Source: a virus. Taken from it: 29,551 nt of DNA. The stretch lies in the IMG/VR virus record IMGVR_UViG_3300034121_000421, positions 1 through 29,551 of that record. One strand, written 5' to 3'. Below the pieces are notes generated by a model that saw only the letters and a program-made list of their open reading frames with translations, was not told the DNA's origin and did not search any database. A program made the translations under genes and the position numbers. Shown here piece after piece: positions 1 through 29,551 of the stretch (its first letter is position 1; each line of letters begins with the position of its first letter).

Positions 1-72
1 TCCAACGCTCATGGGCCCGTGCGGATAGGCACCCTGCCAGATGACCGGCTGATCGTTGTAGCCGCTACGCAT
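1..72 (-). CDS. partial unknown protein, N-terminal 24 residues
   Basis: An open frame starts at the ATG at 72 and runs off the left edge of the window, so only 24 residues (MRSGYNDQPV...) are seen. The ATG overlaps the stop codon of the upstream 42-aa gene (65-67), and a GGTGGTG ribosome binding site lies just before it. Overlapping starts of this kind are used throughout this operon, which supports a real gene. The visible part is rich in Gly, Tyr, Pro and Trp and has no recognisable motif. Its position after two small membrane proteins would suit a lysis gene, but nothing in these residues shows that. Confidence 0.5.
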   Translation of the reverse strand, partial: MRSGYNDQPVIWQGAYPHGPMSVG

Positions 73-193
73 GCGTCACCACCTTGATCGTCGACGTCGA
101 GAACAAGCGCCCCAAGCGCAACGCCTCCACGACATCGTGCGCCATCACAACACGCGATGGCCCATCGACGTAGATCACGCGGTAAGCTGTCAT
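65..193 (-). CDS. small hypothetical protein, 42 aa
   Basis: A 42-residue frame whose ATG at 193 overlaps the TGA of the 98-aa gene (ATGA at 190-193). It begins MTAYRVIYVDGPSR and looks like a small alpha/beta protein, with a strand (YRVIYVDG), a helix (AHDVVEALRLGRLF) and a second strand (TIKVVTHA). No family is recognised. The ATGA junction before it and the overlap with the next start after it argue for a translated gene rather than chance. Confidence 0.55.
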   Translation of the reverse strand: MTAYRVIYVDGPSRVVMAHDVVEALRLGRLFSTSTIKVVTHA

Positions 194-486
194 CGCTTGG
201 GTGGGTTCGCGAGACGCTTCACGTCTTCACGCAACTCGGAAAGCTGTTCCTTGATGGTGATTATGTCGGCGCTCATGGTGGCCATTGCAGCAGGCACGCT
301 GTCGACCCGGCGTAGGTCTCTCTCGACGACGTCCACACGTTGAGCCATGCGGATGGTGTCGTCTCGGAGAGAGAAAAACGACGACGACACCCATGCGACG
401 CTAGCCGTCAGCAAGGCGCCGATAAGACCGATTGCCCACGTTGGGACGGTGACGCCAGACGGACGATCCATTGTTGACGTCATCAT
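190..486 (-). CDS. membrane-anchored coiled-coil protein, 98 aa (possible holin-class protein)
   Basis: Residues about 16-38 form one hydrophobic segment (WAIGLIGALLTASVAW and following). Residues about 45-92 form a polar, heptad-like helix with many Glu, Arg, Leu and Ile, ending in a basic tail (NPPKR). A single membrane span followed by a coiled coil is seen in small phage lysis or membrane proteins, and in mirror-image order in XhlA-type proteins. The start overlaps the stop of the 69-aa membrane protein (ATGA at 483-486). Adjacent small membrane proteins at the far end of a late operon suggest a lysis cassette; this is inference from context. A virion membrane-interacting protein is also possible. 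Confidence 0.6.
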   Translation of the reverse strand: MMTSTMDRPSGVTVPTWAIGLIGALLTASVAWVSSSFFSLRDDTIRMAQRVDVVERDLRRVDSVPAAMATMSADIITIKEQLSELREDVKRLANPPKR

Positions 487-692
487 TTCTTCGCCACGCG
501 CTCAATCGAATCCGCAGCCTGGTCAAGCGCCACGCCGATGGCGTCGTTGCCTTTGTCCTTGTCGCTCAACAGTTGGCGACTGACACGCCGCAGAATGCCG
601 ACGATGAAATCTTTGGCGAACAACGCCAGCAGGACAACCAGCATCGACTGGAGCGACTGTGGCGAGGCGAGAGACAGCATGAGGTCAGGCAT
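483..692 (-). CDS. small membrane protein, 69 aa
   Basis: The ATG at 692 was chosen because it is preceded by GTAGGCGGC; the frame stays open further upstream but there it overlaps the 163-aa repeat protein. Residues about 14-34 (LQSMLVVLLALFAKDFIVGI) form one probable membrane helix broken by Lys and Asp. A basic patch (RRVSRQ) and an amphipathic C-terminal helix ending VAKK follow. It overlaps the next gene by ATGA. No family is recognised. With its neighbour it forms a pair of single-span proteins, a common plan for a holin with a partner, but that role is only a guess. Confidence 0.55.
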   Translation of the reverse strand: MPDLMLSLASPQSLQSMLVVLLALFAKDFIVGILRRVSRQLLSDKDKGNDAIGVALDQAADSIERVAKK

Positions 693-729
693 GCCGCCTA
701 CAGTAGCGGACTCAGGGCGACTCGACAAC

Positions 730-1221
730 CTACCGCCAAGGGTTAGGGACCGAGAAGAGCAGGTTCTTCTTGGTCGGTCTCTGACGCACAAGCGTAACCA
801 TCGTGACGAGACCCGACGACGTCGCATCGTCGAGAGAAATAGCGCCCGTGCCTGTCGATCCGTAGCGCCAGTCGCCAGCGCCAGCAATCGACACAGCGCC
901 AAGCGTAACGGCGCCAGTGGCTTGCGTGGTCAGGGTACCGACGCCAGCCACGGACACCGCGTCAAGCGTGACAGCGCCGCTACCCTGGACCGTCGAGGTA
1001 CCGACGCCAGCGACAGAGACAGCGCCAAGCCCAACGGCGCCCGACGCTTGAACCGTCGATGTGCCGCTACCTGCAACCGTCGCCGCGTCCAGCGTGATTG
1101 CGCCAGACGATACAACGTAGGACGTGCCGACGCCGTCGATGGCGACAGCGTCGAGCGTGATAGCGCCCGACGCTGTAACGCCAGCCGCGACACCGCTAGG
1201 AGATAGCAGCGTCAGCAGCAC
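730..1221 (-). CDS. 21-residue-repeat structural protein, 163 aa
   Basis: The start is a GTG at 1221 with GAGGTG about 8 nt before it, and it overlaps the stop of the 54-aa gene. Residues 18-116 contain five exact-period 21-residue repeats with a glycine at 19, 40, 61, 82 and 103. Each has the pattern S/T-G-A-I/V-x-L-x-A-x-x-V/I-x-G-x-G. A diverged sixth copy begins near Gly126. Such short Gly/Ala/Val repeats with alternating hydrophobic residues occur in phage tail and fibre-associated proteins and are expected to form stacked beta strands. The last 25 residues are basic. It lies downstream of the fibre-like 480-aa gene, so a virion surface or fibre-associated role is likely. Confidence 0.7.
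   Translation of the reverse strand: MLLTLLSPSGVAAGVTASGAITLDAVAIDGVGTSYVVSSGAITLDAATVAGSGTSTVQASGAVGLGAVSVAGVGTSTVQGSGAVTLDAVSVAGVGTLTTQATGAVTLGAVSIAGAGDWRYGSTGTGAISLDDATSSGLVTMVTLVRQRPTKKNLLFSVPNPWR
874..1170 (-). repeat. five in-frame 63-bp tandem repeats
   Basis: This part of the 163-aa gene is five consecutive 63-bp units coding for 21-residue repeats. The copies share phrases such as gtgacagcgccg and gacgccagc on the plus strand but have diverged at many positions. The period is exactly 21 codons, so loss or gain of a unit would keep the frame. Confidence 0.75.
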
Positions 1222-1225
1222 GGGG

Positions 1226-1390
1226 TCACCTCAAGGAGAGAAGCTGATTCAGCGTTGCTTGCGTCGTCGCAATGTCGAGGTCGACGGCAGCAGCTTGCGC
1301 GACGTCGCCGATGGCCAGCGCCGACTGGCGAAGTTGCGAGAGGTACGCCACGCGGGCTTGAGCCATGGCTATCAGTTGGTCAATCGTCAT
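1226..1390 (-). CDS. small helical protein, 54 aa
   Basis: The ATG at 1390 overlaps the TGA of the 480-aa protein (TGATG at 1388-1392), and the frame ends at 1226, just inside the next start region. The product (MTIDQLIAMAQARVAYLSQL...) is almost wholly helical with leucine and alanine spaced as in a short coiled coil (AQARVAYLSQLRQSALAIG, then TTQATLNQLLSL). No family is recognised. The tight overlap on both sides makes it a convincing gene. It may be a small chaperone or structural partner of the fibre-like protein upstream. Confidence 0.65.
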   Translation of the reverse strand: MTIDQLIAMAQARVAYLSQLRQSALAIGDVAQAAAVDLDIATTQATLNQLLSLR

Positions 1391-2832
1391 CACACCACCA
1401 TGCATCGCAACATGATGTTGGATGTGTTGAGGATCATATACACATAGATGATGGTTGTGGCGCCGTCGGTGTAGCGAGCATCAAAACAGGTGTCGCCCGC
1501 AAGCGCCGCGCCTTGCGTGTAGGTCATCGTTATCCAGCCGTCTTGCTCGCCCGTGACGACGTTATACCTGAACCACCGGCCGGTGATGTCCTTCTGGATA
1601 TAGATATGCTCGCCGTCGTAGTTGTATTTGGTGCCCGCGCCAAACACTTCAGCAGCAGGCGCATAGGCAACCGCAGACAGCCAGGTGTTTCCAGCGATAT
1701 CGTATCGGTCCAGGATGGCGCCAGCACCGCCGCGAAACGAGTAGATATAGCGCCCGTTCATGATGGCGCTTTCGTTCGTCCACATTGAGTCGGCGGACTC
1801 GAAAATCCAATGCCCCGACATGCCGACGGCAGGAGCGCCAGCACGCGCAGCACCGGGCGTCAGCGTCGTCCATGTGCCAGCACTGATTGAATATCGGTAG
1901 AGCGTGACGGCGGCGCTGCCCATGTAGTAGAGGAAGTCGTCGTTACCCTCGACGCTGTAGACCGACGTCGCATCGGGGTTTGTCGTCCACGCCACCGACG
2001 TCGTCAGAACCGTCGCCGTGTTGCTCGCAATGGTGCGGATTTGACCAGCTCCAGTGCCCGACACAATCCGAACCTGCGATTGCGTCCACTGATTGACGGC
2101 CCACGTCTTGGCGCTGTTGGTCAGCGTCGACGCGCCACCCGCCGTGGCCGTGCCGGTTGCAAATTGCTTGTAGCTTGAGCCGACCCATGACGGGGTGCCG
2201 ATCAGTTTTCCATCGGTGCCGATGACGGCAGCAGGCGCGATGCCGTCAGTCGCGCCTGTCTCGGCAGCGGTCCAAGTGTTCAACGCGAGGTCGTAGAACT
2301 TGAACACGTTAGCCGTCGTCGTGCCCGCCGCCGTGATGGCGTTCAAGACGTACCACCGTGGCGTCAACAGACGAAACGTCGTCGACGCACTGAACGCCGA
2401 CGCTTGCACTGGTACCGTGATGACGGCAGCCGCGCCGATGGTGTTCCTCTCAATCGCCAGCGTTGCGCCAGCGTTGGGCCCGCCGGTGATGTGAATGCTG
2501 TAGCCTCGCAGGTCGCGAGCAAGCGTGAGGCCCGTCGTAATCGTCGACGTCGTGCCAGCCGTTGCCGTGCCCGATGGGCCGACAGCAGTGGAGACGCCAC
2601 AAGCGCCCGCGCCAAACGTGCCCGCGAGTGCACCCGACGGAATCTGCGTAAATCCATCTTCCTGTGGGTTGTACAAGTAGTGGACCGTCGCCGACGAGAC
2701 CAGCAATTGCTGTTGCTTGTAGTGCCGTGACGATGCGACGAACGCGCCCGCCGTCGTGGCGACAGGGGCAGGGGTGCAAAACTCCCAGCGCTTCAGGTCC
2801 AACAGTTTTCGATTGCCGTTTGTCGTCGCCAT
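1390..2832 (-). CDS. beta-rich fibre-like virion protein, 480 aa
   Basis: A long beta-rich protein with Kelch-like phrases in which a Tyr/Trp-containing strand is followed by a turn and the pattern Y-x-x-x-x-x-T-W, for example FYDLALNTWTAAE, YRYSISAGTWTTL and LDRYDIAGNTWLSA. This suggests beta-propeller blades. Two related beta modules are inserted: one near residues 90-155 and a second near 225-290. Both begin GTATAG and contain a strand of the form I-x-(S/G)-G-x-x-A-G followed by T-x-x-x-N-T. Phage proteins with this plan are usually tail fibre or receptor-facing proteins. The start overlaps the stop of the 142-aa gene. The fibre role is inferred; no enzyme motif is visible. Confidence 0.65.
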   Translation of the reverse strand: MATTNGNRKLLDLKRWEFCTPAPVATTAGAFVASSRHYKQQQLLVSSATVHYLYNPQEDGFTQIPSGALAGTFGAGACGVSTAVGPSGTATAGTTSTITTGLTLARDLRGYSIHITGGPNAGATLAIERNTIGAAAVITVPVQASAFSASTTFRLLTPRWYVLNAITAAGTTTANVFKFYDLALNTWTAAETGATDGIAPAAVIGTDGKLIGTPSWVGSSYKQFATGTATAGGASTLTNSAKTWAVNQWTQSQVRIVSGTGAGQIRTIASNTATVLTTSVAWTTNPDATSVYSVEGNDDFLYYMGSAAVTLYRYSISAGTWTTLTPGAARAGAPAVGMSGHWIFESADSMWTNESAIMNGRYIYSFRGGAGAILDRYDIAGNTWLSAVAYAPAAEVFGAGTKYNYDGEHIYIQKDITGRWFRYNVVTGEQDGWITMTYTQGAALAGDTCFDARYTDGATTIIYVYMILNTSNIMLRCMVV

Positions 2833-3260
2833 CAGGTCACCACGATGTTGCGGCGCAGAGCATCAGAGCCCATGCGCATCAGTGAGGGGATTTGTTCAAT
2901 GGCAGGGAGACCACCGATTTGGGTTTGGTTCGTCAGCGTCCCCAGCGTCGTAACGTTGACGGTTTGCCCGTTGATGCTGACGCCTTGCCCCGCGATGTTT
3001 ACTCGCAACTGCCCAGCGGCGTCAGGCATCGCCATGCCGACGGAGCGTGTCAGCGATTGCAGCAGTGTGCGGATTGCAGACAGTTGCTCGACGAGCTCGC
3101 CCACGCCTTGAATCGGCATCGGGTTGGAGAGGGAGACGTCGCCATCACTGACGCCGTCGGCGCCGACGACCATTTTGATGCGCTGGTGAAGGTTGCCGCC
3201 GATGTCGTCGGCGGCAATCGTTGCGCCACTGCCAGGTGTGTAGCCAATGTTGTCGGCCAT
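2832..3260 (-). CDS. hypothetical virion-associated protein, 142 aa
   Basis: The N-terminus (IGYTPGSGATIAADDIGG) and the following NLHQRIKMVVGADG are of a kind often seen in small phage structural proteins encoded beside fibres; I know this as a recurrent phage pattern but cannot name a family. A helix at about 55-75 (GELVEQLSAIRTLLQSLTRS) is followed by beta segments (GQLRVNIAGQGVSINGQTVN). The start overlaps the stop of the 133-aa gene (TGATG) and the stop overlaps the start of the 480-aa gene, so the three are translated as a block. A fibre attachment or chaperone role is possible. Confidence 0.6.
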   Translation of the reverse strand: MADNIGYTPGSGATIAADDIGGNLHQRIKMVVGADGVSDGDVSLSNPMPIQGVGELVEQLSAIRTLLQSLTRSVGMAMPDAAGQLRVNIAGQGVSINGQTVNVTTLGTLTNQTQIGGLPAIEQIPSLMRMGSDALRRNIVVT

Positions 3261-3661
3261 CAGACGTTCCCATCAGTGATGGTCAACGACGTGATTTCAA
3301 CAGGCTGGCCCGCGACAATCGTCGTCGTCGTGACGTTGAGGTCGGAGCCGCTGTTGGCAACGTCGCCGTCGCACACAAACGCGCCCGTGGAATCGACGAG
3401 ATAGAAGAACGCCGCCGTGCCGCTGTTGTTGGCGCTTGTGTCGGTGCGTGGCGTGGTGATGGTGAACACGCCGCCCGTCGAGGTGCCGCAAGGATCGGCC
3501 AGCAGAATGTCCGCCAGAAGAAGCCCAGCGGGCGCAGCGCCCTTTGTCGGTTTGCTGCCGCTGTAGATGCGAAGAAAGCCACCGGTCGCGCCAGCGTCGA
3601 CCGCAGCGCGGATAGCGTCGACGCGAGTGTTGCGGACTGTGTCTGCGATACGGACGGCCAT
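3260..3661 (-). CDS. hypothetical virion-associated protein, 133 aa
   Basis: The ATG at 3661 has a GAGGTGACCTG ribosome site. After a helical N-terminus (MAVRIADTVRNTRVDAIRAA) the protein is mostly beta. It contains GGFLRIYSGSKPT and, further on, AFFYLVDSTGAFVCDGDV, phrases that recur in short phage structural proteins of unassigned function. It is the first gene after the hairpin at 3682-3707 and overlaps the 142-aa gene. A virion component is likely from context and composition. Confidence 0.6.
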   Translation of the reverse strand: MAVRIADTVRNTRVDAIRAAVDAGATGGFLRIYSGSKPTKGAAPAGLLLADILLADPCGTSTGGVFTITTPRTDTSANNSGTAAFFYLVDSTGAFVCDGDVANSGSDLNVTTTTIVAGQPVEITSLTITDGNV

Positions 3662-3681
3662 CAGGTCACCTCAGAGGAGAG

Positions 3682-3707
3682 AAGCCCCGCCGCTATCGGC
3701 GGGGCTT
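3682..3707 (-). terminator. strong hairpin, probable terminator
   Basis: An 11-bp perfect stem (AAGCCCCGCCG paired with CGGCGGGGCTT) with a 4-nt loop lies directly downstream of the 166-aa gene. On the minus strand it is followed by the pyrimidine run CTCTCCTC rather than a pure T-tract, so termination may be partial. Confidence 0.6.
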
Positions 3708-3714
3708 GGGTCGA

Positions 3715-4215
3715 TCAGACTTCGCCGATCTTGATCAGTTGCAGCGAAGCAGACCGAATCAAAACCGCGTTACCATTGGTTTCAACACCAATGCGCATTT
3801 CCACGGTGTCGCCGACGGCGCTAAGGTCAACGATGGCCACAGCGCAACCAGTCGATCCACGCACAGCGGTAGCTGGCTCAGTGCGCAAGGACTTGGAGCC
3901 CTTGGCGGCAGCAGTCACGCCTGCTTCTTTGGCAAACACCTGAACAAAGTGGAACTTGCTCAGGATGCCAAGCGCATCACTCGCGGTAGCGGACACAAGG
4001 TATCGACCAATGCCAGCAGGAGTCGCAACGGTAGCGACGCCACCTGACACAGTGATGCCGCCGTTGGTGCTGTTCTTCTTTTCCGTGAACAGCGCATCGG
4101 TAACGACTTGCGGCGTGGCAGCGGCCGCGACGGTGATCGTGAACCCGGTAGCGTTGTCGACGTCGACAAGGACAGTGTTATGGGTGCCGCCAGTATTGAA
4201 GCCTGCAAGTGACAT
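3715..4215 (-). CDS. beta-sandwich virion protein, 166 aa (C1q/TNF-like candidate)
   Basis: The ATG at 4215 has a strong AGGAG six nucleotides upstream. The C-terminal two thirds read like a jelly-roll domain: GRYLVSATASD, then FHFVQVFAKEAG, then a VGDTVEMRIGVET strand pair and a last strand SLQLIKIGEV. The order of an aromatic-rich strand, a G-D-x-V-E-hydrophobic pattern and a short terminal strand is like C1q/TNF-type folds found in phage decoration and fibre proteins. It sits two genes downstream of the major capsid gene, so a head decoration or head fibre role is plausible. The fold assignment is by eye and needs structure prediction. Confidence 0.55.
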   Translation of the reverse strand: MSLAGFNTGGTHNTVLVDVDNATGFTITVAAAATPQVVTDALFTEKKNSTNGGITVSGGVATVATPAGIGRYLVSATASDALGILSKFHFVQVFAKEAGVTAAAKGSKSLRTEPATAVRGSTGCAVAIVDLSAVGDTVEMRIGVETNGNAVLIRSASLQLIKIGEV

Positions 4216-4224
4216 GATGAACTC

Positions 4225-4368
4225 CTAGCGCCGTTGGCGCTGTTGTTGGTTGATGCGCTCGGCTGATTCACGCGCAATCTTGCGCGCCTGTTCCGAGGTG
4301 AGAGAGGGGGAGGATTGCTTGATCTTTTCCGCGACTTTGTCGACGGTGTTGGTCTTGATCTCAGACAC
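4225..4368 (-). CDS. small helical protein, 47 aa, GTG start
   Basis: A GTG at 4368 starts a 47-residue frame. It overlaps the TGA of the 145-aa gene by 8 nt and is preceded by AAGGGTGG at good spacing. The product begins SEIKTNTVDKVAEKIKQ and is a charged helical protein with a highly polar Gln/Arg tail (NQQQRQRR). No family is recognised. The overlap on one side and the 9-nt gap to the AGGAG-led 166-aa gene support it as a real gene. It is one of several small genes that simple length cut-offs would miss. Confidence 0.6.
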   Translation of the reverse strand: MSEIKTNTVDKVAEKIKQSSPSLTSEQARKIARESAERINQQQRQRR

Positions 4369-4798
4369 GGGCGCCACCCTTCGCAGAGACAGCGCGGACC
4401 ATTTGCGTGATGGTGCTGGCGACGTCAGCAGACTGCGTCTTCTCCATCTGTGCCTCAGCCTGTCGACGAGACTCGACAGACTTGCCGATGAAGTTGGCCC
4501 GTGCCTCGTTCCACTTCTTGAGCATGTGCTCAGGGTGTTCGCGCTTGATGACGTCTTCCTCAAACGACGCGAACTCATCGCCACCCGGCATCGACTCGCC
4601 AGGCGCAAACTTCCAATCGCCGACGGACTCGACGAGAAACACCGGCATTTGCTTGCCGTCGACGTCGATGCGCTTCGACAGCACACGCGCCAGTGCCTGA
4701 CGTTGCGAGGTTGCTTCGCCTTCGCGAGTAACGCCACCGTCGGGAAACTCGACAGTGTGCGGGTCTTTGATTGAGCGAAGTTTGATGGTTCGTTTCAC
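4361..4798 (-). CDS. hypothetical protein, 145 aa, GTG start
   Basis: The start is a GTG at 4798 with GAGG nine nucleotides upstream. The first third is beta-like and includes HTVEFPDGG; the rest is strongly charged and helical (FEEDVIKREHPEHMLKKWNE, then ESRRQAEAQMEKT). It lies immediately after the capsid terminator (4814-4853). Its place next to the major capsid gene suggests a capsid-associated or head completion protein, but no motif shows this. It overlaps the following 47-aa gene. Confidence 0.6.
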   Translation of the reverse strand: MKRTIKLRSIKDPHTVEFPDGGVTREGEATSQRQALARVLSKRIDVDGKQMPVFLVESVGDWKFAPGESMPGGDEFASFEEDVIKREHPEHMLKKWNEARANFIGKSVESRRQAEAQMEKTQSADVASTITQMVRAVSAKGGARV

Positions 4799-4813
4799 GT
4801 CGGCGCCTCATGG

Positions 4814-4853
4814 GAGGGAAAGGAAAAGAGCGGGGCCACATGACCCCGCTCTT
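4814..4853 (-). terminator. rho-independent terminator after the capsid gene
   Basis: A 10-bp perfect stem (AAGAGCGGGG with CCCCGCTCTT, 4826-4853) with an 8-nt loop follows the capsid stop by 12 nt. On the minus strand it is followed by TTCCTTTCCC. Highly expressed capsid genes commonly end this way. Confidence 0.75.
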
Positions 4854-4865
4854 CAAGGGAAGCAA

Positions 4866-5858
4866 TCAGTCGAGGTCGTAGATAATCTTCACACCGTGCT
4901 CATCGGTGTGCTCGGCGACAGACCAGCACCAACGACCAACGGCCAGCAGGCTGTCGTCGGCGAGGTCGTACTGAAAGCCCAGCGAAGGCTCGTAGCGTTC
5001 GGTCATCTCGGCAAAGCCGCGCACCGAACCGGGGGCGCCAGTCTCACCACGGCCAGCGACGATGAGAGCGGCGACACGGTCGACGCCAGCGTTGGCGGTA
5101 GCCATCGCATTCTTGTTGGCCGCGTAGATCGGGATCCCGCAGAAGCCACCACGGAAGCCATTGCGGCTCACGTCGGGGCGCTGATTGAAGAACGACAGAT
5201 CGGCAGCGCCGTTGCCGGTGAAGACCGACGACAGAGCAGCGCCGGAGCCCGACGACGCGAGGGTGCGCAAGTCGCCGACGCCAATCTCTTCAAGGACAAA
5301 GACAAGGTCTTCGCTGGAGGGGTTGTTGTCGAGCAGCTTCGTCATGGCGTCGAGCAGGGTCGCAAATGACAGCGGCTGGTTGGTCGTGCCAGCCGACTCA
5401 GACAGGCCGGAGAACAACGCGAGAGCGTCGGTCTCAGCGCGCAGGTAGTGGCTCTCAAGGATCTCGGTCATCGCGTCACGGACGAGGGGCAGAGCGCCAG
5501 CGCCGTTGCCCTGGATGGCGTCGATCACCTGTGAACGAGCAACGCCGGGCAGCGCCAACTCAATCGCGTCAGCGGTCAGTTGGACGCCCTGAACCTTGGT
5601 TGACGGCGTGATCGAAATGTTGGCAGCAACGCCAAGGGTCGCGGGATTGCTGAACGCGGTGGCCTCGGTGTCGTCGACAGCCATGGCGATCGCGCTCTTC
5701 TTGCGGATCTTGCGGACCTTGCTGCTACGGCCAGAGATGTCGGCCATGTTCAAGAATGGCAAAAGAACGTACTTGCCACGCAAAGGGTCAAGCGCAATTT
5801 GCGACATGACCTCGGTCAGGAGCCAGTTGGCAACAGTGGTGGACGTAGAGACAGCCAT
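4866..5858 (-). CDS. major capsid protein, HK97-fold candidate, 330 aa
   Basis: The 330-residue length, the acidic/basic N-terminal arm (DISGRSSKVRKIRKKSAIA) and the C-terminal segment (residues about 270-325, with ERYEPSLGFQYDLADDSLLA followed by a Trp-rich strand) match phage major capsid proteins of HK97-like fold. A central helix (DAMTEILESHYLRAETDAL) resembles the spine helix region. The ATG at 5858 has AGGA seven nucleotides upstream. A scaffold-like gene lies immediately upstream and a strong terminator immediately downstream, the usual setting for a capsid gene. What is unusual is that it comes after the tail genes rather than after the portal. Each capsid would contain hundreds of copies. 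Confidence 0.8.
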   Translation of the reverse strand: MAVSTSTTVANWLLTEVMSQIALDPLRGKYVLLPFLNMADISGRSSKVRKIRKKSAIAMAVDDTEATAFSNPATLGVAANISITPSTKVQGVQLTADAIELALPGVARSQVIDAIQGNGAGALPLVRDAMTEILESHYLRAETDALALFSGLSESAGTTNQPLSFATLLDAMTKLLDNNPSSEDLVFVLEEIGVGDLRTLASSGSGAALSSVFTGNGAADLSFFNQRPDVSRNGFRGGFCGIPIYAANKNAMATANAGVDRVAALIVAGRGETGAPGSVRGFAEMTERYEPSLGFQYDLADDSLLAVGRWCWSVAEHTDEHGVKIIYDLD

Positions 5859-5892
5859 GCGATTTCCTATGCGGCGCCTAGCCGCTCAGTGG

Positions 5893-6522
5893 TTATTGCG
5901 CCTTGGCGCGAGCGAAACGCCCGACGCCAAGGGAAGCGCTCGACGACGAGCGACCGGACATCTTTGAAGCCAGCCAGGCCGACCAGCCCTGTGGATCGCG
6001 TGCCTTCGCTTCAGCGGCTTTCTTGCCACTCACATCGGCAAGGGCTTCGTCAAAGTCGACGACACTCACAGCAGGCGGCGCGCCCATCGACGGAGGCTGG
6101 CCAACCGTCTTCAGTGGTGCCGTCGACGTCGAGCGAAACGCCGCGAGGATCTCGCGCTTAGCGTCAATGTCGGCTTGCTTGCCGTAGATGGCACGCACCG
6201 CCTCGGGCAACGCCGCAGCCTCAGCGTCGAGCCGCTTGGATTCTGCTTCCTCATGCGCCCGCCAGCGATTGGCGAGGGGCTCGTAGCCCTCAAGCTCAGC
6301 CAGGCGAGCCTTCGCCACTTCCAACGCTTTCGCCATCTCGCCAGCACGTTCCGCGTCGGCTTGCGCAGCCTTGCGAGCATCGCGGTCGGCCTGTTTTGAC
6401 GACGCCATCTGCGCCTTGAGCGCAGCAAGCTCGACAGCCTCCGGTGACGGAGACGCAACAGGCTCAGGCGAGGGTGCGGCGTCCAAGGTTGGCGCGCCGT
6501 CGATGGCGGATGAGGTGGTCAT
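5893..6522 (-). CDS. capsid scaffolding protein candidate, 209 aa
   Basis: The protein has a disordered Ala/Pro/Ser-rich N-terminus and then a long coiled coil at about residues 30-85 (AVELAALKAQMASSKQADRD and onward). A middle helix (about 85-125), a Pro-rich linker and a C-terminal segment (DPQGWSAWLASKMSGR) with a basic end follow. This Ala/Glu/Lys-rich helical plan directly upstream of the major capsid gene is typical of scaffolding proteins, which direct procapsid assembly and then leave the head. No protease motif is seen. The ATG at 6522 has no clear Shine-Dalgarno sequence and lies close to a possible -10 element, so the transcript may be leaderless. Assignment rests on composition and position. 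Confidence 0.65.
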   Translation of the reverse strand: MTTSSAIDGAPTLDAAPSPEPVASPSPEAVELAALKAQMASSKQADRDARKAAQADAERAGEMAKALEVAKARLAELEGYEPLANRWRAHEEAESKRLDAEAAALPEAVRAIYGKQADIDAKREILAAFRSTSTAPLKTVGQPPSMGAPPAVSVVDFDEALADVSGKKAAEAKARDPQGWSAWLASKMSGRSSSSASLGVGRFARAKAQ

Positions 6523-6531
6523 GTCAAGGAC

Positions 6532-6559
6532 TTTATCACATATGTAAGTGGTTATGCAA
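6532..6559 (-). promoter_or_regulatory. possible promoter for scaffold and capsid genes
   Basis: On the minus strand TTGCAT (6554-6559) and GATAAA (6532-6537) are 16 nt apart, and TG stands one nucleotide before the latter as in an extended -10. The expected transcription start lies within a few bases of the scaffold ATG at 6522. The -35 match is poor (3 of 6). Confidence 0.3.
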
Positions 6560-6565
6560 GCGACG

Positions 6566-6582
6566 CTAGAACGGCGTTCTAG
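6566..6582 (-). other. perfect inverted repeat at the end of the 214-aa gene
   Basis: CTAGAAC and GTTCTAG pair around a 3-nt centre, overlapping the stop codon of the 214-aa gene. No T-tract follows on either strand, so it could be a weak terminator, an RNA-protecting hairpin or a protein-binding site just upstream of the scaffold and capsid block. Confidence 0.45.
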
Positions 6583-7223
6583 TGCGACGTTCTCTGAGTC
6601 TGCGACAGGGTAATGGCTAGGATTCGCATTCCGTTTGGTGCCGACGAAGTCAGTCGGATTTCTACGATTGGTGTCTGCACGACGGCAGGCGACAGCGGGA
6701 TGGGGATAGCCGCCGCCAAGATATTGACCGAGGTTCCCAAGTTGCTGTGAGTGGCAACGGTAACCCCGTCATCAGTCCGCACGGTAATTTCAACTGTCGA
6801 GGTACCGGCGCCGGTGCCCTGCAAGACGACCTGCAACAGACCCCGCGAGTAGGGCGCCAGTGGGCTGTCAGCGAAGGGCCGCACATACAGGCGCATCGGC
6901 ACCAAGTAGCGTTGATCGATTACCGTCAACTCGGCAAGCGCCTTGGGGTCGCCTGCAATGTTTGCCGTTGCCGCAAGATACTCACACGACAGCAGCGGGT
7001 GCTTGTGTGCATCGCCCCATGGTGGGCCACTACGATCAACGCCTAGCCTTCCTTGCGGGTTGACCGCAGTGAGACCCGCCGCAATGGGAGAATCGCCACT
7101 GGCGAGTTCGTAGAGCGCCAGAGCACGGCCCGCGATTGATTGCGCGAGTTTGCGCGAGTTGGCCGGAGCCAGCGTGCGGCACTCGGCATCGGTCAACGGT
7201 TCGGACGAGACAATGCGTTCCAT
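6579..7223 (-). CDS. hypothetical tail-associated protein, 214 aa
   Basis: The ATG at 7223 has GAGGTCACACA upstream. The N-terminal 50 residues are helical (DAECRTLAPANSRKLAQSIA). The rest is beta-rich, with alternating hydrophobic residues in GLLQVVLQGTGAGTSTVEIT and a closing strand GMRILAITLSQ. It follows the 422-aa gene by 9 nt and is the last gene of the tail block before the scaffold and capsid pair. No family is recognised. A tail tip or fibre component is the simplest guess from context. Confidence 0.6.
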   Translation of the reverse strand: MERIVSSEPLTDAECRTLAPANSRKLAQSIAGRALALYELASGDSPIAAGLTAVNPQGRLGVDRSGPPWGDAHKHPLLSCEYLAATANIAGDPKALAELTVIDQRYLVPMRLYVRPFADSPLAPYSRGLLQVVLQGTGAGTSTVEITVRTDDGVTVATHSNLGTSVNILAAAIPIPLSPAVVQTPIVEIRLTSSAPNGMRILAITLSQTQRTSH

Positions 7224-7232
7224 TGTGTGACC

Positions 7233-8501
7233 TCATGGATCGAAAGCAGCAGACCAGCCCATTAGATAGATTTCATCAGAGAAGGCACCGCCGGGTGTAG
7301 TGTGGCTTGCTTGCAGACTCAGCGTTTGCGCTTGCCCTGACGTGTAGTTTCCGTCGACGATGTCGACGTAGCCGAAGCCCGTTGCGCCAATCATGGTGAC
7401 GGCGACAACAGACGATGCGCCAGCGGCCGTCGACGTGTTGAAGCGCCAGTTGGTTGCAGCGCCAGCCTTTTCCCAAATGAGCACGCGACACTTGAGCGGA
7501 TTGGTTGCAAAGAGAAAGTTGGGAAACTGCAGCCGCACTTGGCTAATCGTCGTCGTCGCAATCTCAGCAGTGGGGTATCGCGCAAACCCTGCAATGCCGG
7601 GGGCTACCTTGTCGACGCCGTCGACGTCGATGTTGACAGCCGACGTGCCCCATGAGCCCATCGGCATAGCCAACGATGGAGCGGGTGCCGTGTTGTTGTC
7701 GACCGTCGTCGGCATCGTCCTGGCGTTGTGCCCTGGTACGGGTGCGCCCGTGACGTACTCCCACAGCGCGTTCATTCCGCGATTGAGTCTCGTCAGAACG
7801 TAGCCATCCATCGGCCCGTTCACTTCGACCTGCACGTCGTCAAACGTCAACAGCGAGGACGACAGCGTAGCCGGGACAGGGTAGATGTTGACTTGCGCCG
7901 TGCCCGACGTCGACAACGGAGAGAAGCCATTGTTGGGGTCGCGGAAGGCGCGACCCTTGCGGTAGACGCGAACGCCACGGATTCTCTCTGGATTGCTTGC
8001 CGTGATGGGGACTGTGGCTCTTATCAACAGCACTTGCCAGCCGGGGGCCAGCGGCAGAATCACGTTGTGCGTTTCTTCCATTTCCTCCCTATCTAACTCG
8101 CCGCCTTGAACCAGTGCCCACGATGCAAAAGAACGAATCTCGACAGAGTACGAGCGAACCGTTCCGTTCCTGACGATGTCTGCTTGCACAACGTAGTCAT
8201 CTGATGCCGAACTACTCGGAGGGATGTAGATCGGTGCCGACCAGACGTAATACTCCTTGAGCAACGTCGACGTCAGATCGATCTCACACGCCGTCGACAC
8301 TGGCGGAAGCATCATTGGACAACCACGCACGCCGCCACTGTGGTTGATGGTGTCGACCTCAGCGTTGAGGCCAGTCATCTTGTCTGACGTAAGCGCCGCG
8401 TCGCCGACGGCGTTTCTCAGCCACCGATGAAAGATGCTCGTATCCCTTGCGACGTCACGGGGTGGACTTCCAAGCGGGTTCAGGTTCTTGATGCGAGCCA
8501 T
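7233..8501 (-). CDS. probable tail structural protein, 422 aa
   Basis: The ATG at 8501 overlaps the TAA of the hub gene (TAATG); an in-frame GTG nine bases earlier is an alternative start. The N-terminus is helical and contains FHRWLRNAVGDAALTSDKM. The middle is beta-rich and includes IRGVRVYRKGRAFRDPNNG. A third part around residues 230-260 (DGYVLTRLNRGMNALWEYV) leads to a C-terminal beta domain ending in MGWSAAFDP. This resembles tail tip or fibre proteins that follow the hub in siphovirus operons, with a lectin-like or receptor-facing C-terminal domain possible. No catalytic motif is evident. Confidence 0.6.
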   Translation of the reverse strand: MARIKNLNPLGSPPRDVARDTSIFHRWLRNAVGDAALTSDKMTGLNAEVDTINHSGGVRGCPMMLPPVSTACEIDLTSTLLKEYYVWSAPIYIPPSSSASDDYVVQADIVRNGTVRSYSVEIRSFASWALVQGGELDREEMEETHNVILPLAPGWQVLLIRATVPITASNPERIRGVRVYRKGRAFRDPNNGFSPLSTSGTAQVNIYPVPATLSSSLLTFDDVQVEVNGPMDGYVLTRLNRGMNALWEYVTGAPVPGHNARTMPTTVDNNTAPAPSLAMPMGSWGTSAVNIDVDGVDKVAPGIAGFARYPTAEIATTTISQVRLQFPNFLFATNPLKCRVLIWEKAGAATNWRFNTSTAAGASSVVAVTMIGATGFGYVDIVDGNYTSGQAQTLSLQASHTTPGGAFSDEIYLMGWSAAFDP

Positions 8502-10678
8502 TAGCGCCACCGTGGATTGAATGTCTGTCCAGTGCCAAGCACCGTGCCGGATGCATCGGCAAGCGGTGCCATCTCCGAAGGAGCGTAGCCGCTTACGGTT
8601 GTAGAGTTTGGCGACAACGCGTGATCGACAGCGATGTAGTCAATTCCTGCTTGAACGACAAACGTTGGAGCAGACGCCAGCGTGATCGTCGTCGTCGTCG
8701 TGTTGACTATTTCTATTGTCTCATACGCACTAGCCGACACGTCGTAAACGCGCACATACAGGGCGGTCCCAAAGTCATCGCCAGGCGACGTCGTGCGGAC
8801 CTCGGGACCAGTCGTCGACAGCGTCAATACCGCGCCAACAGCAGACGCGATGACAGCAGCAGGGCACACATGCACCAACGGTTCAAGCAACTGAAGCGTG
8901 AGACCGACGACGCCACGGTCGTAGTCGGGACGTCGAGAGACGACGCGGGCGTACATGCCGGAGATGGTGCCGCCCGCCATGTTTGGCGCGTTGAACCCGT
9001 CGGGCAGACCAGACCCGATCTGTGTCACGTCGCCAAGGCGCAACGACAGCAGGTCAAGCGTCACTGTGACCGATACCTCGATCCTCGCCAGCGGGCCTTC
9101 ACCACCGACAATGTCGTACGCAATATTCTGGATGTCGCCAGTCGATGCCGACGACGGGTGCGCCCATGGGTCGTCGCGTACCAGACGCGCAGCATCCTCA
9201 GAGCCGACCGACGGTAGCGCAATCTCTCGTCGACGTGGAGACCTTGGGTATCGCTTGAGGTTATCGACGTCGATGAGGTTGACGGTTGCACGGGTCTCCT
9301 TTGCTACCGGGCTGTAGTCGCACTCGACCGTTGCCAGTGGCGTGATGACCGACTCATTGGCGACAACGTCGATCCCGCTATCGGGTACCAGATTCGCCTT
9401 GCCAATAATGACCGACGTCGTTGACCGGGGGTTGCTGATTGAGATGGCTTTCAACTGTCCGTCAGACGTGACGACGACGGCGCTGCTAGACAACATGCAC
9501 CATTCTTGGATCAAGTCGCCGACGGGCTTTTCGTCGTCGATCACGATCGTGTGCGGAAACGTCGTGCGCGCAATGAATGACGTCGTGTCAACGTCGGCAG
9601 CGTCAAGGCCAGCACCCAAGCGCCAGCCAAAGTCGAACGTGTTAGCTGGCGCAACGCCAGGGAAGACGTCGAGGCCGACGCCAGAGCCGTACTTTGACAG
9701 CAGAGCCCAGACGAGAGGGTATGCGCTTGCACCACTGGAGACACCGATCTGACGCACTGACTCAGCGCGTATCGGTGACGGCAGGCCAAACCGTTGCTGG
9801 AACCTCTCACGCGAAATGGTGATTGAGGTTGCGGCAACGGAAAGGAGCTCTCTCACTTGTCCCGTCGACAGCACAACGTAGGCAGGCGTGGTGCCGACCG
9901 CGAACGCTGTAGCGTCGTCGACAGGCAGCGTTATTGACGACGCCGCCACAGTTGGCGTCTCTGTGATGTTGGCTTCTCTCAAGCCAACACCGACAGCGCG
10001 CTCCATGTACTCTTGCATGACGCCAGCGCAACGAATCGACCACGCGTAGGCACCCTGGTAGCGCGGTGGCTCGTCGATAATCAGCGTCGACAGAATCTGT
10101 TGAGACAGCGCGACGCCTTGGTCAACCGTCCATGCGTAGAGCCATGCACGACGCCCCTCCCATGATGGCACATAGCGGTAGACCGGGTCGCCATCGGATG
10201 CACTGCCAAACAACTCAACAGCCGTCGTGCCAAGGTAGCCGCGAGTGCAACCGGTCAACGTCGTTGCAGATGCGACCACGCCAACCAGGATAGACTCAGC
10301 GCCGACATAGATGGTGTCGCCAGCGACCATGCCCGCCGTCGACGTCATCACAAGCGTGGTAGCGCCAGCGGCAAAGCCAGCCGTTATCCATGCCGTGCGT
10401 CGACGGTTGACCGACAGGATTTGGTCAAGGGAGCCGTCGTCGTTGCCAATCAAATCAAAGTCGACAGTGGCCGAGACCTCTCGTCGGATCTCAAGGTCCA
10501 ATCTGCTTTCGCCTTCCTTGACGGTCTTGACCGCGACGACTTGCGCCCTGTTAGTGAGGATCGCGAACGTCGACGGTATGGGCCGCTCGACAAACACATA
10601 TGGCGCGCCGTCGACGACAAGACCGAGGATCAAGTCGATGTGCTTGCCGCGTTGCGCGAGGTCGTCATACAGCGTCAT
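8501..10678 (-). CDS. tail hub / baseplate protein candidate, 725 aa
   Basis: This large protein follows the tape measure and a tail tip gene, where siphoviruses encode the tail hub (gp27/Tal type). Two related beta modules of about 50 residues are visible. One is near 100-155 (TTLVMTSTAGMVAGDTIYVG, later CTRGYLGTTA); the other is near 245-300 (SSITLPVDDATAFAVGTTPA). Both have the V-x-x-G-D or V-G-T turn and the R-G-x-x-G or R-F-Q-Q end known from inserted beta domains of phage tail proteins. A central region (about 380-560) includes VIDDEKPVGDLIQEWCM, typical of hub cores. The C-terminal 120 residues form another beta domain. The start overlaps the preceding stop (TGATG). Confidence 0.65.
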   Translation of the reverse strand: MTLYDDLAQRGKHIDLILGLVVDGAPYVFVERPIPSTFAILTNRAQVVAVKTVKEGESRLDLEIRREVSATVDFDLIGNDDGSLDQILSVNRRRTAWITAGFAAGATTLVMTSTAGMVAGDTIYVGAESILVGVVASATTLTGCTRGYLGTTAVELFGSASDGDPVYRYVPSWEGRRAWLYAWTVDQGVALSQQILSTLIIDEPPRYQGAYAWSIRCAGVMQEYMERAVGVGLREANITETPTVAASSITLPVDDATAFAVGTTPAYVVLSTGQVRELLSVAATSITISRERFQQRFGLPSPIRAESVRQIGVSSGASAYPLVWALLSKYGSGVGLDVFPGVAPANTFDFGWRLGAGLDAADVDTTSFIARTTFPHTIVIDDEKPVGDLIQEWCMLSSSAVVVTSDGQLKAISISNPRSTTSVIIGKANLVPDSGIDVVANESVITPLATVECDYSPVAKETRATVNLIDVDNLKRYPRSPRRREIALPSVGSEDAARLVRDDPWAHPSSASTGDIQNIAYDIVGGEGPLARIEVSVTVTLDLLSLRLGDVTQIGSGLPDGFNAPNMAGGTISGMYARVVSRRPDYDRGVVGLTLQLLEPLVHVCPAAVIASAVGAVLTLSTTGPEVRTTSPGDDFGTALYVRVYDVSASAYETIEIVNTTTTTITLASAPTFVVQAGIDYIAVDHALSPNSTTVSGYAPSEMAPLADASGTVLGTGQTFNPRWR

Positions 10679-12036
10679 CAGACCACCTCAGCGTGGAGGA
10701 TGAGGTCCAGAGAATAGAGAGGCACGCCCGCGCCGATGGCTTGCGGCTCATAGGTTGTCAGCGCGTCTTCAGAGAAATGCACCACGTCGACAAGCGTCGA
10801 GAATGTCCGAGGGGCTATGGTTGTGCCGGATGACAGCAAGACGTCATGCATCTCTACAGACGCGCCAGCACCGAATCGTTCGATGAAGCCCTCAAGCGTG
10901 TCAGCAGCGGTCAAGAGCGCATCGACGACGAACGTCCGCGACAGGTGAACGAACCCAAGCGACACACGCCAGGACTGCATACGGTCGCTCCTAGACACGC
11001 CAGAGACGCGACCGCTCGCCGCACGGGTGACACTGGCCACCCGCTCGGAGAACGGTTCCAGAATCGCGTAGGCGTCGTTTGAGGCCCATGCAGCAGCACA
11101 TGACCGGGTCGACACCTTGGGCGTTGCGTCGTTGGCAGTGCTTGCGACGATGCCGATAAGCGCCATGTCAAACGTCGTCGAGCCGTCGACGACAACGCCG
11201 AAGGTGTCGGTTCCAGTGGCACGCGTGATGGTCAGCAAAGTATGCGACGCATCTACATTGATGCTTTGCGCAGCAGAGACCGTGTAGGTGTTGCCGCCGC
11301 CGCCGAACGCATCAAGCCCGTTTCTGATTGCGAGAGACAGCTCATTGGTTGGCCCTGTCGCCACCGCGCCAGTGGTTACAACGTAGGGGCCGGGTGTCGT
11401 CGCATCCTCAGTTTGAACGCCCCACATGAGGACCGATCCCGTAGCGGCTGGGATGCCTGCAGGGTAGGTTAGAAAAAGATTTGAGTTTGCGGCAACGATT
11501 CCATTGGCGGTGAAAGAAACTCGCCACCATCCGCTTCCTACATCTGTTGGGGTGTAGAGTGTGCCGCTACCTCCCACGGTCGACAGCGTAGGGGTACCAT
11601 CTGTTGCCCATGTGATTCTGACGATGTGGCGATCAACACCTGCCGTGTTGTCGTAGCAGTCAAAGTCGGTGATTGATGCAGCGCCAGATGCTGGACGTTT
11701 GACGAAAACTGAAACCACCTTCGTACCGTTGCCAGTGTAGGTCACGCCGATTGAAGCGCCCGTGCTGCTTACGGCGGAAGTCATCGTCAGGAGATACGCA
11801 CTGCCACCGTTGGGGCTGATTGCAGCGTTGGCGGTCGCCGAACAGTTCGCAGATAGCGTCCACGTCGCCGAGAAGTTTTCGCTTTGCGTGATCAGGTTCG
11901 TCGCGTAGGCGCCGCGCAGATAGTAGGTGCCAATCGCAAGGTCGACGTTGCCGACCGCGCCACCCGCCTCACGGAAGCGCAAGCGTTTATTGGCATCGGT
12001 CACAACGATGGCGCCAAGCAAGACAGGGTAACTCAT
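10678..12036 (-). CDS. tail tip protein with inserted lectin-like domain, 452 aa
   Basis: Residues 1-45 and about 225-452 look like one beta-rich tail protein, perhaps a distal tail protein given its place between tape measure and hub. Between them, residues about 46-224 form a carbohydrate-binding-like module. Its hallmarks are N-L-I-T-Q-S-E-N-F near 47-55, VVSVFVKR near 107-114, GSGWWRVSF near 168-175, and MWGVQTED followed by PGPYVVTT near 204-222. This pattern recurs in many phage virion proteins (concanavalin-like domains). The DNA coding for it looks less GC-rich than its flanks, which fits a mobile domain. It may bind host surface sugars. The start overlaps the tape measure stop (ATGA). 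Confidence 0.65.
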   Translation of the reverse strand: MSYPVLLGAIVVTDANKRLRFREAGGAVGNVDLAIGTYYLRGAYATNLITQSENFSATWTLSANCSATANAAISPNGGSAYLLTMTSAVSSTGASIGVTYTGNGTKVVSVFVKRPASGAASITDFDCYDNTAGVDRHIVRITWATDGTPTLSTVGGSGTLYTPTDVGSGWWRVSFTANGIVAANSNLFLTYPAGIPAATGSVLMWGVQTEDATTPGPYVVTTGAVATGPTNELSLAIRNGLDAFGGGGNTYTVSAAQSINVDASHTLLTITRATGTDTFGVVVDGSTTFDMALIGIVASTANDATPKVSTRSCAAAWASNDAYAILEPFSERVASVTRAASGRVSGVSRSDRMQSWRVSLGFVHLSRTFVVDALLTAADTLEGFIERFGAGASVEMHDVLLSSGTTIAPRTFSTLVDVVHFSEDALTTYEPQAIGAGVPLYSLDLILHAEVV

Positions 12037-13565
12037 CGTCCACCACGTCGACGGCCAGTGTTGACCGCCTTTGATATTTCTCGCGCCGTGTCCTCGGGGA
12101 GAGGACCGCCGACACCGTATGCCACATTCACGACGAGCGGGCCACCACCGCCGTTGCCACTGCTACGGCCAGGGCTGGCGCCTTTGTCGCGAGATGCGGA
12201 CCTGTCAGGTGATGGCGCTTTTGCTGCGCTCGACACCATCGACGCCGCAACCTCAGCGCCACCAACGGCGATGGCTTGACCAGCTGCAATGAGTGCAAGA
12301 CCGCCAGCAAGCGGGACAGCACCAGCCGGGTTGCCGGTGAAGAGTTGGGCCAATCCCGTTGCAGCCGACTCAGCGCCTTTCAACGTGATGAGGTCGCCAG
12401 CCTGTTGCGCCAGACCTTGAAGCAATATCGCCCCGGCATCTTCCTGCCCCTTGGCAGCAGCCACAGCAGATTGAGCGATGATCGATGACGTCTGCATCAG
12501 TTGGCCGGTCACGAATGCGGCTTGGGATTCAGCGATGCTTTGCTTCTTGCTCGCCTCATCTTCCGCGATCTTCACGCGCTCTTCTGCTTGGCGTCTCTCC
12601 TCCTCGGTCGCTTGCTTGTCCATGCGTGCTTGCTGTTCACGCGCTGCCGATTCGTTCTTCAGTCGATGCGCGATGGCTTCATCTCGCATCTTGGTAACAA
12701 ACATCATGTTTTGTTCTGCGACTGTGCTCTCTTCCATCGCCTCAGGTTTGACGACGGTAGGGCCAGACCGTGCCCCGGTTGCCCTTCCGCCGCCTGACTT
12801 GGGCTTGTCCCTCTCAATCAGTTTGTTCATAACCTGAGCTTTTGCTTCAAGCTCATCAGCTTTTTGAATCATCAGGTCAGCTTCTTTTCGCATCCGTTGT
12901 CGGTCTGCGAAGGCGATGACCTTGTCAGCAGCCATCGACTGATTGGACAACCGGTTGGCGTCGGCTCGTAGTTTCATCGACTCTTCTGCAACCGCAAAAA
13001 AGTCTTGAACCTTAGCGCCTTCTGGATCGAGTTCCCTTATGAGTCCTTGCGTTTCAGTCCTGATGTCCTGAATTGATTTAGACAGTTTGACGATGCCGTC
13101 AGTCATCTTGTGAAACTTGACGTCGTCCAACCTTTCTGCCTCAAGGCGAGCATCTTCAAAATGGTCTGTGACTCCTTGAATCAACGCTATGCCGCCAATG
13201 AGCGCAGCAGCGAAAGGACCGCCAGCGCCGAACGCCGCAGCCATCTGCCCAGCACCGGCAACCATCTTTCCGACTTGCCCGCCCATGCCCTCCATCGACG
13301 ACGACACCAACGAGATAGCGGCGGCCTGTTTGCCCAGGACGTCGGGCATTTTGCCGATGCGTTGTCGCAACGTCTCGGTAGACGTCGCCGTCGTCGACGC
13401 TACCTTGCCCTGTTCCTTGATTGCCGCCGTCGCCTTCGCTGTCTCAGTTGCTAGCGCCCGCTCATTGCCGACAAGAGAAGCCGCCGCTTTGTCGACTTTC
13501 GCCAACTCCGTGTTGGCTTGCGTCGCATCGGCAGTGATTGTGTATTTGACCTGTTGATCGCTCAT
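12033..13565 (-). CDS. tape measure protein, 510 aa
   Basis: The protein is nearly all helical, with long charged coiled-coil stretches (about 150-260 and 300-365, for example EEERRQAEERVKIAEDEASK). Two hydrophobic Gly/Ala-rich segments stand out near 110-135 and 425-460. A low-complexity Gly/Arg/Ser region precedes a short C-terminal domain. It follows the frameshifting chaperone pair and overlaps its stop (ATGA at 13562-13565), the standard position for the tape measure gene. It sets tail length; at about 1.5 angstrom per residue, 510 residues would give a tail near 75 nm, short for a siphovirus. No peptidase or lysozyme domain is visible. Confidence 0.85.
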   Translation of the reverse strand: MSDQQVKYTITADATQANTELAKVDKAAASLVGNERALATETAKATAAIKEQGKVASTTATSTETLRQRIGKMPDVLGKQAAAISLVSSSMEGMGGQVGKMVAGAGQMAAAFGAGGPFAAALIGGIALIQGVTDHFEDARLEAERLDDVKFHKMTDGIVKLSKSIQDIRTETQGLIRELDPEGAKVQDFFAVAEESMKLRADANRLSNQSMAADKVIAFADRQRMRKEADLMIQKADELEAKAQVMNKLIERDKPKSGGGRATGARSGPTVVKPEAMEESTVAEQNMMFVTKMRDEAIAHRLKNESAAREQQARMDKQATEEERRQAEERVKIAEDEASKKQSIAESQAAFVTGQLMQTSSIIAQSAVAAAKGQEDAGAILLQGLAQQAGDLITLKGAESAATGLAQLFTGNPAGAVPLAGGLALIAAGQAIAVGGAEVAASMVSSAAKAPSPDRSASRDKGASPGRSSGNGGGGPLVVNVAYGVGGPLPEDTAREISKAVNTGRRRGGR

Positions 13566-14496
13566 CGGTGCCTCTTCTCAATCTCAGCCGTGCGGGCAGC
13601 ACGTCCACTGGCGATAATCTCAAAGGCGTCGATGGTGTGCGGCGACAACGACGACAACGCGGCAACGCCGGGGTTGCCTTCGCATGACCGCCACAGCGAC
13701 AAGGTGCCGACGACGTCGCTGTTGTTCAACAGGTGACGTCGTGGACAAGTGTCGCTCGCATATTCAGTCCCGACAAACGACGTCATGCGCCCGCCTCCGT
13801 GACAACCAAGCAAGTCGCGCCGTGGAGCGGGACACCGACGACAATCAAACTCCGTCAGGTCAACGGCTGTAGCCGCCCACAGCGCAGTGCTTTTCCCGGT
13901 GGCAACTCCAAGAAGTATCGCACGGCGTCGTGGAATGGCACCAGAAGACCCGCCAGTCGCAGACCGGGCAGAGACTCGGCCAGCGTCGAGCGCATGCCTT
14001 GCAAGCCCGTTACGCTCGCCAGGCATACGGTGATCATCTCTTCGTAGAGAAGACACAGCCGTTCGTCGGCATCGCGCTTGCCCTCGTCGTCGGTCGCATC
14101 TCGCCAAGCACGCCAGGCCGATGCACGCCGCGCTACCCACCCGCGCCGTTGCGCGTCAGAGCACATGCGCAGCGTGACCGACACGCCGTCGAGGTCTTCG
14201 TTGTCGACGTATTCGCCGGGGTCGGCCAGCGTGTAGCCAGACACAAGACCCGCGATGGTGCGGGCCGATGCCCCAACGCCCGACGTGTCACGCGCTACGA
14301 TGGCCGCAGACAGCGTTGTGTCGGCAGATGCGACCGCTCGCCAATCCGTCGAGTCATCGAGCGGCACGTTGGACTTGGTGCGTGCCGCAATCTCGGCAAC
14401 GACAGCCGCACGGGAAGCGTCGTGCGCTTCCCGCAAGATGGCTTGCAGCGAGACCGGCTCGCCAACGTCGCCGGGGTAGAGAAGAAGCGCCGCCAT
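13562..14496 (-). CDS. tail assembly chaperone GT fusion made by -1 frameshift
   Basis: Ribosomes that start at 14496 can slip back one base on the heptamer at 13891-13897 and continue in the -1 frame to the stop at 13562. This adds 109 residues (beginning STALWAATAV) to the first 202 residues of the G product, giving a 311-aa protein. The -1 frame has no start of its own suited to this region, and it ends in an ATGA overlap with the tape measure gene. In lambda and many other long-tailed phages the G and GT products are chaperones that load tube protein onto the tape measure and are absent from the virion. Location, length ratio and slippery site all fit. Confidence 0.85.
13855..14496 (-). 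CDS. tail assembly chaperone G, 213 aa
   Basis: This is the zero-frame product. The ATG at 14496 overlaps the stop of the tail tube gene (TGATG), and the frame ends 12 codons after the slippery site. The N-terminal part includes PVSLQAILREAHDASRAAVV. A helical region with many Trp and Arg (GWVARRASAWRAWRDATDDE) and a C-terminal helix leading to ELPPGKALRC follow. Sequence conservation in this family is weak, so the call rests on position between tail tube and tape measure and on the frameshift signal. The G form is expected to be made in large excess over GT. Confidence 0.8.
   Translation of the reverse strand: MAALLLYPGDVGEPVSLQAILREAHDASRAAVVAEIAARTKSNVPLDDSTDWRAVASADTTLSAAIVARDTSGVGASARTIAGLVSGYTLADPGEYVDNEDLDGVSVTLRMCSDAQRRGWVARRASAWRAWRDATDDEGKRDADERLCLLYEEMITVCLASVTGLQGMRSTLAESLPGLRLAGLLVPFHDAVRYFLELPPGKALRCGRLQPLT
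13891..13897 (-). promoter_or_regulatory. -1 ribosomal frameshift site G_GGA_AAA
   Basis: In the G reading frame the codons are CCG GGA AAA GCA, which presents the X_XXY_YYZ heptamer GGGAAAA. After slipping, reading goes on as GGG AAA AGC in the -1 frame. Seven nucleotides downstream, GCTGT and ACAGC can pair around an 8-nt loop, a spacing usual for stimulatory hairpins. Lambda uses the closely similar GGGAAAG at the same place. Confidence 0.85.
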
Positions 14497-15737
14497 CAGC
14501 CCACCGCCAACACGGCAGGGAGTGCGCCAGTGCCGACCGCCGTGAAGCGCATGCGTGACAGACCGTTGACGACAGCCGTCGTTGCAACGAAATCAGCCGT
14601 GGGCAGCAAGGCGTACATGATGGCGCCGACGTCGGAGCCGACAAGCAAGGCAACCTCACGCACCGTCGAGACGGCGCCAGCGTTGACGTCGCTTCCAAGG
14701 AGCGGAACCATCGCGGCGTCCGTGAGCTCACCCGTCAGGGCAGGCGACGTTGCGCCAATGAGAACTTCGCCTTCGATGGTGAAGCTCTTCCCATCGCCAG
14801 CGCCGCACACACCACCGAGACGACCGTTGCCGCCGATGGTGTCGACGTCTCGGATCTGCGTTGCGTTGTTGTAGTTGATCGACAGGTTGCTGGCGAAATA
14901 CTCGACGCCGTCGATCAGCAGGCGCACACGGTCGGCGACGATGGGTGAGCCCGCCGTCGGCTCAGCGTGGGCCGGGTCGGCTTCTGCAACGTCAGCCCAT
15001 GAGGTCGGAGAGAAGACCGACGACATGCCGACGATCTGGCCACTGGCGAGCGACAGCGCCATGCTCATTGGAGCGCAGCCGAAATAGTCGCGGCGCCATG
15101 ACTCGCCCTCGCCAGTCAGGAAGGCGTGGACGTGGTGCGTGACGGAGTCGGAGACCGTGTAGACGGCCATACGGAAGACCGTTTCGCCGGTCGTTGGCGT
15201 GCCGGTGTAGGGGTGGTCCAGCGTCAACGACGTGGTGCCGCCACCGCTTGCAATGCGACCCATCTGGATCGTCGTGTTGGGTGCCGTTCCGGTCTTGAAC
15301 GCAATGACCTGCCCGTTGGCCGTAGTCAGGCCAGCGACAGCGAGAATGCCCGACAGTGGAGTGTGACCAGTCGCCGCGATGGTTGGAGCAACGCCCGTGG
15401 TCGCAGGCGCAACGGCGCCGAACATGGACTGCAACAGCAGCCCCTGCTCCATCTTCCCTTCCCATGCAGCGACAGCGCCGCCGCTGTTGCTGTCGACGCC
15501 ACGGAACTCCGTCGCCAACGTGATATCGGCAACGTCTTGGGCGCCGCGAGCATGGGTGTAGCGGCGTCCGCCAATGGACCGCAGACTGCGAGCAAGCGCC
15601 ACGCGATTGCGAGGGTAGAGCCCAGCGACGTCGTCGGTGCAGCGCAGAGGGAACAACGTGCCGGGGGTGCCGGTGAACGTCGACGAATCGGTGTGCAGAG
15701 CGTGGCGGACTGTCAGCAGGCGGCTTACGTCGGTCAT
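14496..15737 (-). CDS. major tail tube protein, 413 aa
   Basis: The protein follows a tail completion gene and precedes the chaperone pair, where the tail tube gene lies in siphoviruses. It is beta-rich with many Gly, Thr and Ala. It contains a tube-like segment near residues 275-330 (VRLLIDGVEYFASNLSINYN, then FTIEGEVLIG) that matches the strand-turn pattern of phage tail tube folds. The N-terminal 35-75 region includes ARSLRSIGGRRYTHARGAQ. At 413 residues it is longer than the usual 150-300. The extra material near 110-200 (ATGHTPLSGILAVAGLTTAN and beyond) may be a surface-exposed Ig-like addition. The start overlaps the previous stop (ATGA). Confidence 0.75.
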   Translation of the reverse strand: MTDVSRLLTVRHALHTDSSTFTGTPGTLFPLRCTDDVAGLYPRNRVALARSLRSIGGRRYTHARGAQDVADITLATEFRGVDSNSGGAVAAWEGKMEQGLLLQSMFGAVAPATTGVAPTIAATGHTPLSGILAVAGLTTANGQVIAFKTGTAPNTTIQMGRIASGGGTTSLTLDHPYTGTPTTGETVFRMAVYTVSDSVTHHVHAFLTGEGESWRRDYFGCAPMSMALSLASGQIVGMSSVFSPTSWADVAEADPAHAEPTAGSPIVADRVRLLIDGVEYFASNLSINYNNATQIRDVDTIGGNGRLGGVCGAGDGKSFTIEGEVLIGATSPALTGELTDAAMVPLLGSDVNAGAVSTVREVALLVGSDVGAIMYALLPTADFVATTAVVNGLSRMRFTAVGTGALPAVLAVG

Positions 15738-16186
15738 TGGCGATACCTCACAGAGAGAGAAATGCGGAGGCGTCGAGCGCCAGTGAGTTGCTCGACGACG
15801 AACGGGGCCAGGGTGTTATCCAGAGTAGCGATGCGCTCAATCGTCGACGTCGATCGACCCCAGTTGGCGCCGTCGAGCAACGCATAGATGATGCGCGTGG
15901 CATCGTCGACGACAGCAAGGTCAATCTCTGACGTGTAGGCGACGTCATCGGGGTACTCGACGACAAGGTCACACATGACACGCCATCGGGAGGCGAGAGG
16001 TTGCGTCACGTCCTCAGGCGCGCCCGACGTGGTGCGAATCCAGAAGCGCCGCGATGACCCGACGGCGGCAAGGTCAGAGCCCGTGGGGTCTTCCTTGAAC
16101 GACGACGCAAGCCCACGCGTCTTCACGACAGGCGCGACGCCCTTGATGATGGCGACGACTTGGGCACGCGCCAGCGCCCACGTCAT
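15734..16186 (-). CDS. tail completion protein candidate, 150 aa
   Basis: The ATG at 16186 overlaps the stop of the 302-aa gene (ATGA), and its own stop overlaps the tail tube start (ATGA). The fold looks alpha/beta. A helical N-terminus (MTWALARAQVVAIIKGVAP) leads to RRFWIRTTSG, a long strand (WRVMCDLVVEYPDD), a helix (DLAVVDDATRIIYALLD) and a closing strand (ARRLRISLSVRYRQ). Small proteins of this shape directly before the tail tube gene are usually tail completion or terminator proteins that cap the tail and join it to the head connector. No family is recognised with certainty. Confidence 0.6.
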   Translation of the reverse strand: MTWALARAQVVAIIKGVAPVVKTRGLASSFKEDPTGSDLAAVGSSRRFWIRTTSGAPEDVTQPLASRWRVMCDLVVEYPDDVAYTSEIDLAVVDDATRIIYALLDGANWGRSTSTIERIATLDNTLAPFVVEQLTGARRLRISLSVRYRQ

Positions 16187-17091
16187 CGCGTCACCATGAT
16201 CTTCTGCTTGGGCTCGTTGCCGGGTGACGGAGGATCGGGCGTCGCCTCAAGTTGTGACCGGATAGCAAGGTCAACGCGGTCCTTTGTCGTCGCCTTCGAT
16301 TGCTCGTAGGCCGCTTCAAGACGCTCGACGTAGGCCACATCGGCGGCAGGCCACTGGCGAGCAAGATGCAGCACGACAGCGGCCGCGTGGACAGGCACAA
16401 GCACGTCGTCAGTTATGATGTCTTCGTCGAGGATGCCGATTGCCGCAAGCCATGGCTGAACCAACGACGTCCACGCGGCGCCGATGGACTCTTCCAAGGT
16501 GGTGTCAGTCGACGACGCCAGCCGACGAACGACAGGGTAGAGGTGTTGCAACATCGTCGTCGTCAACGCGATCGACGTGATGCGGCGGACAACGCGGAAG
16601 GCCTCATCCCATTCAGTGAGGACGCCGTCGACGGTGGCCCTGAACAGCACATAGCCGGGGCCAGGTTCCGACGTCTGCGCCGCCGTCAGCGCGACCGAGA
16701 CCTCGATCCCTTTGACGGTGCTGTTATTGGCGACGGCGGCAAGCAGTGGTTCCGCAAGCCACATCTCCGTTGTGGTGCCAGTGTTGGTTGCCTCGACAAT
16801 CAGCACTCGCCCATGAGCGCTGTCTAGGATCTGGTAGTGGCGACCAGCGACGATGGCGGAGGCGTTCGCCAGCGTGATCGACTCGTCGCCTTCTTGATGT
16901 GTGCCTTGCGTCGTCGTCGACAGGGTGTCGATGGTCGCCGCAACGTAGGCCGTTTCGGGGTCGCGAGAGACCTGCCCCACACGTCGAGCGGTAGCCGACG
17001 TCGGAACGCCAGAGTAGCGCACCACGTCGTCTCTTACGACACGCGGATAGGACACTACCGATTGCGTTGTGCCCAGCAAGATGCGTTGCAT
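16183..17091 (-). CDS. possible head-tail connector or adaptor protein, 302 aa
   Basis: The first 150 residues are beta-rich (GRHYQILDSAHGRVLIVEAT). The second half is helical and includes EDIITDDVLVPVHAAAVVLH, then YVERLEAAYEQSKATTKDR and a basic C-terminus. The helical half resembles small head-tail connector proteins, which here might be fused to a beta domain; this is inference from shape and position only. It is the first gene after the terminator at 17113-17145. It lacks a Shine-Dalgarno sequence and has TACATA (17099-17104) seven nucleotides before the ATG, so a new, perhaps leaderless, transcript may begin here. Confidence 0.5.
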   Translation of the reverse strand: MQRILLGTTQSVVSYPRVVRDDVVRYSGVPTSATARRVGQVSRDPETAYVAATIDTLSTTTQGTHQEGDESITLANASAIVAGRHYQILDSAHGRVLIVEATNTGTTTEMWLAEPLLAAVANNSTVKGIEVSVALTAAQTSEPGPGYVLFRATVDGVLTEWDEAFRVVRRITSIALTTTMLQHLYPVVRRLASSTDTTLEESIGAAWTSLVQPWLAAIGILDEDIITDDVLVPVHAAAVVLHLARQWPAADVAYVERLEAAYEQSKATTKDRVDLAIRSQLEATPDPPSPGNEPKQKIMVTR

Positions 17092-17112
17092 AGCGGCTTA
17101 TGTAACACGCTC

Positions 17113-17145
17113 ACAAGAAAAAGAAAACCCGGCTAGTGCCGGGTT
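17113..17145 (-). terminator. strong rho-independent terminator between head and tail blocks
   Basis: An 8-bp perfect stem (AACCCGGC with GCCGGGTT, 17126-17145) and a 4-nt loop are followed on the minus strand by TTTTCTTTTTCTTGT. It directly abuts the 3' end of the tRNA-like element and separates the head genes from the tail genes. Confidence 0.85.
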
Positions 17146-17227
17146 GCAACGTATGGATTCGAACACACATGTTCCCGAAGAAAACCGACGCAAATCGGCC
17201 ACGATCCGCCACACCGTGATGCGTTGC
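17146..17227 (-). other. tRNA-like element, probably degenerate
   Basis: On the minus strand this 82-nt stretch can fold as a cloverleaf. The ends GCAACG and CGTTGC pair over 6 bp, CACG and CGTG form a D-stem, CCGA and TCGG form an anticodon-like stem, and GTGTG with CATAC form a T-stem around TTCGAATC. It departs from a normal tRNA: the T-loop has 8 nt instead of 7, the anticodon loop has 6, acceptor pair 7 mismatches and CCA is not encoded. No anticodon can be assigned with confidence. It is therefore called a tRNA-like relic or tRNA-derived site, not a tRNA gene. Confidence 0.5.
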
Positions 17228-17236
17228 GCTGTCAGC

Positions 17237-17740
17237 CTACCTCCCACGCAACGGGATAGCAATACCGGCATCCAACAACTGACGCATCAGGCTAGCCATG
17301 TCTTTGGGAGACAGCGCCAGCCACGGTCGGGCAGGCATGCGCCCGCGCCCGTAGTGATGGATTGCGCCCAGGACACTATGCGTTGGGCTTCGCTCGCCCG
17401 TCGTCTTAGCCACACCGCCGACGAATCTGGTAGCGGCGGACGTACCGGCACCAGGAGCAATGACGATGGTGAACCCCTGTTCCGTCACGACGACGGAGAC
17501 AGCCGCAACGCTACCGAGTAGCCCGTTGGTGATGGTGAGGTTGACGCCGGGGTTGCGACCCGCCGCGACTTTGGCGTCTTTGTAGTGCTTGCTGTACTTC
17601 AAAAACGGCTTGTCCCTGACGTCGAGCCCTTCTCCAGTGCGGTCGCGAATCAGGCTAGGCGCCAGCGTGGCCACGAGCTTGGCAATGCGCTCCATCGGCA
17701 CACGGGGAGGACCGCCAGAGCGAGTGACAACGATACTCAT
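17237..17740 (-). CDS. virion morphogenesis / tail completion protein, Mu G-like, 167 aa
   Basis: The ATG at 17740 overlaps the stop of the Mu F-like gene (ATGA). Near residues 124-145, GAIHHYGRGRMPARPWLALS fits the H-x-x-G and R-x-P-A-R-P-W/F-L-x-L pattern of the phage virion morphogenesis (Phage_tail_S) family, whose Mu member is gpG, encoded next to gpF as here. The N-terminal helix (RVPMERIAKLVATLAPSLIR) and the middle strands (FTIVIAPGAGTSAATR) agree with that family, as does the length. It probably completes the head-tail joint. The gene is last before the tRNA-like element and terminator. Confidence 0.7.
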   Translation of the reverse strand: MSIVVTRSGGPPRVPMERIAKLVATLAPSLIRDRTGEGLDVRDKPFLKYSKHYKDAKVAAGRNPGVNLTITNGLLGSVAAVSVVVTEQGFTIVIAPGAGTSAATRFVGGVAKTTGERSPTHSVLGAIHHYGRGRMPARPWLALSPKDMASLMRQLLDAGIAIPLRGR

Positions 17741-18504
17741 TCCAATATCTCGATCCCACGTCGTCGGGCTTCCGCGAGAGTCATCGGGGACCAGACGTGC
17801 CGACAGTTGTAGCCGCCTGCGAACGCATCGACAGGGAGCCCTTGCCCGTTGTTGGCTTGGGCAATGCCCGACTCCGTAAGCGCCTTGCCAACGTGGACAC
17901 GGCAGAATGGTCTGTTGCGGCTGTCTTCAGGGCCGCTGTAGATGTACACCAAATCAACGAGCCCGTCGGCAGCTTCCGTCGCCGCACGGATGACAGCCGT
18001 CCTGCCGGCCGCCATGACCGACGCGTCAACAGCCGCTTGGGCACGCGTGACGCTTGTCCCGATGGCACCGGCTACGCCCTCGATGAGGTCCGCGAGACTG
18101 GCGCTTGTCGTCGTCCCCAATGCGATGGCGCGACGAATCGTCGACGACGCATCGCCAAACACGTTGGCAATATCGGCTGTCTGCGATTTGACGATGGCGT
18201 CAATCTCCGTCACGACGGAGACAGGGAGGTCAACGCCGCCCAATGCCGCCAGGGCAGACTCAATCGCCCTGTCGCGCAACACGCCCTCAACGGCTGTCAG
18301 CCCTCGGACGCGCATGGCTTCGTCTATTTGAGAAGCAACCTGTGCAGCCACGCGACCTTGTGCTTTGACGAGCGTGTCTTCACCGGGGGCGGTGTTCAAG
18401 CGAAGCAGTGCCCGTCGGATCTCGCGATCCAACTGCACGCGGATGGCTTCAAGGTCGGCCACCGCCGCATCTGCGACGGGGCCGGACCTGTCAGATGCCG
18501 CCAT
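17737..18504 (-). CDS. Mu F-like minor head / head morphogenesis protein, 255 aa
   Basis: The C-terminal region (about 190-250) carries the Mu F-like pattern: YIYSGPEDSRNRPFCRVHVG, then NNGQGLPVDAF and GGYNCRHVWSPM. The conserved D-S-R-x-R-P-F-C-R and the N-C-R-H cysteine/histidine pairs probably bind metal. The N-terminal 180 residues are helical. In Mu-like and SPP1-like phages this protein acts with the portal in head assembly or as an ejected minor head protein. The ATG at 18504 overlaps the previous stop (TAATG); a GTG at 18519 is an alternative that would add five residues. It overlaps the G-like gene downstream. Confidence 0.75.
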   Translation of the reverse strand: MAASDRSGPVADAAVADLEAIRVQLDREIRRALLRLNTAPGEDTLVKAQGRVAAQVASQIDEAMRVRGLTAVEGVLRDRAIESALAALGGVDLPVSVVTEIDAIVKSQTADIANVFGDASSTIRRAIALGTTTSASLADLIEGVAGAIGTSVTRAQAAVDASVMAAGRTAVIRAATEAADGLVDLVYIYSGPEDSRNRPFCRVHVGKALTESGIAQANNGQGLPVDAFAGGYNCRHVWSPMTLAEARRRGIEILE

Positions 18505-18764
18505 TAGAGAGGCCCCCACTCGTCACGAGGTGGAGGTGGCGCAGCGTGACCGCCAAACGTCATCAATCGCCTGACGTTCTTTCCCCACATCTGGCCATCG
18601 CCATCTCGGGAAAACCGTCGGACAAACGTTGGACGATTGCTGTTGAATGCACCGCAGAACGTCACCACTTGGCTACCGTTCTTGATGGCGATTCGGTCAA
18701 CCACGCCCGTTGCCGTTATCTCGTCCCGTGTGTCGATGACCATAGCGGCATCAAGCTGTCTCAT
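18504..18764 (-). CDS. hypothetical protein between portal and minor head gene, 86 aa
   Basis: The ATG at 18764 overlaps the portal stop (ATGA), and its TAA overlaps the next start. The sequence has a beta-like first half containing GVVDRIAIKNGSQVVTF, a basic middle (RPTFVRRFSRDGDGQMWGKN) and a proline-rich tail (GGHAAPPPPRDEWGPL). No family is recognised. Its place between portal and minor head protein suggests a small head component or assembly factor. Confidence 0.6.
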   Translation of the reverse strand: MRQLDAAMVIDTRDEITATGVVDRIAIKNGSQVVTFCGAFNSNRPTFVRRFSRDGDGQMWGKNVRRLMTFGGHAAPPPPRDEWGPL

Positions 18765-20323
18765 TGGTTGTTGTCTCCCTCATCAACCGTATCAGACTCC
18801 ACCGTCGTCGTCTCGCGCATCGTCTGCGCCCCATCGGTTGGCGAGGCAAAGAGCGACTGCAACGGCGACAACGCCGGGACTTTCTTGATCTCGCCAAGGT
18901 ACTCCATCGCCTCAGCCCGGTTGCTCGACAAGCCCAGCATGACACGCGCATCAGCGTCGTCGATAAGACCCGCCGTCTTGAGGTCAAGCACGCGTTGCGC
19001 CTTGACGTTGTCGTCCTCGTAGGTCTTGGACACTCCCATTGAGACCGACGCATACGCACCGCCAAACGACGACGGCGCCGATGGGCTGTAGCGTTCCAAG
19101 ATGTCGATCAAGACAGGCAAGAGATACTGCTCTTCCGTGTGCTTGTAGATCGGGCGCATCTCCGAGACGCGTTGTTCATGTGGGGCGTTGGCTATCATGC
19201 GAGAGATGCCCGACTGTGGCGAGCCAGGCTCGACGCTGTAGGCATCGGGGCTGTTGCCTCGGGACACGCCCAACTCGTGGAGGTCACGCGTTGCGCTTGT
19301 CTCAATGGCCACATGGTTAGCGCCAGCCGTCAGGTATTGGATCGTCTCGCCATTGCCGACTTGCACCACCGTCGACGGACCCGACACAAGTTCGGACGTC
19401 TCGCGCATGGTGCCCGCATAGATGAGCATTGCGTGGGCTTGCATGTCGATCACATGCTGGCGATTCGACCTCGACACGTTGAGGGAGTCGACGTTGATAA
19501 GCACGTCACGGTCAGGCTCAGGCCAGAACCCACCCGACGGCGGCTCGGTCCTGAAGAACACGCCGGGGAAGAGCCCGTCGTACACCTCGGACGGCGTCGC
19601 CTTGTGTCCGTCCTCAGAGACACGCCGATGGGTCCATGGGCCGTACTTGGCAACGGTGCCGTCATCGTGCTCCGTGAATGTGCGCGACCAGACCCACCAG
19701 AGTTCAACAGCCGACGACGTCTGTGCTCGGGCCTGACGGAAGGCGACAAACCAAAGAGACTCAGGCGCATCGGGCGCCGATGGGTGGTTGATTGTGACGA
19801 CGTCGTGAGGCCAGTAGATGTGCGCCACGGGCTTGCCTTCGTCGGCGTCGTCGACCTTGCGATAGCCCAGCATGACGACAGCAGCGCGTGCGCCAGTGTT
19901 GGCGCGTCTCTCAATCTCCGGCATGAGCACGTTGATGCCGATGTCTTCAAGTGCTTCGTCGAACGCCTCAGCCCTCGGGTCTTCATGGTCGACGGCCACG
20001 TCGTCATCGGTGAAGAGTTCGCGTTGAGCAGGCTCGGTGTACACGCCGGAGTCCTGGCGAGCGAAGAACCGGAGCCAGTTGACAGGGTCAATCGGGATCT
20101 TGTCGCCGGTCTGGGGATATCGATCCCTCAGCGCCGCCTTGACGATGCCCTGTTGATCGCCGCTGTAGCGTTTGGCGAGACCTCTCACGACCGTCTCATA
20201 GTCGGCAGGCCGTTGGCGTCGACCCGCCGTCAACAGGTCAAGCAATTGCTCAGGACCCCACACGCCAGCGTCGGCGCGGATCTGATTGACGATGGCGTCG
20301 CTTTCGGCGTTGAGTTTGAGCAT
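18761..20323 (-). CDS. portal protein, 520 aa
   Basis: The size, the position after the large terminase and the domain plan fit a portal protein. An N-terminal helical part is followed by an alpha/beta wing (about 125-330, including HIYWPHDVVTINHPSAPDAP and SLWFVAFRQA). A helical stem and crown region runs through QHVIDMQAHAMLIYAG and RVSEMRPIYKHTEEQYLLPV, and the C-terminal tail is Thr/Glu-rich (about 485-520). Twelve copies would form the DNA entry channel and docking site for the terminase. The ATG at 20323 is used here. A GTG nine bases earlier is possible, and neither has a good ribosome site. A 7-bp hairpin overlaps this region. The stop overlaps the 86-aa gene (ATGA). Confidence 0.8.
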   Translation of the reverse strand: MLKLNAESDAIVNQIRADAGVWGPEQLLDLLTAGRRQRPADYETVVRGLAKRYSGDQQGIVKAALRDRYPQTGDKIPIDPVNWLRFFARQDSGVYTEPAQRELFTDDDVAVDHEDPRAEAFDEALEDIGINVLMPEIERRANTGARAAVVMLGYRKVDDADEGKPVAHIYWPHDVVTINHPSAPDAPESLWFVAFRQARAQTSSAVELWWVWSRTFTEHDDGTVAKYGPWTHRRVSEDGHKATPSEVYDGLFPGVFFRTEPPSGGFWPEPDRDVLINVDSLNVSRSNRQHVIDMQAHAMLIYAGTMRETSELVSGPSTVVQVGNGETIQYLTAGANHVAIETSATRDLHELGVSRGNSPDAYSVEPGSPQSGISRMIANAPHEQRVSEMRPIYKHTEEQYLLPVLIDILERYSPSAPSSFGGAYASVSMGVSKTYEDDNVKAQRVLDLKTAGLIDDADARVMLGLSSNRAEAMEYLGEIKKVPALSPLQSLFASPTDGAQTMRETTTVESDTVDEGDNNQ

Positions 20324-20325
20324 GG

Positions 20326-20348
20326 CACGCACACTAGCATGGTGCGTG
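20326..20348 (-). promoter_or_regulatory. hairpin over the portal translation start
   Basis: CACGCAC and GTGCGTG can pair around a 9-nt loop in the 24-nt gap between the terminase stop and the portal ATG. On the mRNA this would hide the alternative GTG start and lies where a ribosome site is expected. It could lower portal translation relative to the terminase or serve as a protein site. Confidence 0.35.
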
Positions 20349-20356
20349 TCAAGGGG

Positions 20357-21688
20357 CTAGGCCACTCGACCCCAATCATCAACGACGGCGTCAGATTGCG
20401 TTCTGGACGTTGGCGCTTTCCGATGGACAGGGAAGAGCCGATGTGCCGCATAGCCCAGGGCGTCGAGGATGTGCGACATGTCGGAAGCGCCGACTTTCTT
20501 TTCAGGCTCGCCGTTGCGGTCTAGGGCTTGAGTCTCCAAGGCTCGACACAGATGGGGGCAGGCATCGGCGTCGATGGTCAGACGTCGATCCCTCAGCAAC
20601 ACGTTGACGGTGTTGACGCGTTCCATGATCGGCGGGTTGGCCTTGGGATGGTCAGGACGAAAGCCAGCCTGTAGCAACAGGTGAATGTCGGAGAGTGTCG
20701 ACGTCGTATGCAGCGACGCGCCCGATGCGTCAGGGTGCGCCTTGATCTTCATCGCGAAGACGTCTTCACGGGTGTAGCGGCGTCCCTTGGTCTTCTCCAA
20801 GTGCGCCATGATCCACTTAGCGGTGCGCTCAGCGTGTTCGTCTGTCGTCGTGCCGCCCTGCTTGATCACCTCGCCAACGACGTGCAAGACGCGCCTGTCG
20901 TCGTCGACCTCAGCGACGATCCACTGCGCATCTCTGACGTTGAAATCGCACCCGATGACGAGACGGCCCCGGCCAGGCGTGACGACAGGTGGCGCGCCAC
21001 AATGGATGCGCCGATCAAATCGCGAATAGACGCGACCACCGCGAGCGGTCCTGACACCGTCGAGCTTCTCCTTGATCGCCTCATCGGTGCCCAGACGTGA
21101 CCGCGATTCGTCGACGTAGGACGGAGGCAAGAACGGATTGTCAGCCGTGCGGATGACGTAGGCCCGCGTCGTCGTCGACGGCTTCGACAGCACCAGTTCA
21201 TAGGCAGGCCCGTAGCCCTCGGGAGTGCCGGTCAACAGGGTCTCAAGGGCAGTGCCAGAGCGGACACGCTGCATTGCCGGCACAAGGGCCTCAGGGTCAC
21301 AGAGCTCCCATTCGTCAGCCCACAAGCCAATCGCGTTGATGCCCTCGACCGCTCGGGGCTTGTCGAGGCTGCGACACCAGAACTCAAACCGCTTGGCGCC
21401 GCCGATCTCAAAGATGTGGTCGCTCTTCCAGTGCCGATAGGGCAAGCGCCAGTCATCGAGGTACCGCATGGTGCTGCGTTCCATGACGTCGCGCACCATC
21501 GGGTAACTAGGCTCGGTCCCAAGGATCGGGCCGTGCTGGCCGTGCCTCAATCCGAGGTCCACCATCCATGCGACACCCAACGAGGTCTTGCCGCTACCGT
21601 AGCCGCCAGACACAACGCGGATGCCAGGGCCACGGTCCGCGAGTACCATGAGGTGCTTGTCGCCAAGTGCGACGCTTGCGCGCTTCAC
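20357..21688 (-). CDS. terL: terminase large subunit, 443 aa
   Basis: This is the DNA packaging motor ATPase and headful or end-cutting nuclease. Walker A is GGYGSGKT at residues 28-35. Walker B is IGLWADEWE at about 120-128, with D125 and E126 as the acidic pair, and the coupling motif LLTGTPEG lies at 151-158. The RNase H-like nuclease domain has VIGCDFN with D248, HPDASG with D320, and DMSHILDALGY with D403 and D409. All key residues appear intact and the length is normal. The ATG at 21688 overlaps the small subunit stop (ATGA). The portal gene follows after 24 nt. Confidence 0.93.
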   Translation of the reverse strand: MKRASVALGDKHLMVLADRGPGIRVVSGGYGSGKTSLGVAWMVDLGLRHGQHGPILGTEPSYPMVRDVMERSTMRYLDDWRLPYRHWKSDHIFEIGGAKRFEFWCRSLDKPRAVEGINAIGLWADEWELCDPEALVPAMQRVRSGTALETLLTGTPEGYGPAYELVLSKPSTTTRAYVIRTADNPFLPPSYVDESRSRLGTDEAIKEKLDGVRTARGGRVYSRFDRRIHCGAPPVVTPGRGRLVIGCDFNVRDAQWIVAEVDDDRRVLHVVGEVIKQGGTTTDEHAERTAKWIMAHLEKTKGRRYTREDVFAMKIKAHPDASGASLHTTSTLSDIHLLLQAGFRPDHPKANPPIMERVNTVNVLLRDRRLTIDADACPHLCRALETQALDRNGEPEKKVGASDMSHILDALGYAAHRLFPVHRKAPTSRTQSDAVVDDWGRVA

Positions 21689-22149
21689 TTGATGACTGGC
21701 GTGAAGTCGACGCCGTCGACCGAGTCAGCAGCCGCCGTAGTCATCCGGCCTGGCGGGCCGTAGCGAGCGGGGTCAAGCGCCGCGAGCAACGTCACGATGG
21801 CGCTACGGTCGCCAGCGTCGGCAAGTTCTTTCAGCTGCCGCTCAAGGTCGGCGACGGAGACGGGGGGTAGGTCTTCCTGTGGCATGTCGGGTTGCCACTT
21901 TGCATGAGGTGCCAGCGTGAAGCCCAGCACATGAGCGCGGCAGCGTTGGCGCAACTCGGGCGACGCTTCAGCAACGATGCTGGCGACGTTGTCAGACACG
22001 TCCTCACCAACGCCAACGGCAGCCTCGGGACGGCCAACGCCAACGGCATATTCCAGCCGTAGGATCTCGACAGTGGCGTCACGCAAGAAGGGCGGCAACA
22101 GTAGGCGCCCCGCCTGCTTGCCAGATGGCTTGCGGGGGAAGTTCAGCAT
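21685..22149 (-). CDS. terS: terminase small subunit candidate, 154 aa
   Basis: The protein directly precedes and overlaps the large subunit gene (ATGA). It has a basic N-terminus (MLNFPRKPSGKQAGR), helices in the middle (TVEILRLEYAV and VASIVAEASPELRQRCRAHV), and a helix (DLERQLKELADAGDRSAIVT) followed by the ARYGPP phrase. It then ends in a flexible tail, a common layout for small terminases that bind the pac or cos site. The ATG at 22149 has no Shine-Dalgarno sequence; CATACT at 22159-22164 preceded by TGG could be an extended -10 of a leaderless transcript. The function is inferred mainly from position. Confidence 0.7.
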   Translation of the reverse strand: MLNFPRKPSGKQAGRLLLPPFLRDATVEILRLEYAVGVGRPEAAVGVGEDVSDNVASIVAEASPELRQRCRAHVLGFTLAPHAKWQPDMPQEDLPPVSVADLERQLKELADAGDRSAIVTLLAALDPARYGPPGRMTTAAADSVDGVDFTPVIK

Positions 22150-22210
22150 AACGCGACAAGTATGCCAGTCGATGGCACAAAAACGCAACCACCACAAAGG
22201 CCGAACCCCA

Positions 22211-22231
22211 CCCCTTGCAGAATCGCAGGGG
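22211..22231 (-). other. bulged hairpin between the RHH-like gene and terS
   Basis: CCCC plus TGC can pair with GCA plus GGGG with one bulged base, in the 121-nt gap (22150-22270). No T-tract follows on the minus strand, so it is not a convincing terminator. The gap next to a small terminase gene is also a usual place for a packaging signal, but no repeats are seen that would show one. Confidence 0.3.
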
Positions 22232-22270
22232 CAGGGCTCACGAGCAGTGACTAGGCTGCACCTCGACAGG

Positions 22271-22501
22271 CTAGCCGATGTCGACAGGTTCGGCAACCGT
22301 CTTCGCTGCATCGGCAACTCGCCACTCATCAAGGGGGCAATCGGACTTCATCGCATCATCAACCAGCATCCTCAGCACCGCCGAAGCAGGGCACCCCCTA
22401 GAAGCCAGCCATTCGGCTTGTGCTGGCGTCAACGAGACTTGGCAGGTGCTGGCACGGCCAGAGGGTGCGAGGCGCTTGGGGCGGGTTTTAGAGCGTTCCA
22501 T
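22271..22501 (-). CDS. small ribbon-helix-helix-like protein, 76 aa
   Basis: The ATG at 22501 was chosen for its GGAG site seven nucleotides upstream. The first 17 residues are basic (MERSKTRPKRLAPSGR). A strand-helix-helix pattern follows at about 19-50 (CQVSLTPAQAEWLASRG, then CPASAVLRMLVDDAM), like the short ribbon-helix-helix DNA-binding fold. The C-terminal 25 residues are acidic to neutral. A dimeric repressor, or a factor acting on terminase expression, would fit its place upstream of terS; this is inference. It lies after a terminator hairpin, so its expression may depend on readthrough. Confidence 0.5.
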   Translation of the reverse strand: MERSKTRPKRLAPSGRASTCQVSLTPAQAEWLASRGCPASAVLRMLVDDAMKSDCPLDEWRVADAAKTVAEPVDIG

Positions 22502-22510
22502 GTGGACTCC

Positions 22511-22541
22511 AAGAGAAAGCCCGCCAGTGTGTGGCGGGCTT
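22511..22541 (-). terminator. hairpin terminator after the 49-aa gene
   Basis: A 10-bp stem (AAGCCCGCCA with TGGCGGGCTT, 22517-22541) with a 5-nt loop is followed on the minus strand by TCTCTTGG, a weak T-tract. A run of nine C on the minus strand (22542-22550) precedes it. Confidence 0.65.
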
Positions 22542-22554
22542 GGGGGGGGGTGGT

Positions 22555-22704
22555 TCAAGCACCAACAACGGAGATGATCTCCCAGTTGGCCGAGTAGAGC
22601 GCACGAGCATAGAGCGTGAAGTCGGCCATGTTCTTGACGGTCTTCACGTTGGTGAAGGTCTGCTTGAGGATGGGCGAGTAGGTCTCGAAGGTGATGGTCA
22701 GCAT
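22555..22704 (-). CDS. small hypothetical protein, 49 aa
   Basis: The ATG at 22704 has AGGGAG nine nucleotides upstream, and a good promoter lies 45-73 bp before it. The product begins MLTITFETYSPILKQTF, contains VKTVKNMADFTLYARALYS and ends WEIISVVGA. It looks like a small alpha/beta protein with no transmembrane part. No family is recognised. It forms its own short transcription unit, bounded by a promoter (22749-22777) and a hairpin terminator (22511-22541), which suggests a strongly expressed small early protein. Confidence 0.65.
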   Translation of the reverse strand: MLTITFETYSPILKQTFTNVKTVKNMADFTLYARALYSANWEIISVVGA

Positions 22705-22748
22705 GTTGGTGTCTCCCTTGCGAGCCGCTTTGTGCTGCTCACATCCAC

Positions 22749-22777
22749 ACTATGCAGCACAGACAGCAGACTGTCAA
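22749..22777 (-). promoter_or_regulatory. sigma70-type promoter for the 49-aa gene
   Basis: On the minus strand TTGACA (22772-22777, full consensus) and CATAGT (22749-22754, 4 of 6) are 17 nt apart. The start point would be near 22742, giving a leader of about 38 nt that contains AGGGAG. The core is nearly the same as that at 23349-23377, both reading GCTTGACAGT. Confidence 0.7.
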
Positions 22778-22810
22778 GCACTGCGTCAAAGAAAGTTTGA
22801 GATCCGCATC

Positions 22811-22860
22811 GTGCAGCCGTTTTAGGCTGCACATCGAACCAGGGCGCCGCCTTAGCGCCC
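22811..22860 (-). other. two tandem hairpins after the 157-aa gene
   Basis: GGGCGC/GCGCCC (22842-22860, 6 bp, 7-nt loop) and GTGCAGCC/GGCTGCAC (22811-22832, 8 bp, 6-nt loop) follow the stop at 22869. Neither has a T-tract on the minus strand. They may protect the 3' end of the mRNA, slow polymerase, or bind a protein, and they stand just upstream of the next promoter. Confidence 0.5.
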
Positions 22861-22868
22861 CGATCCGT

Positions 22869-23342
22869 TCAGAAGTTGGATTCAGCCGTGAACTTCCCAT
22901 TAACGTAGATGCGGCAAGGAAACTGGGCGAACATCTTGCCGTTGGAGCTGAACTTGTAGACCGTGGTCTGAACCAACTCGACAGCGCGGCCTGAAGCGTC
23001 GGTACCGCTGATGTTGAACTCGCAGCCGTTGACGTGACGGACATTGACACCAGACAGCTTGCCAACTTTGCCAGCGACCTTGGCAGCCATGGCGACGGCG
23101 GTCTGCTTGGCGCTTTCGTAGGCAACGTCAACCATCTTGTCATCGTTCAGTGAACCGTTAGCCTTGTTGATGACGTTATCAATGGCATCGAGACGAGCGG
23201 CATCCTGCTTTGTCGTCATCAGTGCGCTACGGAGGTTGTCGACACCGTAGGTTTCGACCAGCACCTTGTGGGCGCGATGCATCTGGCCAAGGACCATCTT
23301 GAAGAGGGTGGGGACGGCGGCTGCGAAGGCGTTGTTGTTCAT
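22869..23342 (-). CDS. hypothetical protein, 157 aa
   Basis: The ATG at 23342 (MNNNAFAAAVPTLFKM) lies six nucleotides after a -10 hexamer and has no Shine-Dalgarno sequence. The N-terminal two thirds are helical and include QMHRAHKVLVETYGVDNLRS and YESAKQTAVAMAAKVAGKVG. The C-terminal third is beta-like, with CEFNISGTDASGRAVELVQT and FAQFPCRIYVNGKFTAESNF. No family is recognised. It forms its own transcription unit between the primase terminator and the 49-aa gene. The matching promoters of these two genes suggest that they are expressed together. Confidence 0.65.
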   Translation of the reverse strand: MNNNAFAAAVPTLFKMVLGQMHRAHKVLVETYGVDNLRSALMTTKQDAARLDAIDNVINKANGSLNDDKMVDVAYESAKQTAVAMAAKVAGKVGKLSGVNVRHVNGCEFNISGTDASGRAVELVQTTVYKFSSNGKMFAQFPCRIYVNGKFTAESNF

Positions 23343-23348
23343 AGGCCC

Positions 23349-23377
23349 ATTGTCACGCACAGTAGCCACACTGTCAA
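23349..23377 (-). promoter_or_regulatory. sigma70-type promoter giving a probable leaderless transcript
   Basis: TTGACA (23372-23377) and GACAAT (23349-23354) are 17 nt apart on the minus strand. Only six nucleotides separate the -10 from the ATG at 23342, so transcription should begin at or very near the start codon. Confidence 0.7.
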
Positions 23378-23440
23378 GCACAGTTGTACTGACCGCATCA
23401 GGAAGCCAGATCAGGCTTGATCTGTGATCTGTCACCCGCC

Positions 23441-23469
23441 AAAAGAAAACGCCACCCTTGCGGATGGCG
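23441..23469 (-). terminator. rho-independent terminator downstream of the primase gene
   Basis: CGCCATCC pairs with GGGTGGCG (8 bp with one G-T pair) around the tetraloop GCAA (23450-23469), followed on the minus strand by TTTTCTTTT. It lies about 260 bp beyond the primase stop, so the primase transcript would carry a long untranslated tail. Confidence 0.85.
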
Positions 23470-23513
23470 CTTCAAACCTGATCTGAAACTGGGGAAACAT
23501 CAGGACCAGGTAC

Positions 23514-23555
23514 GGGGTCGAGCCCGTGGGGGGAGGGTACAGGTTAGGTGGGGGG
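23514..23555 (+). other. G-rich tract with possible G-quadruplex
   Basis: On the plus strand runs of 4, 6, 3 and 6 guanines occur within 42 bp (23514-23517, 23528-23533, 23535-23537, 23550-23555), along with two GG pairs. The loops are uneven (10, 1 and 12 nt). It lies in the 384-bp non-coding stretch 23343-23726. Confidence 0.4.
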
Positions 23556-23636
23556 AGTCAAGAATCAACCATCCAAAGACTTTGACGCACCGCGTCCGGT
23601 TCTTGGGTCATTCCCGCATCAGTGACCGGGACAGCC

Positions 23637-23661
23637 GGGACTCTCTAAGAGAGAGAGTCCC
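23637..23661. other. 10-bp inverted repeat in the non-coding region
   Basis: GGGACTCTCT pairs perfectly with AGAGAGTCCC around a 5-nt centre. No T-tract follows on either strand. Its right arm runs into the first of the TCCCGT repeats, so it may belong to the same protein-binding or replication site. Confidence 0.5.
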
Positions 23662-23736
23662 GTCCCGTCCCGTTCTTGCTGCCTTTGCCGACGGGACAAA
23701 AACCCACAAATCCCGTTCCGTCCCGTTCAGTCCCGT
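23658..23736. repeat. iteron-like TCCCGT repeats at the primase 3' end
   Basis: TCCCGT occurs at 23658, 23663, 23668, 23711, 23721 and 23731 on the plus strand, and an inverted copy (ACGGGA) stands at 23691. Steps are 5 bp in the first group and 10 bp in the second, where TCCCGTTCAG is repeated in tandem. The last copies lie inside the final codons of the primase gene. Such spacing puts repeats on one face of the helix, as in iterons or clustered operator sites. Confidence 0.55.
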
Positions 23737-25727
23737 TCAGTGGTTTTCGACTGTTTCGCCAGTATCAGACCGCTAGACCGGACCGGATCGATCACTGCCC
23801 ATCCGTGAGTTCTGGCAGCGATCAGACCGCAATCAAGCAAATCCCGGATCAGCCGTCCCGGTTGTCCCGATGGCTTGAGGTGGGTGTCGATGGTGCTTTC
23901 GGTCCAGCCGTTGTTCACTGACAGGTACTGACGCAACGCGGCACGGGTGAGGTAGGGCAGGCCGTCGAGCGTTTCGGCGCCAGAGCCCCACCAAGCGTTC
24001 TCAAAGACTTTCCTGTTCTTGGCACCGGGTTGCTCCTTCTCGCGCACTGGAGGGGCTTCAGCGGCCGCTAGGATGGCGCTTGTGACCGGTGCGCCATCTT
24101 CATCCAACCAACCTGGGATCGTCACGCTAGCCAGTTGGCCAAAGACCGGCGGCAGAAGTTCGGCATCCTTGGATTTCTTTTGCGCGATGGTGATCACCTT
24201 GTCCTTGCAGGTGACGGAGACCTCGATATCGAGCGCCCCACGCCAAGACGAACTCCCACGCGCCCGCCCTTGTGCCTCATCCGACACGCCAGTGTGATGC
24301 ACCAACAGGACGGAGCATCGAAACTCGGACATCAACGCCGCGCAACTGTCGAGCATGGCCTTGGCGTCTTGTGCGCTGTTCTCGTCGCCACTCAAGAACC
24401 GATGCAGTGTGTCGACGACGATCAACGCCGGACGGACGGACAGGGCCGCGATGGCGTCTTTGGCCTTGAGCAGTCCGGCCTGTGTGTCGAGGTCGCAACC
24501 GCTCGACGACAGCAGCAGATTCCCTCGAGGGATCGCGGTGTTGCTCGTTTGCCATGCCGCGAGACGCCCTCGGAGCCCGTGGTGGCCCTCGCCAGCCAGG
24601 TAGACTACGGCGCCTGGCTTGACCTTGGCACCCATCCAATCGGGCACGGATGCCGCCATGCGGCAGCACCAATCCAAGACGACAAACGTCTTGCCGCTAC
24701 CCGACGGGCCGTGGACCATCATCAACGCCTCGGATTGAGCCCAGCCTTTGATCAGCCAGGAGATGGGGGCCGGTTGCGCAGAGAAATCGACGGCATCGAT
24801 CAGCCACTCGCCAACCGACGGAGACAGCAGCGCGGTGAGGTCTTGACCGGCTTGGACGTAGTCGTTGGCGTCGCCGGGAATGGGAGGGATCACATACCGG
24901 ACGCCATGTTTTGCGCACGCCTGTTCGGCGGCTCGGAGCCCGACGTGGCCCTTGTCGTTGTCGGCGACGATTGTGATGCGGTTACCGTAGAGCCCAACGA
25001 GCGTGCCCGCGACGTCGACAAGGTTGCTTGCGCTGTAGGCGATGGCGCATGGTCGACCCTGAACCTCATGGATGGTTGCCGCCGTTGCGAACCCTTCCGC
25101 CAGATAGATCACGCCGTCGCTTGGGACGTCGCCAAGCCGCCAAAACTTGCCCTTGACCTCACCGCCAGGGTGGTAGCGTTTGCCGCCGTCGCCGTCGATG
25201 TATTGCAGGCTTGAGATCCCGCCGTCGACGCCAAACAGCGGAACCACCAGCTTGCCATCCGACGTCACCTTGGAGCCGTGCGCCTTGACTCCCTTGCGTT
25301 TCAGGTAGGGGTGATCATCGGACGCCGACGGGAGATCATCCCAGATTTCTTCGACAACCTCGGAGATGACTTCACGCTGTCGAGCGACCTCAGCGTCTCG
25401 GATGGTTCGCATCTCCGCCATGCGTTTGGCGTGCGCGATCTCTTCAGCCGGGGTCATCGAAGGCCCGCCTTCAGCAGCCCATGAGGCGTCAATCTGACGA
25501 CGCCAGCAGCCAAACCGTCCAGCGGGTCGACCGTCGGAGTAGGCGACGTACCAGCCGTTTGTGTCCCGACCCTTGCCAGCGGTGCTTTTGAAGCGGTGGA
25601 TCTTGCCGTCGAGCGTCACCGACGCCGGAGGGTTGATCCCTTCGTAGGCTATGGCGTCGATCAGTTGCTGTTCAGGCGTCCTGTCGTCGACGGCGTTGGC
25701 GTGGAACGGGCGATCAAACTTGACCAT
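23727..25727 (-). CDS. TOPRIM primase / RepA-type helicase, 666 aa
   Basis: This single protein probably primes and unwinds DNA for phage replication. The N-terminal part (40-80, HRFKSTAGKGRDTNGWYVAY) resembles the start of phage-type primases. The TOPRIM domain spans about 205-290 with LAEG (E211), ADND (D256, D258) and the following GDANDY. The C-terminal ATPase is RepA-like: Walker A GPSGSGKT at 340-347, Walker B LIVVDT at 435-440, the VHHTG motif at 476-480 and R-G-S-S-S-W-R-G-A-L-D at 490-500. No zinc-binding cysteine set is seen at the N-terminus. The start overlaps the GIY-YIG stop by 14 bp. The last codons lie in the TCCCGT repeat cluster. Confidence 0.9.
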   Translation of the reverse strand: MVKFDRPFHANAVDDRTPEQQLIDAIAYEGINPPASVTLDGKIHRFKSTAGKGRDTNGWYVAYSDGRPAGRFGCWRRQIDASWAAEGGPSMTPAEEIAHAKRMAEMRTIRDAEVARQREVISEVVEEIWDDLPSASDDHPYLKRKGVKAHGSKVTSDGKLVVPLFGVDGGISSLQYIDGDGGKRYHPGGEVKGKFWRLGDVPSDGVIYLAEGFATAATIHEVQGRPCAIAYSASNLVDVAGTLVGLYGNRITIVADNDKGHVGLRAAEQACAKHGVRYVIPPIPGDANDYVQAGQDLTALLSPSVGEWLIDAVDFSAQPAPISWLIKGWAQSEALMMVHGPSGSGKTFVVLDWCCRMAASVPDWMGAKVKPGAVVYLAGEGHHGLRGRLAAWQTSNTAIPRGNLLLSSSGCDLDTQAGLLKAKDAIAALSVRPALIVVDTLHRFLSGDENSAQDAKAMLDSCAALMSEFRCSVLLVHHTGVSDEAQGRARGSSSWRGALDIEVSVTCKDKVITIAQKKSKDAELLPPVFGQLASVTIPGWLDEDGAPVTSAILAAAEAPPVREKEQPGAKNRKVFENAWWGSGAETLDGLPYLTRAALRQYLSVNNGWTESTIDTHLKPSGQPGRLIRDLLDCGLIAARTHGWAVIDPVRSSGLILAKQSKTTERD

Positions 25728-26286
25728 TGGTAGCCTCGTGGCGAGAGAGGTAGGCTTGAATGGCGGTAAACTTTGAATGGCTGATGTTCAGCGCGCCGTT
25801 CTTTCGGGCTCTGTACAGAGTTGCCAACGAGATGCCTGTTGCCTCTGCCAACTCTTTTAGGTTCGCCTTCTTCAACATCTTTGCGACCTCGCAGTTGTCG
25901 TACTTCGACAACCCAGTTTTGATTCGCCATGCCTGATGTGCGCCACGGCGCGCCACATCGGCGCGCCTCTCCCGTTCACCTGATTTGGGGTTCTTATTCA
26001 ACACGGTGGCGGTGTTGAGGATCAATGACTCTGGTACGAGCCTCATCGCCCACCACTCAAAGGCGTCCATGCAGTCGGTGTCGCAGTTGTGGACCACGAT
26101 CCACTCAAACGCATCAGGACCCCACATCGACCACGACGACTGAAGCGGTTTGCAGTGATGCAAACCGGCTGAAAGTTGTCGGCGGTGTTGTCCCCACCGC
26201 TTTCGGAAACTGTACGTCTGGCCGATGTACACCGCACTCGTGTGTCGGTTCCTGATTGCGTAAACCCCTGAATCTTCTTTTGCCAT
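25714..26286 (-). CDS. GIY-YIG endonuclease-like protein with C-terminal HTH, 190 aa
   Basis: The ATG at 26286 was chosen for its AAGGAG site; the frame stays open upstream, but there it crosses the inverted repeat between the arms. Residues 7-9 (GVY) and 20-22 (YIG), the following YSFRKRW with a probable catalytic Arg, GLHHCKPLQSSW and the WAMRLVPESLILNTAT region give a GIY-YIG nuclease domain of about 95 residues. A helix-turn-helix at about 143-182 (LKELAEATGISLATLYRARK) is of Cro/XRE type. Nuclease plus DNA-binding domain is the plan of homing endonucleases, but its place as first gene of the arm could also suit a regulator or recombination nuclease. It is translationally coupled to the primase gene. 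Confidence 0.8.
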   Translation of the reverse strand: MAKEDSGVYAIRNRHTSAVYIGQTYSFRKRWGQHRRQLSAGLHHCKPLQSSWSMWGPDAFEWIVVHNCDTDCMDAFEWWAMRLVPESLILNTATVLNKNPKSGERERRADVARRGAHQAWRIKTGLSKYDNCEVAKMLKKANLKELAEATGISLATLYRARKNGALNISHSKFTAIQAYLSRHEATNGQV

Positions 26287-26317
26287 GGCACTCCTTCTCA
26301 TTTTTGAGGATCTGTAC

Positions 26318-26349
26318 TTGACCGTAGTTCTCATCCGTGAGAAGGTCAA
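26318..26349. promoter_or_regulatory. large inverted repeat between the divergent arms, operator candidate
   Basis: TTGACC and GGTCAA (outer arms) and TTCTCA and TGAGAA (inner arms) form a 12-bp interrupted palindrome with a 4-nt asymmetric insert (GTAG) and a 4-nt centre. A further TTCTCAT is at 26295-26301, next to the ribosome site of the GIY-YIG gene. No good -10 can be paired with these elements, so promoter positions are uncertain. The site is well placed to control both arms. Confidence 0.55.
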
Positions 26350-26398
26350 CGCACACGGCGCAACCGGAATCTTCCGACCGCGTCACAAAGGAGGCCAG

Positions 26399-27076
26399 AT
26401 GGCCATATCGGTAAAGCGGACGGGCCAACTTGGCGCGTCGTCAGTCAAGTTCTTGGGTTACGGGCCAGCAGGCCACGGCAAGACTCGCGCAATCGCGACG
26501 TTGCCGACCCCGATCACGTTGTCGGCGGAAGCCGGGTTGCTGTCGATCAAGGAGTTCGACTTGCCCTACGTCGAGATCTCCACGCTGGAGGATCTGTATG
26601 ACGCATACCGATGGGTGTCGTCGTCGGATGAGGCGAAGGGCTTTGAATCCGTCGCCCTCGACAGCATCTCGGAGATCGCCGAAGTTCTGTTGAGTGCTGA
26701 GAAGAAAGTGCAAGTCGGTGGCAAAGCCCGCGATCCTCGCCAGGCCTACGGGGCCATGCAGGATCGGATGGGTGATCTCATCCGTGCCTTTCGCGACTTG
26801 CCAGGGAAGCATGTGTATTTCTCTGCCAAACTGGAGAAGTCGGCGGACGAGCTCGGCGCCATCTCCTACGCGCCGTCGATGCCAGGGCAGAAGTTCGCCC
26901 AGCAACTTCCGTACTTCTTCGATGAGGTCTTCGCTTTCCGCAAGGAAGCCGGGCACTTCGCACTCATGACCTCGACGGATGGTCTGTGGAGCGCCAAGGA
27001 CCGCTCGGGACGGCTCGACTTGTGGGAAGCGCCAGACCTCGGAGCCATCATTCGCAAGATTGCGGGGCAGGCATGA
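26399..27076 (+). CDS. Sak4-like RecA-fold ATPase (AAA_24), 225 aa
   Basis: The ATG at 26399 follows AAAGGAGG, the best ribosome site in the window. Walker A is GPAGHGKT at 22-29. Walker B is VALDS at about 85-89, followed by SISEIAEVL, and PGKHVYFSAKLEKS lies further on. This matches the small phage nucleotide-binding proteins of the Sak4 type (RecA/Rad51 core without the usual DNA-binding extensions), which promote single-strand annealing and recombination. An SSB-like gene and an exonuclease gene lie downstream in the same operon, the partners known for Sak4 systems. The stop overlaps the next ATG (ATGA). Confidence 0.85.
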   Translation: MAISVKRTGQLGASSVKFLGYGPAGHGKTRAIATLPTPITLSAEAGLLSIKEFDLPYVEISTLEDLYDAYRWVSSSDEAKGFESVALDSISEIAEVLLSAEKKVQVGGKARDPRQAYGAMQDRMGDLIRAFRDLPGKHVYFSAKLEKSADELGAISYAPSMPGQKFAQQLPYFFDEVFAFRKEAGHFALMTSTDGLWSAKDRSGRLDLWEAPDLGAIIRKIAGQA

Positions 27077-27459
27077 GCATGATGCTGGACAACCTGATTG
27101 AGCAATGGCGCAAGGCGAAGGAGACCGAAGCCGCCGCCGTCGAAGAGCGCCGCCAGATTGAGGACACCATCGCGGTGATCCTCGGGATCCCCGAAGACCT
27201 TGACGGCGTTGTCAAAGTCAGCGGTGTCCTGAAAATCACCGGCCGAATCGACCGCAAGGTTGACGGCGACAAGTTGCAACAGTTGGCGCTTGACGCCGGT
27301 CTCACAGACCACCTCTCCGGTCTGTTCAGATGGAAACCAGAGATCAACCGCAAGGCCTGGGACGCGGCGTCAGAGTCAATCACTCGCCCTCTTTTGGGGG
27401 CAATCACAAGCAAGCCGGGGCGTCCCTCGTTTGCAATCACCGACAAGAAAGAAGGATGA
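27073..27459 (+). CDS. hypothetical early protein, 128 aa
   Basis: The ATG at 27073 overlaps the stop of the Sak4-like gene (ATGA); the frame is open further upstream but lies inside that gene. Residues 4-37 form a charged helix with coiled-coil character (LIEQWRKAKETEAAAVEERR). A beta pair (VVKVSGVLKITGRIDRKVDG) and two helices (KLQQLALDAGLTDHLSGLF, then NRKAWDAASESITRPLL) follow. Proteins of this shape recur between annealing protein and SSB genes in phages, but I cannot name the family. A partner of the ATPase or exonuclease is likely from context. Confidence 0.6.
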   Translation: MSMMLDNLIEQWRKAKETEAAAVEERRQIEDTIAVILGIPEDLDGVVKVSGVLKITGRIDRKVDGDKLQQLALDAGLTDHLSGLFRWKPEINRKAWDAASESITRPLLGAITSKPGRPSFAITDKKEG

Positions 27460-27462
27460 ACC

Positions 27463-27939
27463 ATGGCGAATCTCGGACGTAGCTACATCGAATCAGAAAT
27501 GCCGAAGGGCAACGGCGGCGGAGACTTCACGCCGATCCCCGACGGGTGGTACGACGTGACCGTGACGGAGGCCACCGTCAAGGCGACGAAGGCAGGGACC
27601 GGAGACTATCTCTCCTACCGTTGTGACGTCGTCGGACCGACGCATCAGGGCCGGGTTGTGTTCGGCATGATCACGTTGAGAAACCCCAACCCGAAAGCGG
27701 AGGACATCGGCAATCAGCAGATGGGTGAACTCTGCCGCGCTATCGGCGCCGCACGTCTCGACGACAGCGACCAGCTGATCGGCAAGCGGATGACGATCAA
27801 GGTGATCACGGAGTCGAGCGCAGAGTACGGCGACAAGAACAAAATCAAGGCGATGAAAGCCAGCGGCGGTGCCCAGGCGCCGTCGACGTCGCCAGCCGCT
27901 GCGCCTGCTCCCGCCAGCAAGCCACCGTGGGTCAAATGA
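27463..27939 (+). CDS. DUF669-like single-stranded DNA-binding protein, 158 aa
   Basis: The ATG at 27463 has GAAGGATG upstream. After a short polar start the core reads PIPDGWYDVTVTEATVKATK, then GTGDYLSYRCDVVGPTHQG and VVFGMITLRNPNP. These are strands of an OB-like fold as in DUF669 proteins, which phages use in place of SSB. A helix near 90-100 (QQMGELCRAIG) and a strand (KRMTIKVITES) follow. The C-terminal 30 residues are Ala/Pro/Ser-rich and end PPWVK; unlike bacterial SSB the tip is not acidic. It probably protects ssDNA and guides the Sak4-like protein encoded upstream. Confidence 0.75.
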   Translation: MANLGRSYIESEMPKGNGGGDFTPIPDGWYDVTVTEATVKATKAGTGDYLSYRCDVVGPTHQGRVVFGMITLRNPNPKAEDIGNQQMGELCRAIGAARLDDSDQLIGKRMTIKVITESSAEYGDKNKIKAMKASGGAQAPSTSPAAAPAPASKPPWVK

Positions 27940-27952
27940 CCTGACACCGACC

Positions 27953-27979
27953 GGGGCGCCCGTGGCCCCTTCTTTTTCT
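27953..27979 (+). terminator. terminator or attenuator within the early operon
   Basis: GGGGC pairs with GCCCC around a 7-nt loop (27953-27969), followed by TTCTTTTTCT. The next gene starts 11 nt later with its own GGAG site, so this probably reduces rather than stops expression of the nuclease genes, or is read through with an antiterminator. Confidence 0.65.
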
Positions 27980-27989
27980 GGAGTTTCCG

Positions 27990-28838
27990 ATGGCCCCGAT
28001 CCCCCCGCCTCGCATCACCATTCAATCGTTGATTGACGCCCACCATGAGCGGGGCCGGGAACCGCCACGTTCACACATGGGAGCAAGCGAGTTGGGCCAC
28101 GCTTGCGAGCGTTGGCTGTGGCTCAAGTTCCGTTGGGCTGTCGTCGAGCAAGTGCCAGGGCGCGTCTTGCGCGTCTTCCGACGCGGTCACATGGAAGAGG
28201 CCACGATCCTCAAGGACCTCCGTGCCATCGGCATCGAGATCCGCGAGACGACAGGCGAGCAAGCCCGCGTGTCTTTTGGCTCACATGTGTCCGGTTCCGT
28301 CGACGCCATCATTGACGGCGGTGTGCCAGAGGCACCGCAAAAAGCCCACGTCGCGGAGTTCAAGACGCATTCGAAGAAGTCCTTCGACGACGTCGAGAAG
28401 AACGGCGTGGAGAAAGCGAAGCGGACGCATTGGATTCAGATGCAGACTTACATGCATGGGCTTGGCATCGACCGCGCACTGTATGTCGCCGTCTGCAAGG
28501 ACGACGACAGGATCTACACGGAGCGTGTGCGTTACGACAAAGAGGTAGCAGAGCGAGCCATTGCCCGTGGGCAACGTCTGGCGCTTGCCGACGAGATGCC
28601 GCCGCCGTTGTCGACAGACCCTACCTGGTACGAGTGCAAATGGTGCCCAGCGCACAAGGTCTGCCATGAGGGTCTAGGCGTGACGGCGCCGCAGTCATGC
28701 CGGACGTGTGCGCACTCCACTGCCAAAGAGGACAGCACATGGCGATGTGAGAAACACAACGCCGACGGAATCCCGCTTGGGTTTCAGCGCACGGGTTGCG
28801 CTGATTACGAGTTGCACGATCACCTTTTGCCGTTCTGA
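27990..28838 (+). CDS. Cas4/RecB-like PD-(D/E)XK exonuclease with Fe-S cysteines, 282 aa
   Basis: The active site is SVDAIID with D105, VAEFKTH with E123 and K125, and the QxQTY motif (IQMQTY) at 149-154, all typical of the RecB/Cas4 nuclease family. C39 (in GHACER) together with C216, C219 and C225 gives the one-plus-three cysteine pattern that holds a 4Fe-4S cluster in Cas4 and AddB. A further set, C237, C240, C253 and C270 with H255, lies after the cluster and could bind zinc. The enzyme probably resects DNA ends for the Sak4-like annealing protein. No Cas1, Cas2 or repeat array is present, so a CRISPR role is not suggested. GGAG precedes the ATG at 27990. Confidence 0.85.
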   Translation: MAPIPPPRITIQSLIDAHHERGREPPRSHMGASELGHACERWLWLKFRWAVVEQVPGRVLRVFRRGHMEEATILKDLRAIGIEIRETTGEQARVSFGSHVSGSVDAIIDGGVPEAPQKAHVAEFKTHSKKSFDDVEKNGVEKAKRTHWIQMQTYMHGLGIDRALYVAVCKDDDRIYTERVRYDKEVAERAIARGQRLALADEMPPPLSTDPTWYECKWCPAHKVCHEGLGVTAPQSCRTCAHSTAKEDSTWRCEKHNADGIPLGFQRTGCADYELHDHLLPF

Positions 28839-28847
28839 GGTTACGCA

Positions 28848-29423
28848 ATGGATGGATTCAACTATTCGATGAAAGCAATCCCAACGACGTTTGCAGGTGT
28901 GCGGATGCGTTCAAGGCTTGAGGCCCGTTGGGCGGCGTTCTTCACCAACTGTGGATGGAAGTGGACATACGAGCCCTTTGACACCGATGGATGGGCGCCA
29001 GACTTCACGTTGCACATGCCAGCCGGTGATATCTACGTCGAGGTCAAGCCCGTACTGACGCCGCATGTGAGAGACGTTTTCATTGCAGTGGCTCGCCCGC
29101 TTGTGTCGAGTGTTGGCGCACGGGCTTTGCTTGTGGGAAGCAGCCTTGATTTTATGAAAGGGTGCTGTGATGCAGCACTGATTGGCTTTGGTATTGGCAA
29201 GGGCGCCTATGACCATGGCGACGACATCGGGATTGGTTGCTGCGGCGGACAAAATGGGTGTCAGTTGTGCCCTGGTACAATGGTGAGCATGTCGCCAAAC
29301 GGTGCAGATTATGAGTGTTGGGTGTGTGGAAGATACGACGGAAACCCTTCGCACGACGCTGTGACGGCAGGCGTTGACGCGTTGTGGGCAGACGCCTGCA
29401 ACCGTTCACAGTGGCGAGGGTGA
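28848..29423 (+). CDS. PD-(D/E)XK nuclease-like protein with zinc-ribbon tail, 191 aa
   Basis: The ATG at 28848 has GAGG eight nucleotides upstream and begins 10 nt after the exonuclease gene. The N-terminal domain has MRSRLEARWAAFF with E25, then WAPDF with D52, and IYVEVKP with E65 and K67. This is a complete PD-(D/E)XK set like that of small restriction-type or resolvase-type nucleases. The C-terminal part holds C138-x2-C141 and C157-x2-C160, a probable zinc ribbon, plus further cysteines at 106, 107, 131 and 132. A structure-specific or sequence-specific nuclease acting with the replication genes is likely; substrate is unknown. Confidence 0.75.
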   Translation: MDGFNYSMKAIPTTFAGVRMRSRLEARWAAFFTNCGWKWTYEPFDTDGWAPDFTLHMPAGDIYVEVKPVLTPHVRDVFIAVARPLVSSVGARALLVGSSLDFMKGCCDAALIGFGIGKGAYDHGDDIGIGCCGGQNGCQLCPGTMVSMSPNGADYECWVCGRYDGNPSHDAVTAGVDALWADACNRSQWRG

Positions 29424-29426
29424 CCC

Positions 29427-29551
29427 ATGCTTCGCCCCTACCAACAACGCGCCATCGACATGGTCCTAGCCTGGCTTGAGGCCAACAAGGGCAACCCGTG
29501 CCTCGTCATGCCGACAGGGTCCGGCAAGTCTCACGTCGTCGCCGCACTCTG
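29427..29551 (+). CDS. superfamily II DNA helicase, N-terminal fragment
   Basis: The ATG at 29427 begins three nucleotides after the preceding stop, and the frame is cut by the window edge after 41 codons. It shows MLRPYQQRAIDMVLAWLE, the Q-motif-like RPYQ region, followed by CLVMPTGSGKS, the Walker A motif of DEAD/DEAH-type superfamily II helicases. Phages often encode such a helicase next to recombination genes, where it remodels forks or branched DNA. The remaining motifs lie outside the window. Confidence 0.85.
   Translation, partial: MLRPYQQRAIDMVLAWLEANKGNPCLVMPTGSGKSHVVAAL

Follow-up and report, generated by a model that had tools for sequence, protein, structure and literature searches.

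The slip site of phage lambda is GGGAAAG. Many long-tailed phages have conserved a low-level −1 frameshift that produces G and GT; in lambda, the G part acts with the tape measure and the T part with the tail tube (PMC5009743). The heptamer GGGAAAA is itself a published slip site, that of the tail assembly chaperone gene of actinophage Bush (PMC11749239). We addressed a comparable locus in a viral sequence record, all 29,551 bases of which are referred to here as the window. The sequence makes it very probable that a long-tailed phage encodes a G/GT tail-assembly-chaperone module at this locus, with −1 frameshifting predicted at GGGAAAA.

Reading frames of the window and their conservation

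The G and T reading frames lie on the minus strand of the window, together with the following features:

14496..15737, minus strand: major-tail-protein-like gene (tail tube candidate), directly upstream of G, assigned by position
14496..13855, minus strand: G-like zero-frame ORF of 213 aa, predicted tail assembly chaperone, closed by TGA at the 12th codon past the heptamer
13897..13891, minus strand: slippery heptamer G_GGA_AAA in X_XXY_YYZ phase, read from the sequence and invariant in relatives
13875..13890, minus strand: nearly invariant, doubly coded stretch after the heptamer, GCNNTGCGCTGTGGGC, from aligned relatives
13866..13883, minus strand: GCTGT/ACAGC pairing, present in the window and not conserved in relatives
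13562..13891, minus strand: T-like extension in the −1 frame, with 109 codons starting at AGC, a TGA at 13564..13562, and four conserved cysteines, identified as stop-free and by dN/dS
13562..14496, minus strand: predicted GT fusion of 311 aa (202 zero-frame and 109 −1-frame residues), with the frames joined at the heptamer
12033..13565, minus strand: tape-measure-like gene of 510 aa, assigned by position and composition, with an ATGA overlap with the end of T

At the slip site, the zero frame reads CCA CCG GGA AAA GCA CTG CGC TGT GGG CGG CTA CAG CCG TTG ACC TGA. The first-pass annotation had described this frame as CCG GGA AAA GCA followed by a stop 12 codons later, which is exact to the base, with TGA as the 12th codon past AAA; its claims of a −1 frame that continues for 109 residues and of an ATGA overlap with the tape measure gene likewise agreed with the sequence, in which this frame runs from AGC to the TGA at 13564..13562 and the ATG of the tape-measure-like gene lies at 13565..13563. 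The −1 frame is open upstream to 14155, so that the zero and −1 frames overlap for 99 codons. Across the 30 ORFs (8,861 codons) of the window, the GGGAAAA at 13897..13891 is the sole in-phase canonical X_XXY_YYZ site, and when the codons of G were shuffled, an in-phase canonical heptamer inside the overlap with the open −1 frame arose in 1.3% of shuffles. The order tail-tube-like gene, G, T, tape-measure-like gene fits a G/GT module both in order and in size, with the two end genes assigned by position.

The first-pass annotation had proposed a comparison with relatives for conservation of the heptamer and of the −1 frame. Searches of IMG/VR with G and T recovered 29 further loci that extend as far as the site. 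All 30 loci, the window included (26 distinct 120-mers), keep GGGAAAA in phase, and in each the zero-frame TGA ends 43 nt from the heptamer's first G. The −1 frame was not closed in these relatives: in the part of T that is singly coded, the T frame contained no stop in 18 of 18 sequences, whereas the other two frames contained 0–4 stops per sequence, with stops in most of the 18. Over the same part, dN/dS was 0.00–0.30 in the T frame (13 pairs) and above 1 in the other two frames; the T frame is under purifying selection. In one relative, L049, a Val codon (GTG) replaces the Leu codon (CTG or TTG) of the others, and the overlapping zero-frame TGA is retained there. Identity among relatives was 53–100% for T and 40–98% for G (IMG/VR), and between the clade of the window and the L011–L021 clade, T (53–58% identity) was better conserved than G (about 45%). 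A conserved block of T, GKSxALWAATAVDLT..DCxxCP...GC, precedes residue 38.

Searches of Pfam, PHROGs v4, and NCBIfam 20 with G and T gave no significant profile match, a sequence search of solved structures with the G and T profiles gave nothing useful, and no family match was found for the tape-measure-like and tail-tube-like candidates of the window. A tblastn search of the phage collection with G and with the tail tube candidate also gave no match. A genome scan for prophage copies returned one 17-residue match in Mycolicibacterium, which was taken as chance. The AF2 model of G (pLDDT 84.5) had as its top neighbors among solved structures 3klu (YqbN, Z 5.7) and 2ob9 (the HK97 tail assembly chaperone, Z 5.4), both of them weak matches (Z < 6). 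Its neighbors among viral models, also weak, included the chaperones of Molivia, Loki, 521B, and K1H, and its best match in BFVD was a named tail assembly chaperone at a Foldseek E-value of 0.012, which is weak (E > 0.01). The assignment of G as a putative chaperone rests on its position and on the predicted frameshift; the weak fold matches of the model favor it but are not decisive. The AF2 model of T (pLDDT 57.6) was too poor for a structure search.

Several other ORFs of the window were observed. The product of the ORF at 25714-26349 contains a GIY-YIG nuclease domain (Pfam E 5.8e-11) and has weak C-terminal helix-turn-helix matches; the ORF adjoins a Toprim/AAA primase-helicase-like gene (23727-25727). 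A minus-strand ORF at 730-1221 translates into GAVTLDAVSVAGVGT-type repeats, which may be those of a tail fiber or tip, and a 480-aa protein encoded at 1390-2832, in the tail-tip region, shows weak Kelch motif matches (Pfam E 9e-4) and is possibly involved in receptor binding.

A four-cysteine T domain in cultured phages

Searches with T gave a sub-threshold match (E 0.2) in Agrobacterium phage JP1. The matching region lies immediately ahead of that phage's tape measure gene and is in the −1 frame, preceded by an A_AAA_AAC. A search with the JP1 T detected homologues in Rhizobium phages L338C, P11VFA, RHph_I4, and RHph_TM16 and in Rhodobacter phages RcTiptonus, RcKickapoo, RcMenchie, RcDurkin, and RcZahn, as well as a match in Alteromonas phage P24 that was not significant alone. 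Seven cultured phages from four host genera (JP1, L338C, RHph_I4, RHph_TM16, RcTiptonus, RcZahn, and P24) were then examined. In all seven, T closely precedes the tape measure gene and is shifted by −1 from the frame of a small ORF ahead of it, an in-phase AAAAAAC, AAAAAAG, or GGGAAAC lies near the end of that ORF, and T contains four cysteines in the pattern CxxC...C...CP; homologous cultured loci are annotated with the order expected of G/GT, between tail tube and tape measure genes. An hhalign comparison of T from the window's group with the cultured T gave a probability of 95.4% (E 1.8e-8), against 0.1% for unrelated control pairs, and a profile comparison of G from the window's group with the cultured-phage G revealed no detectable sequence relation. 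Further viral contigs, scanned with single T proteins of the cultured phages, also carry a site (AAAAAAC, AAAAAAA, or GGGAAAC) with these T domains. Zinc or metal binding by the four cysteines of T would be a guess from the motif.

The first-pass annotation had warned that gene calling by single frames would lose the T part or give it a wrong start, and this is the case in the cultured phages, where T is either omitted or recorded as a hypothetical protein with a late start. In particular, T is annotated as hypothetical with a late start in JP1 (JP1_032), L338C (L338C_032), RcTiptonus (gene 43), RHph_I4, and RHph_TM16. The record of P24 (MK241539.2) leaves the T frame (2974-3312 of locus L090) without annotation; it lies between a chaperone-like ORF and the phage's tape measure gene. 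In RcZahn (MW677529.1), T is annotated as a separate "tail assembly chaperone" (gene 28) that starts after the stop of the first ORF. A study of Rhodobacter capsulatus phages described RcZahn as without clear evidence of frameshift sequences (PMC8601537); the in-phase A_AAA_AAC that we observed at the end of gene 27 (3001-3007 of locus L087), with the four-cysteine T in the −1 frame, bears on this published negative.

Routes into T and RNA signals around the heptamer

We propose that most ribosomes would translate G (213 aa) and terminate at the TGA, and that a minority, with Gly and Lys tRNAs on G_GGA_AAA, would slip back one base, re-pair on GGG AAA, and continue in the −1 frame to yield GT (311 aa) as a minor product. 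By analogy with lambda, G may form a coat on the tape measure protein, and GT may recruit the tail tube protein through its T part.

The way into T is narrowed by seven loci (L012, L014, L016, L021, L039, L041, and L042), which represent six distinct sites, as L041 and L042 are identical there. In each of them, a stop closes the −1 frame shortly ahead of the heptamer, and none of the three open codons between stop and heptamer is a start codon. The first ATG, GTG, or TTG after the heptamer falls at T residue 38 in L012, L014, and L016, at residue 62 in L039, and at residue 83 in L041 and L042, with L021 as an exception (TTG at residue 14); three of the four conserved cysteines precede residue 38. 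The upstream −1-frame stop, the zero-frame stop, and the late starts together imply that the switch from the zero frame into T falls in a stretch of about 18 codons that contains the heptamer. Because the −1 frame is stopped upstream and there is usually no start codon before residue 38, frameshifting is the plausible route, and FRAMESHIFTING, not a separate start, is plausible as the way into T in the seven loci.

These observations bear on the alternative that T is a separate gene, read from an internal start coupled to the end of G with no fusion made. Several cultured-phage records do annotate T in this way, and in RcZahn an ATG at a TAATG overlap lies in the T frame, so that in this phage a separate start is possible. 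However, most members of the window's family have no ATG, GTG, or TTG between the heptamer and T residue 38, the residues ahead of the first possible start are among the most conserved of T, and the in-phase heptamers present in every case would be unneeded by separate starts; for the window, we therefore hold this alternative to be very improbable. Still less credit can be given to transcriptional slippage on an A run, rather than ribosomal frameshifting, as the source of the fused product. A6 or A7 runs are found in some cultured relatives, but the run at the window site has only four A's and is fixed as GGGAAAA in 30 of 30 loci, and for polymerase slippage both the G triplet and the codon phase would be dispensable. 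Metagenomic contigs do contain errors, and a sequencing or assembly indel could in principle have split one ordinary ORF; yet the identical two-frame layout and stop position recur in 30 loci from many metagenomes, with an equivalent in seven isolate genomes, and to judge from these relatives the indel reading is already refuted and its chance practically nil.

Ribosomal frameshifting, the reading that we favor, raises the question of RNA signals around the heptamer. The first-pass annotation had pointed to a GCTGT/ACAGC pairing 7 nt past the heptamer; the pairing is present in the window and begins at that distance, but it is not conserved as a stimulator. We rejected it as a conserved stimulator, with its middle U-A pair missing in 14 of 21 distinct sequences and no compensatory change. 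RNAalifold predicted neither a covarying pair nor a conserved structure downstream of the site. Compared with shuffled sequences, the region of the site in the window showed no gain in folding at a length of 69 nt (z 0.39) and only a small one at 49 nt (z −1.5). Upstream of the heptamer, no conserved Shine–Dalgarno-like element was observed in the aligned flanks of relatives; a candidate GGAG was also rejected, as TGGAG in the window's clade is TCGAG or TTGAG in others.

The stretch that follows the heptamer is nearly invariant. At 13875-13890, the third positions of the T-frame Ala GCG and Leu CTG are invariant in 26 distinct sequences, and third positions a few codons later vary freely. Selection seems to act there, either on the G tail (A-L/V-R-C-G) or on the RNA. 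As both frames run through GCNNTGCGCTGTGGGC, its conservation can be explained by constraint on the two proteins (ALW in T and RCG in the G tail); possibly this stretch is also a direct RNA signal. A wider reading would make T an uncatalogued zinc-binding (Cys4) family that is spread across phages with several proteobacterial hosts and joined, via a frameshift site, to unrelated or very diverged G proteins, with GCNNTGCGCTGTGGGC as a stimulator other than a simple hairpin; we offer this reading tentatively and consider it rather unlikely as it stands.

Comparison with described systems

As both −1 frameshifting to G and GT in long-tailed phages and the use of GGGAAAA in Bush have been published, the mechanism is already known; what is new is this member, the four-cysteine T family absent from the searched libraries, and the corrected readings of annotated phages. 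The locus adds one more probable case of conserved recoding, in a phage group without a cultured close relative. It also provides a marker, an in-phase heptamer with CxxC...C...CP in the −1 frame ahead of the tape measure gene, which recovers the missing chaperone half in isolates where T is a truncated hypothetical protein or is omitted.

In lambda, G/GT lies between the tail tube and tape measure genes, the place that the assignments by position would give it in the window. Both have a −1 frame, a heptamer of the G_GGA_AA type close to where G ends, and a T that ends at the tape measure gene, in the window the tape-measure-like candidate. The two differ in that lambda has GGGAAAG and the window GGGAAAA, and in that T of the window has four conserved cysteines and its G and T fall outside the families of Pfam, PHROGs, and NCBIfam. 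Actinophage Bush shares the identical heptamer in the same kind of gene and belongs to a different phage group. The HK97 tail assembly chaperone (2ob9) and YqbN (3klu) are the closest structural neighbors of the G model, at a sequence identity of 6–15% and with the weak Z scores given above. The T loci of the seven cultured phages differ from the window in their heptamers (AAAAAAC, AAAAAAG, and GGGAAAC) and in the various distances of the zero-frame stop; they share with it a homologous four-cysteine T, the predicted gene position, an in-phase heptamer, and the −1 frame.
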